Position numbers and translations under genes: made by a program | Source of the DNA: Syntrophobacter sp. SbD2 | GTDB lineage: Bacteria; Desulfobacterota; Binatia; UBA9968 | Direction of reading: 5' to 3' | Assembly: GCA_945889495.1 (NCBI GenBank) | Contig: CAMDBU010000009.1 | Coordinates: 1 to 63,676 of the forward strand | DNA: 63,676 nucleotides | Shown: positions 1-63,676 of the stretch, piece by piece | Numbering within the stretch: the stretch's first letter is position 1 | Layout: the number at the start of each line of letters is the position of its first letter | The notes under the pieces: generated by a model | Database searches by the model: none | What the model was told of the DNA's origin: nothing | Seen by the model: the letters and a program-made list of their open reading frames with translations, nothing else

Positions 1-581
1 AAAATTCCTTCCTTCCCCAGCACATTCGCAAAAAACTCCCTTTCCAACTCCACTTATTGCCATTCTTCGTGCCCTCAAAGCCCGCTTAACCCCGTGCCGT
101 TACGGCGATGCAGAGACTGAGATTGGGGTTTCCGGTCAGGCACTATATAACAAATTTAGCCAGCGTTGTCATCATGATGGTCAAATTCTGACCGGGTGCT
201 GGAAACAATCCCGAGAATCGCGCCCGAACCTGCGTTCGCCGACCCGCCGAGCGGGCAGGCACCGCAACCAGAACCTGGCGACCCACTGTTATTCAGAATC
301 TGAATAACAGAAATTTTCACAACCTCTAGTGGACAGATAGTTGGCTAGCCGCTATGAATACAACTAAGAGATGAGTTTACCGGCGCGCGAATCGGAATGG
401 TCGGTCGAGCGCGCTTGGTAGCAACCAACATGAACGGAATTATTCCATTTGTCTTCGCGCGAGACCTCCCATCTCATCTTAAACCTATCGACGCGCTCTG
501 CGAGTTTTCCTCAGGAGCCTGCGCGCCGTCCGTCACCGACCGCCTGGCACGCGCGATGCCCTGGGAAGGTAGCCATTTCTC
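1..581. other. Non-coding flank upstream of the glycosyltransferase
   Basis: I find no convincing gene here. One plus-strand frame is open from the window edge to about base 309, but its translation is low in hydrophobic residues and matches nothing I recognise. A 62-codon frame at 397-585 overlaps the glycosyltransferase start and has the character of a chance ORF. The stretch holds a perfect 11-bp inverted repeat at 286-310, listed separately. A truncated gene entering from the left cannot be excluded. Confidence 0.5.
286..310. repeat. Perfect 11-bp inverted repeat
   Basis: The left arm ctgttattcag (286-296) and right arm ctgaataacag (300-310) are exact reverse complements separated by three bases. 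As RNA this would be a tight hairpin, but no clear T-run follows on either strand. It is therefore more likely a protein-binding palindrome or a structured leader than a classic terminator. It lies about 270 bases upstream of the glycosyltransferase. Confidence 0.6.
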
Positions 582-1490
582 ATGAAACCTGGCTCCCCTC
601 GTTTGTCGATCATCGTCCCGACAAAAAACCGCGTACGGAGACTTGGCGAGCTTTTGGAGAGCCTGCGTAAACTCGCGGATATCGCCAGGATTCGCCCGGA
701 AGTCGTTATTGCCGACAACGGTTCGGATGACGGCACCTATGATTTTGCCGCTAACGCCGCCAAGGATTTTCCGGTAACGCTTCTAGCTGTGAGAGTGGCT
801 CGGCCGGGAAAATCCGCGGCAATCAACGATGCCGTCAAGACGGCAAACGGTGATTGGCTAGCGTTTCTCGACGATGATGTGATCGTCGATAAGCATTGGC
901 TCACCGCCATCATCGATGCTTTACGAAGCGGCGATTTCGCCGCCAAACAGGGAGTCGTACGGCTGCAAGCTCCAGCGCGGGACGATCCGGAAATCATCAA
1001 ACTGGTGCAACGCTATCGCACGATTCCGAATCTCGAACATGCTCCGCACGTGAAACAGCTTCGTTCGCTAAACGGCTCCAATTTCTTCGTCTCGCGCAAC
1101 GCCTTCGAGAGGGTCGCGGGTTTTGACGAACGCCTCGGACCGGGCGCCTCGGGGACTTCGGAGGACTTCGACTTCGCGCGCCGGCTAACTCGCGCGGGTA
1201 TCACCATCGGCTACGCGCCTCAAGCGATCGTTTACCACTACGTTGACCGCGCGCGCTTGACCGAGGAATATTTCAAACGGACTCACTGGCAACAGGGGCG
1301 CAGCCGATTCCTGATTGGAAAGCATGGGACGGCAGCCATGCTCTTCAATCTCACCCGCGTCGCCGCCCAATATGCAATTTACACGCTGATCGACAACGAG
1401 CGGAAACGCTATCGCAGCAAAGGTCGCATCTACCACTACCTCGGCATGATCGAAGCACAACGCGGCAGATCGCCGATTGGCCGCAGTTGA
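582..1490 (+). CDS. Family 2 glycosyltransferase (GT-A fold)
   Basis: The 302-residue product opens with the GT2 signature SIIVPTKNR near residue 9 and carries an acidic metal and nucleotide-sugar motif LDDDVIVD near residue 95. A second acidic pair in SEDFDFARRL near residue 200 fits the catalytic-base region of inverting GT2 enzymes. It probably transfers a sugar from a nucleotide-activated donor at the cytoplasmic face of the inner membrane, as in polysaccharide or LPS synthesis. The acceptor cannot be inferred. A purine-rich GGGAAGG stretch lies a few bases before the ATG. No long hydrophobic segment is obvious, so it is soluble or peripherally bound. It converges on lptD with 26 bases between the stop codons. 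The family assignment is firm and the substrate is unknown. Confidence 0.88.
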   Translation: MKPGSPRLSIIVPTKNRVRRLGELLESLRKLADIARIRPEVVIADNGSDDGTYDFAANAAKDFPVTLLAVRVARPGKSAAINDAVKTANGDWLAFLDDDVIVDKHWLTAIIDALRSGDFAAKQGVVRLQAPARDDPEIIKLVQRYRTIPNLEHAPHVKQLRSLNGSNFFVSRNAFERVAGFDERLGPGASGTSEDFDFARRLTRAGITIGYAPQAIVYHYVDRARLTEEYFKRTHWQQGRSRFLIGKHGTAAMLFNLTRVAAQYAIYTLIDNERKRYRSKGRIYHYLGMIEAQRGRSPIGRS

Positions 1491-1516
1491 GCCGAGGCGC
1501 CGCGGGAGGGACAGGT

Positions 1517-3835
1517 TTACTTCAATGAGCTCTTGGAGTTGCCCAATCCGAGCAGAGTGAAATCGACGCTGAAGCTGGTTTTCGCCGGATTGACAACATG
1601 GGACACGACAAAAGCCATCGTCCAACACTCGCAAAAAGATAGAAACTTGTTGATCGCGCGAAAGCCGATGAACCGATTATCGTGAGCGTCATAGGTACTG
1701 CCAAAGTTAAATAGCAGATTGTCGGTGAGATGGTACAATACGCTATTGTTGATATTGCCCACCGTGTTTTTGCTACAACTGGGATCGAGCGGATTGGTCA
1801 CGCACAAATCAACAGCGGCATTGGCGGTGTCGGCGAGAAAACTATTGGGCCCGCGGCGCAGGAAGTGGTAACTCAAGCCGAACGTATTGGGCCGGTTGAA
1901 ATCGGCGTCAAGGGTGCGCCGGGAAAGAGGCCGTGGATCGGTGATCGCCACGCCGGCACGCGCCTGACTGAAGCGCCATGGACCGGGGTCCAAGCCGCCG
2001 TCCAAACTAAAATCTAGATACGGCGCCGGCGTCATATGCAATCGTAGGTCGAGATCGGACAAGCCATCGCGGCCTCGACGCGACTTGTCGATATCGTGGG
2101 ACAAGGCCATACGAAACGACGCCATTTCCCGCACATCGCCGGTTACCACCGGGCTCAGATACTCGGTGTTGCGGTCAATCTCTTGCTCCAGCAACGGACT
2201 GGCGGCCTTGCCCCAAAGGCGGTTGTTGAGCGCTAAGGTCAGCACGTTGCGGCGGTTGATCCGGTCGACCTTGTCCATGATCGGAATCTTTTTCTGGTTG
2301 ACCCCGGGAATGAATAGGTAATTCAACTCCGGCTCGAAGACATGCTTGACTTGTTTCAGCCCGAGCTGCTCGAAGGGGAAAACCCGGCTCAGCGCGGTAT
2401 TGAGATTGCCCCGAAGTTCGACCAACTCACGGGAGACATTATGCGCGGTCGAATTCACCGGCGTGCTGTATAGGTGATAAAATGTTTCGCGCGGCGCGAC
2501 GCTGACCGAGCCATTGACCACCGAGGCCAGGCGGAACGGCAGCACCACCTCCGGACGAAAATCGAAACGGACGCCATCGCCGCGCTCACGGCGAATGAAG
2601 TTAACCCCATCGGCCGACCAGCGCAGTTCCAAGGGCAATCCCGGGAACAGCCGCCGCCCCCAAAAACCGACCTGCGGTGTGCGTAGGAAAGCGGTCTTTT
2701 CGTCTTGGATAAAGTCTTGGTAAAAATTGAGCTCGCCGCGCAGGAAAGTATCGCCCCAGCTTTTGAACAAGCCCATGCGCGACTCACTGTATCGACTACG
2801 GCGCAGGCCGGCTTCCTGGGCCAACGGCAGATCGAACCGTTCCACCAGCTCGCGGGTAAAACGATCGTCGCTGTAGGCGGCGATATCACTGAAGGTTAGC
2901 CAATCCGAAGCTGTGGTATAACGATGACTACCGATAAGACTCCAACGGTTCTTAGGTATTTCGGAATCGGCAATAACCGGATCGATGCCCGGCGGGTTCA
3001 GGCTTTGGCGCAAGGATTCGTTGAAATAAGAAGCGTGCAGCTTGAAATCCGAGTGCTGATCCAACAGCGTGCGAAATTCACCGGTAGCGCCGACTCGGGA
3101 GCGGGTCTGAGCATCGATAGCGAAGGTAGCGTCAGTGCTCTTCGACAGAGCCCAAAAAAATGGCAATTGGAAGCGAAAACCTTCGATAGTGGAATGGCTA
3201 AATTTCGGGAATAGCAAACCGCTTTGGCGCTCGCTACGCAAGGGAAAGAACCCGTAGGGGATATACATCACAGGCACATCGAGGATGTAGAACCAGCCAT
3301 TCTTGATGGTGCCGGTGCCCTCCAGGGTCAGATCCATCTGCTCGGCGGAAAATTTCCACGACGGCGCGCCGCTGTCGCACAGACAGGTGGTAAAAAAGCC
3401 GTCGTCAATGTGGTAGCTCTGGCCACCGAACTTTTCTATGCGCCGCCCCGCGGCGCTGATATGGCCCTGCTCCAGAAATAGGGCGGCGTTGTGCAGCTCG
3501 CCGGTCTCGGTCTCCATGTTCATGCGCATGGAGTCGGCCGATTTTATTTTCCATTCCGGACCGTCGAGCATCACTCGGCCATTGGCTTCTACTTCCTGGG
3601 TGGCCCGGTTGAGGCGCAATTCGTTGGCCTTGAGCGTGGTCTCTTCGCGCTTGATCTCGACGTTGCCAGTGGCTTCGATTTGATTGCCACTGTCGCTCGA
3701 CGACAGCTTGTCGGCCTGCAGGCTGATCGCGGCGGCGGGATTCTTGGCCGCGCCCAGCGGCGCCTGGGCGGCCCAGGCGTTGGACGCAAGCGCCAACAGC
3801 GCACCGACGGCAAACGGTAATATTCGCAATATCAT
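1517..3835 (-). CDS. lptD: LPS-assembly protein LptD
   Basis: This 772-residue protein is the outer-membrane beta-barrel that, with the lipoprotein LptE, inserts LPS into the outer leaflet. Residues 1-22 are a signal peptide ending in the cleavage site AWA. An OstA/LptA-like periplasmic domain follows at roughly residues 38-150 (short repeats such as IEATGNVEI and VEANGRVMLDG). The remainder is the LptD barrel, rich in alternating aromatic strands, and it ends near the stop codon. Cysteines occur in the N-terminal part (TCLCDSG) and near the C-terminus, so inter-domain disulfides as in E. coli are possible. It is the last gene of the minus-strand trp-folC run, 23 bases after folC. The length fits the family. 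No LptE candidate is visible in the window. Confidence 0.93.
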   Translation of the reverse strand: MILRILPFAVGALLALASNAWAAQAPLGAAKNPAAAISLQADKLSSSDSGNQIEATGNVEIKREETTLKANELRLNRATQEVEANGRVMLDGPEWKIKSADSMRMNMETETGELHNAALFLEQGHISAAGRRIEKFGGQSYHIDDGFFTTCLCDSGAPSWKFSAEQMDLTLEGTGTIKNGWFYILDVPVMYIPYGFFPLRSERQSGLLFPKFSHSTIEGFRFQLPFFWALSKSTDATFAIDAQTRSRVGATGEFRTLLDQHSDFKLHASYFNESLRQSLNPPGIDPVIADSEIPKNRWSLIGSHRYTTASDWLTFSDIAAYSDDRFTRELVERFDLPLAQEAGLRRSRYSESRMGLFKSWGDTFLRGELNFYQDFIQDEKTAFLRTPQVGFWGRRLFPGLPLELRWSADGVNFIRRERGDGVRFDFRPEVVLPFRLASVVNGSVSVAPRETFYHLYSTPVNSTAHNVSRELVELRGNLNTALSRVFPFEQLGLKQVKHVFEPELNYLFIPGVNQKKIPIMDKVDRINRRNVLTLALNNRLWGKAASPLLEQEIDRNTEYLSPVVTGDVREMASFRMALSHDIDKSRRGRDGLSDLDLRLHMTPAPYLDFSLDGGLDPGPWRFSQARAGVAITDPRPLSRRTLDADFNRPNTFGLSYHFLRRGPNSFLADTANAAVDLCVTNPLDPSCSKNTVGNINNSVLYHLTDNLLFNFGSTYDAHDNRFIGFRAINKFLSFCECWTMAFVVSHVVNPAKTSFSVDFTLLGLGNSKSSLK

Positions 3836-3858
3836 GAAATTTTATGCCTACAGGCCTG

Positions 3859-5148
3859 TCAGAGAGCTGATCTCCCGCGCACGGCAGCGACTTCTAGTAA
3901 CAGCGGCCGGATTTCGCCGAGCAGATAAAGCGAACCGGCAACGACGATGACATCGTCGCCAGCCGATTGATCGATCAGCGCGCGCAAAGCCTGACGCGAA
4001 TCGGCGTCGGCGCGGCTGGTTAGCCCAACGCCGCAGGCTCTGGCCAACTCGTCAGGATCGGCGCTGCGCTCCATGGCGACTCTGGTAAATACCACTTCGG
4101 AAACCACTGGGATCAACCGCTCCAACATCAACCGCCAATCTTTATCCGCCATGGCGGCAAACAGCAGCTTGATCTTGCGCCCATGATAGACCCGCAACGC
4201 ATCGACTAATGCCGTGACACCTTCGCCATTATGGGCGCCGTCGAGAATCACTGTCGGCCGCTCCAGCATGACTTCGAACCGCCCTGGCCATTGGACCGTC
4301 GCCAAGCCCTGGCGTAGCGCTTCGCCGCTGACCGGGAAGGGTCGTTGAATTATCTCCAAAGCGGCCAGCGCCACCGCGGCGTTAAACTTTTGATGGCCAC
4401 CGCGCAAACCAATCGCGAGATTGGAATAATTTTGTTTTACACCTGTATAGTCGAAAAACTCTTCATTTTTCAAGGAAAAATTGAAATCTTCGGCAAAGAA
4501 TGACGCCGGCGAACCGAGCCTTGCGGCGGTGCGGCGGAACAACTCCCGCACCTCCGTGCTGACCGCGCCACAAACCAGCGGAACACCAGCCTTGATGATG
4601 CCAGCTTTCTCGCCGGCGATGGACAATAGATCGCTGCCCAAGAAGGCTTCGTGGTCTTTCGAAATCGTCGTGATCACCGCCACCAGCGGCGTGATCACGT
4701 TGGTGGCGTCGTAGCGGCCACCGAGACCGACCTCGATCACCGCGACATCGATGGCCTGGCGCGCGAAGTAGATAAACCCCATCACCGTCACCACTTCGAA
4801 ATAGGTCAAAGCGATGCCTGAAGCCGCGCTGCGCTGCCAGATCTCATCGGCGATGGCGACCACCTCGGCCTCGCTGATTTCCTGATCGCCAATTTTAATC
4901 CGTTCGGTGAACGACACCAGATGGGGCGAGGTATACAAGGCGCTGCGGTAACCGGCCAGGGTGAGAATCCGGTGCAGCATCGCCGAAGTCGAGCCTTTGC
5001 CGTTGGTGCCGGCGACGTGAATCGACGGGAACTTTTTTTCCGGATGGCCGAACAGTTCCAAGGCGCCGGCGACTCGGTCGAGGCGCAGATCGATGGCGCC
5101 GCCATGGAGTCTGTAAATCCGCTCAAGAGTTTCAGAATAGCTGGCCAT
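3859..5148 (-). CDS. folC: Folylpolyglutamate synthase / dihydrofolate synthase
   Basis: The 429-residue product has the Mur-ligase-type P-loop AGTNGKGS at residues 46-53, a C-terminal ligase domain with LDGAHNGEG, and the usual FolC length. It adds glutamate to dihydropteroate (forming dihydrofolate) and glutamyl residues to reduced folates, using ATP in the cytoplasm. It lies 53 bases downstream of trpA and 23 bases upstream of lptD, on one strand with short gaps, so co-transcription is likely. In many proteobacteria accD separates trpA or truA from folC, but here it is absent. Whether the enzyme is bifunctional cannot be read from the motifs alone. Confidence 0.94.
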   Translation of the reverse strand: MASYSETLERIYRLHGGAIDLRLDRVAGALELFGHPEKKFPSIHVAGTNGKGSTSAMLHRILTLAGYRSALYTSPHLVSFTERIKIGDQEISEAEVVAIADEIWQRSAASGIALTYFEVVTVMGFIYFARQAIDVAVIEVGLGGRYDATNVITPLVAVITTISKDHEAFLGSDLLSIAGEKAGIIKAGVPLVCGAVSTEVRELFRRTAARLGSPASFFAEDFNFSLKNEEFFDYTGVKQNYSNLAIGLRGGHQKFNAAVALAALEIIQRPFPVSGEALRQGLATVQWPGRFEVMLERPTVILDGAHNGEGVTALVDALRVYHGRKIKLLFAAMADKDWRLMLERLIPVVSEVVFTRVAMERSADPDELARACGVGLTSRADADSRQALRALIDQSAGDDVIVVAGSLYLLGEIRPLLLEVAAVRGRSAL

Positions 5149-5201
5149 GGTCAGTCATGCTCGGCAACCATCGGCAGATTCCGCGCAGTCGTTGACGGCA
5201 G

Positions 5202-6014
5202 TTAAGTCTTCTTGCGTGCCGCCGTCATCGCCCGCTTGAGCTGGGCGACAAAATCCCCCGCCTGCTTAACCTTATCGGCTTTGCTTTTAGCCTGCTCGAT
5301 GCGTTGCACCAGCGCGCTGCCGACCACCGCGGCATCGGCGAATTCGGCGATCCAGGCCGCTTGCTTGGGGGTCGAAATGCCGAAGCCAACGCCCACCGGC
5401 AGTTTAGTCGCCCGGCGCACCTGGGCCACCTGGCGACGCAGATCGACGTCGAAAGTCTGGCGCGCGCCAGTGACCCCGGTCACCGAGACGTAATAAATAA
5501 AGCCGCGGCCATGGCGCGCCACCAAACTGCGGCGATCGGCGCCGCTGGTCGGCGACAGGAGAAAAATCACGTCGAGATCGCGCCGGTCGGTGCAGGACTT
5601 TAACTCGCCGCTCTCCTCCGGCGGCAGATCGACACACAGCACGCCATCGGCGCCAGCCTGTGCGGCCTCGCTGGCGAACTTGTCGAGGCCGAAACGAAAA
5701 AACGGATTGTAGTAACCGAAAAGAATGATCGGCAGCTCCGAGGCTTTGCGAAATTCGCGCACCAGCTGGAAAATCGCCGGCAAGGAAATAGGATTTTTTA
5801 ATGCCCGTTCGGACGAACGCTGAATCGTCGGCCCATCCGCCGACGGATCGGAAAATGGAATGCCCAACTCGATGGCATCGGCGCCCCCCGCTTCCAGGGC
5901 GCGCATGATCTTCAGCGTGGTCGGCAGGTCCGGATCGCCGGCGGTGATAAACGGAATCAGCGCCGCTTGGCCGCGCCGCTTCATCTCAATGAACTTTTTT
6001 TCAATACGGCTCAT
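5202..6014 (-). CDS. trpA: Tryptophan synthase alpha subunit
   Basis: The 270-residue TIM-barrel protein cleaves indole-3-glycerol phosphate to indole and glyceraldehyde 3-phosphate, and indole is channelled to TrpB. The catalytic acids appear in ELGIPFSDPSADGP as E49 and D60, the same positions as in E. coli. The phosphate-binding GVGFGIS segment lies near residue 205. The gene follows trpB by 39 bases. Length and motifs are normal. Confidence 0.97.
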   Translation of the reverse strand: MSRIEKKFIEMKRRGQAALIPFITAGDPDLPTTLKIMRALEAGGADAIELGIPFSDPSADGPTIQRSSERALKNPISLPAIFQLVREFRKASELPIILFGYYNPFFRFGLDKFASEAAQAGADGVLCVDLPPEESGELKSCTDRRDLDVIFLLSPTSGADRRSLVARHGRGFIYYVSVTGVTGARQTFDVDLRRQVAQVRRATKLPVGVGFGISTPKQAAWIAEFADAAVVGSALVQRIEQAKSKADKVKQAGDFVAQLKRAMTAARKKT

Positions 6015-6053
6015 AAATAAATTTAAACCACCGGTCGAAGCAGTAAAGGCTTT

Positions 6054-7274
<1,221 letters not shown>

Positions 7275-7857
7275 GATCCTTAATACCTGGGCGCGCTTCC
7301 ACGCCGCTGCACACATCGACTCCAAACGGTTGAATCTTGCGAATCGCCTCGACTACGTTGTCCACCCGCAGGCCGCCGGACAGCAGAACCTTACTTGAGT
7401 CTATGCCGTCGAGCCATTCCCAGGGAAACATTTTCCCCGAACCGCCGTAACCGGCGGAAAAGGAATCGAGCAAATAATAGTCCGCCGGAAAATCCTTCAA
7501 GCCATTTAGCGACGCCCGCTCCTTGACGCGAAACGCCTTGATGACTTTTAGATCCCAGCCCTGGCAGTAACCGCCGTCTTCCTCGCCGTGAAACTGCAAG
7601 CCGCCATAGCCCTGGCGTCCATCCGCCAAACGGCCCGCCGCCAGCACTTCGTTGACCCGCGCTTTGGGCTCATTGACGAACAGTGCGACGTTGAAGCTGG
7701 CGCGCGGCAACTGGGCGATGATCTCCCGCGCCTTTTCCGGCGCGATGCAGCGTGGACTCGGCGGATAGAAGTTGAAGCCCAAAATATCCGCGCCGAATTC
7801 CAGCGACTTCTCAGCATCGGCAAGACTGGTAATGCCGCAGACTTTGATCTTCACCAT

Positions 7858-8009
7858 GTCGTCGCTCGTGCTCGTGACTCGTGATCGTGGCTCGTGATCG
7901 TGGCTCGTGATCGTGGCTCGGAAATCGTTCTCAGGCTTCCTGACGAAAACGAGCCACGAGCGACGAGCACGAGCGACGACCTATGAGCACGAACCACGAA
8001 CACGAGTCA
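7858..8009. repeat. Low-complexity CTCGTG/CACGAG repeat block between trpC and trpF
   Basis: The 152 bases are built almost entirely from variants of ctcgtg on the left and its reverse complement cacgag on the right. Three perfect tandem copies of the 13-mer ctcgtgatcgtgg occupy 7878-7916. After a short unique stretch (about 7921-7948) the right half (gagccacgagcgacgagc and similar) mirrors the left half imperfectly, so a transcript could fold into a long hairpin. The block supplies the trpC stop codon at its right edge and runs up to the trpF start codon at its left edge. Confidence 0.85.
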
Positions 8010-8783
8010 CGACAATAGTTCCCGCAATTTCTCCCCCGGCGCCGGCGCGCGCATCAGCGACTCGCCGATCAAGAACGCATGGATGCCGAGTTTTTCCACC
8101 CGGCGAATTTGCTCGAGGCTGTCGATGCCGCTCTCGCACACCGCCGGCATGCTCGCCGGCACCAGCGGCGCCAATTTTTCCGTGGTCGCTAGGCTGACGG
8201 CGAAGGTTTTCAAATCGCGGTTGTTGATGCCGATCAACTCGGCGCCGGCTTTGAGCGCAGCCTCCAACTCAATTTCGCAGTGAACTTCAACCAACGAATC
8301 CATTTTTAGTTCGCTCGCCTGCTGGCGCAGTTCGGCCATCAGCCCGCCATCGAGCATGGCGGCGATGAACAGCACAGCGTCGGCGCCAAAACTTTTCGCC
8401 TCGACGACCTGGTAGGGATCGAGCATGAAATCCTTGCGTAACAGCGGCACGGCGACGTTCTCGTGAATCTGTTCGAGGTAAGCGAGATCGCCCTGAAAAA
8501 ATTTCGCCTCGGTCAGCACCGAGATCGCGCTGGCGCCATGGCTGGCGTAGTCCTTGGCGATCGCCACCGGATCGAAGTCGGCGCGGATCAGCCCCTTGGA
8601 CGGCGAGGCTTTTTTAACCTCGGCGACGATATGGCGGCCGGCGCTGAACAAGGCCTTGGCGAAACCGCGGGTCGGGGCTGTGAACAGTGCGCGCTCGCGT
8701 AGCGCCGTAAGCGGCAGCTCGCGCCGGCGTAGAGCAACGACTTCGCGCGTATGCGCTGCAATAGTGGCCAGGATTTCAGCCAT
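8007..8783 (-). CDS. trpC: Indole-3-glycerol phosphate synthase
   Basis: The 258-residue TIM barrel closes the indole ring, converting the TrpF product to indole-3-glycerol phosphate with loss of CO2. Family motifs are EVKKASPSKG at residues 55-64, the LLRKDFMLDPYQ segment with K117, and INNRDLKTF near residue 200. It starts eight bases after the trpD stop. Its last serine codon and its TGA lie in the repeat block that follows, so the end of the gene may have been reset when the repeat arose. It is a stand-alone TrpC, not fused to TrpF. Confidence 0.96.
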   Translation of the reverse strand: MAEILATIAAHTREVVALRRRELPLTALRERALFTAPTRGFAKALFSAGRHIVAEVKKASPSKGLIRADFDPVAIAKDYASHGASAISVLTEAKFFQGDLAYLEQIHENVAVPLLRKDFMLDPYQVVEAKSFGADAVLFIAAMLDGGLMAELRQQASELKMDSLVEVHCEIELEAALKAGAELIGINNRDLKTFAVSLATTEKLAPLVPASMPAVCESGIDSLEQIRRVEKLGIHAFLIGESLMRAPAPGEKLRELLS

Positions 8784-8791
8784 GGAATTGA

Positions 8792-9808
8792 CTAGGCGGC
8801 GTTGGTCAGCTCGACCAACTGCTGGAGTTTTTGCCGCGCCTTGCCGCCGTCGATAGATTCCGCGGCGAGCTTGATGCCGTCGGCGAGAGTCGCGGCGCTG
8901 CCGCTGACGTAGAGCGCCGCGCCGCTATTGAGCAGCACGACATCGCGCGCCGCACCGGCCTTGCCGTCGAGCACGCTGCGGACGATTGCAGCGCTGTCGT
9001 CGGCGCTGCCGCCATGGAGATCGGCCAGAGTGCAACTTTTGAGCCCCAATTGCTCGGGTTCGATCTGGTATTCTTTGACCGAACCGTCGCGCAGCTCAGC
9101 CACTTTGGTCGGGCCACACAGGGAGATTTCATCCAGCCCTTCGAGGCCATGAACCACCATCGCCCGCGCGCTGCCGAGATTTTTCAAAACGTTGGCGACC
9201 AGGCCGACCAACTCACCGCTGTAGATGCCGATCAGCTGGTGGCTCGCCATGGCCGGGTTGGTCAGTGGTCCGAGTAAATTGAAGATGGTGCGGATGCCGA
9301 TATCGCGGCGCGGCTGAACCGCGTACTTCATCGCTTCATGAAGCAGCGGCGCGAACAAAAAGCCGATACCGATCTTGGCAATGCACTGCTCGACCCGCTC
9401 CTTAGGCGCGTCGACTTTGACCCCCAAGGCGCCCAGGACATCAGCGCTGCCCGACTGGCTCGACACCGAACGGTTGCCATGCTTGGCGACGTAGACACCG
9501 GCGCCGGCGACGACGAACGCCGAGGTGGTGGAAATATTGAAGGTGCCCTTTTGATCGCCGCCGGTGCCGCAGGTATCGAGCACGGTCTTGCCACCGACAT
9601 CGACCCGGTGCGCCTTCTCGCGCATCACCCGCGCCGCGCCAGTGATCTCGTCGACGGTTTCGCCCTTCATGCGCAGGGCGGTGAGAAACGACGCCACCTG
9701 CAGCGGCGTCGCCTCGCCGGTCATGATTTGATTCATGACATCGACGGTCTGCGCTTCCGTCAGGTTGATCCGGTTGACTAATTTATCGATGGCTTCGCGG
9801 ATGTTCAT
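8792..9808 (-). CDS. trpD: Anthranilate phosphoribosyltransferase
   Basis: The 338-residue enzyme transfers phosphoribose from PRPP to anthranilate. The PRPP-binding loop DTCGTGGD lies at residues 78-85 and KHGNRSVSSQSGSAD at 109-123, both family hallmarks. It is the first trp gene of this run. trpE and trpG do not occur in the window, so anthranilate must be made from a locus elsewhere. It begins 18 bases after the SPOR gene, which suggests read-through from argS. Confidence 0.97.
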   Translation of the reverse strand: MNIREAIDKLVNRINLTEAQTVDVMNQIMTGEATPLQVASFLTALRMKGETVDEITGAARVMREKAHRVDVGGKTVLDTCGTGGDQKGTFNISTTSAFVVAGAGVYVAKHGNRSVSSQSGSADVLGALGVKVDAPKERVEQCIAKIGIGFLFAPLLHEAMKYAVQPRRDIGIRTIFNLLGPLTNPAMASHQLIGIYSGELVGLVANVLKNLGSARAMVVHGLEGLDEISLCGPTKVAELRDGSVKEYQIEPEQLGLKSCTLADLHGGSADDSAAIVRSVLDGKAGAARDVVLLNSGAALYVSGSAATLADGIKLAAESIDGGKARQKLQQLVELTNAA

Positions 9809-9826
9809 GACTTCTGGTCGCCCTGG

Positions 9827-10489
9827 TCACTTGGACGCGGCGAACGCTTTCGCATAGTTTTCTTTACCCTTGAGCGAGTTCACCACTTTGTCGGCTTCCT
9901 CGCGCGCGGTGTACTTGCCGACGCTAACCAGGTACCAGGGTTTGCCGCGCAGTTCAACCTCGGTGACATAGGCGTTGTAGCCTTTATTTTTCAGTCGATC
10001 AACCAACCGTTTGGCTGACTTTTCGTCGGGAAATGAGTCCACTTGGGCGCGCCAGACTTTGTTCTCGGCGCTGTCGGTGGCGTCATTCTGGGCGGTGTCA
10101 ACCGCCGCTTTGGCGGTCTCGGTTTTGTTTTCCGCGGGCTTGGGTTCGGCTTTAGGTTTCGCTTCCTTTTCCGCGGCACGGGCGGGCTTTTCGGCCGCTT
10201 TTTCTCGAACCGGCTCCTCGGCCGGCGCCTGGCTTCGCGACTTCGCTAGAGTATCGTAGAAAGTGATTTCATCGCTCTTCGCCGCCGCCCCGCCCGCCAC
10301 CGGCTTTACCGGCATGCGCACCAGCGGTTCGTCCTTTTTCAGGATCTTGCGCTCTTCGATGACCTTGCCGACCATCATGCCGATGAGAAAAATCACCACC
10401 GAAGCCAAGGTGAAAGTGCCGCCCAGAACGATCATCTGGCCGCGGCTCAAATAATACCGGCTATCCTTGCCTCTACGATTCTCCGCCAT
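9827..10489 (-). CDS. SPOR-domain membrane protein
   Basis: The 220-residue protein has a short basic cytoplasmic N-terminus and one transmembrane helix at about residues 19-44. A charged Lys/Glu/Ala/Pro-rich linker follows, then a C-terminal SPOR domain from about residue 145 (starting VWRAQVDSF). SPOR domains bind denuded glycan strands of septal peptidoglycan, so a periplasmic role at the division site is likely. It starts five bases after the argS stop. I recall such argS-SPOR pairs from delta-type proteobacteria. It is not FtsN by any signature I can see, so no symbol is given. Confidence 0.85.
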   Translation of the reverse strand: MAENRRGKDSRYYLSRGQMIVLGGTFTLASVVIFLIGMMVGKVIEERKILKKDEPLVRMPVKPVAGGAAAKSDEITFYDTLAKSRSQAPAEEPVREKAAEKPARAAEKEAKPKAEPKPAENKTETAKAAVDTAQNDATDSAENKVWRAQVDSFPDEKSAKRLVDRLKNKGYNAYVTEVELRGKPWYLVSVGKYTAREEADKVVNSLKGKENYAKAFAASK

Positions 10490-10494
10490 GTCGA

Positions 10495-12201
10495 TTAACC
10501 CCTCGCGCTGTCGATCGATCCAGCTTCGCTTTCCGCCCGCGCCGCCATCTTCATCGGTGCCTCGACACCGAGGATGGCCAACCCCTTGCGAATGGTTTTT
10601 TGCACATTCGCCAAGAGCAACAAGCGCGCCCGGCTCAAGTCGATATCATCGGACACCACACGGTTGCGATTGTAGTAACGATGAAACTCGCCGGCCAGTT
10701 CTTGTAAATAGAAAACCATGCGGTGCGGTTCAAGCTCGCGCACCGACTCTTCTAAAACTTCGTTGAACAAGATCATCTGGCGAATCAGTTCCAACTCCTC
10801 GGCCAATTCCAAGCGCTCCACCGGCACCGAGGCGAGATCGCCCAGCGCCACGCCGTTTTTGGCCGCCTGGTCGAAGATGCTCGCCACCCGGGCATGGGCG
10901 TACTGGACATAGAACACCGGGTTTTCGCTCGATTGTTTTTTCGCCAGCTCCAAATCGAAATCGAGATGGCTGTCCGACTTGCGCATGAGAAAGAAAAACC
11001 GCGCCGCGTCGCACCCGACTTCTTGCAAGACATCTTCCAGCGCGACAAATTCACCGGTCCGTTTGCCCATGCGCACCGGTTCGCCGCCGCGGGTGAGCTG
11101 GACCATCTGCACCAGCACCACCTGCAAAGCGTTGGCGTCGTAGCCGAGCCCCTGCATGGCCGCCTTCAAGCGCGGCACATAGCCATGGTGATCGGCGCCC
11201 CAGACATTGATCAGCTTGGCGAACTGGCGCTCGAATTTGTTGCGATGATAAGCGATGTCGGCGGCGAAGTAGGTAAGCTCGCCGTCGCTCTTGATCACCG
11301 TGCGATCCTTGTCGTCGCCGTATTGGGTCGATCGGAACCACTCGGCGCCGTCGTTAGAATAGAGCAACCCCAGCTCGCGCAGGCGGGTCATCGATTGGCT
11401 CACTTCGTCGCGCTCGCGCATCGCCTTCTCGCTAAAATAGTTGTCGAACTCGATGCCGAAATCGGCCAGCTGGCCGCGAATGGTACCGAGCAGCGCATCA
11501 CCGCCATGCTGGCGGAAAAACTGCACCGCCGCGCCCTTGTCCTGCTTAAAATATTTGTCGCCATCGCGCGCCGCCACGTCGGCGGCGATCTCCATGACAT
11601 AGTCGCCGGGATAGCCGCCTTCGGGGAACTCCGAGGGCTGGCCCAACTTTTCCAAGTAGCGGGCGTAAAGCGACAGGCCGAGATTTTCCATCTGGTTGCC
11701 GGCGTCGTTGACGTAATACTCGCGCTCGACTTTGTAGCCGGTCGCTTCGTGCAAGCGGGCCAGGACATCGCCGATCACCGCCACCCGGCCATGGCCGACA
11801 TGAAGCGGCCCGGTGGGATTGACGCTGGCGAACTCCACCTGGACTTTTTCCCCATGGCCGATATCGATCCGGTCCAGCTTGCCGGCGGCGATGTCGCGCA
11901 GCTGGGCGAAGTAAAACTTCGGCGCGAAGGCGAAATTCAAAAACCCCGGCCCAGCGATCTCCTGGCGCGCCAGAATACCCTCGGCATCGTCGATGTTCTT
12001 AAGAATGTCTTCGGCGATCGCCCGCGGGCTTCTTTTCGCGCTCTTAGCCCAGAGCATGGCGACGTTGGACGATAGATCGCCAAACTCGCGCTGCTTGGGC
12101 GGCTCCAGTTGGAGCACCGGCAGTTGAGCAAGATCGAGCCCCGCGGCCACCGCCGTCTTCTCGACGGCTCGGCTCAGGAGCGCGTGCAGATGACTTCGCA
12201 T
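10495..12201 (-). CDS. argS: Arginyl-tRNA synthetase
   Basis: The 568-residue class I synthetase has the HIGH-type motif HVGH at residues 134-137 in GPLHVGHGR. An N-terminal additional domain recognises the tRNA, and the C-terminal anticodon-binding domain carries HRYYNRNRV. The KMSKS equivalent is MGKRTG, the relaxed form usual for ArgRS. It charges tRNA-Arg with arginine, and the family needs the tRNA for amino-acid activation. It is probably the first gene of the argS-SPOR-trpDCFBA-folC-lptD unit. Confidence 0.97.
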   Translation of the reverse strand: MRSHLHALLSRAVEKTAVAAGLDLAQLPVLQLEPPKQREFGDLSSNVAMLWAKSAKRSPRAIAEDILKNIDDAEGILARQEIAGPGFLNFAFAPKFYFAQLRDIAAGKLDRIDIGHGEKVQVEFASVNPTGPLHVGHGRVAVIGDVLARLHEATGYKVEREYYVNDAGNQMENLGLSLYARYLEKLGQPSEFPEGGYPGDYVMEIAADVAARDGDKYFKQDKGAAVQFFRQHGGDALLGTIRGQLADFGIEFDNYFSEKAMRERDEVSQSMTRLRELGLLYSNDGAEWFRSTQYGDDKDRTVIKSDGELTYFAADIAYHRNKFERQFAKLINVWGADHHGYVPRLKAAMQGLGYDANALQVVLVQMVQLTRGGEPVRMGKRTGEFVALEDVLQEVGCDAARFFFLMRKSDSHLDFDLELAKKQSSENPVFYVQYAHARVASIFDQAAKNGVALGDLASVPVERLELAEELELIRQMILFNEVLEESVRELEPHRMVFYLQELAGEFHRYYNRNRVVSDDIDLSRARLLLLANVQKTIRKGLAILGVEAPMKMAARAESEAGSIDSARG

Positions 12202-12359
12202 TGGATTTCTAAAAAAGCCCCCGCAGCACCGGCTGGCTAATTCGCCACCGGGTAGAGGAAACAGTCAATTTATTTGGAATGAACGACCAACGATGAAGCA
12301 ATGTAACTGAATGAAATCGCCCGTGCAAACCGAACTTCCAGTAGTGAACCTCGGCGCGA
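12202..12359 (-). promoter_or_regulatory. Leader region upstream of argS, promoter possible
   Basis: This 158-base gap precedes the long minus-strand run. On the minus strand a TTGACT hexamer (complement of 12263-12268) resembles a -35 box, but no matching -10 box sits at 17 bases. Close to the start codon a G-rich stretch is followed by six Ts, which could be a weak leader terminator. I see no leader peptide rich in arginine or tryptophan. Confidence 0.25.
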
Positions 12360-13028
12360 TCAGTTCTTAGGCGACTTGTGCAGCAGCCGGCGAATCTCCG
12401 GCGAAAACTCGCGCCTCGGTCGATTGTCATTAAGCCGGAACGGCGGCAGCGTCGGATCTTTGCGCGCGGCGGCGAGGTATTGGCGCTTGGTTACTGCTTG
12501 ATCGTGAACCCAATACTTCGGAAACCCACGGCGAAGCCGGCCGGCCGAGTTCCATTCGCGGGCGATGCCATGAAGTTTGCCGTCGTGCCAATATTTTTCA
12601 TCATGTACGGACTGCTGATCCGGTTCTAACCACCAGACAAATCCATGCAACAAGCCGTCACGCTGGGAATGAATCTCGGAAACATACCAGGGGCCGTCGG
12701 AATATCGATTGCGCCAGACATCGTAACCGGTGCCATGAACCATCTGGTAGGTGCCGATGACGCGGCCACCGCGATCGTATTGCTTCGCCGTTCCATGGAT
12801 TTTCCCATAGTAGAAGGGTTCGACAAGTTCCAGTTTGCCATCGTCACCCCAGGTGAGCTCGCGGCCATGCTTCTTACTGTCGCGCAACGGCGTCTCAAGG
12901 ATCAATTGACCCTGGGTGCTGTAAACGCGCCGGCCAACCGCTTTCCCGCCAATGCGGTACTCGCAAACCGTTGGACTCGCGCGCAACGCTTTGGCCCGCG
13001 CTGGAATATCGGATCTCTGCCGCGGCAT
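12360..13028 (-). CDS. MORN-variant repeat protein (YwqK-like), function unknown
   Basis: The 222-residue protein consists of short repeats of the MORN or YwqK type, with phrases such as HGTAKQYDRGGRVIG, HGFVWW and LHGIAREWNSAGRLRRGFP, from about residue 25 to 180. No signal peptide or membrane helix is visible. Database entries with this repeat are often labelled toxin-antitoxin YwqK family antitoxin, but that label rests on little and no toxin partner is adjacent. The C-terminal 40 residues are basic. I cannot name a function. Confidence 0.6.
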   Translation of the reverse strand: MPRQRSDIPARAKALRASPTVCEYRIGGKAVGRRVYSTQGQLILETPLRDSKKHGRELTWGDDGKLELVEPFYYGKIHGTAKQYDRGGRVIGTYQMVHGTGYDVWRNRYSDGPWYVSEIHSQRDGLLHGFVWWLEPDQQSVHDEKYWHDGKLHGIAREWNSAGRLRRGFPKYWVHDQAVTKRQYLAAARKDPTLPPFRLNDNRPRREFSPEIRRLLHKSPKN

Positions 13029-13070
13029 GGTGATTTCCGCTTTGGGTTGTGAAGAATGAAATCCGCGCCA

Positions 13071-13607
13071 CTAGCGCAACGACAAAAACTTCGCCGCCAC
13101 GTTTTCGACTAAGAACAGCGGTCCCGACTCAAAGAAGCGCACGCCCTCGGCGTGGGCCGCCTGGGCGTCGATGACCAGCACTGACGGTGCTGGATCATGG
13201 CGCCGCGCCACCGACTCGGCCTCCGCCGCGGTGACACTCAGATGGACGTACTGGCGGTCGCGTGGCTCAAGGCCGAGGCGCAGCATGGACTGCGCCAGAT
13301 CACGCGCCGAGCCGAAATAAAGCTGCGCTGGCGGCTCGGTGGCAGCGCCGGCGAGGTCGACGGCAAACGAATGGCCGTAGGTGGCGCGCACTTTGTCGTC
13401 GCGGATCTCGAAGCGCTTTTTCTCCGCTCCAGCGATGAGCGCGCGCACCTGCCCTTCGGTGACATCGTAAAAGCGTTCCTGCACCAGCGCCATGACATCG
13501 CGCCAAGGCGCGAAACCCTCGCCGTCAATCGCCAAGGGATACTCCTTGGGCTTGTGGCGCAGGAGAAAAGTTAGAAAGCGCGACAATCGTTCCGGTGCCA
13601 GCGCCAT
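13071..13607 (-). CDS. kptA: RNA 2'-phosphotransferase (Tpt1/KptA family)
   Basis: The 178-residue protein matches KptA, which removes an internal 2'-phosphate from RNA using NAD+ and yields ADP-ribose 1'',2''-cyclic phosphate. The Arg-His pair is R17-H18 in LLRHKP. The winged-helix N-lobe runs to about residue 70, and the arginine of RATYGHS is R74. The usual NAD-contacting HGT tripeptide of the C-lobe reads FGS (F98-S100), a notable substitution. In bacteria the natural substrate is not established, because the fungal-type splicing pathway is absent. Neighbours on the same strand give no hint. Activity should be treated as unproven given the altered motif. Confidence 0.85.
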   Translation of the reverse strand: MALAPERLSRFLTFLLRHKPKEYPLAIDGEGFAPWRDVMALVQERFYDVTEGQVRALIAGAEKKRFEIRDDKVRATYGHSFAVDLAGAATEPPAQLYFGSARDLAQSMLRLGLEPRDRQYVHLSVTAAEAESVARRHDPAPSVLVIDAQAAHAEGVRFFESGPLFLVENVAAKFLSLR

Positions 13608-13617
13608 GGCCGCCTCG

Positions 13618-14496
13618 TTATTTTTTCGCCCCGGTGATGATGTCGTAGACGTTGCAGGCGATGCCGGTGGCCTCGTAGCCGTCCTGGCCGGTGGCCTGGG
13701 CGATGGAAAACATCTGATAGGCCAAGGCGACGAACGGCATCGGCACTTCCATCTCGCGCGCCATGTCGAGACCGAAACCGACGTCCTTGGGCATCCAGGA
13801 TTTGCGCGGCTTGTATTTCTTACTGACGATGATCTCCATGATCCGGTCGATGGCGACCGAATCCTGCTGGGAGTTTTTCAAGATCGTGCGAAAGGTGTCT
13901 TCGCTGAGACCGCCTTTTTTCAGCCACGCGCAGGTCTCAGCCAAGCTCAAGTGAATCACCGCGGCGAACATCGCCATGGCGTTTTTCACCAGCTTGGCGT
14001 TGCCCAGCTCACCGACGAAGATGATCTTGTTGCCCATCGCCTTGAAGATCTCTTGATGCTTGTCGAAGGTATCCTTGGAGCCCGACAGCCAGAGCGATAG
14101 AGTTCCCGCCGCCGCCGCCTCTTCGACGCCGCCCGCCGAGCCGTCGAGCACCGTCCAACCTTTTTTCCCGAGCTCGGCCTCGACGCCGACGATAGTCTTT
14201 TTATCGATGCTGCTGAAATCGATCCAAGTTTTCGCGCCGCTGCTGGCTTCATGGAGTCCGCCCTTGCCCAGCCCCACCGCTTGCACGGCCTGATTGTACG
14301 GCAACATCGAGCACACCACGTCGCAAGACTCCGCCACCGCCTTGGGCGAATCTTTGAACTGCGCGCCCTGGCTCTCTAAGCCTTTACATTGCTCGCGGCG
14401 CAAATCAGTAATCACCAACTTGTTGCCGGCCTTGATCAAGTTGGCCGCCATGCCGCTGCCCATGCCGCCGGTACCGATGAATCCTAACGTTGCCAT
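13618..14496 (-). CDS. NAD(P)-dependent beta-hydroxyacid dehydrogenase (3-hydroxyisobutyrate dehydrogenase family)
   Basis: The 292-residue protein has an N-terminal Rossmann fold with GFIGTGGMGSGMA at residues 5-17 and the substrate loop DGSAGGVEEAAAAG at 118-131. The catalytic lysine lies in GNAKLVKNAM (K168), followed by an all-helical C-terminal domain. The family oxidises beta-hydroxy acids such as 3-hydroxyisobutyrate or tartronate semialdehyde, or reduces glyoxylate or succinic semialdehyde. The substrate loop differs from the usual DAPVSGG, so the exact substrate is open. It ends 11 bases before kptA starts and may share a transcript with the upstream cupin gene. Confidence 0.9.
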   Translation of the reverse strand: MATLGFIGTGGMGSGMAANLIKAGNKLVITDLRREQCKGLESQGAQFKDSPKAVAESCDVVCSMLPYNQAVQAVGLGKGGLHEASSGAKTWIDFSSIDKKTIVGVEAELGKKGWTVLDGSAGGVEEAAAAGTLSLWLSGSKDTFDKHQEIFKAMGNKIIFVGELGNAKLVKNAMAMFAAVIHLSLAETCAWLKKGGLSEDTFRTILKNSQQDSVAIDRIMEIIVSKKYKPRKSWMPKDVGFGLDMAREMEVPMPFVALAYQMFSIAQATGQDGYEATGIACNVYDIITGAKK

Positions 14497-14580
14497 ATTG
14501 CCTCCCCATCCTCGGCTTCGCGAGGAATTTCAGATTTCAAATTTCACATTGCAAAATCGAACCGTCCGGCTCTCGGAGGT

Positions 14581-14961
14581 TCAATCGACCAACCGCACAC
14601 CCGCCGGCCAGAGCACCAGGACGACGGTCTCGCCGATCGCCCGCGGTGTGTGCACCGACTGGGGATCGAGAAACACCACATCGCCCTTTTCGTACTCGCC
14701 AGTCTCATCGGCGATCACGCCCTTGAGCACCAGATAAAACTCGCCGCCCAAATGCTCATGCTTGAGAAACGCCGCGGGCGAAGCGTCCGCGGCGATGCGA
14801 TAAAGCACCAGCTCGCGCTTACCCTCGCGCGCTAAGCGCGACATCTCCAGCCCATTGCCGAAGTCGCGCCAGGTCAAGCGATCCAACGCTCCATCGTCCA
14901 ACTGAAACGAGAGAAAATCGTTAAGCGAGCGGCGCAATACGCCAGTACCATTTTCCGCCAC
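14581..14961 (-). CDS. Cupin-domain protein (ChrR-like)
   Basis: The 126-residue protein is a single cupin. Metal-ligand candidates are H68, H70 and E74 in HEHLGGEFYLVLKG, with H104 in QSVHTP. This is the pattern of the anti-ECFsigma ChrR cupin and related small metal-binding cupins. No anti-sigma zinc domain precedes it, and no sigma factor lies nearby. An enzymatic or ligand-sensing role is possible. It lies divergent from the hybrid histidine kinase and 84 bases upstream of the dehydrogenase gene. Confidence 0.75.
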   Translation of the reverse strand: MAENGTGVLRRSLNDFLSFQLDDGALDRLTWRDFGNGLEMSRLAREGKRELVLYRIAADASPAAFLKHEHLGGEFYLVLKGVIADETGEYEKGDVVFLDPQSVHTPRAIGETVVLVLWPAGVRLVD

Positions 14962-15296
14962 GGCGATTTCCTATCACGCCTGTTCGGGGAACAAAAGACC
15001 GCAACGGGCGGAGCGCACTCGCTTAGAAAGCAAACCGTCATGATCCACTGCCGTGAGTCCGGCAGGGCGCTATCAGACTGTCAACTATGATTGGGCACCT
15101 ACTATGGGTGCTGTCCGCCGTTTAAGAACTTGAGAAAACTACCGATTACCGATCTATAAGCAATGTTGTGGGAATCTTCGGTCGGATCGGTGTTACGGAT
15201 GAGGCGAATTAATGTGCGACAACTTGCAAGACTGCGAAATTGCCGGGCACCGTCGACTTAAACCCCAAACCGCGCTGTCTTCCCGCACGCACAACC
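14962..15296. other. Divergent intergenic region between the cupin and kinase genes
   Basis: About 335 bases separate the two divergent genes when the kinase start is taken at 15297. It should hold promoters in both directions. I find no clear consensus promoter, no long repeat and no RNA gene. The right part, from 15240, would be coding if the in-frame TTG there is used. Confidence 0.4.
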
Positions 15297-19172
<3,876 letters not shown>

Positions 19173-19454
19173 TTCGACATCGCGTCGGTTGCGACCAGAG
19201 ATCGGCGCCCGTTCGATTGCGAGCACCGGGCACTGATGATCGCAGCGTCCCGGCGGCGGAGAATTTTCTACCCAGCTAGCGATGCAGTTCTTAGCGCGTC
19301 CCGGTCGAGGCCGCGGTCCACCATCGATCTCTGACGGCAGTTTTCATGCCTGTGAAAACAACCGCCGAGACTATCCCATTGCCACATGCTAAACTCCCGA
19401 ACTACCGGCACTCCCGGTCCGAGGGACAACATAGATATCCGCTCGACAACCCCG

Positions 19455-20954
19455 ATGAGCAGCAACGTATTTCTCTCTTACGCTTCCGAGCAGAGCGACG
19501 CCGCCGGCGCCATCGCCCTGGCGCTTAAAGACCGCGGCCACAGCGTGTTTCACGACCGCTCGTCCTTGCCGGCGGGCGAGGGATTCGACGCGCGCATCCA
19601 AGAAGCCATTGACGAATGCGATCTCTTGGTATTTCTGATCAGCCATGGGTCGGTCCAGAGCGGCCGCTACACGCTCACCGAGTTAAAATTCACCGAGCAG
19701 AAATGGCCCCATCCAGCCGGCCATGTGCTGCCAGTTTTGGTCGAGGCGGTGCCAAAGAGCGAAATCCCAACCTATCTGCGTGCGGTCACGCTGTTTCAAG
19801 CGAGAGGCAATCTTACCGCCGAAGTCGCCGCCGAAGTCGACCGCATGACCGCAGCTTGGTGGCGCCGCATGCTCAAGCCGCGGCGGCTGGTGCCGGTCAT
19901 CGCGGCTGCGCTCATCCTCGCCTTGGCGACCTCTTGGCTGGCCCAACATTTCACGCGCCGCGAGTTGGAGAGAAAAACCGCCGAACTGGTCAAGCAAAGC
20001 CTGGTGTTGGCCGACTCTGGCAACGTGAAGGAAGCTTGGAAGCTTTTGGACCAGGCGAAAAGTATCGCGCCGCAATCGGCTAGCGTCGCAGAGACCGAGG
20101 AAAGGTTGGTCATGAAGCCGCTGCGCGGGATCGGGCTTAGCTACGCCAGCTTCGATCGGAGCTTCTTCGATGATCTGACTAATCGGGTCACCCCGGTGCT
20201 CACGCGCGGCGCCGCCTCGGCGCAGGGCGAGCGATTGGCCAACCTACTGGCCCATCTGGGCTGGGCCGATTACCTGCGCCAGTTGGGCGGTATCAGCACC
20301 GATAATCCAGCCACTCAATATCGCCGCGCCGTCGAAGCCGATCCAAACAATCTGTACGCCCACGCCATGTGGGGATTTGAGCTGTTGCGAACGCGCCGGT
20401 CACCAACCCAACTGGTCGAGGCCAAGCGCCACTTTACGGTCGCTCTCGGGTCCAGGCGCGAGCGCGACTACTTGCGCCGCGTGCAGATCGCCGGCTTCAT
20501 GCAAAGCTACAGCAACGTCTGGATCGACGACCCGGAACGGCAAGTCGAGACCCTCAAGGTCGTCAATGAAATGCGCCTCAACGGCGAGAATTTTCCGAAA
20601 GGATGGGGACCGGGCACACTGGGCGGAAAGCTTTGGAGCATTTACGATTACACCGTTATCGGCGACAACAACTTGGCTGCGCTGCTGACCGGCCTACCCG
20701 CCAAAGAACAGCTCGCGTTGTTCCACTGGCTGTTCCCGGAAAACGAACCTTCTCCTGCCGGCGGCGGTGCTCCGCCACTATTCAACTACCTCTACGTCCG
20801 CGCCCAACTTCAGGAACACAGCGGCGCCGGCACCGAAGCACTCGACTCCTACCGGCGGCTGCTGCGCGAGTTCAGCGCGAAAGGTTACGACGGCTCTCAA
20901 GCATCCCAAACCGCCAACCGCGCCAAGGCGGCGATCAAGCGGTTGTCTAATTGA
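19455..20954 (+). CDS. TIR-domain protein with membrane anchor and TPR-like C-terminus
   Basis: From the ATG at 19455 the product has 499 residues. Residues 1-135 form a TIR domain, starting NVFLSYAS with the strand HSVFHDR. The putative catalytic glutamate of NAD-cleaving TIRs is E76 in TLTELKF. A hydrophobic helix at about 146-166 (VIAAALILALATSWLA) anchors it. The rest is helical with TPR-like repeats such as YRRAVEADPNNLYAHAMWG. This layout fits a membrane-bound receptor-type TIR protein whose C-terminal part senses or scaffolds. The frame extends upstream to 19386, but the TIR consensus begins at the chosen start. It lies next to a restriction-like cassette, so a role in defence is possible but not shown. 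Confidence 0.8.
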   Translation: MSSNVFLSYASEQSDAAGAIALALKDRGHSVFHDRSSLPAGEGFDARIQEAIDECDLLVFLISHGSVQSGRYTLTELKFTEQKWPHPAGHVLPVLVEAVPKSEIPTYLRAVTLFQARGNLTAEVAAEVDRMTAAWWRRMLKPRRLVPVIAAALILALATSWLAQHFTRRELERKTAELVKQSLVLADSGNVKEAWKLLDQAKSIAPQSASVAETEERLVMKPLRGIGLSYASFDRSFFDDLTNRVTPVLTRGAASAQGERLANLLAHLGWADYLRQLGGISTDNPATQYRRAVEADPNNLYAHAMWGFELLRTRRSPTQLVEAKRHFTVALGSRRERDYLRRVQIAGFMQSYSNVWIDDPERQVETLKVVNEMRLNGENFPKGWGPGTLGGKLWSIYDYTVIGDNNLAALLTGLPAKEQLALFHWLFPENEPSPAGGGAPPLFNYLYVRAQLQEHSGAGTEALDSYRRLLREFSAKGYDGSQASQTANRAKAAIKRLSN

Positions 20955-21077
20955 GTTGACAGTTCGCGCGAACGTAAGGGGACGTCCTATACTTCTCCTG
21001 TCAAATTGTCATGATATTAAAGCCTAAAGACCCTTTCTCTAAGATAAATCAAAAGTAAAGATTTGACCCTAATGACC
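20955..21077. other. Gene-poor left flank of the restriction-like cassette
   Basis: This AT-richer stretch follows the TIR gene. It contains ggggacgtcctatacttctc (from about 20980) and aaagatttgaccct (21057-21070), which resemble sequences I associate with relics of REP-associated transposases. No ORF of interest is present. The second motif has an imperfect inverted counterpart on the other side of the cassette at 27862-27877. Confidence 0.35.
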
Positions 21078-21212
21078 CTACTCAAAAATGCGTGCCGCAT
21101 CTGTCTCCTTCTGCATTGCGTGGCACGTCGCCAACTCGGTTTCATGGCCAAGATGCTTGTACATTCTCAGGGGGCCGACTTCATCGACGGATTCCTCCCT
21201 TTCCGCAAACAC
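21078..21212 (-). CDS. Possible 44-residue ORF downstream of the methylase
   Basis: A GTG at 21212 opens a 44-codon frame that ends in TAG. An AGAAGG sequence lies directly upstream. The product is charged and looks protein-like, with phrases such as LRMYKHLGHETELATC and MQKETDAARIFE. It starts 33 bases after the methylase stop. It could be a small accessory gene, the tail of a decayed gene (an internal ATG also exists), or chance. I do not recognise it. Confidence 0.3.
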   Translation of the reverse strand: MFAEREESVDEVGPLRMYKHLGHETELATCHAMQKETDAARIFE

Positions 21213-21245
21213 CTTCTACAAAATGAATGAGAGAGGGCGGCTGTT

Positions 21246-24200
21246 TCATCCGGTGGCCTCCTCGATGATCTTGATCTCGGCGGGGGTCAGGCCGTAAAGC
21301 GCATACACCAACTCGTCTATCTCCCGCTCCAACGCACTTGTGTCCGTCTCGGCATCGCGCTGTTTCGCCGCGAGGATGCGAGTGGACAACTTGGCAAGGC
21401 GCTCTTGGTCTTTCTCGCCAGCCATTGCTACGGGCAAATTGTCAACTTCGTATCCGTTTACGTTGCTGTTGGTGCTTGTCTTCGAGAAAACAAAGTTGAG
21501 CAATGTGCTTTTCAATAATGCGAGCAGGTATTCGGGCTGAATCGTTGAATTTCGTAGGACAAGATAGTTTACTGAATTGGCGCAGAATGTTCCTTCATTC
21601 GCCAAGGTCATTTTGAGCCTGATCCTCTCGTTAACTCCAGTAATTCCCTGCATGACGATCCGGCGGAGCTTGTGGTGCTGCGATCTTTTGCCGTAGTTCT
21701 CTGCCAAGTATTCCCTTGAATTCAAAAAAAGTATCTCGCCTTGGCTCATGGAATGCCTGATCCGATATTTGTCGATTATCGCCCCCTTTATCAGCACCTC
21801 TTTGTTCTTGTCTTTGGAGAGATACCGTTTGTCCTGGGTGAGATCGATTTCTCCCGTATAACAGTGACCTATCGAAGAGAGCGAAGACGCTTTCTTGTAA
21901 ATGGACTCAACCACGGCAAGCTCGCTCGGCTTGAGAAGAGGAATTGTATAATTAACATTGTCCAGTGCCTGAATGGTTTTCAGATTAAGAAATGTCTTTT
22001 CATTGCTAACGTCCACGTACTTGTCGCTGTGAATTCGCAGCGAAAATGGAGAGTTTGAGTTGTCGTGCCCGAGCAGGGTGGTCACGCAAACGGACATTTT
22101 GACCGCTTCAAACACCCGCTTCATCTCGTTGTCTCGTTCCGGGAATGCTTCGATACCGAGCAATCCATGATGCTTTAGCAGGTGTTCACGCAGTGCGGCA
22201 GCGCTTGAATCACACGCGAAGGCAAGAGGAAATATCTCTGAGAAGCAACCTCGTTTCCGCAGAATATTGACGCTCCTGACAATGAAAAGTCTGAAAACGT
22301 TAATCATACCGCCGCGCGCAGGCGAAAACTCAGGTGCAGACTTGAAATTCTGTAGCTCTTGATCGGAAACAATAATCGACTCGTGTTTGTTCTGGCGTTT
22401 GTTGATAAGCCCGTATGGTGGATTTGCTACCACCACGTCGAATCCATTTCGTTTGTGAAAGACCTCAGAGAAGTAAATCTTGAAATCGAAGGTCTCCTTA
22501 CCGTTTGTAAGTTGGTAAATTAAATCGTCGATCTCGCGCTTCAGCGCCACCTTCTTGTCCGTGTCTGACGCATCAAAATAGAGAGGTTTTAGTGTTTCAA
22601 GCTGCTGGTATAGTTTTTCATTGAAGAGCGTCTTCTCTACACCAAGCAGCGAATTGCCAGTCACAATCTTGTAAGAAAGATTTGGCAGCGGCTTAATTTG
22701 CTTCACGTCCTCTTCATCCACTACGAGCGATAGCCAGAGCCGTAGTTTGGCGATTTCCACCGCGCCGGGGTCAATATCCACACCATACAGGCAGCTCTGA
22801 ATGGCGTGGCGTTTGAAGTGGTAAGGCGTCCGGTCATAAACGTCGTTGAAATAGGGGGTTAGCGCGGAGCGTGCGCGAACAATTTCAGTCATCATGCCCA
22901 CCGGAAAAGCTCCTGAACCGACGGCGGGGTCACAGATGGTGATGTCGGCGAGCGTCTCGTCGATCAACCTGGCGTGTTTTTCGATGGTCGACGGCATCTT
23001 AATGGAATACTTCGCATCCACGGCCTCGTAGTGGGAGATTTGCTCGCCGAGGTGGATGAAGGTTTCGATTTCCTTGCGAGGAACGGCTTCCTTGTCCCCA
23101 TTAAGTGTGGTGTCAAGGTAATTGATAAGGCTTTCCTGACACATGTAGTGGACGATTTCGCGCGGCGTGTAGAACGAGCCGAGACCTTTGCGGCGGTTTT
23201 CCTCAATCAGGTTTTCAAAGACTTTGCCGAGCATCTCCGGGTCAATGGCCACTTCCTTCTCCAGCGGCTCGGCTTCGTTGATGGTGAAGTTGTAGCGGTC
23301 GAACACGTCGAGGATGCCCGTGCCGATGTCGCCCGCGTCGGTGCGCTCGGTGTTGGTAAACAATTTGTTAGACAGGATGATGTCGGCCCTGCGCCAGTCG
23401 TAATTGGCAAGCGGCTCGAACAGACCGCCGTTGAGGAACGGGATACGGCATTTGAAACGGTTGCACCACGCCTCATGGCCGCGATCGGTTGCCAACGTGT
23501 CGTAGAAGAGCGGTTCGAGAACGTCGTTGAAAAAATTGTCGTAAGTGCCGTAGTCGCCTTTCGCCAGCCGTCGAAGGAAATCGTGCGGGCCCGTTCCCCA
23601 GTCCTGGCCCTTGGCCACGCCGAGCCAACCCTTTTTTTGGAGGAAATAGAGAAACACACTCTTACCCATGAGCTTCTTGGCGAAGTCCACGGTGCCGACT
23701 TTCTTTTTCTTGAACTCGTTGGCGACGGTTTTGTCTTTGGCCAAGAGTTTCTGGAGCGCCGCGTCAATTTGGCCAAATAGCGCTGCATATTGATTAAAGA
23801 ACTCCTTGGTGACGGCTTCGACACTGAAGGCGTCTTCGAGTTGTGCCAGAGTCGGGTAATTCTCGGTGTCCTGAAGCAATGCGAGAAAACGGGCTTGCGC
23901 GGTGTGGCAACTCTCGCCTTCACCGACGATGTAGGATAAACGGCGGGCGGGTGTTAGGCGCGTCTCGACGCCGACGCGACCGGCCTCGGTTTTGACGGCG
24001 GCATACTCCATCTTGACGTACGAGAACCGCCATTGTCTTTCGGTGGGCGAGACGAACGCGACAATTGCGGCGTCTTTTTCGTCGCGGGTTTTGAGATGGT
24101 CGGCGACGAAATTGCGGATGGCAGTCCGGGCGCGCTCCAGTTTGGATTCGTTGGTCAGGTGAACGATGAGCACGTCGAGCTTCTCGTCATCCGGCGACGT

Positions 24201-24392
24201 GTATGTGCCAAGGCGTTCAAACCGTGAGACATGCTTCTTAAAAGCGTCTTTGACGTAAGTGGTGTTCCACGCCTGCGCCTTGGACTCGTCAATGCGGTTG
24301 AGCAGGTTGATGGCGAAGTTGCGGAAGCGTGCCTTGTCGAAGGTCTGCGGAAAAGTTTCGGTGACGAGCGCGCGGGCTTGCTGGGAATTCAT
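21246..24392 (-). CDS. Eco57I-type N6-adenine DNA methyltransferase of a restriction-like system
   Basis: The 1048-residue protein has a roughly 380-residue helical N-terminal part and the lead-in GSFYTPREIVHYM at about 406-418. AdoMet motif I is DPAVGSGAFPVG (488-499), and catalytic motif IV, NPPYG, is at 657-661, typical of gamma-class N6-adenine methylases. The C-terminal 300 residues look like a target-recognition domain, ending in segments such as SKTSTNSNVNGYEV and VDNLPVAMA. I see no PD-(D/E)XK nuclease motif in its N-terminus, unlike classical type IIG enzymes. Its ATG overlaps the stop of the PLD-helicase gene in an ATGA, so the two are translationally coupled. It probably marks host DNA while the partner attacks unmarked DNA. 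The 3' part is AT-richer than the rest. Confidence 0.9.
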   Translation of the reverse strand: MNSQQARALVTETFPQTFDKARFRNFAINLLNRIDESKAQAWNTTYVKDAFKKHVSRFERLGTYTSPDDEKLDVLIVHLTNESKLERARTAIRNFVADHLKTRDEKDAAIVAFVSPTERQWRFSYVKMEYAAVKTEAGRVGVETRLTPARRLSYIVGEGESCHTAQARFLALLQDTENYPTLAQLEDAFSVEAVTKEFFNQYAALFGQIDAALQKLLAKDKTVANEFKKKKVGTVDFAKKLMGKSVFLYFLQKKGWLGVAKGQDWGTGPHDFLRRLAKGDYGTYDNFFNDVLEPLFYDTLATDRGHEAWCNRFKCRIPFLNGGLFEPLANYDWRRADIILSNKLFTNTERTDAGDIGTGILDVFDRYNFTINEAEPLEKEVAIDPEMLGKVFENLIEENRRKGLGSFYTPREIVHYMCQESLINYLDTTLNGDKEAVPRKEIETFIHLGEQISHYEAVDAKYSIKMPSTIEKHARLIDETLADITICDPAVGSGAFPVGMMTEIVRARSALTPYFNDVYDRTPYHFKRHAIQSCLYGVDIDPGAVEIAKLRLWLSLVVDEEDVKQIKPLPNLSYKIVTGNSLLGVEKTLFNEKLYQQLETLKPLYFDASDTDKKVALKREIDDLIYQLTNGKETFDFKIYFSEVFHKRNGFDVVVANPPYGLINKRQNKHESIIVSDQELQNFKSAPEFSPARGGMINVFRLFIVRSVNILRKRGCFSEIFPLAFACDSSAAALREHLLKHHGLLGIEAFPERDNEMKRVFEAVKMSVCVTTLLGHDNSNSPFSLRIHSDKYVDVSNEKTFLNLKTIQALDNVNYTIPLLKPSELAVVESIYKKASSLSSIGHCYTGEIDLTQDKRYLSKDKNKEVLIKGAIIDKYRIRHSMSQGEILFLNSREYLAENYGKRSQHHKLRRIVMQGITGVNERIRLKMTLANEGTFCANSVNYLVLRNSTIQPEYLLALLKSTLLNFVFSKTSTNSNVNGYEVDNLPVAMAGEKDQERLAKLSTRILAAKQRDAETDTSALEREIDELVYALYGLTPAEIKIIEEATG

Positions 24393-27300
24393 GGCTGTTG
24401 AACCAAGTATGATGAAAGGATGACTTCACGCGGGGCGAGCGATTGGCCGATATGCGCGGCGGCGCTGGTCTGGAAAAATTCCCGCGCAATGCCGCGTCGC
24501 AAGATGGCCAGAACTTTGAGCGGCTGGATTTCCTTCTTGAGCGCGGCGGCAATTTTTTTGGTCGTGGGTTTCGGCAATGCACCATCCTCCAAGAGCCGGA
24601 TGACTTTGCCGACGAAGTCTTCATCATCTTCGGTGAACTGCTGACAGCGGCGAATTTCCTTGGCCTTAAGCCGTTTCAACATGTAGGCATCGTTGGGACT
24701 GCCGCGATGTGAGGCTTCGGCTTGTTCAGCGTCCGCAGTGGTGGCATTCATGAATGCGGCCTTGTTCCGGTCGAGCAGGTCGTAAAACTCACGCGGAATG
24801 GACTGGCGCGGTTCTTTGGGGTCGACGGGCTGCAAGATTTTCGCGGCGGACATGAAATCCAGTTCGGCAGTCGGCGGTTTGCCGGATGTACAAAGGAAAA
24901 ACTTATCGAGCTTGCCTTGCCGGAAGTAGGAGAGCAGCGCGGGATAGTTTTGGACTGCGGGATCGGAAGACAAGACGCGGGTGGAACGCGCCTTTTTCGG
25001 TAGGCGTTTAATGCGCTCAAAGATGTCGGGCTGTTTGTCGCGGACAGTGCGGATTTCGGTGAGGAACTTGAGTTCGGTTTCCTCGTTCTCATCTTCGCCG
25101 GTGATGGTCTTCTTGGAATTCCACCTGGCGAAAAGGTCATGCGAGACAATTTCCTCGCCCTCGGTCAACAGGCGTGCGTCCGCGCCGAGCATTTGGATGA
25201 AGGCGTGGATTTTCGCCTCGGCGGCTTCCTTGAGCTTGATGAGGTCGTTGCCTTCGTCGGTCGGAAAAAAGTTGTAGGTGTAAATCTTGTCGAACTTGGT
25301 GTCCACGCGGTTGACGCGCCCTACGCGCTGGATGAGGCGCGTGGGATTCCACGGGATGTCGTAATTGATGACGACGTTAGAGCGGTGCAGGTTCACGCCT
25401 TCGGAAAGGACTTCGGTGCAGACGAGGATGCGGTAATCGTCCTTGGGACGAAATGCCTTGGCGTCAAAGTTGGTGATGACTTCTTCGCGGACGGTTTTAA
25501 GTGATCCGCCCGTGAAGAGCAGAACTTTGGGTTCGACTTCGTCACGGATTTTTCCTGCGAGATAATCAGCGGTTTCCTTCGACTCGGTGAAGATAATGAG
25601 TTTGCTGGCTTTGAGCAGTGGAGTTTTCTTCAGGATGTCTCGGAAAGATTCCCACTTGGGGTCGCGGGTAATTTTCTTCCAGTCGTTGAGTATGGCTTTC
25701 AGCGCCTCCAAATCCTTTGCGAGGTCAGTGATGAACTCCGACTTGAAATCCTTGGCGGACAGCTTCTCGGCCTTCTCCTCTTCCAACAACCGGTCGATAC
25801 CATCCTGATTGTCGGATTCGAGGAGTTCAAAAACCTTCCCGATGTGTTCCTTGCTGATGAAGAAGTGGCCCTTGTGGAACTCCGCAATGACACGCTCATA
25901 AGTGTGGATGAAGCGTCCGAGCGTGGATAGAAACGCTGTGAAACTGCTTTCGAGGCGCTTCACCGCGAGGATTTTCATAAACTTAGCGAGATTGAAGTGG
26001 CTCTGGATTTCCTGCTCGTCGCGCTCGCCAGTGTAGTAGTTCAGCGGCTGGTAGCGGGCGTACTTGAGGTCGAGCGTCAGCGCACGGATCGTCTTGTCGA
26101 ACACTTCGGCCTCGATCTTATTGAATTTGTAGAAGAGCGGTTCGGGGTCGACGACTTCGGGAAACTTCAAGCCCTGCTGCTTCAAATCTTCGCCATAGTA
26201 TTTGTCAATCTCGGTGCGTGTGCGTCGGATCATCAGGAACTTGAGGATTTTCTCGCGGGTTTGCCTGGCGTTTTCCTGCACCGTGCGGAAATAGACCTCG
26301 CGGTCGCGCTGGCGGTCGAGACCCTTGAGCTTGCGTTGAAGCGCGCCGAAGAACGCTTCGAGATTGCGGACGTTCGGGATGGTGCTGTTCTTGCCGGGTT
26401 GGAAAAGTTTGATCTGGCTCAAGATGTCCTGCGGCGTGTTGTTCAGCGGCGTGGCGGAAACGAGAACGACGCGCTTGCCGCGACAAATCTGCGCGAGCAT
26501 CTCATAGCTTTGTGTGTCCTCGGTGCGGAAGCGGTGCGACTCGTCAATGAAGACTGTGGTGAATTTCTGGAAGTCGCGATCCAGCAGCGAGTCGAGTTTG
26601 CCGAGGGACTCGCACAGGTAGCCGCGCACACCGAAGTCGCGGAACACATTCGGCCACGAGCCGGGGTTGTGTTCGTCGAGCAGGTGCGGCGGTGCGATGA
26701 CGAGGCAAGGCTCGTTGAGGTGTTGGGCGAGCAACGCGGACATGTAGGTTTTGCCCAAGCCGACCACGTCGGACAGGAATGCGCCGCCGTATTCGTCAAG
26801 CACTTTGCGGGCGTTCAGCACGGCCTCTTCCTGGTATTTTAGTTTCATGAAGCCCGTCGGCAGATACATGTCCTCGATTTCGTCGGGCAAGTTGAGTTCG
26901 CCACGGAAATACTCGTATAGGAATTTTAGATAGAGTTCGTAGGGCGTGAATTGCGCGAAAGGCGATTTAACTTCGATGGTCGTTACGTAATCCTTGGACA
27001 CGTCCACGGACTTGGCCCAAAGCTCGTTGAACTTCTCGATAGCGAAATCGTAGTCGGAGCGGTTCTTCAATTCGACGTTGAACTCCAGATTGTCCTGCAA
27101 GCCCGCCTCGGTGAAGTTGCTCGAACCCGTGATGACGCGGCCCTTGTCACGGTCGCCCTCGTGGAACGTCATGATGTAGAGTTTGGCGTGGAGCCGCTCA
27201 GACGGGTAGGCACGGACTTCTAGTTTGCCTGACTTGATCCATTCCACGAATTTGCGAACACCGTCTTCGATGTCCGAACTGTCGCCAGACTTTTGGAGTT

Positions 27301-27598
27301 CGCCCAAGATTTCGCCGGGAACTCGCTCCCTGACTTGGGCGTGGGATTCCAAAACAAACTCCTGCTGCTTTTTTGCGGTCTGGATTAATTCGTAAGTCGC
27401 GCCATCGGTCTTGATGCCGACGAGAATGCGAATCTTCTCCGTCTTTGTAAGCGCGGGATGAAGTTTGTGAAAACCGCTGATGAAAAAATAGCCGACGAGA
27501 CAATCGAAGAAGCGCGTGTCGTCACCGAGCAAGACACTGAAGCGGTCGCGCAGGCTCTTGCCGGCCTCGTTGGTGATGAATGTCAGGTCAGTGGACAT
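24389..27598 (-). CDS. PLD/HKD-nuclease domain fused to SNF2-type helicase
   Basis: The 1069-residue protein begins with a phospholipase-D-like nuclease domain (about residues 1-200). It carries H137 and K139 in RLHAKLYI and the partner motif GSSNFTE from 159; the canonical HKD aspartate four residues on is absent, as in several HKD nucleases. A superfamily 2 helicase follows with Walker A-type DVVGLGKT (277-284), DESH (352-355), motif III VSATPLNNTP, and motif VI IQRVGRVNRVD. The C-terminal 250 residues are unassigned. It likely translocates on DNA with ATP and cuts through the PLD domain. It is the first gene of a two-gene operon with the methylase. DISARM-type systems use similar parts, but no drmA- or drmB-like gene is present. 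Confidence 0.9.
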   Translation of the reverse strand: MSTDLTFITNEAGKSLRDRFSVLLGDDTRFFDCLVGYFFISGFHKLHPALTKTEKIRILVGIKTDGATYELIQTAKKQQEFVLESHAQVRERVPGEILGELQKSGDSSDIEDGVRKFVEWIKSGKLEVRAYPSERLHAKLYIMTFHEGDRDKGRVITGSSNFTEAGLQDNLEFNVELKNRSDYDFAIEKFNELWAKSVDVSKDYVTTIEVKSPFAQFTPYELYLKFLYEYFRGELNLPDEIEDMYLPTGFMKLKYQEEAVLNARKVLDEYGGAFLSDVVGLGKTYMSALLAQHLNEPCLVIAPPHLLDEHNPGSWPNVFRDFGVRGYLCESLGKLDSLLDRDFQKFTTVFIDESHRFRTEDTQSYEMLAQICRGKRVVLVSATPLNNTPQDILSQIKLFQPGKNSTIPNVRNLEAFFGALQRKLKGLDRQRDREVYFRTVQENARQTREKILKFLMIRRTRTEIDKYYGEDLKQQGLKFPEVVDPEPLFYKFNKIEAEVFDKTIRALTLDLKYARYQPLNYYTGERDEQEIQSHFNLAKFMKILAVKRLESSFTAFLSTLGRFIHTYERVIAEFHKGHFFISKEHIGKVFELLESDNQDGIDRLLEEEKAEKLSAKDFKSEFITDLAKDLEALKAILNDWKKITRDPKWESFRDILKKTPLLKASKLIIFTESKETADYLAGKIRDEVEPKVLLFTGGSLKTVREEVITNFDAKAFRPKDDYRILVCTEVLSEGVNLHRSNVVINYDIPWNPTRLIQRVGRVNRVDTKFDKIYTYNFFPTDEGNDLIKLKEAAEAKIHAFIQMLGADARLLTEGEEIVSHDLFARWNSKKTITGEDENEETELKFLTEIRTVRDKQPDIFERIKRLPKKARSTRVLSSDPAVQNYPALLSYFRQGKLDKFFLCTSGKPPTAELDFMSAAKILQPVDPKEPRQSIPREFYDLLDRNKAAFMNATTADAEQAEASHRGSPNDAYMLKRLKAKEIRRCQQFTEDDEDFVGKVIRLLEDGALPKPTTKKIAAALKKEIQPLKVLAILRRGIAREFFQTSAAAHIGQSLAPREVILSSYLVQQP

Positions 27599-28136
27599 TG
27601 GTTAATCTTCGATTGGTCGAATTTACGCGCGAAAAACCGGCAGGGTCGAAGTCGCAACATCCCGGATCGGCGCGTTTGGAGATAGTAGTCGAAACGGCGG
27701 GCGGATGCCAAGAGCGGTGAGCAGGGAAAGCAGATTACGTGTCAGGTCTATTTTCGTATCACTCCTAGTCCAGTCGTAGCGGATGAAAAGGGATAGACTG
27801 GACAGACGGAGAGGAGTTTGAATTTGTCAGCGCAGATCACTGCGTTTGCAAATGGAGAAAAGGGGTCAGGAGTCTTTTCTTGACGCGCTAGGCGGGATTG
27901 CGATAGATCCGATGATCAAATGCCTCGTCCACCTCGTCTTTCAACTGGTGGAATAGTCTACGAGCGCGATCATTTCAGTCTCACCCCAGGCCCTGAAAAA
28001 TGGCCGAGGTGTTCCCTAACCTTTGCCGCGAACGACACGCGGATGATCTTCCGCAAAGGCGCAAAAAAAAGAAGCCGATGATATTTTGGCTAGATTGCGT
28101 GAGATGCTGAAGGGGATTTGGCTATACCAACTTTGG
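27599..28136. other. Gene-poor right flank of the restriction-like cassette
   Basis: About 540 bases lack a convincing gene. An 8-bp inverted repeat, gtccagtc (27768-27775) and gactggac (27796-27803), spans a 20-base loop. The sequence ggggtcaggagtcttt at 27862-27877 is an imperfect inverted match to the left-flank motif at 21057-21070. A minus-strand frame without a start codon ends at 27888 and is listed separately. The promoter of the PLD-helicase gene should lie in the left part, but I see no clear consensus. Confidence 0.4.
27888..27974 (-). pseudogene. Possible gene remnant
   Basis: A minus-strand frame ending in TAG encodes a charged, protein-like tail (RLFHQLKDEVDEAFDHR near the end) but has no ATG, GTG or TTG start in a sensible place and is closed upstream by TGA. 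It could be the 3' end of a gene truncated when the neighbouring cassette inserted. I do not recognise the family, and it may be chance. Confidence 0.2.
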
Positions 28137-28403
28137 CTATTTCTTCACGAGGTAGCCAATGATACCGCCAGCCGCCGCCGATAAAACTGACATAGCCCAC
28201 TTTTTTTCGTCAGCCGTCGCAGTTTTGGAAGCCAATGTATCGTAGCACAACCAGACGAGCAGCATTACGAAGCCGACCGCTACGATAAAAAGCACCACCT
28301 CTTTAAAGAGACGTACTTTGAGTTCACCTGATGTCTCTTCCCGTTCGATGGAAACCGACACCTGGTGATTCGGCGGTGGGTTGCCGAGGTCGAGTTGGCT
28401 CAC
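28137..28403 (-). CDS. Small membrane protein paired with an RHH regulator
   Basis: The 88-residue product has a polar N-terminal 30 residues, a transmembrane helix at about 35-55 (VVLFIVAVGFVMLLVWLCY), a short charged loop, and a second hydrophobic segment near the C-terminus (VLSAAAGGIIGYLV). The glycine-rich second helix resembles small pore-like or anchor segments. Its start overlaps the stop of the upstream RHH gene in an ATGA, so the two are translated together. I do not recognise the family. It could be a toxin-like membrane peptide controlled by the RHH protein, but nothing in the sequence proves that. Confidence 0.65.
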   Translation of the reverse strand: MSQLDLGNPPPNHQVSVSIEREETSGELKVRLFKEVVLFIVAVGFVMLLVWLCYDTLASKTATADEKKWAMSVLSAAAGGIIGYLVKK

Positions 28404-28606
28404 AGACCGACGATCTCTGTTTCAACCTTTTGAGTGCTTGGTTCAATCAGCCCCAATTTAAGCCCCTTCTTTTTACCTTCCCGGGCGGCCAGATAAAGCG
28501 TCAAAGCTTTTCGCAAAATCTCACTTTTGTTGGATTCCGTTTCCGCAGCAGCTTTATCGATTTCCTTGTTGAGATCGTCCGAGAGCGTTACGTTTAACCT
28601 GATCAC
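28400..28606 (-). CDS. Ribbon-helix-helix (CopG-type) DNA-binding protein
   Basis: The 68-residue product begins with the RHH strand MIRLNVTLSDDLNKEIDKAA and continues with the helix-turn-helix ESNKSEILRKALTLYLAAR, a standard MetJ/Arc/CopG dimer fold. The start is a GTG preceded by GAGGTG at good spacing. A copy of the repeat ttacacc overlaps this ribosome-binding region and a second overlaps the -10 box, which suggests autoregulation. It is probably the repressor or antitoxin-like partner of the small membrane protein whose gene it overlaps by four bases. Confidence 0.8.
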   Translation of the reverse strand: MIRLNVTLSDDLNKEIDKAAAETESNKSEILRKALTLYLAAREGKKKGLKLGLIEPSTQKVETEIVGL

Positions 28607-28609
28607 TAT

Positions 28610-28668
28610 TTACACCTCAATTCCGTTGATTTGATGTATTTATTACACCAAATTTGCACACATCGCAA
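28610..28668 (-). promoter_or_regulatory. Promoter and putative operator of the RHH-membrane operon
   Basis: On the minus strand, TTGCGA (complement of 28663-28668) and TAATAA (28640-28645) are separated by 17 bases and could be -35 and -10 boxes. The heptamer ttacacc occurs at 28643-28649 and at 28610-28616, 33 bases apart or about three helical turns. One copy overlaps the -10 box and the other the ribosome-binding site. This spacing suits cooperative binding of RHH dimers, but the site is inferred only. Confidence 0.5.
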
Positions 28669-28858
28669 GCCGCAGCACTATATTTCGCTGATTCGGCAGC
28701 GTAGCCTCGACTAAGCGCATGTCGGCGTCTCGCGCGCGCGGAAACGCGGGCGGGCATAATCATCGCTACAAAATATGTTTGCGCGGACGTGAGACAAGCG
28801 TGCGGACCGCGGCGTCGAGTTGTGCTCCCTTTAACACTCCAGCCGCCCGCCGCTTCGG
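28669..28858. other. Non-coding region downstream of the antitoxin gene
   Basis: No RES-type or other toxin frame is visible. Directly after the antitoxin stop, the same frame stays open for about 30 codons (phrases such as GAQLDAAVRTL) and ends in TAG. That may be a relic of a longer antitoxin or of a lost partner, or chance. A CG-dinucleotide run with a short inverted repeat lies at about 28730-28755. Confidence 0.3.
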
Positions 28859-29257
28859 TTATACGGAGAAACCACCTTCAACTTCGGACAGGAGAGCGTC
28901 GACCGCGTTGAGATCGTGCAGCAAAATTTTTTCTTTCGGCGATTTTCCGTCGAGCACTTTAATCGGCGTGCGTAGCCAGGCTCTCGCGGTTTTGAGATCG
29001 TTATCCATCAGCCCAAGCAAGTGGGTGATGGTCGCCGCCAATTGGCTCAGGGGCTGCTGGTAGTTGAGCGATGCGCCGTTACGCGAAATCGCCGACGGAT
29101 CCTTGTCTAGGTAGCGCGCAATCTCCTGGCCGCTCCAATCTAGGAGTTTCGCCAATTTAACGGCATCATATCGGCCTTGATCGTCGATGCTCTCAGCCAA
29201 AATGTTGAGATGGCGAGGACGCGACGCCAGCGGTTGACGTTCTGCTTGGACAGGCAT
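28859..29257 (-). CDS. Xre/MbcA/ParS-type antitoxin, apparently without a toxin partner
   Basis: The 132-residue protein has an N-terminal helix-turn-helix region (LAKLLDWSGQEIARYL, then DKDPSAISR). Its C-terminal segment ARAWLRTPIKVLDGKSPKE matches the toxin-binding domain of antitoxins that partner RES-type NAD-consuming toxins. No RES gene lies upstream or downstream: cysNC is upstream, and only about 250 bases without a plausible toxin frame follow. A strong Shine-Dalgarno AAGGAG precedes the ATG, and the promoter is listed separately. It may be a solitary remnant or a regulator that acts on a distant partner. Confidence 0.7.
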   Translation of the reverse strand: MPVQAERQPLASRPRHLNILAESIDDQGRYDAVKLAKLLDWSGQEIARYLDKDPSAISRNGASLNYQQPLSQLAATITHLLGLMDNDLKTARAWLRTPIKVLDGKSPKEKILLHDLNAVDALLSEVEGGFSV

Positions 29258-29280
29258 GGCGATCTCCTTTCTACCGAGAT

Positions 29281-29309
29281 AGGTTATCGCAAGCGCCAGC
29301 AGATGTCAA
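29281..29309 (-). promoter_or_regulatory. Sigma-70-type promoter of the antitoxin gene
   Basis: On the minus strand a perfect TTGACA (complement of 29304-29309) is followed after 17 bases by TAACCT (29281-29286), and the start codon lies 24 bases further on. The 9-mer gttatcgca at 29283-29291 overlaps the -10 box and recurs at 29333-29341, 50 bases upstream. This makes an operator pair for autoregulation plausible. It is among the clearest promoters in the window. Confidence 0.7.
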
Positions 29310-29386
29310 TTCAATCGCAATCACAGATCAATGTTATCGCATTCGATAGTGGTCTGGATCTTTGTCTTCAGGCTCGCTTCCTTGCC

Positions 29387-31213
29387 TCAATTCTCCAGCC
29401 ATTCGACGATCCGTTCGACACAAACTTCCGGCTGGGCTTCCAAGGTACGCAGATGTAGCTCCGGTTTTTCCGGCGCCTCGTAGGCGCTGTCGATACCGGT
29501 GAAGTTTTTTAGCTCGCCGCGGCGAGCCTTGGCGTAGAGGCCTTTGACATCGCGCCGTTCGCATTCTTCCAACGGCGTGTCGACGAAAATTTCGACGAAC
29601 TCGCCGGCGGCGAACAGACCGCGCGCCAGGTCGCGCTCGGCGCGGAAGGGTGAAATGAACGACACGATGACGATCAAACCGGCATCGACCATCAGTTTCG
29701 CCACCTCGCCGATGCGCCGGATATTTTCCACTCGGTCGGCTTCGGTGAAACCGAGATCGCGGTTGAGCCCATGGCGCACGTTGTCGCCGTCGAGAATGTA
29801 AGTGAGCCGGCCATCGGCGTGGAGCCGCTTGTCAAGCAGGTTGGCGATGGTCGACTTGCCCGAGCCAGACAAGCCGGTGAACCATAGGCAGCGCGGCTGC
29901 TGGCGCATCAAAGCCGCGCGCGCCGACTTGGTGACCTCCAATACTTGCCAATGGACGTTGACGGCGCGGCGCAGAGCGAAGTGAATCACTCCGGCGCACA
30001 CGGTCTCGTTGGTCAGCTTGACGATGAGAATAAACGCGCCCAAGCGCTGGTTGTCTTTGAACGGCGCGAAGGGCACAGGTCGGTCAAAGCTGATATTGAC
30101 CGTGGCGATCTCGTTGAGCCCGAGGGTCTTGGCCGCCAGCCTGGCGCCGCTGTTGATATCGAGGCGATGTTTGATGTCGGTGATCGTCAGGTTGGCCGAT
30201 TTGCTATGGATCTGCGCCGCATAGGCGCGACCGGGCAGCATCGGCTGCTCGCTCATCCAGAGAATTTCCGCTTCGAACTGGTCCGCCACTTCCACCGGCC
30301 GCTCGGCGGCGGCGATGACATCGCCGCGGCTGGCGTCGACTTCGTCGGCCAATACTAAAGTGATCGAATCGCCGGCCACCGCCTCCGCCAACGGCCCATC
30401 CCATGCGGCAATTTCCTTGGCCCGGCTCACCACACCAGACGGACTGATGCGCACGCTGTCGCCGGGGCGGATCTTGCCGCTGCCGATGCGGCCGGCAAAG
30501 CCGCGGAAATCGAGATTGGGACGATTAACCCATTGCACCGGCATGACGAAGGGCTGTGTGACATCGCTCTCGGCATTGGGCACGGTTTCCAACCACTGCA
30601 ACAAACTTTGCCCGCGGTACCATGGCATCGCGGCGGTCGCGCTGTCGAGAATATTTTGCCCTTCGAGAGCCGAGATCGGGATCGCGCTAATGCTAGCGAA
30701 ATTCAAATCTGCGGCGAAGCGCCGATAATCGGCGGCGATCTCGTCGAAGCGCGCCTGGGACCAATCCACCAGGTCCATCTTGTTGACCGCGAGCACGATA
30801 TGGCGCACGCCGAACATGGCGGTGATCCGGCTATGGCGCTTAGTCTGGGTCAAGACGCCTTTGCGCGCGTCGATCAGCAACACCGCGGCATCGGCGGTGG
30901 ACGCGCCGGTGGCCATGTTGCGCGTGGACTGCTCATGGCCCGGCGTATCGGCGACAATGAAGCGGCGCTTCTCGGTGGCGAAAAACCGGTAGGCGACATC
31001 GATGGTGATGCCCTGCTCGCGCTCGGCCTGGAGGCCGTCGACCAGCAACGCGAAATCCATGCGCTCGCCCTGGGTGCCGAACTTTTTCGAGTCGGCCATC
31101 AGCGCTTCGAGTTGGTCTTCGAAGATTAACTTGGTCTCGTAGAGCAAGCGGCCGATCAAAGTCGACTTGCCATCGTCGACGCTGCCGCAGGTGATGAAGC
31201 GCAGGGTATCCAT
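29387..31213 (-). CDS. cysNC: Bifunctional sulfate adenylyltransferase subunit 1 / adenylylsulfate kinase
   Basis: The 608-residue fusion joins a CysN GTPase (P-loop GSVDDGKS at residues 10-17, DTPGHEQ and NKMDLVDW further on) to a C-terminal APS kinase. The kinase P-loop GLSGSGKST lies near residue 450 and the motif [16 protein letters not shown] follows. With CysD it makes APS from sulfate and ATP, and the kinase makes PAPS. The layout matches NodQ-type proteins. cysD ends 11 bases upstream. No APS or PAPS reductase gene is in the window, so the PAPS could serve assimilation or sulfation. Confidence 0.95.
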
Positions 31214-31224
31214 AGTAAATTAAA

Positions 31225-32127
31225 TCAGAAATACCCTTCCTGCTTTTTCCGCTCCATGGAGCCCGCGCCGTCGTGGTCGATCACCCGCCCCTGACGCTCG
31301 GAGGTCGTCGCGCCCAGCGTTTCGGCGACGATTTCTTCCAACGTGGTAGCGCTACTTTCCACCGCTGCGGTGAGCGGATAGCAGCCCAGGGTACGAAAGC
31401 GCACCATGCGCAGCTCCGGCGCTTCGCCAGGCTCCAGCGGCATGCGCTGGTCGTCCACCATGATCCATTGGCCATAGCGCTTGACCACCGGCCGTTCGGC
31501 GGCGAAGTAAAGCGGGACGATGGGAATTTCTTCTTGTTGAATGTAGCCCCAGATATCCGCCTCGGTCCAATTGGACAGCGGAAACACCCGGATCGATTCG
31601 CCGGCGTTAATCCGCGTGTTGTAAAGATTCCACAGCTCGGGCCGCTGCGCCTTAGGTTCCCAGCGGTGGCCGGGAGCGCGGAAAGAAAAGATTCGTTCTT
31701 TCGCCCGCGACTTTTCTTCATCGCGCCGGGCGCCGCCAAAGGCGACGTCGAAACCATATTGATCGATCGCCTGCTTGAGCGCCTCGGTCTTCATGACATC
31801 GGTGTGATAGGCGGAACCGTGCGTGAACGGGCCGATCCCCTCGGCGGCGCCGCGCGGGTTGGTATGGCTAATCAATTGCAGACCGATCTCAGCGACGATC
31901 CGGTCGCGGAAGGCGATCATTTCGCGAAACTTCCAACCGGTATTGATATGCATCAACGGGAACGGCAGCGGCCCCGGATAAAACGCCTTCTGCGCCAAGC
32001 GCAGCATTACGGACGAATCCTTGCCGATGGAGTAGAGCATCACCGGCCGCGCCGCCGTCGCCGCCACTTCGCGAAAGATCTCGATGGCTTCGGATTCTAA
32101 GTGAGCAAAGCTTCCCTGATGTCTCAT
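31225..32127 (-). CDS. cysD: Sulfate adenylyltransferase subunit 2
   Basis: From the ATG at 32127 the protein has 300 residues. It contains the PP-loop [11 protein letters not shown] and the conserved [11 protein letters not shown] and [15 protein letters not shown] segments of CysD, which binds ATP and sulfate while CysN hydrolyses GTP. The frame runs on to 32226, but that extension would be unusual for the family. A GAAGG ribosome-binding site lies about seven bases before the chosen ATG. The gene follows the terminator of the ribosomal block, so cysD-cysNC should have its own promoter in the intervening 97 bases. Confidence 0.95.
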
Positions 32128-32223
32128 GGTGTTACCTTCAACGAATTCACAAGCGCACGGCGGATGGAGGTTCAATAACCACGCCGCGAGAAACACCGAC
32201 ACCCGCCCAATACCATCCCCCCA

Positions 32224-32268
32224 CAAGAAAAAACAGCCCGCCTGTTCATAACGACCAGGCGGGCTGTT
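32224..32268 (-). terminator. Intrinsic terminator of the ribosomal super-operon
   Basis: A 13-bp perfect stem (arms 32232-32244 and 32256-32268, core cagcccgcctg) with an 11-base loop is followed on the minus strand by a run of six Ts interrupted by one C. It sits 21 bases after the rplQ stop and closes the long minus-strand transcript. This is a textbook Rho-independent signal. Confidence 0.9.
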
Positions 32269-32289
32269 GGAGTCGAATTGACTAAACTG

Positions 32290-32739
32290 CTAGGCGGCGG
32301 CCACTTGCTGCTGCGCTTCGCGTTCGCGGCGGCGGGCGCGGCGGCCTTTCTTTTCACCGCCTGAAGCCGGAGCTGCTTTGGCTTCGTTGCCGACCAGCTC
32401 GATCAACGCCATCTGGGCGGCGTCGCCATGGCGCATGCCCAACTTGATGATGCGGGTGAAACCGCCGGGGCGGTCCTTGAAGCGCGGCCCGATGGTGTCG
32501 AAAAGTTTTTGCACGATGGTCTTATCGAAGATGATCGCCGCGGCTTGGCGGCGCGCGTGCAGATCGCCGCGTTTGCCGAGCGTGATCACTCTGTCGACCC
32601 AGCGGCGCAATTCCTTGGCTTTAGGATCGGTGGTTTGGATCTTTTCCTCGCGCAACAGCGCGGTGATCAGATTGCGCATGAGCGCCCAGCGGTGGCTGGA
32701 GTTGCGGCTAAGTTGCCGCCCGGATTTCATATGACGCAT
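32290..32739 (-). CDS. rplQ: 50S ribosomal protein L17
   Basis: The 149-residue protein starts with the L17 signature [24 protein letters not shown] and then follows the family through about residue 118 ([15 protein letters not shown]). The last 30 residues are a basic, alanine-rich extension ending QQQVAAA, which is longer than in E. coli L17. It is the last gene of the alpha operon, nine bases after rpoA, and is followed by a strong terminator. Confidence 0.97.
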
Positions 32740-32748
32740 GGCTTCGGG

Positions 32749-33771
32749 CTACTCCTTGGTGATTTCGCGTTTGCGGGCTTCGATTTCGCTGCGCGCCGGA
32801 AAGTGGTCCACTTTCATGCCCAGCTCTAGCCCCATCTCGCGAAGAATTTCCTTGATCTCGTTCAAGGATTTATGGCCAAAGTTTTTGGTGCGAAGCATTT
32901 CTTGCTCGCTCTTTTGTACCAGTTCGCCAATGTATTTGATATCGGCGTTCTGCAAACAATTCTGCGAACGCACCGAGAACTCGAGCTCGTCGACGCTGCG
33001 GAAGAGATTTTCATTGAGCGGGACCGCCGGACCGTCATCGCGCTTCTCGGGCCGCGGTTCGTCTTGGAAGTTGACGAAGATGCTGACCTGGTCCTGCAAG
33101 ATCTTAGCGGCGTAGGCCATGGCGTCGTCCGGTTTGACGCTGCCGTCGGTGTGGACGTCGAACACCAGGCGGTCGTAGTCGGTGCGCTGGCCGACCCGCG
33201 CGTTGGTCACCGTAAAGTTGACCTTCAGCACCGGCGAGAAGATCGCGTCGATGAAAATCGTATCCACCGGCGCGCCCTCTTCCTTGTTGCGCTCCGCCGG
33301 CACGTAGCCGCGGCCAAGCCGCACCATCAACTCCATCTCAAGTTTGCCATCCCGCGACAGGGTGGCGATTTTATGATCGGGATTGAGAATGTCCACCGCC
33401 GCGGAGCCAGTGATATCCTTGGCGCACACCGTGCCGGGCCCCTTGGCGTCGATCTTAAGCGTCGCTTGTTCGCCTTCGTTCAAGCGCAGACGAACCTCTT
33501 TCATGTTGAGGATCATCTCCGCGACATCCTCGGTGACCCCGGCCACCGTGGAGAATTCGTGCAACACGCCCTTGACGCGGATCGCGACGATGGACGCGCC
33601 CATCAGCGAGGACAAAAGAATCCGACGCAGCGAGTTGCCGATGGTTTGGCCGAAGCCACGCTCGAACGGTTCCGCCGTGAAACGGCCAAAAGTCGCGGTC
33701 AGAGTTCGCTCTTCCACCTCCAACTGTTTGGGTTTGATCAGCTCCGTCCAATGCTTGTACATTGTCGACAT
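32749..33771 (-). CDS. rpoA: RNA polymerase alpha subunit
   Basis: The 340-residue protein has the alpha N-terminal dimerisation domain ([17 protein letters not shown] near residue 39), a flexible linker near 235-250, and the alpha C-terminal domain with two helix-hairpin-helix segments ([15 protein letters not shown] and [12 protein letters not shown]). Two copies form the platform for beta and beta-prime, and the C-terminal domain contacts UP elements and activators. It lies between rpsD and rplQ in the standard order. Confidence 0.97.
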
Positions 33772-33792
33772 ATCGTCTCCCAGGATTCGAAA

Positions 33793-34419
33793 CTATTTCG
33801 AATACAATTCTACGATCAGTTTTTCATTGATCGGCATGGTGATATCGCTGCGCGTCGGCAGGATCTTGACCCGGCCACTGAACGCTTCGCGATCGACCTC
33901 GGCCCAATCGGGCACGCCACGCCGCTGAGCGCCTTCGAGGGCCGCCACTACCCGGGTGATCTGCCGGCTCGGTTCCTTGACCGACACCACATCGCCAACC
34001 CGCACCGCGTAGGAGGGGATATTGACCTTCTTGCCGTTGATCAAGATATGGCCGTGTCGCACCAACGAGCGCGCCTCGGCTCTCGAGCTGGCAAAGCCCA
34101 TGCGGTAAGTAACGTTGTCGAGGCGCCGTTCGAGCAGCACCAGCAAGGTCTCGCCGGTTATGCCCTTCACCCGCGCCGCTTCGGTAAAGGTGCGGCGGAA
34201 TTGGTTTTCCAACAGGCCGTACATGCGCTTTACTTTCTGCTTCTCGCGCAGCTGCAGGCTGTACTCGGAAAACTTCGGCCGCCCCTGGCCATGCTGCCCA
34301 GGCGGGTAGGCGCGCCGCTCGATGGCGCACTTGTCGGTGTAACAGCGCTCGCCCTTGAGAAAGAGCTTCAAATTTTCGCGCCGGCAAAGGCGGCACACGG
34401 AATCAATATATCTAGCCAA
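33793..34419 (-). CDS. rpsD: 30S ribosomal protein S4
   Basis: The 208-residue S4 nucleates 30S assembly and, in many bacteria, represses its own operon. The N-terminus has four cysteines in [12 protein letters not shown] and CYTDKC, the zinc-binding C+ form. The S4 RNA-binding domain begins near residue 97 with [19 protein letters not shown]. It lies between rpsK and rpoA with about 21 bases on each side. Confidence 0.97.
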
Positions 34420-34440
34420 ACCTGCTTCCTCCTCTAGTAA

Positions 34441-34884
34441 TCAGACCCGCCGGCGCTTGGGCGGGCGGCAACCGTTATGCGGGATCGGCGTCACATCTTT
34501 GATCATGCTGATGTTGATGCCCGCTGACTGCAAAGCGCGCAGCGCCGATTCGCGTCCCGCGCCCGGGCCGCGGACAAAAATTTGCACCGTGCGCAGGCCA
34601 TGATCCATGGCCTTCTTGGCCGCGCTATCGGCGGCCTGCTGGGCCGCGAACGGCGTGCCCTTGCGCGAGCCTTTGAAGCCCATGGCGCCGGCGCTCGACC
34701 AGGAGATCACGTTGCCCTGGTAATCCGAAATCGTCACGATGGTGTTGTTGAACGTGGAATGAATATGCACCACGCCCTCGGCGATATTTTTGCGGCCGCG
34801 CCGCTTGCGCGCCGCCGCTTTGTCGGCGGCTTTGGCATCGCCGGCTGGCGCTTCGTTCTTCTTTTCTTCCGCAGCATCTGCCAT
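34441..34884 (-). CDS. rpsK: 30S ribosomal protein S11
   Basis: The 147-residue protein has an alanine- and lysine-rich N-terminal extension of about 30 residues. The S11 core follows, with [20 protein letters not shown] and the C-terminal [13 protein letters not shown]11 forms part of the platform of the 30S subunit near the E site. The extension is longer than in E. coli S11 but otherwise the fold is complete. Confidence 0.97.
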
Positions 34885-34907
34885 GAGATTCTCCTACGTT
34901 AGCTATT

Positions 34908-35288
34908 TTACTTGGTCGGCGCGGTCTTCTTGCCGGCGACGGTTTTGCGCGGCCCCTTGCGGGTGCGCGCGTTAGTATGGGTGCGCTGGCCGCGCACCGG
35001 TAGATTCTTGCGATGGCGCATGCCGCGGTAGGAGCCCATGTCCAAGTGCCGTTTGATGTTGCCGGTGACTTCGCGGCGCAGATCGCCTTCGACTTTGTAG
35101 CTCTGGTCGAGGATCTGGCGAATCTTGGCGACATGATCGTCGGTCAAATCGTCGCTGCGCAAATCGAGCGAAATGCCGGCGGCGGTTAGAATCTCCCGCG
35201 ACGTGGTCCGGCCGATGCCATAGACATAGGTGAGCGCGATTTCCATCCGCTTGGCTCTCGGTAAATCAACCCCTGCGATACGTGCCAT
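34908..35288 (-). CDS. rpsM: 30S ribosomal protein S13
   Basis: The 126-residue protein begins [20 protein letters not shown] and contains [11 protein letters not shown] and the C-terminal basic [17 protein letters not shown], which contacts the P-site tRNA. S13 sits in the 30S head and bridges to the 50S subunit. Length and order (rpmJ, rpsM, rpsK, rpsD) are standard. Confidence 0.97.
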
Positions 35289-35341
35289 TGATCCTCACTC
35301 CGTTCGGAATCTCAGTTTGCAAATTCCAGATTTCAAAAAAT

Positions 35342-35455
35342 TTAGCCTTGCCGTTGTTTGTGCTTGGTGTTTTCGCACAATACCCGGACCACGCCCTTAC
35401 GGCGAATCACTTTGCATTTGTTGCAAATCTTCTTGACTGACGCTCTAACCTTCAC
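35342..35455 (-). CDS. rpmJ: 50S ribosomal protein L36
   Basis: A GTG start, with GAGGAG seven bases upstream, opens a 37-residue frame reading [19 protein letters not shown] and then [17 protein letters not shown]. The cysteines and histidine (CNKC, C, H) form the zinc ribbon of the C+ form. L36 binds 23S rRNA in the large subunit. It lies between infA and rpsM, as in many bacteria. Confidence 0.95.
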
Positions 35456-35469
35456 GGTGGCTCCTCTGT

Positions 35470-35688
35470 CTAACGCTCGCGGAAGACGATCCGTCCGCGC
35501 GCTAAATCGTAGGGGGACAGCTCGATCTTGACCTTGTCTCCCGGTAGAATTTTGATGTAGTGCATGCGCATTTTCCCCGAGATATGGGCCAACACTTTAT
35601 GGTGGTTGTCCAACTCCACCCGGAACATCGCGTTGGGTAAAGTCTCAAGCACCGTACCGGTGACTTCAATGGCGTCTTGTTTTGCCAT
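35470..35688 (-). CDS. infA: Translation initiation factor IF-1
   Basis: The 72-residue OB-fold protein starts [20 protein letters not shown] and contains the conserved [22 protein letters not shown] core. IF-1 blocks the A site during initiation and aids IF-2 and IF-3. It sits between map and rpmJ in the spc-alpha junction, 35 bases after map. Confidence 0.97.
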
Positions 35689-35723
35689 AAGTAAATCGGG
35701 TTCCTGCTCTTTTCTCCTGAACT

Positions 35724-36482
35724 CTAAAGCTGACTCAAAATATACGGGCCGTTTTTCGTGATCGCGATGGAATGCTCGAAATGGGCGGCTAAGCTACCAT
35801 CCCGGGTCACCGCCGTCCAACCATCGTCCTTGATCTCGACTTCGTAACCGCCGACGTTCACCATCGGCTCCACCGCCAGCACCATGCCTTCTTTCAAACG
35901 CAGGCCGCGGTCCTTCTCGCCGTAATTGGGCACCGGCGGCTCCTCATGCAACCGTTTGCCGATGCCATGACCGACGAAAGCGCGGACTACTGAATAGCCA
36001 GCATCCTCGGCGATTTTTTGCACCGTAGCACCGAGATCGCCCAACCGTTTGCCCTCATGGAGCTGCTCAATGCCGGCGTAAAGCGAGGCTTCGGTCACCT
36101 CCAAAAGCCTTTGCGCCGCCGCGCTCACCTTGCCCACCGCCACCGTCAGCGCCGAATCGCCGTAAAAGCCGTCATAAATGACGCCATAATCGAGGCCGAC
36201 GATGTCGCCTTCGCGCAGCGGCCGGTTGGACGGAATGCCATGGACAATCTCGTCATTGACCGACGCGCATAAGCAGCGCGGATAAATCCGCCCGGCGACG
36301 TTGTACCCCTTGAAAGCCGGAATCGCCTTGCGGCTGAGCGTCATCTCCTCGGCGATGGCATCCAGATCTAAAGTCGTGATGCCCGGCGCCACGCGCTGTT
36401 TCAATTCTTGCAGGACCTCGGCAACGATGACATTTGCGCGGCGCATGATCTCGATTTCTCGAGCCGACTTGAGCGCGATCAC
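35724..36482 (-). CDS. map: Methionine aminopeptidase, type I
   Basis: The 252-residue enzyme removes the initiator methionine from nascent proteins. The dinuclear metal site is recognisable in [16 protein letters not shown] (two aspartates), [13 protein letters not shown] (histidine), VEPMVNVGG and HFEHSIAIT (two glutamates). Its ATG overlaps the adk stop by four bases (36479-36482). The order secY-adk-map-infA is common in bacteria. Confidence 0.97.
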
Positions 36483-37144
36483 GGCACCAAGCCTCCCAGG
36501 GCGGTCATCACCCGGCTGCGAATCTCATCGATACTGCCAACCCCGTCAATCTCGCGCAGCGCGCCTTGGCGGCGGTAATAATCGACCAGCGGCGCGGTCT
36601 GCTTTTCGTAGACGGTCAAGCGATTGGCGATGGTCGCTTCCCGGTCGTCGTCACGTTGAAACAATTCGCCGCCGCAGCAGTCGCATACCCCAGGCTGCTT
36701 CGACGGTTCAAAAACCACATGGCTGAGCGCGCCGCATTGTTTGCAGGTGCGCCGCCCGGCCAACCGCTCGATGATCACTGCGCGCGGCACTTGCACCGAC
36801 AACACGCAGTTCAAGCTCAGCGCCAGTTTATTTAACAGCGCGTCCAGGCTTTCCGCCTGGGGAATCGTTCGCGGAAAGCCGTCGAGCAAAAACCCCTTGG
36901 CGCAATCCGGCTGGCGCAAGCGCTCGGCGATCAGATCGATGATCAAATCATCGGGCACCAGGGCGCCGCTCTTAATAAAATCACCGGCCTGTCTGCCGAG
37001 CGTAGTCTGGTCGGCCACCGCCTGGCGCAGGATATCTCCCGTGGAGATCTGCACCGCGCCAAACTCCTGCTCAAGTAACTTTGCCTGGGTTCCCTTTCCC
37101 GCCCCCGGAGGACCCATCAGTACCACGCGTGCACTGGCAGCCAA
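36479..37144 (-). CDS. adk: Adenylate kinase
   Basis: The 221-residue enzyme interconverts ATP + AMP and 2 ADP. The P-loop GPPGAGKGTQ is near the N-terminus. A long LID carries four cysteines (CKQC and CDCC), a structural zinc site. No ATG lies before the P-loop at the right distance. A TTG at 37144 has AAAGGG six bases upstream and is the best start; a TTG at 37150 would leave the ribosome-binding site touching the codon. The gene begins just beyond the secY stop and overlaps map by four bases. Confidence 0.95.
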   Translation of the reverse strand: MAASARVVLMGPPGAGKGTQAKLLEQEFGAVQISTGDILRQAVADQTTLGRQAGDFIKSGALVPDDLIIDLIAERLRQPDCAKGFLLDGFPRTIPQAESLDALLNKLALSLNCVLSVQVPRAVIIERLAGRRTCKQCGALSHVVFEPSKQPGVCDCCGGELFQRDDDREATIANRLTVYEKQTAPLVDYYRRQGALREIDGVGSIDEIRSRVMTALGGLVP

Positions 37145-37146
37145 GA

Positions 37147-38457
37147 TCAACCCTTTCTGCCGCGCAACCTACCACGCTTCATGAACCCTTCATAGTTGCG
37201 GCTGATCAGATGGGTTTCCATCTGCGCCACCGTATCCAGGGCGACCCCGACGACGATCAACAATGCCGTGCCGCCGAAATAAAAAGGCACGTTAAATTGC
37301 CGCACCAACATGGACGGCAAGAGCGCGATCAAACAGAGATAAACCGCCCCGCTGAGGGTGATGCGCGACAGGCCCTTCTCGATGAACTCGGCGGTCTTTG
37401 GCCCAGGCCGAATGCCGGGGATATAGCCGCCGGCTTTCTTCATGTTTTCGGCTACGTCGTTCGGGTTGAACACCACCGCGGTGTAGAAAAATGCGAAAAA
37501 AACGATCAGCGCAATCTGCGCGATCTCATAAAGCCATTGGCCTGGGGCGAGCATGCCGGAGATGGTTTGAATCCACGGATGCTTGGCAAACTGCGCCATG
37601 GTCGCCGGGAAAATCAACACCGATGAGGCGAAGATGATCGGGATCACGTTGGCGGTGTTCACCTTGAGCGGCAGATGGGAAGTCATGCCGCCATACATAC
37701 GCCTGCCGACCACCCGCTTGGCGTACTGCACCGGGATGCGCCGTTGGCCACGCTCGACGAAGATAATCGCGCCAATGATCGCCACGCTCAAAACCAAAAT
37801 GACCAACGCCACCAAGGGACCGAGCTCGCCGTTGCGCATGAACTCGAAGGTCGACCAAACTGCCGACGGCAAGCGCGCCACGATGCCGGCGAAGATAATC
37901 AGCGACATGCCGTTACCGATTCCGCGCTCGGTGATCTGCTCGCCTAACCACATGATAAACGCCGTCCCCGAGGTCAGCGTAATCACGGTCATGAAACGAA
38001 AACCGATGCCGGGGGTGAGCACCAAGGGAGTGCCACCGGGCCCTTGAGTGCCTTCCAAACCGATGGCGATCATGGTGCCCTGGACGATCGATAACAACAC
38101 CGTGCCATAACGCGTGTATTGCGTAATCTTACGCCGGCCGGCCTCGCCTTCTTTAGACAAGCGCTCCAAGTAAGGAAATACCACCGTCAGCAACTGCAAG
38201 ATGATCGACGCGCTGATATAGGGCATGATGCCGAGGGAAAACACCGAGAACTGCTCCAACGCGCCGCCGGAAAACAAATTGAGAAAGCCAAACAAAGTAT
38301 TCTTCTGTTGGTCGAAAAATGCCGCCATGGCGGCGCGATCGATGCCCGGCGTCGGCACATGGACGCCCAAGCGGTAAACCGCCAGCATCGCCAGGGTGAA
38401 AATCACCCGGCGGCGCAGTTCCGGCACCCGCGATGCATTTTGAAAACCGCTAATCAT
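37147..38457 (-). CDS. secY: Protein translocase subunit SecY
   Basis: The 436-residue protein has about ten transmembrane helices and the SecY signatures [13 protein letters not shown] near the N-terminus and [14 protein letters not shown] near residue 345. It forms the membrane channel with SecE and SecG for protein export and insertion. Its start overlaps the end of rplO by eight bases, and its stop abuts adk, so the spc end is tightly packed. Confidence 0.97.
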
Positions 38458-38899
38458 GAAGCTTGATCAACTCCGCTTTGCCGCCCGCCGCTTCGATCTT
38501 AGCCTTGGCGCTGGCGGAAAAGCCATGGGCGCGCACGGTCAGCGCCTTGGTCAAATTGCCATCGCCCAGGATTTTCACCTGCCGGCCCTTGCCGCTAATC
38601 AGGCCATGGGCGGAGAGAAATTCCGGCGAAATCTCGCTGGCGCCGAGCGCCTCCAGCTGGGTCAGATTGACCACCGCCATCTCGATGCGAAAAATGTTGT
38701 GAAACCCGCGCTTGGGCAAACGGCGCTGCAGCGGCATCTGACCGCCTTCAAAGCCCGGCTTGGTGTTGCCGCCGGAACGGGAGCCCTGCCCCTTGTGACC
38801 GCGGCCGGAGGTCTTGCCCGTGCCCGAGCCCGGGCCTCGGCCGACCCGTTTGTGCTTGCGGTTGGAACCAGGGGCTGGTTTTAAATCGTCGAGTTTCAT
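38450..38899 (-). CDS. rplO: 50S ribosomal protein L15
   Basis: The 149-residue protein has the glycine-rich basic N-terminus typical of L15 ([21 protein letters not shown]) and a C-terminal globular part. L15 binds 23S rRNA late in 50S assembly. The usual rpmD (L30) gene between rpsE and rplO is absent: only two bases separate rplO from rpsE. Confidence 0.97.
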
Positions 38900-38901
38900 A
38901 A

Positions 38902-39399
38902 CTAGCGAATCTCCGCCAAGGTTTTACCGCGCCGTTCGGCGATCTCTTCGGGCTGGCGCAATTCGCGCAGCGCTTCGAAGGTCGCTTTGACCATGTTATG
39001 GGGATTGTTCGAACCCAAGCATTTGGTCAGGACGTTTTGGATACCGGAAGCTTCCACCACCGCGCGCACGCCGCCGCCGGCGATCACGCCGGTGCCGCCG
39101 GAGGCCGGCTTGAGGATTACGTGGCCAGCGCCGTAATGGCCGGTCACTTCGAAGGGGATCGTACCGTCGAGTATTGGCACCCGGATCAAGCTCTTTTTCG
39201 CCTGCTCCAAACCCTTGCGGATCGCTTCCGGGACTTCCTTGGCCTTGCCCATGCCGTAACCGACCACCGAATGGCTGTCACCGGTCACCACCAGCGCGCT
39301 GAAGCTGAAGCGCCGGCCGCCCTTGACGACCTTGGCCACGCGGCTGATGTGGACGACTTTTTCTTTCAAATCTAAACCTTGCGGATCGATCCGTTCCAA
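38902..39399 (-). CDS. rpsE: 30S ribosomal protein S5
   Basis: The 165-residue protein has the double-stranded-RNA-binding N-terminal half ([19 protein letters not shown]) and the S5 C-terminal half ([31 protein letters not shown]). S5 affects decoding accuracy at the mRNA entry path. It follows rplR by 24 bases and abuts rplO. Confidence 0.97.
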
Positions 39400-39423
39400 A
39401 GCAACCTCTCGTTCAATCGCTGG

Positions 39424-39789
39424 TTAAAAATCCAAGCCGCCTTCGCGAGCGCCATCCGCCACGGCTTTGACCCGGCCATGGTAGATAAACCCGTTGCGGT
39501 CAAAAACCACGCTGGTGATATTTTTTTCTTTACAGACTTTGGCCAGGGCGACACCCACTTGCTTGGCCGCGTCGGTGGCATTGTTGTCCTTGATCTGCGC
39601 CGCCAAACCTTCGCTCAAGGTTGACACCGCCGCCAGGGTTTTCCCCTGGGCATCGGAAATCACCTGAGCATAAATATGCTTATTGCTGCGGAAGACGCAA
39701 ACCCGGGGACGCTGGTCGGTGCCGCGGACTTTTTTCCGTACTCGAACCTTGCGCCGTTGCCGGCCGATATCTAAACGCTTGCTCGACAT
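39424..39789 (-). CDS. rplR: 50S ribosomal protein L18
   Basis: The 121-residue protein begins with a basic stretch (KRLDIGRQRRKVRVRKKV) and carries RPRVCVFRSNKHIYAQVI and the C-terminal FDRNGFIYHGRVKAVADGAR of L18. It binds 5S rRNA and helps load it on the 50S subunit. Position between rplF and rpsE is standard. Confidence 0.97.
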   Translation of the reverse strand: MSSKRLDIGRQRRKVRVRKKVRGTDQRPRVCVFRSNKHIYAQVISDAQGKTLAAVSTLSEGLAAQIKDNNATDAAKQVGVALAKVCKEKNITSVVFDRNGFIYHGRVKAVADGAREGGLDF

Positions 39790-39806
39790 CTCAATTCCTC
39801 GATGGC

Positions 39807-40358
39807 TTATTTTCCGCCCGCTGAACCGACGGCTTTGCCGGCTTTACGCTTGATAAACTCTTCGCGATATTTAATGCCTTTGCCCTTATAGGGCTCGGGC
39901 GGGCGCAGCATGCGAATCTTGGCCGCGGTTTCGCCCAACATTTGCCGGTCGGCTCCCGATAGCGTGATGATGATTTGCCGTTCCACCGCGGCGCTGACGC
40001 CCTGCGGCAAGGGGAAAACCACCGGATGGGAGTAGCCCAAGGTCATGTGAATTTCCTGGCCCTTGACCTCGGCGCGATAACCGACACCGTTGATGTCGAG
40101 CACTCGACTGAAACCGACGCTCACGCCCTGGGCCATGTTGGCGATCAGTTTGCGGGTCAAGCCATGGAGCGCGCGCACCTTACGGTTTTCGTTGGCGCGC
40201 TCGACGCGCATCAAGTTGCCGTCAACCGTGACGCTGACCCCTTCGGGGACGCCCGCTTGCAACTTCCCTTTGGGCCCTTCGAGACGCACGCCGCCGGCGT
40301 CAATTGCAACCTTGACGCCGCTCGGAATGGTTATGGGCAACTTGCCGATACGTGACAC
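39807..40358 (-). CDS. rplF: 50S ribosomal protein L6
   Basis: The 183-residue protein has two L6 domains: MSRIGKLPITIPSGV at the start and the C-terminal signature PEPYKGKGIKYREEFIKRKAGK. It binds the sarcin-ricin loop region of 23S rRNA near the factor-binding site. It follows rpsH by 18 bases. Confidence 0.97.
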   Translation of the reverse strand: MSRIGKLPITIPSGVKVAIDAGGVRLEGPKGKLQAGVPEGVSVTVDGNLMRVERANENRKVRALHGLTRKLIANMAQGVSVGFSRVLDINGVGYRAEVKGQEIHMTLGYSHPVVFPLPQGVSAAVERQIIITLSGADRQMLGETAAKIRMLRPPEPYKGKGIKYREEFIKRKAGKAVGSAGGK

Positions 40359-40376
40359 ATTACACCTCGATCAGTT

Positions 40377-40781
40377 TTACCAAACCGTACAAATCAATTC
40401 GCCGCCGACTTTGGCGCGCTGTGCTTCGCGATCGACCAGGATCCCCTTTGGGGTCGACAGCACGTGGATGCCCAAGCCCTTGCGGACCGGCACCGCTTCC
40501 TGGGCACCGACATAGACCCGCCGGCCGGGCTTGCTGACCCGCTTCATGCCCAGGATGATCGGCCGGCTCTCGCGGTCGAACTTGAGCGTGATGATCATCT
40601 CGTCGCCGCCGCCGATGGCCGCTTTGACCTTCTTCTGGTCCTTCAGATAGCCTTCATCGATCAAGACTTTGACGATGTTTTCTTTCAGATGCGAATAGGG
40701 CACCGCCACTTTTTGATGGCGCGCCCGTGAGGCATTACGAATTCTTGTCAGCAAATCCGCGATCGGATCGGTCATTCCCAT
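40377..40781 (-). CDS. rpsH: 30S ribosomal protein S8
   Basis: From the ATG at 40781 the protein has 134 residues, starting MGMTDPIADLLTRIRNASRA. The frame extends to a TTG at 40802 inside the end of rpsN, but GGAG six bases before the ATG and the family N-terminus favour the shorter form. The C-terminal GLGIHVLSTPKGILVDREA is diagnostic of S8. S8 binds the central domain of 16S rRNA and, in E. coli, represses the spc operon. Confidence 0.96.
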   Translation of the reverse strand: MGMTDPIADLLTRIRNASRARHQKVAVPYSHLKENIVKVLIDEGYLKDQKKVKAAIGGGDEMIITLKFDRESRPIILGMKRVSKPGRRVYVGAQEAVPVRKGLGIHVLSTPKGILVDREAQRAKVGGELICTVW

Positions 40782-40795
40782 AATTAACTCCAGCT

Positions 40796-40981
40796 CTACC
40801 AACTCGCCTTGATCAGTCCGGGGATATTGCCCTTGCGCGCGTTATCGCGCAGACATAACCGGCACATGCGAAACCGCCGATAAAACGCCCGTGAACGGCC
40901 GCACAGCGGGCAGCGATTGTACTCACGCACTTTGAACTTGTTCGGTCGTTCGGCCTTAATTCTCAGACAAGTCTTAGCCAA
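40796..40981 (-). CDS. rpsN: 30S ribosomal protein S14, zinc-binding type
   Basis: The 61-residue protein is the short S14 form with two CxxC pairs (CPLCGR and CRLCLRD) that bind zinc. S14 completes the 30S head. It lies between rplE and rpsH in the standard spc order. The short C+ type, rather than the roughly 100-residue type of many proteobacteria, matches the other zinc-type ribosomal proteins of this locus. Confidence 0.97.
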   Translation of the reverse strand: MAKTCLRIKAERPNKFKVREYNRCPLCGRSRAFYRRFRMCRLCLRDNARKGNIPGLIKASW

Positions 40982-40998
40982 TGGAATCTCCCCCTAAA

Positions 40999-41544
40999 CT
41001 AACTCGCGCTCGTAAACGGCATGCCCATCAGGCGCAATAAGGTCCGGCCTTCTTGATCCGTGTTCGCGCTGGTCGCTATGGTAATCGTCATGCCCCTGGA
41101 TTTATCGACCTTATCGGCTTGAATCTCGGGGAAAATAATCTGTTCGCGCAAGCCTAACGAGTAGTTGCCGCGACCGTCGAAGGACTTTTCGGAAATCCCC
41201 TTGAAGTCGCGCACCCGGGGCAACGCGGTATGGATCAAGCGATCGAGAAATTCATACATGCGGTCGCGCCGCAGGGTGACCATCACGCCGATCGGCAGGT
41301 TCTCGCGCAGCTTGAAATTGGCGATCGCCTTTTTCGACTTGGTGACCACCGGCTTTTGCCCGGTGATGGCGGTGATGTCGATGAGCGCGCTGTCGATCGC
41401 TTTGGCGTTCTGGGTGGCTTCGCCCAAGCCGACATTGATGGTGATCTTGTTGAGCCTCGGCACCTGCATCAGGTTTTTGTAACCGAACTCCTTGATCATC
41501 GCCGGTACGACGTCTGCTTGATATTTGGTTTTTAGTCTTGCCAT
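40999..41544 (-). CDS. rplE: 50S ribosomal protein L5
   Basis: The 181-residue protein has the L5 core [21 protein letters not shown] and the C-terminal [21 protein letters not shown]5 binds 5S rRNA and touches the P-site tRNA. It follows rplX by 31 bases. Confidence 0.97.
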
Positions 41545-41575
41545 GGTTACTTCAATCGTCCCGCTCTATCGCGAA

Positions 41576-41887
41576 CTAATCCAGCGCCTCGTTGCAGCGC
41601 CGGCAGATGCGGATCTTCTTGCCGTCGCTGAGCTCTTTATGGCCGATGCGCACGGGCGCGTTGCACTTATCGCACATCATCATGATGTTCGATGCGTTGA
41701 TCGCTGCTTCCTTCTCGATGATGCCGCCGGTCTGCTGCGGCCCGCGCGGCTTGGTGTGGCGCTTGACGATGCTGATGCGCTCGATGATCACGGCGTTCTT
41801 TTCCGGTAGCACGCGCAACACCTTGCCGGTCTTGCCGCGTTCCTTGCCGGCGATCACCATCACGCTGTCGTTTTTACGAATCTCCAC
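41576..41887 (-). CDS. rplX: 50S ribosomal protein L24
   Basis: The 103-residue protein has an N-terminal KOW motif (VMVIAGKERGKTGKVLRVLP). Its C-terminal part carries CDKC and CRRC, which suggests a zinc ribbon as found in many non-gamma L24 proteins. L24 starts 50S assembly at the 5' end of 23S rRNA. Order and spacing are normal. Confidence 0.97.
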   Translation of the reverse strand: MEIRKNDSVMVIAGKERGKTGKVLRVLPEKNAVIIERISIVKRHTKPRGPQQTGGIIEKEAAINASNIMMMCDKCNAPVRIGHKELSDGKKIRICRRCNEALD

Positions 41888-41911
41888 GAGCGATTTCTCC
41901 TCAAACTCCGG

Positions 41912-42280
41912 CTAAAGCACTTCAGGCGCCAGCGAAATGATCTTCATGAATTTCTTGGCCCGCAGTTCACGCGCCACCGGGCCGAAGATGCGGGTCCCCA
42001 CCGGCTCTTTCTGATTGTCGATGAGCACGGCCGAGTTGTTGTCGAAACGAATGTAGGTGCCGTCCGAACGGCCCAACTCCTTGGCGGTGCGCACCACCAC
42101 GGCCTTCACCACATCGCCCTTTTTAACCTTGCCGTTGGGAATCGCCTCTTTGACGGCGACGACGATAATGTCGCCCACCGAAGCGTAGCGCCGCTTGCTG
42201 CCGCCCAACACTTTAATGCACTGGACCCGGCGCGCCCCCGAGTTGTCGGCGACATCTAAATTGGAATTGGTTTGAATCAT
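41912..42280 (-). CDS. rplN: 50S ribosomal protein L14
   Basis: The 122-residue protein starts [19 protein letters not shown] and contains the L14 signatures [20 protein letters not shown] and [20 protein letters not shown]. It forms an intersubunit bridge with 16S rRNA helix 14 and is the first gene of the spc section. Confidence 0.97.
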
Positions 42281-42314
42281 AAATTAATTTCGACTCTTGA
42301 TTGATGAAGCCAAC

Positions 42315-42596
42315 TTAACCGATGGCGATTTCCGCGCCCGTGCGGGACTTTTCCAAAACCTTGCTGACGCGCCAGCGTTTGTCGCGGCTGAGCGGCCGGC
42401 ACTCAACGATCACCACCCGGTCGCCGACATGGCACTGGTTAGTTTCGTCATGGGCCTTGACGCGCGAACGGCGGCGGAGAATCTTTTTGTAGCGCGGATG
42501 CATCACCGTACGCTCGATCGACACCACCACGGTTTTGGCCATCTTGTCGCTGACCACCAAGCCGCTTCGCTCTTTTTTCAGTCCTCTGTCTGCCAT
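42315..42596 (-). CDS. rpsQ: 30S ribosomal protein S17
   Basis: The 93-residue OB-fold protein has GLVVSDKMAKTVVVSIERT and HDETNQCHVGDRVVIVECRP, both S17 signatures. It binds the 5' domain of 16S rRNA early in assembly. It starts two bases after the rpmC stop, so the end of the S10 section is tightly coupled. Confidence 0.97.
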   Translation of the reverse strand: MADRGLKKERSGLVVSDKMAKTVVVSIERTVMHPRYKKILRRRSRVKAHDETNQCHVGDRVVIVECRPLSRDKRWRVSKVLEKSRTGAEIAIG

Positions 42597-42598
42597 GC

Positions 42599-42802
42599 TC
42601 AGCCTTCCTGACTTTGCCGCGCTTTCTCGCGCAGTACGGTTGCCACCCGGGCGATGTCCCGTTTGGTTTCTTTAAGCTTCATCGGATTGTCCAACCGGCT
42701 GGTGGCGCGCTTGAGCGCCAAGTGGCCCAATTCTTCCCGCAGGCCGGTCAGCTTGTCAGTCAAATCGGCGGCGCTCATGACGCGCAGTTCTTTAGCTTCC
42801 AT
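42599..42802 (-). CDS. rpmC: 50S ribosomal protein L29
   Basis: The 67-residue helical-hairpin protein has the L29 pattern [20 protein letters not shown] and the C-terminal [13 protein letters not shown]29 lies at the exit tunnel and supports SRP and trigger-factor docking. Its start overlaps the rplP stop by 11 bases. An internal ATG at codon 9 is a less likely start. Confidence 0.96.
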
Positions 42803-43217
42803 GGACTAATCCTCTGCGTTCCACCATCGTGGTTGGGATCGATAGCTTGTGCGCCGCCAAGCGAAACGCTTCCTTGGCGAGCGCGCCATCGACACCTTCC
42901 ATTTCGAACAAGATCCGCCCCGGCTGCACCACCGCAACCCACTTCTCGGTGGCGCCTTTGCCTTTACCCATGCGGGTTTCAAGCGGCTTCTTGGTCAGCG
43001 GCTTGTCGGGGAAGATACGAATCCACACCTTGCCGCCGCGTTTGAGATAACGGGTCAAGGCGACACGGGCGGCCTCGATCTCCCGGGCGCTCATCCAACC
43101 GCGTCCCATCGCCTTCAAGCCGTAATCGCCAAAGGCGAGAGTGGAGCCGCGATGGGCCGTGCCGCGGCGGCGGCCCTTTTGGACTTTGCGAAATTTTACT
43201 TTTTTCGGTTCAAGCAT
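42792..43217 (-). CDS. rplP: 50S ribosomal protein L16
   Basis: The 141-residue protein has the L16 start [19 protein letters not shown], the [20 protein letters not shown] segment and [20 protein letters not shown]16 organises the A-site and elbow region of the 50S subunit. It lies between rpsC and rpmC. Confidence 0.97.
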
Positions 43218-43268
43218 TTTCTTAGTGGTGGTTAAATTTTAGTTTAAACAGGCAAAGCGAAATATCGC

Positions 43269-43931
43269 TCAACCGCCCATCAGCGCTTTTTGCTGTTCTT
43301 CTTCGGCGGTCAAAACCTCGCCGCGCATGATCCAAACCTTGACGCCGATGATGCCATAAGTCGTATGCGCTTCAGCCGTGCCGTAGTTGACGTCGGCGCG
43401 CAGCGTGTGTAGCGGCACCCGCCCTTCACGATACCACTCGGTGCGGGCGATTTCCGAACCGCCCAAGCGGCCGGCGCACTGTATTCTCACGCCCTGGGCG
43501 CCCATGCGCAGAGCGCGCGACACGCTTTCCTTCATGGCGCGCCGGAACGCCACCCGGCGCTCGAGCTGCAAGGCGACATTCTCGGAAGTGAGCTGGGCGT
43601 CCAAATCCGGCCGGCGCACTTCGTGAATATTGATGTAGGTGTCGCGATGGGTGAGCTTGGTGATTTCTTCCTTGAGCTTTTCGATCTCCGCGCCTTTTTT
43701 ACCGATGACGATGCCGGGACGGGCGGTGTGAATGTTAATCTTAGCCTTGTTCGCCGCCCGTTCGATTTCGATGCGAGAGATGCCGGCGTGATAGAGCCGG
43801 GTTTTCAAAAATTTCTTGATGCGAAAATCTTCGTGTAAGAGTTTGGCGTAGTCATGGCGCGCGAACCACTTAGAGTCCCAGGTCTCGATGACGCCTAATC
43901 GAAACATTTTTGGATGTATTTTCTGACCCAT
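43269..43931 (-). CDS. rpsC: 30S ribosomal protein S3
   Basis: The 220-residue protein starts [20 protein letters not shown], has a type-2 KH domain ([20 protein letters not shown]) and the C-terminal S3 domain ([22 protein letters not shown], here starting ADVNYG). S3 lines the mRNA entry channel. It follows rplV by six bases. Confidence 0.97.
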
Positions 43932-43937
43932 CGAAGT

Positions 43938-44282
43938 TTAGCTCCTCCCCTTGGACTCATCGAGAACGATCGTCACATGGCTCAGCCGCTTGCGCACCCG
44001 CGTGGCGCGGCCCTGGGCGCGGGACGTAAAGCGCTTCCACATGCCCGCCTCATCAACTTTGGCCTGCTTGACGAACAACCGGTCGACATCGACGCTCTGG
44101 GTATTCTCGGCGTTCGCCACAGCCGTGCGCACGGTCTTGGCGACGATGCCGGCTGAGCGCTTGGGAATGAACTTGAGAATATTGAGCGCTTCCTCGACAC
44201 CCTTGCCGCGAATCTGGTCCACCACTAAACGCACCTTGCGCGGTGAGACCCGGATAAATTTTGTAATCGCGCGTGTTTCCAT
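43938..44282 (-). CDS. rplV: 50S ribosomal protein L22
   Basis: From the ATG at 44282 the protein has 114 residues, starting METRAITKFIRVSPRKVRLV, as family members do. The C-terminal SRAQGRATRVRKRLSHVTIVL is diagnostic, and the beta-hairpin preceding it reaches into the exit tunnel. The frame continues to 44420, but that extension would overlap most of rpsS's end and has no family support. An ATG at 44297 is an alternative, with AGGA touching it. No start has ideal ribosome-binding-site spacing. Confidence 0.94.
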   Translation of the reverse strand: METRAITKFIRVSPRKVRLVVDQIRGKGVEEALNILKFIPKRSAGIVAKTVRTAVANAENTQSVDVDRLFVKQAKVDEAGMWKRFTSRAQGRATRVRKRLSHVTIVLDESKGRS

Positions 44283-44319
44283 GACTTGATCAATCATTCC
44301 TAATCGGTTGACGAATGCC

Positions 44320-44634
44320 TTAATTCTTTGCCGGCGCCGGTCGCGACCCGCCGGTGTCCTTGGCGTCGCTCTTGCGGTCGCCGGAGTGGGCGTAAAATGT
44401 CCGGGTCGGTGAGAACTCACCCAGCTTGTGGCCGACCATGTTTTCGCTGACGAACACCGGAATAAACTTGCGGCCGTTATGGACGCCGATGGTGAGACCG
44501 ACCATTTCCGGGGTCACCGTCGAGCGCCGCGACCAAGTGCGGATCACCTGGCGGCCGCGGACTTCCGCCATCGCCGTGACCTTTTTCTGCAAATGGTCGT
44601 CGATGAAAGGTCCTTTTTTAACCGAACGAGCCAT
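44320..44634 (-). CDS. rpsS: 30S ribosomal protein S19
   Basis: The 104-residue protein starts [19 protein letters not shown] and contains [22 protein letters not shown] and [18 protein letters not shown], all S19 features. The last dozen residues are a short extra tail. S19 sits in the 30S head close to S13. It follows rplB by two bases. Confidence 0.97.
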
Positions 44635-44636
44635 CG

Positions 44637-45464
44637 CTACCTACCTTTTCTCCGTTGCACGATATACTTATCGGTGGACTGGTTTTTACGCGTCTTGTAA
44701 CCCTTGGTCGGCTTGCCCCAAGGAGTCATCGGATGATTGCCCTTGGACCGGCCTTCGCCGCCGCCATGAGGATGATCGACCGGGTTTTTCGCGATGCCGC
44801 GGCTGGCGCCACGAAAGCCCAACCAGCGCATGCGCCCGGCTTTACCGAGTGAAATATTTTCCTGCTCGGCGTTACCCACCTGGCCGATGGTCGCCCGGCA
44901 TTCGGCTAACACATAACGCAATTCGCCCGAAGGCAGTTTGACCAGCGCGTAGGTGCCTTCCTTGGCCATCAGCTGAGCGCCCAAACCGGCGCTGCGCACC
45001 AACTGGCCGCCCTTGCCGATCTTAAGTTCGATGTTGTGCAGGATCGTACCCACCGGAATGAACTTCAGCGGCATGGAGTTGCCTGGCTGAATGTCGATGC
45101 CGTCGTCGCCGGCGATCACGGTGGCGCCAACCACGAGCTTTTCCGGCGCGAGAATATAGCGCCGTTCGCCGTCAGCGTAACAAAGTAGCGCGATGCGTGC
45201 CGAGCGGTTGGGATCGTACTCGATGGCTTGGACCTTGGCCGGTACGATCAATTTGTTGCGCTTGAAATCGATGATCCGGTAGAGCCGCTTATGGCCGCCA
45301 CCGCGGTGAAACGACGTGATCCGGCCGGTATTATTGCGCCCGCCGCTTTTGTGGTTGGTTTCAACCAAGGCTTTTTCCGGCCGGGTCTTGGTCACCTCGT
45401 CGAAGGTGTGGCCGGTGCGGAATCGCATGCCGTGGGAAGTCGGCCGGTAAGTTCTAATCGCCAT
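44637..45464 (-). CDS. rplB: 50S ribosomal protein L2
   Basis: The 275-residue protein has the L2 RNA-binding OB and SH3-like domains ([34 protein letters not shown]) and the C-terminal signature [19 protein letters not shown] with the conserved histidine needed for peptidyl-transferase-centre assembly. It follows rplW by 33 bases. Confidence 0.97.
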
Positions 45465-45497
45465 TTTATTGCTCTCTAAATCCTTAAGTCAGTCACT

Positions 45498-45788
45498 CTA
45501 GACGGCGCCAAAAAAATCGATTTTATCGCCTTCCTTAAGCGTCACGTAAGCCTTTTTCCAATCCGGCCGGCGGCCCATGCTGCGGCCAATGCGGCGCACC
45601 TTGCCGAGATAGCGGGCCATGCGCACCTGTTCAACTTTGACCTTGAACATTTGCTCGACGGCTTGCTTGACCTCGATCTTGTTGGCGCTCGGGCGGACCT
45701 TGAACAAAACTTGATTCGCGCTCTCGGTCAGGGCCGTGCCCTTTTCCGAGATCAACGGCGCTTTGATCACTTCATGGGGCGCCTTCAT
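45498..45788 (-). CDS. rplW: 50S ribosomal protein L23
   Basis: The 96-residue protein has APLISEKGTALTESANQVLF and the NKIEVKQAVEQMFKVKVEQV core of L23, the tunnel-exit protein that docks trigger factor and SRP. It overlaps the rplD stop by four bases (45785-45788), an ATGA-type junction. Confidence 0.97.
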   Translation of the reverse strand: MKAPHEVIKAPLISEKGTALTESANQVLFKVRPSANKIEVKQAVEQMFKVKVEQVRMARYLGKVRRIGRSMGRRPDWKKAYVTLKEGDKIDFFGAV

Positions 45789-46381
45789 GCTGCCAACCTT
45801 TCTTCCAGGGCCTTGAGCGCCCCATCGGTGAGAATCAGGTGCTCATAACGCATTAGATCGTAAACATTCAAGCCTTCGACCCGCAGCACTTTGATCTTCG
45901 GAATGTTGCGCGCCGAGCGCTCGATCTTCTCGTCCGCCTGGGCGACCACGATCACCGCACTGGCGACGTTCAATTGAGCCAACGCTTGGACCATGATTTT
46001 GGTCTTGGCGGCTTCGAGTTCGAACTTGTCGACGACGATCATTTTGCCTTCGCGATTTTTCAGGCTCAAGGCCGACAAGAGCGCTTCGCGGCGCGCCGAT
46101 TTAGGCATGCGGTAGGAATAATCCCGCGGCGTCGGACCGAAGGCGGTACCGCCACCCACCCAGATCGGCGAGCGAATGCTGCCTGAGCGCGCCCGGCCGG
46201 TGCCCTTTTGCTTCCAGGGCTTCTTGCCGCCGCCGCGCACCAACCCCTTAGTCTTAGTCGACGCCGTGCCGGCGCGGCGATTGGCGAGCTGCATGACCAC
46301 GGTCTGATGCAACAAGTGCGGCCGGGTCTTGGCGCCAAAGATTTTTTCGTTGAGCGATGGTTGAATAACGTGAACTTCCAT
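45785..46381 (-). CDS. rplD: 50S ribosomal protein L4
   Basis: From the ATG at 46381 the protein has 198 residues. AAAGG lies eight bases upstream; a first ATG at 46387 overlaps the rplC stop (TAATG) and is possible but has its ribosome-binding site two bases away. Signatures are [21 protein letters not shown] and [18 protein letters not shown]. The extended loop reaches the exit tunnel. In E. coli L4 represses the S10 operon. Confidence 0.96.
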
Positions 46382-46386
46382 TGTCA

Positions 46387-47019
46387 TTACCTTTTGGCTG
46401 CCGGGCGCAAAATCACCACGCCTTGCTTAGCTCCTGGAACCGCGCCCCGGACAAACATCAAGTTCTCTTCGGCGCGGATTTCCACCACCAGCAAATTCTG
46501 CGTGGCGATCTGTTCATTGCCCCAATGGCCGGCCATCTTTTTGCCTTTTCGCACCCGGCCCGGATAGGACCGGTTACCGATGGAACCGCCATGGCGAAAA
46601 TACTCATGGGTACCATGGGAGCCGGGAAAACCGGAGAACGCCCAGCGCTTGATAACGCCGGTAAAACCATGCCCCTTTGAAGTGCCGGCGACATCGATCA
46701 AGTCGCCAACTTTGAAAAGATCGCTGGCCTTGATCTCCTGGCCAACTTCATAGCCTGAGACATCGTCGAGGCGAAACTCGCGCAGCACTTCGAAGGCGCC
46801 CTTGCCGGCCTTGGCCATATGGCCCTGCAGGGCTTTATTGACCCGCTGGGCCTTCTTGCTACCGAAGCCGACCTGCAAGGCGCTATAGCCGTCCTTGGCC
46901 GGTTCTTTTTTCTGGACGACGACGCAGGGGCCGGTCTCCACTACCGTGACCGGTACTACGTTGCCGTCGGCGCTGTAGACCCGCGTCATTCCGATTTTTC
47001 TGCCAATTAGCCCAGTCAT
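46387..47019 (-). CDS. rplC: 50S ribosomal protein L3
   Basis: The 210-residue protein starts MTGLIGRKIGMTRVYSADGN and has the GFTGVIKRWAFSGFPGSHGT loop that approaches the peptidyl-transferase centre, plus the C-terminal VRGAVPGAKQGVVILRPA. L3 is an assembly initiator of the 50S subunit. It follows rpsJ by 49 bases. Confidence 0.97.
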   Translation of the reverse strand: MTGLIGRKIGMTRVYSADGNVVPVTVVETGPCVVVQKKEPAKDGYSALQVGFGSKKAQRVNKALQGHMAKAGKGAFEVLREFRLDDVSGYEVGQEIKASDLFKVGDLIDVAGTSKGHGFTGVIKRWAFSGFPGSHGTHEYFRHGGSIGNRSYPGRVRKGKKMAGHWGNEQIATQNLLVVEIRAEENLMFVRGAVPGAKQGVVILRPAAKR

Positions 47020-47068
47020 GATCTCATTCCCATCGGCGCCCAGTGGAGCCGATTCTTTTAGCCATTAG

Positions 47069-47377
47069 TTACTTGAGCTTGATCTCCACGTCGACACCGG
47101 CGGAGATATCTAATTTGCCGAGCGCATCTATGGTCTGCTGGGTCGGCTCGAGGATATCTAGTAAACGCTTGTGGGTGCGGATTTCATATTGATCGCGCGA
47201 CTTCTTATCGACATGGGGCGAACGGTTCACCGTGAAGCGCTCGATGCGGGTCGGCAGCGGAATCGGTCCCGCCACTCGGCCGCCGGTGCGGCGCACGGTC
47301 TCGACAATCTCGCCCACCGATTGATCCAACACGCGGTGGTCATAGGCCTTTAGCCGAATTCTAATTTTCTCGTTCAT
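47069..47377 (-). CDS. rpsJ: 30S ribosomal protein S10
   Basis: The 102-residue protein starts [20 protein letters not shown] and contains [24 protein letters not shown], the loop that also binds NusB in antitermination. Its ATG overlaps the fusA TGA (47374-47377), so no tuf gene sits between fusA and rpsJ as it does in many bacteria. Confidence 0.97.
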
Positions 47378-49470
47378 ACGTCATCATCCGACTTGCCATC
47401 AAATTTGGCGATAATGCCTTCTGCAACCGCCGCTGGAACAGGTTCATAATGGGAGAACTGCATGGTGTAGGTCGCCCGTCCTTGAGTCATCGACCGCACA
47501 TCGGTGGCGTAACCGAACATCTGAGCGAGTGGCACCCGGGCATCGATCGCCTGGGCCGCCGGCCGGGTATCCATGCCGAGCACCTTGCCACGCCGCGAAC
47601 TCAAATCGCCGATGACATCGCCCATGAAATCTTCCGGCACCACCACTTCCACCGACATGATCGGTTCGAGCAGCACCGGGCTGGCTTTGCGCGCAGCTTG
47701 CTTGAAAGCCATGGAACCGGCGATTTTGAAAGCGATTTCCGAAGAGTCGACATCGTGATAGCTGCCGTCGAACAAAGTCACTTTGACATCGACCACCGGA
47801 TAGCCGGCGAGGACACCGTTATCGAGCGCTTCGCGAATGCCTTTTTCCACCGCCGGGATATATTCGCGCGGGATCGAGCCACCCTTGACGGCGTCGACAA
47901 ATTCAAATCCCTTGCCGGTTTCCTGGGGTTCGAGCTTGATCCAAACATCGCCGTACTGGCCGCGGCCGCCGGTCTGGCGCACGAAACGGCCCTGCTGTTC
48001 GACCCCTTTGCGCACGGTTTCGCGGTAAGCGACCTGCGGCTTGCCGACGCTGGCGCCGACGCTGAACTCGCGCAGCAAACGATCGACGATGATTTCCAAG
48101 TGCAATTCGCCCATGCCGGAAATAATTGTCTGGCCGGTCTCTTCATCGGTGCGCACGCGGAAGGATGGATCTTCGGTGGCGAGCTTCTGCAACGACAACC
48201 CGAGTTTTTCTTGATCGGCTTTACTCTTGGGCTCGATGGCGATGGAGATAACCGGCTCGGGAAAATCGATCGACTCGAGTACGATCGCCTTATCTTCGTC
48301 ACACAGCGTGTCGCCGGTAGTAGCAGTGCGTAAACCCACCGCGGCGGCGATATCGCCGGCGTAAACGTCCTTGATCTCTTCACGCTTGTTGGCGTGCATC
48401 TTGAGCAGACGGCCGACCCGCTCGCGCTTGGTCTTGGTGGAATTGTAAATGCTCGCGCCGGAACTAATCGAACCGGAATAAACCCGGAAGAACGTCAAGG
48501 TGCCGACAAACGGGTCGGTCATGATCTTGAAAGCCAACGCGGAGAACGGCGCAGAATCGCTCGCCGGCCGCTCGTCAGGCTTATCGGTGCCGGCGATGAC
48601 GCCTTTGACCGGCGGAATGTCCACCGGCGACGGCATATAGTCGACCACCGCGTCAAGCATCGGCTGAACACCCTTGTTGCGAAACGCCGTGCCGCAGACT
48701 ACCGGAACGATCTTGAGCGCCAAGGTCGCCTTGCGGATCGCCGCGCGCAATTCGGCTTCAGTAATCGGCTTGCCGTCGAGATATTTTTCCATCAACGCTT
48801 CTTCAGCGTCAGCGGCGGCCTCTAATAATTTATCATGATACTCGTCCGCTTGATCTTTGAGATCTGCGGGGATTTCTTCTTCGTGGAATTTAGCGCCCAA
48901 GCTCTCATCTTCCCAGATCACCGCCTTCATGGTGACCAGGTCGACGATACCGGTGAATTTGTCTTCAGCGCCAATCGGCAGCTGCATGACCGCCGGGCGG
49001 GCGCCCAGACGAGTCTCGATCATTTTGACGACACGGAAAAAATCTGCGCCCAGGCGGTCCATCTTGTTGATGAACGCCAACCGGGGCACGCCATATTTGT
49101 CGGCCTGGCGCCAGACGGTCTCGGTCTGCGGCTCGACGCCGCCGACGGAGCAGAAAACCGCCACCGCGCCGTCGAGCACGCGCAATGAGCGCTCGACTTC
49201 GATGGTGAAATCGACATGGCCAGGGGTGTCGATGATGTTGACCCGGTGTTCCCGCCAGAAACAGGTGGTCGCCGCCGAAGTGATCGTGATGCCGCGCTCC
49301 TGCTCCTGGACCATCCAATCCATGGTCGCGGTGCCCTCATGCACTTCACCGATCTTGTAGTTGATACCGGTGTAGTAGAGGATCCGCTCCGTGGTCGTGG
49401 TTTTACCGGCATCGATATGGGCCATGATGCCGATGTTGCGGGTTTTCTCTAACGGGACAGTTCTAGCCAT
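47374..49470 (-). CDS. fusA: Elongation factor G
   Basis: From the ATG at 49470 the protein has 698 residues. The P-loop [21 protein letters not shown] and NKMDRLGAD are present, followed by domains II to V with the C-terminal [23 protein letters not shown] drives translocation and, with RRF, ribosome recycling. The frame continues to a TTG at 49503, but that start lies inside a hairpin and the extra residues do not fit the family. No clear ribosome-binding site precedes 49470. A terminator-like hairpin stands immediately upstream. Confidence 0.97.
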
Positions 49471-49484
49471 TTTCGTTACGCCGG

Positions 49485-49516
49485 AAAAAAAGGAGGCGGT
49501 CAAACCGCCTCCTTTT
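49485..49516 (-). terminator. Perfect 13-bp hairpin with T-run between rpsG and fusA
   Basis: Arms 49488-49500 (aaaaggaggcggt) and 49504-49516 are exact inverted repeats with a three-base loop. On the minus strand the stem is followed by seven Ts, so this has all the features of an intrinsic terminator, yet only 15 bases remain before the fusA ATG. Full termination would leave no room for a new promoter, so partial read-through, attenuation or RNA processing is more likely. Confidence 0.75.
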
Positions 49517-49539
49517 CCAAACTCAAACTAAATTTTTTC

Positions 49540-50387
<848 letters not shown>

Positions 50388-50496
50388 AACTACTTTTTCT
50401 CGTCGATCTCGTTAGGATTCTGGGGAACCCATCTGGCACACGCAACTCCCCTAGGAAAAACCTTTAACTAACAAAATTAATCGCCATTGTCAAAGC

Positions 50497-54624
<4,128 letters not shown>

Positions 54625-54670
54625 ATCAGGATCACCTCCGGTGTGAGCGGCACAGCCGTACTGGGGTTAC

Positions 54671-57600
54671 CTACTTTTCTTCGACCAGATCGACATCCAA
54701 GCCCAGGCTTTGGAGTTCCTTCACCATGACGTTGAACGACTCCGGCAGTCCAGGTTCGAGCAGATTTTCGCCCTTGACGATCGCCTCGTACATGCGCGTG
54801 CGGCCGACGACATCGTCGGACTTGACCGTCAGCATCTCTTGCAAGGTGTAGGCGGCGCCGTAGGCCTCCAGCGCCCAGACCTCCATCTCACCCAAGCGCT
54901 GGCCGCCGAACTGAGCCTTGCCGCCGAGCGGCTGCTGCGTGACTAAAGAGTAAGGTCCAGTGGAACGCGCGTGAATCTTGTCGTCGACCAAGTGATGCAG
55001 CTTCATGATGTACATGACGCCGACGGTCACTTTGCCATCGAAAGGTTCACCGCTCCGGCCGTCGTACAAGGTCGCTTGCCCGCTCGCCGGCAAACCGGCC
55101 TTGCGGATCAAGTTGAAAATTTCTTCTTCCGCCGCGCCATCGAAAACCGGCGACGCGATGCGCACGCCGTCGCGATACTTGGACGCCAGCTTTATCACTT
55201 CGGCATCCTTGGCGCCGTCGATCAGTTCGTTGGCGTCGCGGGTGTTTAAATAATCTTTCAAGCGCCGCCGTAGCGGCTCGATGTCACCGTTCTGGGTCTT
55301 CAACAGATCGTCGATCTGGTGGCCGAGACTGCGCGCCGCCCAACCTAAATGGGCTTCGAGAATCTGCCCAACGTTCATACGTGACGGCACGCCCAAGGGA
55401 TTCAGCACCACGTCCACCGGAGTGCCGTCTTCCAAATAGGGCATGTCTTCTTCCGGCAGGATGCGCGAGATGACGCCCTTGTTGCCATGGCGTCCGGCCA
55501 TCTTGTCGCCCACCTGCAGTTTGCGCTTGATGGCGACGAAAACCTTGACCATCTTGATCACGCCCGGCGGCAGTTCGTCGCCGCCACGCAGTTTCTCGAT
55601 CTTGTCTTCGAAAGCATGTTTGATCAGGTTGACCTGAGTCGTCGTGCTCTCGATGATCCGGCCGAGCTCGTTCTCCACCGATTCATTGTCGACCTGGATC
55701 TCGCTCCAGTAGGACATCGGCAGCTGATCGAGATCTTCCTCGGTCACTTCTTGGCCTTTGTTGAACAAAACTTTGCGGTTGTCGTCGGTGATGCGCGCCG
55801 CCAACTGGCGGCCGACCAGGAGCTTTTTCAAGCGGCGCAGCGCGCCTTCCTGGAGAATCCGCACTTCGTCATGTTGGTCCTTGCGCAGCCGGGTCACCTC
55901 TTCGTCTTCGATCGATTTGCTGCGATCGTCCTTGCCCAACCCCTTGCGCGAAAAGATCCTCACGTTGATCACGGTGCCTTCGACACCGGGAGGAACACGC
56001 AGGGAAGTATCGCGCACTTCGCCGGCCTTCTCGCCGAAGATCGCGCGCAAGAGCTTTTCTTCCGGCGACAATTGGGTCTCGCCCTTGGGGGTGATCTTAC
56101 CGACCAGGATATGGCCCGGTTTAACCTCGGCGCCGATGCGGATGATCCCGCTCTCATCGAGGTCGGTGAGCGCTTCGTCGCCGACGTTGGGAATATCCCG
56201 GGTGATTTCTTCCGGGCCCAATTTGGTATCGCGCGACACGCATTCAAATTCTTCGATGTGGATCGAGGTGTAAATATCCTCTTTGACCACCCGCTCGTTG
56301 ATCAGGATCGAATCTTCGAAGTTGTAGCCGCCCCAGGGCATCAGCGCGACGACCACGTTGCGGCCCAAGGCCAATTCGCCCATCTCGGTGGACGGGCCGT
56401 CGGCGATGACATCTCCGGCTTTGACCTGATCGCCGACTACGACGATGGGGCGCTGGTTATTACATGTGTTTTGATTGGAGCGCTGGTATTTCACCAGTTT
56501 GTAAATATCGACGCCGGTATCGCGCGAACCGGCCGGCTTGTCAGCCTTGACGACGATACGCGTGGAGTCGACGCTCTCGACCAGACCGTCGCGCCGGGCG
56601 ACGATGGTGACGCCGGAATCTCGCGCCACAGTGCGCTCCATGCCGGTGCCAACAAACGGCGCCTCGGTGCGAAGCAGCGGCACCGCTTGGCGCTGCATGT
56701 TGGAACCCATCAAGGCGCGGTTAGCGTCATCGTTTTCGAGGAATGGAATGAGCGAAGCGGCGACGCTGACCAGCTGGTTCGGCGACACGTCCATGAAGTT
56801 AACTTCTTCCGGACGAGCCATGACGAACTCGCCGCCCTTGCGCGACGACACCAACTCGGCGGTGAAATTACCGCGGCCATCGATGGGCGCGTTGGCCTGG
56901 GCGATCACATGATCTTCTTCTTCGAGGGCCGACAGATAGCGAATGCGGTCGCTGACCCGGCCGTTTTCCACTTCGCGGTAAGGCGTTTCGATGAAACCGA
57001 AATCGTTGACCCGCGCATAGGTGGTCAAGGACGCGATCAGACCGATGTTCGGACCTTCCGGGGTTTCGATCGGACAAACCCGGCCGTAATGGGTCGGATG
57101 CACGTCGCGCACTTCGAAACCGGCGCGCTCGCGGGTCAGACCGCCGGGACCGAGGGCCGAGAGCCGCCGCTTATGGGTGATCTCGGACAAGGGATTTGTC
57201 TGATCCATAAACTGCGACAGCTGGCTGGAGCCAAAGAATTCTTTTAACGCAGCCGACACCGGCTTGTAGTTGATCAGTTCCTGGGGCATCAAAGTTTCGA
57301 TGTCCTGCAAGCTCATCTTTTCCTTGATCGCCCGCTCCATGCGCACTAGACCGACGCGGAAGTGGTTTTCCACCAACTCGCCGACCGCGCGTACCCGGCG
57401 ATTACCCAGGTGATCGATATCATCCACCGAGCCGGTACCGTTCTTAAGCTCCATCAGATAGCGCACCACTTCGAGGATATCCTCTTTGCGCAACGTGCCC
57501 TGCTCCAGGGGAATATTGAGCTTGAGCCGATGGTTGAGCTTCAAGCGGCCGACCTTGGAAAGGTCATAGCGATCCGGATTGAAAAACAGGTTGTTGAAAA

Positions 57601-58780
57601 AGTTGGTCGACGATTCCACCGTCGGCGGATCGCCGGGCCGCAAGCGCCGGTAAATTTCGAGAACGGCATCTTGGGGGGATTTGATCCGGTCTTGCAGCAA
57701 GGTGTTGCGCAGATAGGGACCGACCGTGGATTCTTCGATGAACAGCACTTCGATCTGGGTCAGCCCCTTGTCACGGATGAGGTCCAATTTTTCTTGGGTA
57801 ATCTCGTGATTGCACTCGACCAAAACTTCTTTGCCATTGCCATGGGGATCGACGATGTCATGGGCGGCCACGCGGCCGAGAATCTCTTCCAAGGCGATCG
57901 GTACCTGCTTGATGCGCGCCGCTTCCATTTGGCGCAGCACCGGGCGGGTGAACTTCTTACCTTCCTTGACGATGACATCGTTGGACTTGGGATCGCGCAC
58001 GTCGGCACTCACCTTGGCGCCCAACAGATGGCTGGCGTTGAAATCCACCGTGGTCTTGCGCCCGTCGAAGTGAATCGTGTCGCTGCGGTAGTAATAATTG
58101 AGCAGGTCCTCGCTGGTCATGCCGAGGGCGCGCAGCAGCACGGTGGCGTGAAACTTACGCCGCCGGTCGATGCGCACATAAACCACGTCGCGCGGATCGA
58201 ATTCGAGATCGACCCAGGAGCCGCGGTAGGGAATCACCCGCGCCGAGTAGAGCAGCTTGCCACTGGCATGGGTCTTCCCCTTGTCATGCTCGAAGAAGAC
58301 TCCCGGCGAGCGGTGCAACTGGCTGACGATGACCCGCTCGGTGCCGTTGATCATAAAGGTGCCGTTGATCGTCATGAGCGGCACTTCACCGAAGTACACT
58401 TCCTGCTCCTTGACGTTCTTAATGCTGCGCGCGCCGGTCTGCTGATCGACGTCCCACAACACCAACTGCACCGTCACCTTCAACGGCGCGGCATAGGTCA
58501 TGCCGCGCTGGTGACATTCCTCGACGTCGTACTTGGGCTCGCCGAGGGTATAACTGACAAATTCCAAAGAAGCGGTTTCGTTAAAATCCTTAATCGGAAA
58601 AACCGACTTGAACACCTCTTGCAGTCCCATGCCCTGGCGCTCGGTGGGCGGGGCATCTTTCTGCAGGAACAACTCGTAGGAGTTTTTCTGGATTTCGATC
58701 AAATACGGGAGCTCGATAATTTTTCGAATTCTCCCGAAGCTACGGCGGAATCGTAAGTTATTGGCAACCTGAAATGCCAT
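54671..58780 (-). CDS. rpoB: RNA polymerase beta subunit
   Basis: The 1369-residue protein contains the rifampicin-pocket region ([36 protein letters not shown]), the catalytic [11 protein letters not shown] motif, and the C-terminal [21 protein letters not shown]. The start is [18 protein letters not shown]. The gene follows rplL by 74 bases. Length and motifs are normal for a diderm bacterium. Confidence 0.98.
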
Positions 58781-58854
58781 GCGTGCTCCTCTCTCGAACT
58801 AGCGGTCAACGATCCATTTCAATTCAAACAACGGAACGATCCACTGCGAGAGAT

Positions 58855-59232
58855 TTACTTGATTTCGACCTTGGCGCCCTGCTCTTCGAGCTTCTTCTTG
58901 ATGCTCTCGGCATCGGCCTTGGACACGCCCTCTTTGACCGGCTTGGGCGCGCCATCGACCAAGTCCTTGGCTTCCTTCAAACCCAACCCGGTGAGTTCGC
59001 GGACCACCTTGATGACCTGAATCTTCTTCTCGCCGGCCTCGGCGAGAATGACGTTGAATTCAGTCTGCTCCTCAGCTGCCGCCGCCGCTGGGCCGGCTGC
59101 CGCCGCCATGGCCACTGGAGCCGCCGCGCTTACGCCTAACTCTTCCTCGAGCTCTTTTACCAGAGTCGCCGCATCCATCAAGGTCATGTTCTTGATGTAA
59201 TCCTTAACCTGTTCTCTTGATACGCCTTCCAT
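58855..59232 (-). CDS. rplL: 50S ribosomal protein L7/L12
   Basis: The 125-residue protein has an N-terminal dimerisation helix, an alanine-rich hinge ([17 protein letters not shown]) and the C-terminal factor-binding domain ([32 protein letters not shown]). Multiple copies form the stalk that recruits EF-Tu and EF-G. It follows rplJ by 38 bases. Confidence 0.97.
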
Positions 59233-59270
59233 AACTTTCCCCCTTTAAAATAACTGCAAAATAATGATGG

Positions 59271-59813
59271 TTATTCGCCTTTGGTTTTACGCAACGATTC
59301 GAGCAGTCGAACCATCTGCGCGCCCGGTTCTTGAATCGTCCGCAGCAATTGGGTCGCCGGCGCGTTGATCATCGCCAACAACTTGGCCTGCAATTCCGGC
59401 TTGCTCGGCATCTGCGACAAAACTTTGACTCCCGCCGCATCCATGAAACGGCCTTCGAAAACCCCGCCCTTGATCGTCAGCTTGTCATTTTCGCCGGCGA
59501 ACTTGAGCAACGCCTTGGTCAGCACCACCGGATCTTCGTAGGCGAATACCCAGCCGTTGGGTCCTTCGAGCAATTTCTCCAGGTCGCCGTAAACGGTGTC
59601 CTTGAGCGCCCGGCGCACCAGGGTGTTCTTGATCACTTGATACTCGCCCGAAGCCTGGCGCACTTCGCGGCGCAGCTTGGTCATCTGCGCGACGCTCAAA
59701 CCGCGATACTCGGTGACAATCGCCAGCTTGGCGGACTTGAGGCGCGCGTGAACGGCGTTCACCGTTTCGGATTTCTCGCCGTAACCGGCACGGACAACTT
59801 GCGCTTCCGACAT
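59271..59813 (-). CDS. rplJ: 50S ribosomal protein L10
   Basis: The 180-residue protein has the L10 RNA-binding domain (LAIVTEYRGLSVAQMTKLRR, YQVIKNTLVRRAL) and the C-terminal helix that carries L7/L12 dimers. The gap to rplA upstream is only 60 bases, too short for the large L10 leader of E. coli, so control of the stalk genes probably works differently. Confidence 0.97.
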   Translation of the reverse strand: MSEAQVVRAGYGEKSETVNAVHARLKSAKLAIVTEYRGLSVAQMTKLRREVRQASGEYQVIKNTLVRRALKDTVYGDLEKLLEGPNGWVFAYEDPVVLTKALLKFAGENDKLTIKGGVFEGRFMDAAGVKVLSQMPSKPELQAKLLAMINAPATQLLRTIQEPGAQMVRLLESLRKTKGE

Positions 59814-59873
59814 TTTCTTCTCCCTGCTCCTACTTTGAACTGTTGATGGGGCCGGCGAAATCGCTGCCGGCCG

Positions 59874-60578
59874 TTAGGCCGCCATGGCCCGAATCTGCGC
59901 CAAATCGATCTTGATCCCCGGTCCCATGGTGGTGGCAACCGTGACGCCCTTGATGTAGTTGCCCTTGGCGGAGGCCGGCTTGGCGCGCAAGACGGTCTGC
60001 AAGACCAGGCGCGCATTGTCGATCAACTGGTCGGCGGAAAACGAAGCCCGGCCCACTGGCACATGGACGATGCCGGCTTTGTCGACACGAAATTCCAGCT
60101 TACCGGCCTTGATCTCGCGCACCGCCTTGCCGATGTCCAAGCTCACCGTGCCGGTCTTCGGGTTGGGCATGAGACCGCGCGGTCCGAGGATCTTACCGAT
60201 GCGGCCCACCGCCGCCATCATATCTGGCGTCGCCACGGCCTTGTCAAAATCGAGCCAGCCTTCGCTGATCTTCTTGATCAGTTCGTCGCTGCCGATGAAG
60301 TCGGCGCCAGCCTCTTGGGCTTCGCGCTCTTTTTCACCCTTGGCGAAGGCCAACACGCGCACGGTCTTACCCATGCCGTGGGGCAACGCGACGGTGCCGC
60401 GAATATTTTGATCCGCCTGGCGCGGATCGACGCCCAGACGGATCGCCAAATCGACGGTTTCATCGAATTTCGCCCGGGCGGTTTCCTTGACCAGTTTTAA
60501 ACTATCTTCTAGTTGGTAGCGTTGGTTGCGGTCGACTTTTTCCATCGCGCTACGAAAACTTTTTCCCTTTGCACTCAT
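59874..60578 (-). CDS. rplA: 50S ribosomal protein L1
   Basis: The 234-residue protein has the L1 features [20 protein letters not shown] and the signature [22 protein letters not shown], plus the C-terminal [18 protein letters not shown]1 forms the mobile stalk at the E site and represses the L11 operon in E. coli. It follows rplK by 43 bases. Confidence 0.97.
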
Positions 60579-60621
60579 GGCATCCCTCGATTGTGGCGGA
60601 GCTAATTTGCGATTGGCCGAG

Positions 60622-61047
60622 CTAACCTTCGACTTCCAAGCCGATGCTGCGCGCCGTGCCGGCGACCGATTTCACCGCCGCGGCGAGATCGCTGGCGGTG
60701 AGATCTTTAAGTTTGAGCTCGGCGATCTCTCTAACCTGCGCCATGGTCACCTTACCAGCCTTAATTTTACCCGGCTCCTTAGAGCCCTTTTCCAAACCGG
60801 CGGCCTTTTTGAGCAAGACCGAGGCGGGCGGTGTCTTGGTGACAAATGTAAACGAGCGGTCGGCGTAGACGGTGATGACCACCGGGGTCACCATGCCCAT
60901 CTGCGCCTGGGTGGCGGCGTTGAATGCCTTGCAAAATTCCATGATGTTGACGCCGCGCTGGCCCAACGCCGGACCGATCGGCGGACTAGGATTGGCCTGC
61001 CCCGCCGGTATCTGTAATTTGATTTCGCCGATGACTTTCTTAGCCAT
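60622..61047 (-). CDS. rplK: 50S ribosomal protein L11
   Basis: The 141-residue protein starts [20 protein letters not shown], with the proline-rich [20 protein letters not shown] hinge. The C-terminal [20 protein letters not shown] contacts the GTPase-associated centre. It follows nusG by 23 bases. Confidence 0.97.
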
Positions 61048-61070
61048 TGTTCCGACCCTTCTAAAGCTAA

Positions 61071-61601
61071 CTAATTGCGCTCAACCTGGACAAACTCCAG
61101 CTCGACCGGAGTGGCGCGCCCAAAGATACTGATCAAGACGCGCAGCTTGCCCTTTTCCGGCTTGACCTCTTCGACCACGCCGTTGAAATCCGCGAACGGA
61201 CCATCGACCACCTTGACGTTTTCACCGACCGAGAACGACACTCGCGGCTTGGGCTTGATCGCCCCCTCTTCCATCTGCTGGGTGATCGCGCGCACTTCCT
61301 CGTCGCTGACCGACGGTGGGTTGGTGCTGCCGCCAACAAAGCCGGTGACCTTGGGGGTCTCTTTAACCACATGCCAAGTCTCGTCGTTGAGTTCCATCTG
61401 GACGAGAATATAACCGGGGAAAAACTTGCGCGACGAAGTTTTCTTTTTGCCCTTGACCAGCTCGACGACTTTTTCCATCGGCACCATAACTTCGCCAAAC
61501 AGTTCTTGCTTACCCAACTGCCTAACGCGCTCGTCTAGGGCCGCCTTGGTCTTTTGTTCAAAGCCAGAAAAGGTGTGTACGATGTACCACTGTTTCGCCA
61601 T
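61071..61601 (-). CDS. nusG: Transcription elongation factor NusG
   Basis: The 176-residue protein has the NGN domain ([29 protein letters not shown]) and a C-terminal KOW domain ([23 protein letters not shown]). NusG speeds elongation, aids Rho, and links polymerase to S10 on the leading ribosome. It follows secE by 18 bases. Confidence 0.97.
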
Positions 61602-61619
61602 AGAGGAGGACCTAAATCG

Positions 61620-61835
61620 TTAGCCGATAATCGCCTGGACCGCCTTGGTCAACATGAAATCCACCGTTGCCAAGTACAAGGACACCAGGATAACCACAAC
61701 GATGACGACCATCGTCGCCATGTAAGTTTCCTTACGCGACGGCCAATGCACCTTCTGCAATTCCTGCCAGGACTCTTTGCAGAATTGGACGCCATTGCTG
61801 ACGCCGTCCTGGACTTTTTGGATCCAATCCCCCAT
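61620..61835 (-). CDS. secE: Protein translocase subunit SecE
   Basis: The 71-residue protein is the short single-helix SecE form: an amphipathic N-terminal region (CKESWQELQKVHWPSRKE) and one transmembrane helix (ATMVVIVVVILVSLYLATVD). It clamps SecY. It lies between tRNA-Trp and nusG, the usual place. Confidence 0.94.
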   Translation of the reverse strand: MGDWIQKVQDGVSNGVQFCKESWQELQKVHWPSRKETYMATMVVIVVVILVSLYLATVDFMLTKAVQAIIG

Positions 61836-61860
61836 GCGAAGTTTCTCCAGCCTAATAACG

Positions 61861-61937
61861 TGGCGGGTCAGGCAGGACTCGAACCTGCAACAACCGGATT
61901 TGGAGTCCGGCGCTCTACCAATTGGAGCTACTGACCC
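61861..61937 (-). tRNA. tRNA-Trp (anticodon CCA)
   Basis: The cloverleaf reads from GGGTCAG at the 5' end (61937) to CTGACCC, G and an encoded CCA at 61861. The D arm is GCTC/GAGC. The anticodon loop CTCCAAA is closed by the stem CCGGA/TCCGG, giving anticodon CCA for tryptophan. The T arm is GCAGG-TTCGAGT-CCTGC. It is co-transcribed between rpmG and secE. Confidence 0.95.
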
Positions 61938-61948
61938 CTGTATCCGCG

Positions 61949-62101
61949 CTAAACCTTAACCTCACGATGCAGGGTATGCGACCGACAAGAAGCGCAAAAC
62001 TTCTTGAGCGACAGTTTCTCGGTGGTGGTCTTCCGGTTCTTCGACGAGGTGTAATTTTTCCGTTTACACTTATCGCAGGCAAAACCTATAAGCTCTCGCA
62101 T
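61949..62101 (-). CDS. rpmG: 50S ribosomal protein L33
   Basis: A 50-residue frame starts MRELIGFACDKCKRKNYTSS and continues through SLKKFCASCRSHTLHREVKV. The two CxxC pairs mark the zinc-binding C+ form. AGGAGG lies eight bases before the ATG. It lies between tuf and tRNA-Trp, 11 bases from the tRNA. It is too short to stand out among long ORFs but is certain from sequence. Confidence 0.96.
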   Translation of the reverse strand: MRELIGFACDKCKRKNYTSSKNRKTTTEKLSLKKFCASCRSHTLHREVKV

Positions 62102-62131
62102 GATCTTATCCTCCTGTCGCGCCGGGTTCGG

Positions 62132-63322
62132 TTACTGAACGATCTTGGTAACCACGCCAGCGCCGACCGTACGGCCACCTTCACGAATAGCGAACTTCAG
62201 GCCCTGGTCCATGGCCACCGGGTTGATGAGTTCGATTTCAACATTGATATTGTCGCCGGGCATGACCATTTCCGTACCTTCGGGAAGTTTGACAACTCCG
62301 GTAACGTCGGTGGTGCGGAAGTAAAACTGCGGCCGGTAGCCATTGAAAAACGGTGTATGACGGCCGCCCTCTTCTTTGGTCAAGACGTAAGCTTCGGCAT
62401 TGAACTTGGTGTGCGGCGTGATGCTGCCGGGCTTGGCCAAAACCTGCCCGCGTTCGACTTCTTCACGCTTGGTGCCGCGCAGGAGCACGCCGACGTTGTC
62501 GCCAGCGCGACCTTCATCGAGCAGCTTGCGGAACATTTCAACGCCAGTGGCGACCGTCTTTTGGGTTGGCTTGAAACCGACAATCTCGATTTCTTCGCCG
62601 ACCTTAATGACGCCGCGCTCAATGCGCCCGGTGACGACCGTGCCACGACCGCTGATGGTGAACACGTCTTCCACCGGCATAATGAACGGCTTATCGATTT
62701 CCCGTTCCGGTTCTTGAATGAAGGCGTCGACCGCGTCCATCAATTTTAAGATCGCGCCTTCGCCCATTTCGGAGGTGTCACCTTCGAGTGCCTTAAGCGC
62801 GCTGCCGATGACGATCGGGGTATCGTCGCCGGGGAACTTGTACTTGGAGAGCAGCTCGCGGACTTCGAGCTCGACCAGTTCCAAGAGCTCTTTGTCGTCG
62901 ACCATATCGGCCTTGTTGAGAAAAACCACGATGCCGGGAACGCCAACTTGGCGCGCCAGCAAGATATGCTCGCGGGTCTGCGGCATCGGCCCATCGGCCG
63001 CGGAAACCACCAGGATGGCGCCGTCCATTTGCGCCGCGCCAGTGATCATGTTCTTGACGTAGTCGGCATGGCCAGGGCAATCGACGTGAGCGTAATGCCG
63101 CTTGTCGGTCTCGTACTCGACATGGGCAATATTGATGGTCACGCCGCGTTCTCGTTCTTCCGGCGCCTTATCGATCTGATCGTAGGCCAGGAAAGTGGCT
63201 CGCCCGGACTTCGCCAGCACCTTGGTGATCGCCGCGGTCAAGGTAGTCTTGCCGTGGTCGACGTGACCGATCGTACCGATATTTAAATGTGGTTTCTTGC
63301 GCTCAAACTTCGCCTTGCTCAT
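62132..63322 (-). CDS. tuf: Elongation factor Tu
   Basis: The 396-residue GTPase has [10 protein letters not shown] near residue 19, DCPGHADYV and NKADMVDD, followed by domains II and III ([40 protein letters not shown]). It delivers aminoacyl-tRNA to the ribosome. It is the only tuf in this window and lies in the tRNA-tuf-secE context rather than next to fusA. Confidence 0.98.
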
Positions 63323-63407
63323 CGCATCCTCCTAATTGATTTCCGAATCATCACCCTTAAATTACCGCTACTCATTACCCCCAGAGCACCCTTAAGCAAA
63401 AAGGCAA

Positions 63408-63480
63408 AGCCCAGGAGCGGGATTGAACCGCTGACCTCGTCCTTACCAAGGACGTGCTCTACCGACTGAGCTACCTGGGC
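63408..63480 (-). tRNA. tRNA-Thr (anticodon GGT)
   Basis: The acceptor stem GCCCAGG/CCTGGGC, D arm GCTC/GAGC, anticodon stem CGTCC/GGACG with loop TTGGTAA, and T arm with GGTTCAATCC form a complete cloverleaf. The anticodon is GGT, for threonine. CCA is not encoded at the 3' end (TTTG follows), so it must be added by the nucleotidyltransferase, unlike in the neighbouring tRNAs. Confidence 0.95.
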
Positions 63481-63569
63481 ATGTCGGTCAATGGCAACCG
63501 ACCGCTAAATGCCCAACTACGGGCAAGAGACCGGCCATGGGAAAATGCCATCCGCTTGTATTACCAATG

Positions 63570-63645
63570 TGGAGCGGGAAACGGGACTCGAACCCGCGAC
63601 CCCAAGCTTGGAAGGCTTGCGCTCTACCAACTGAGCTATTCCCGC
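63570..63645 (-). tRNA. tRNA-Gly (anticodon TCC)
   Basis: The acceptor stem GCGGGAA/TTCCCGC, D arm GCTC/GAGC, anticodon stem CAAGC/GCTTG with loop CTTCCAA, and T arm GCGGG-TTCGAGT-CCCGT form a full cloverleaf with CCA encoded. The anticodon is TCC, for glycine. It lies upstream of tRNA-Thr in the standard cluster. Confidence 0.95.
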
Positions 63646-63650
63646 AAAAT

Positions 63651-63676
63651 TGGTGGAGAGGGAAGGATTCGAACCT
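63651..63676 (-). tRNA. 3' end of a tRNA, probably tRNA-Tyr (partial)
   Basis: The window edge cuts a minus-strand tRNA. Its T arm (AGGTTCGAATCCTTC), acceptor strand (CCTCTCC), discriminator A and encoded CCA are visible. The order tyr-gly-thr-tuf is widely conserved, and the 3' sequence fits tRNA-Tyr. The anticodon lies outside the window, so the identity is inferred. Confidence 0.7.

What the first reader, a model, noticed from the sequence alone, without database searches (positions are those of the whole stretch)
21246..27598. Two-gene PLD-helicase and Eco57I-type methylase cassette, a candidate defence system
A nuclease-like PLD domain sits on the helicase rather than on the methylase: H137 and K139, motif GSSNFTE, then SF2 motifs. 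The partner has AdoMet motifs DPAVGSG and NPPYG and a likely target-recognition end, but no visible PD-(D/E)XK nuclease. The genes overlap as ATGA. Classical type IIG enzymes combine all functions, and DISARM needs additional drmA/B genes that are absent here. A minimal restrict-or-mark system with an ATP-driven PLD nuclease is a reasonable reading; how well similar pairs are described I can only recall vaguely from defence-island surveys.
Basis: partly seen in the sequence, partly recalled or inferred. Interest (0 to 1): 0.75.

Follow-up and report, generated by a model that had tools for sequence, protein, structure and literature searches.

The report
Two-gene helicase-nuclease and DNA-methylase pair
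Two neighbouring bacterial genes, a DNA motor carrying a likely cutting domain and an enzyme that marks DNA with an exchangeable recognition part, travel together across many bacteria and at least one archaeon and most likely form a compact defence that tells own from foreign DNA.

Summary
H (24389-27598, minus strand) is a PLD nuclease fused to an Snf2-type motor. M (21246-24392) is an Eco57I-type N6-adenine methylase with a target-recognition domain (TRD). They overlap by 4 nt. DUF499 and MZB (DUF1998) partners are absent from the genome. In 62 close H loci M follows in 58; the other 4 lie at contig ends. PLD and ATPase residues are unchanged in 126 of 126 H proteins. M's TRD behaves as an exchangeable cassette: in 122 of 134 informative pairs (not independent) it is dissimilar while H and the methylase core stay similar. 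H shows no such cassette, so target choice for cutting probably comes from M. M residues 1-170 match no Pfam family, mostly lack an E-x-K, track H's divergence, and share a contig with H at 18 of 20 places (one of the other two is a possible exception). I propose they dock H. Best reading: a two-protein, ATP-dependent restriction-modification system, working like a split Type ISP enzyme with a PLD nuclease. PADLOC labels M 'Type IIG'; the evidence leans against that. Cleavage and phage resistance are inferred, not shown. New variant of a known kind.

The parts
24389..27598 (-). gene H: PLD nuclease - Snf2-type motor, 1069 aa
   Evidence: catalytic residues kept in 126 of 126 H proteins
26999..27598 (-). 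PLD domain of H (about residues 1-200); H137-x-K139 at 27182-27190, GSSN 158-161 at 27116-27127, E172 at 27083-27085
   Evidence: PF13091 at residues 49-194; invariant residues; domain edges approximate
25133..26890 (-). Snf2/SF2 motor core of H (about residues 237-822)
   Evidence: Pfam matches; VIA-align rows span 233-838
24392..25132 (-). C-terminal part of H (residues 823-1069), the most variable part of H but no swapped cassette
21246..24392 (-). gene M: N6-adenine methylase with TRD, 1048 aa; overlaps H by 4 nt
23883..24392 (-). N-domain of M (residues 1-170), proposed dock for H
   Evidence: no Pfam or PDB profile match; tracks H divergence; 18 of 20 places share a contig with H
22398..23882 (-). 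methylase core of M (residues 171-665); DPAVGSG at 22911-22931, NPPY at 22413-22424
   Evidence: PF07669 at 534-750; NPP in 86 of 86 M
21393..22397 (-). exchangeable target-recognition cassette of M (residues 666-1000)
   Evidence: 0.18-0.19 identity to L036 against 0.75-0.80 upstream; 122 of 134 pairs
21249..21392 (-). conserved C-terminal end of M (residues 1001-1048), far edge of the cassette
   Evidence: 0.56 identity to L036, third-position GC 0.81

Best explanation
H and M form a two-protein, ATP-dependent restriction-modification system. M recognises a short DNA site through its TRD and methylates an adenine (N6), marking host DNA. H binds M, probably through M's N-terminal domain, and has no target recognition of its own. 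When M meets an unmethylated site, H's Snf2 motor is activated, moves on the DNA, and its PLD domains (as a dimer, as in BfiI and SauUSI) break it. Replacing M's TRD changes the specificity of marking and cutting together. In design it is a split Type ISP enzyme whose Mrr nuclease is replaced by a PLD nuclease. Shown by sequence: the parts, the pairing, residue conservation, cassette exchange, and co-variation of the N-domain with H. Inferred: complex formation, methylation, translocation, cleavage, phage resistance.
For: Pairing: 58 of 62 close H loci have M downstream on the same strand, 46 of them within 200 nt (16 of these overlapping); the other 4 lie at contig ends, and in 2 of these M's start is visible. 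Catalytic residues: H137, K139, N161, E172, K283, D352 and E353 in 126 of 126 H; NPP of the methylase in 86 of 86 M. Cassette: window against L036, M identity 0.77/0.75/0.80, then 0.18/0.19 over 666-1000, then 0.56; of 134 locus pairs with H >=0.62 and core >=0.5, 122 have TRD under 0.35; L053/L061 (distant clade) have H 0.94 with no 90-residue window under 0.76 and TRD 0.18-0.19, and the close pair L038/L114 has H 0.82 (lowest window 0.69) and TRD 0.19-0.21. Docking: in the close clade N-domain identity follows H (r 0.77; partial r 0.72 given the core, 0 of 500 permutations; core given N-domain 0.14); 25 pairs keep the N-domain while the core is replaced, e.g. L045/L047 with H 0.90, N 0.91, core 0.35; 18 of 20 N-domain places in 395 genomes share a contig with H. 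Folds: M aligns to CamA (Z 31.3, rmsd 3.3 A, 494 residues) and Type ISP LlaGI (Z 25.8, 5.5 A, 591); H to RapA and, rank 19, SauUSI in Foldseek. Precedent: SauUSI and CglI/NgoAVII are biochemically characterised PLD plus SF2 restriction enzymes (passages read).
Against: No functional evidence of any kind. Snf2 proteins can remodel or block DNA without driving cleavage, and DISARM shows that a methylase plus helicase need not depend on its PLD nuclease (passage). N-domain/H co-variation could partly be physical linkage, since the N-domain lies next to H. One N-domain (G214) stands at a contig start with no H in the 673 nt before it and no H match in that genome: a possible exception. H residues 901-1069 are more variable than the rest (90-residue windows down to 0.36), so some target contact by H is not excluded. 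12 of the 134 core-similar pairs did not show TRD exchange, the pairs share loci, and 24 of the 25 'core replaced' pairs rest on four loci. Low third-position GC begins near residue 500 of M, before the cassette edge. In the distant clade the N-domain's marker residues are not conserved and M was not seen in 18 of 73 loci. Many loci carry extra genes, so another factor could be needed. Defence-island enrichment was not quantified.
Confidence: 0.6

Rival explanations
1. A BREX- or DISARM-like exclusion system: M marks self DNA, and H, activated on unmarked DNA, stalls or remodels phage replication; the PLD domain is secondary.
For: M's fold is very close to BrxX/PglX (Foldseek rank 1; VIA-align Z 26.9, 3.7 A, 673 residues) and H's best Foldseek match is RapA, the architecture that PMC12839542 reports for the BrxHII helicase (passages). 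The DISARM PLD protein DrmC is dispensable (passage in PMC9142583).
Against: Here the PLD site is fused to the motor and unchanged in 126 of 126 proteins. DUF499 and MZB are absent from the genome and PglZ gives only a sub-threshold match on another contig.
Confidence: 0.16
2. M is a self-sufficient Type IIG enzyme that cuts and marks by itself, and H is an accessory helicase-nuclease or a separate defence gene.
For: PADLOC's Type IIG model fits M (759 bits); MmeI, DrdV and BpuSI are among M's fold matches. By eye the N-domain's strand-strand-helix run resembles the MmeI-type nuclease, a lead from memory only.
Against: [D/E]-x-K at the expected place in only 4 of 32 N-domains; N-domain with no Pfam or PDB profile match; H present in the close clade wherever the sequence allows it to be seen next to M, G214 being unresolved.
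Confidence: 0.09
3. A modification-dependent or suicidal system: H attacks modified phage DNA or own DNA after M's methylation is disturbed.
For: SauUSI, a PLD plus SF2 enzyme, cuts methylated DNA (passages); suicide action was proposed for HKD-SF2 systems in PMC10853773 (passages).
Against: SauUSI carries its own TRD, while H shows no exchangeable recognition part, and a dedicated methylase travels with H.
Confidence: 0.07
4. Not defence: an epigenetic or DNA-repair module.
For: No anti-phage test exists; solitary adenine methylases such as CamA, the nearest fold by VIA-align, regulate genes (function recalled).
Against: Patchy spread over many phyla with unrelated flanks, an exchangeable TRD and a conserved nuclease site.
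Confidence: 0.04

Closest known systems
Type ISP restriction-modification enzymes (LlaGI, LlaBIII)
   Same: SF2 motor, N6 methylase and TRD working as one unit; M residues 162-1034 align to LlaGI 699-1569.
   Different: Type ISP is a single chain with an Mrr-family nuclease (abstract); here two chains, a PLD nuclease, an Snf2-type motor and an unassigned N-domain on M.
Type-2 BREX-related (DUF499-centred, partly 'Hma') systems
   Same: N-terminal HKD/PLD fused to a Swi2/Snf2 helicase, plus an N6 methylase, proposed to act like restriction-modification (sections 28 and 30 of PMC12839542).
   Different: They are built on a DUF499 ATPase and nearly always carry DUF3780 (1090 of 1120 taxa, 98% in that paper); DUF499 is absent from this genome.
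SauUSI (Type IV)
   Same: PLD nuclease plus translocating SF2 motor in one chain (passages); Foldseek rank 19 for H.
   Different: Carries its own TRD, needs methylated targets and has no methylase partner.
CglI / NgoAVII
   Same: PLD nuclease driven by an SF2 ATPase with a cognate methylase (passages).
   Different: PLD is joined to a B3 recognition domain and the ATPase is a separate chain; the methylase is a C5 enzyme.
DISARM class 1 (DrmD + DrmMI)
   Same: H and M match DrmD and DrmMI models distantly.
   Different: No MZB/DUF1998 protein in the genome; PLD is fused to the helicase.
PADLOC 'REase_MTase_IIG' model PDLC03596 and 'HKD+Snf2' model C3a139
   Same: The first fits M (759 bits) and the second matches H over residues 35-799 (158 bits).
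   Different: They are catalogue entries for single proteins; the first label implies a nuclease in M for which I found no signature.

Membership tests
DISARM | drmB-type DUF1998/MZB protein in the system | tested here: not met
   PF09369 (MZB) 0 matches in the 95.6% complete genome; the same search rings in 8 of 14 control genomes. drmA itself was not searched by profile.
DISARM | helicase over the DrmD cut-off | tested here: not met
   NCBIfam DISARM_DrmD 138.2 bits, cut-off 610.
DUF499-centred BREX-related / Hma | DUF499 ATPase | tested here: not met
   PF04465 0 matches in the genome; control rings in 1 of 14.
DUF499-centred BREX-related, Type 2 | HKD fused N-terminally to a Swi2/Snf2 helicase, with an N6 methylase | tested here: met
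   Pfam matches in H and M.
DUF499-centred BREX-related, Type 2 | stand-alone DUF3780 gene | not tested
   No profile search was run; no neighbour family recurs in more than 7 of 62 close loci.
BREX | PglZ and a PglX over the cut-off | tested here: not met
   PglZ (PF08665) only 21.7 bits (cut-off 25) on contig C1, not C9; BREX-1 PglX model 56.4 bits, cut-off 500.
Type ISP | single polypeptide | tested here: not met
   Two ORFs in the window; no ORF matching both H and M among the loci read.
Type ISP | Mrr-family nuclease | tested here: not met
   H carries PLDc_2; no Mrr-type match among the Pfam matches of H or M.
Type ISP | SF2 motor plus coupler, N6 methylase and TRD | tested here: met
   M to LlaGI Z 25.8, rmsd 5.5 A, 591 residues; SF2 core in H. 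The coupler is judged from the aligned range only.
Type IIG | nuclease and methylase in one chain with a PD-(D/E)XK signature | tested here: inconclusive
   [D/E]-x-K in 4 of 32 N-domains, no profile match; the N-domain's fold was not searched alone, so a degenerate nuclease fold is not excluded.
CglI/NgoAVII | PLD plus B3 protein with a separate DEAD/Z1 ATPase and a C5 methylase | tested here: not met
   PLD and motor are on one chain and the methylase is Eco57I-type; no B3 or Z1 among Pfam matches.
SauUSI-like Type IV | motor-nuclease chain with its own TRD and no methylase | tested here: not met
   M follows H in 58 of 62 close loci; no TRD-like swapped part seen in H.
Restriction-modification in general | sequence-specific methylation that protects from cleavage | not testable with these tools
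   Needs methylome and cleavage or plaque assays; the exchangeable TRD is indirect support.

The most novel reading that the evidence does not exclude
A widespread two-component class of ATP-dependent restriction-modification in which a near-constant PLD-Snf2 motor-nuclease is docked, through a previously undescribed N-terminal domain, onto interchangeable N6-methylases, so that specificity changes by swapping the TRD, or even the whole methylase body, without touching the nuclease. Proteins of this family now filed as single-chain Type IIG enzymes would then be the recognition subunits of this class.
Probability: 0.5. Interest if true: 0.72.

Novelty: new variant of a known kind. Interest (0 to 1): 0.55.

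Why it matters
If right, a protein family that an annotation library labels as self-sufficient Type IIG enzymes is really half of a two-part, motor-driven system. That changes how defence repertoires are counted and predicts that these M proteins will not cut on their own. It also offers a natural plug-in design, a near-constant nuclease-motor with exchangeable recognition subunits, for testing how an Snf2-type motor is gated by methylation, and the co-varying N-domain gives a concrete interface to test.

Tried and rejected
DISARM, BREX and DUF499/Hma membership were tested and rejected for lack of core partners. A nuclease in M's N-domain was looked for by motif, Pfam and PDB sequence profiles and not found. 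RapA, first in Foldseek for H, is not among the 50 VIA-align rows, which other Snf2 ATPases fill.

A conserved third gene was sought among 601 neighbouring ORFs of the 62 close loci: no family recurs in more than 7 loci. Two clusters reach 7. One is a Schlafen AlbA_2/HATPase protein, lying between H and M in five loci and as a fragment in a sixth; the other was not identified and its members lie at differing places. A fused H-M chain was sought among the loci read and not found.

My first motif count used fixed-window regular expressions and missed the full H-K-N-E pattern in 21 of 61 distant and 1 of 59 close H proteins; alignment showed the residues to be present. A case-control measure of defence-island enrichment was prepared but not run, because the tool's alignment-wide scan does not tell how many proteins have any match. 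Taking a recognition sequence from the nearest plasmid TRDs (including Alw26I/Eco31I/Esp3I-family methylases, about 24% identity) was rejected as too distant. A viral-contig scan with H alone gave no relative; with the alignment it did.

Ten paper searches listed no paper that I could see naming a stand-alone PLD-Snf2 plus N6-methylase pair; I opened eight papers and read passages, sections or an abstract, none whole. The library lacks most subscription papers, so this does not show absence from print.


Full report
What is there. On the minus strand, H (24389-27598, 1069 aa) is followed by M (21246-24392, 1048 aa) with a 4-nt overlap. H carries a PLD-like domain, an Snf2-related ATPase and Helicase_C; M carries Eco57I and TaqI_C, each over its Pfam cut-off. 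AlphaFold models are of fair quality (H mean pLDDT 83.2, pTM 0.74; M 81.8, 0.82). In Foldseek H is best matched by RapA (E 8.5e-19, TM-score 0.26 by query length), with SauUSI at rank 19. In VIA-align 2 the rows for H are other Snf2 ATPases, e.g. SMARCAD1 (Z 18.7, rmsd 4.2 A, 424 aligned), and RapA is not among the 50 shown. M is best matched by BrxX and CamA in Foldseek. In VIA-align 2 it aligns to CamA (Z 31.3, 3.3 A, 494), BrxX (Z 26.9, 3.7 A, 673), MmeI (Z 26.0, 4.0 A, 609) and Type ISP LlaGI (Z 25.8, 5.5 A, 591). On one side of the pair are an RHH gene, an Xre/ParS antitoxin-like gene, genes that I read by eye as cysN/C and cysD, and the ribosomal-protein region (rpoA, L17, adk, secY by Pfam). 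On the other side is a TIR gene. I saw no prophage genes among the neighbours that I scanned.

How widespread and how tightly paired. Relatives of H occur in 42 of 395 genomes of the same phylum at E <= 1e-40, close and distant ones together. M was matched at E <= 1e-30 in 2 of 145 near relatives, the window's own genome being one and the other only 37% identical, so the pair is patchy. Of these 136 loci, 62 have an H ORF at >=37.5% identity over >=850 residues (the 'close clade'). By record title they come from Verrucomicrobia, Dehalococcoidia, Omnitrophota, Parcubacteria, Peregrinibacteria, Brocadia, Deltaproteobacteria, Flavobacteriales, Clostridia, a Pelagibacteraceae genome, Athalassotoga, the archaeon Methanoculleus and others; many are metagenome bins. 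M lies downstream on the same strand in 58 of 62, within 200 nt in 46, of which 16 overlap; larger gaps reach 2132 nt. The other four (L044, L081, L104, L108) lie at contig ends. In L081 M's first part runs to the contig end and in L044 M's start is at the contig end. The remaining 73 loci with H, which are more distant or have H truncated or split, show M in 55 (46 downstream, 9 upstream); the 18 without M were not examined one by one. One locus (L075) was fetched for M and shows no H.

Catalytic residues. H137, K139, N161 and E172 of the PLD site and K283, D352 and E353 of the ATPase are unchanged in 86 of 86 aligned H proteins (47 close, 39 distant, window included, one exact duplicate) and in 40 of 40 further ones. 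Because the genome scan used patterns inside ATPase motifs, the ATPase count is partly circular for those loci; the PLD count is not. In M, N657-P658-P659 are kept in 86 of 86, D488, G492 and S493 in 86 of 86 and G494 in 81 of 86. The 11-residue spacing from N161 to E172 recalls the H-K-N-E site of BfiI, which I cite from memory; the SauUSI site is H(X)K(X)4E (passage in PMC7913695).

The target-recognition cassette. L036 (H 70% identical) has the M most similar to the window's among the complete ones: identity 0.77, 0.75 and 0.80 over residues 1-170, 171-480 and 481-665, then 0.18 and 0.19 over 666-860 and 861-1000, and 0.56 over 1001-1048. L082, with H slightly closer (0.72), gives 0.52, 0.51 and 0.56, then 0.19 and 0.19, then 0.65. 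At the DNA level similarity to L036 stops at window 22454; to L082 it is absent between 22645 and 21338 and resumes at 21338-21267. Third-position GC is 0.69 over residues 1-665, 0.57 over 666-1000 and 0.81 over 1001-1048, but the low values begin near residue 500, before the cassette edge. Among 161 pairs of 85 loci with H identity >=0.62, 134 have a methylase core >=0.50 identical; in 122 of these the TRD is below 0.35 and in 12 it is not. The pairs share loci and are not independent. The clearest case, L053/L061 in the distant clade, has H 0.94 with no 90-residue window below 0.76 and TRD 0.18-0.19; in the close clade L038/L114 has H 0.82, lowest window 0.69, and TRD 0.19-0.21. H therefore stays put while M's recognition part changes. 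Its most variable stretch (901-1069) drops to 0.36 in some pairs, so a minor contribution of H to recognition remains possible. In three of four loci compared (L081, L082, L036) DNA similarity to the window begins at H's start codon (27598) with no similarity in the flanks; in L166 the DNA match is only partial. This fits horizontal spread of the pair as a unit.

The N-domain of M. Residues 1-170 have no convincing Pfam match in 32 rows (best E 0.0083, each family in at most 2 rows) and no solved structure by profile (best E 0.22). R89, R93, N94, W121, R122 and S124 are identical in 32 of 32 close-clade rows, while a [D/E]-x-K at 78-80 is present in only 4 of 32; R89, R93, W121 and R122 hold in 47 of 47 close rows but not in the distant clade. 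The N-domain follows H: over 46 close-clade loci (946 pairs) its identity correlates 0.77 with that of H, and 0.72 after allowing for the methylase core, against 0.14 for the core after allowing for the N-domain; 0 of 500 taxon permutations reach the observed partial value. In 25 pairs the N-domain is kept (>=0.5) while the core is replaced (<0.5), for example L045/L047 with H 0.90, N-domain 0.91 and core 0.35; 24 of these pairs involve one of four loci (L047, L062, L089, L095). In 395 genomes the N-domain was found at 20 places in 19 genomes. At 16 the end of H lies in the fetched DNA, and two more (G182, G309) have H on the same contig. G265 has its N-domain 505 nt from a contig end and H on another contig. 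G214 has its N-domain 673 nt from a contig start with no H there or elsewhere in that genome, and stays unresolved. The simplest reading is a docking domain for H. Physical linkage next to H is an alternative; it is weakened, not excluded, by the far end of M (1001-1048) also following H better (0.55) than the core does (0.44) in the close clade.

How it probably works. M supplies recognition and marking; H supplies motor and nuclease. Since H has no cassette that changes with the TRD, cutting specificity should be taken from M, as in Type I, III and ISP systems. The PLD site probably needs two H subunits, as in BfiI and SauUSI (passages). SauUSI and CglI/NgoAVII show that a PLD nuclease can be coupled to an SF2 ATPase, and Type ISP shows a motor acting with a methylase and a recognition domain (abstract). 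None of these steps has been shown for this pair.

Comparison with what is known. The parts are catalogued: PADLOC has an 'HKD+Snf2' model (158 bits for H) and a 'Type IIG' model that by its scores fits this M family (759 bits for the window; 1257 for L045). The DrmD, DpdE and 'phospholipase D-like anti-phage protein' equivalogs of NCBIfam match H far below their cut-offs. DUF499 and MZB have no match in the genome, and PglZ gives only a sub-threshold match on another contig. The nearest printed description I found is the Type-2 BREX-related system, with the same kind of H fusion and an N6 methylase but a DUF499 core (sections 28 and 30 of PMC12839542). ARMADA (PMC12458937, passages) and the CxC-ABC/Pbe systems (PMC10853773, passages) share single parts. 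Ten searches of the library (listed under Tried and rejected) showed me no description of the stand-alone pair; most subscription papers are not held. I therefore call it a new variant of a known kind, not a new category.

Surroundings. Genes next to the pair in relatives differ from locus to locus. Of 10 accessory genes that I chose, Pfam matches over the cut-off include AbiJ_NTD4, Schlafen AlbA_2, HepT and nucleotidyltransferase, AAA_13, KAP NTPase, an NgoFVII-type PLD (24.1 bits, cut-off 23.8) and ORF6N; one had no match and one only a sub-threshold match. This suggests defence islands but was chosen by hand and not measured against a control.

Noticed in passing
L043:4819-8760 (-) and L091:13020-17099 (+): Two M genes carry an in-frame IS200-like (Y1_Tnp) transposase domain inside an otherwise open methylase frame, at different places (after the AdoMet motif in L043, before it in L091); the inserts are about 40% identical over 185 aligned residues. 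Whether a working protein results is unclear.
   Followed up: partly
window 19386-20954 (+): A TIR-domain protein (522 aa) stands convergent to the pair; its TIR part matches a PADLOC SAVED-TIR model (47 bits).
   Followed up: partly
window 28859-29257 (-): An Xre/MbcA/ParS-type antitoxin-like gene (PF09722, 27.9 bits, cut-off 24.5); no partner toxin among the neighbouring genes that I scanned.
   Followed up: no
window 28137-28606 (-): A ribbon-helix-helix (CopG-type) gene overlapping an 88-aa ORF without any Pfam match, upstream of the pair.
   Followed up: no
L041, L087, L092, L096, L122 (between H and M); L044: A Schlafen AlbA_2/HATPase-type protein of about 440-480 aa sits between H and M in five close loci (Pfam run on the L041 copy only); in L044 an MNT-HepT-like pair lies there.
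   Followed up: partly
L084:6802-7899 (+) and L049:3735-4859 (-): Downstream of M, L084 encodes a second, stand-alone PLD-like protein (RE_NgoFVII 24.1 bits, cut-off 23.8); the L049 gene looks H-x-K ... G-S-x-N by eye but has no Pfam match.
   Followed up: no
G285:C3:433272-434306 (L030): A likely degraded H remnant in one genome of the phylum: only residues 2-337 match, with one internal TGA.
   Followed up: no
L161-L167: Seven close-clade loci come from viral contigs, but L167 has H and M identical to those of L114, a Desulfarculales genome bin, so some of these 'viral' contigs may be host DNA or integrated elements.
   Followed up: no
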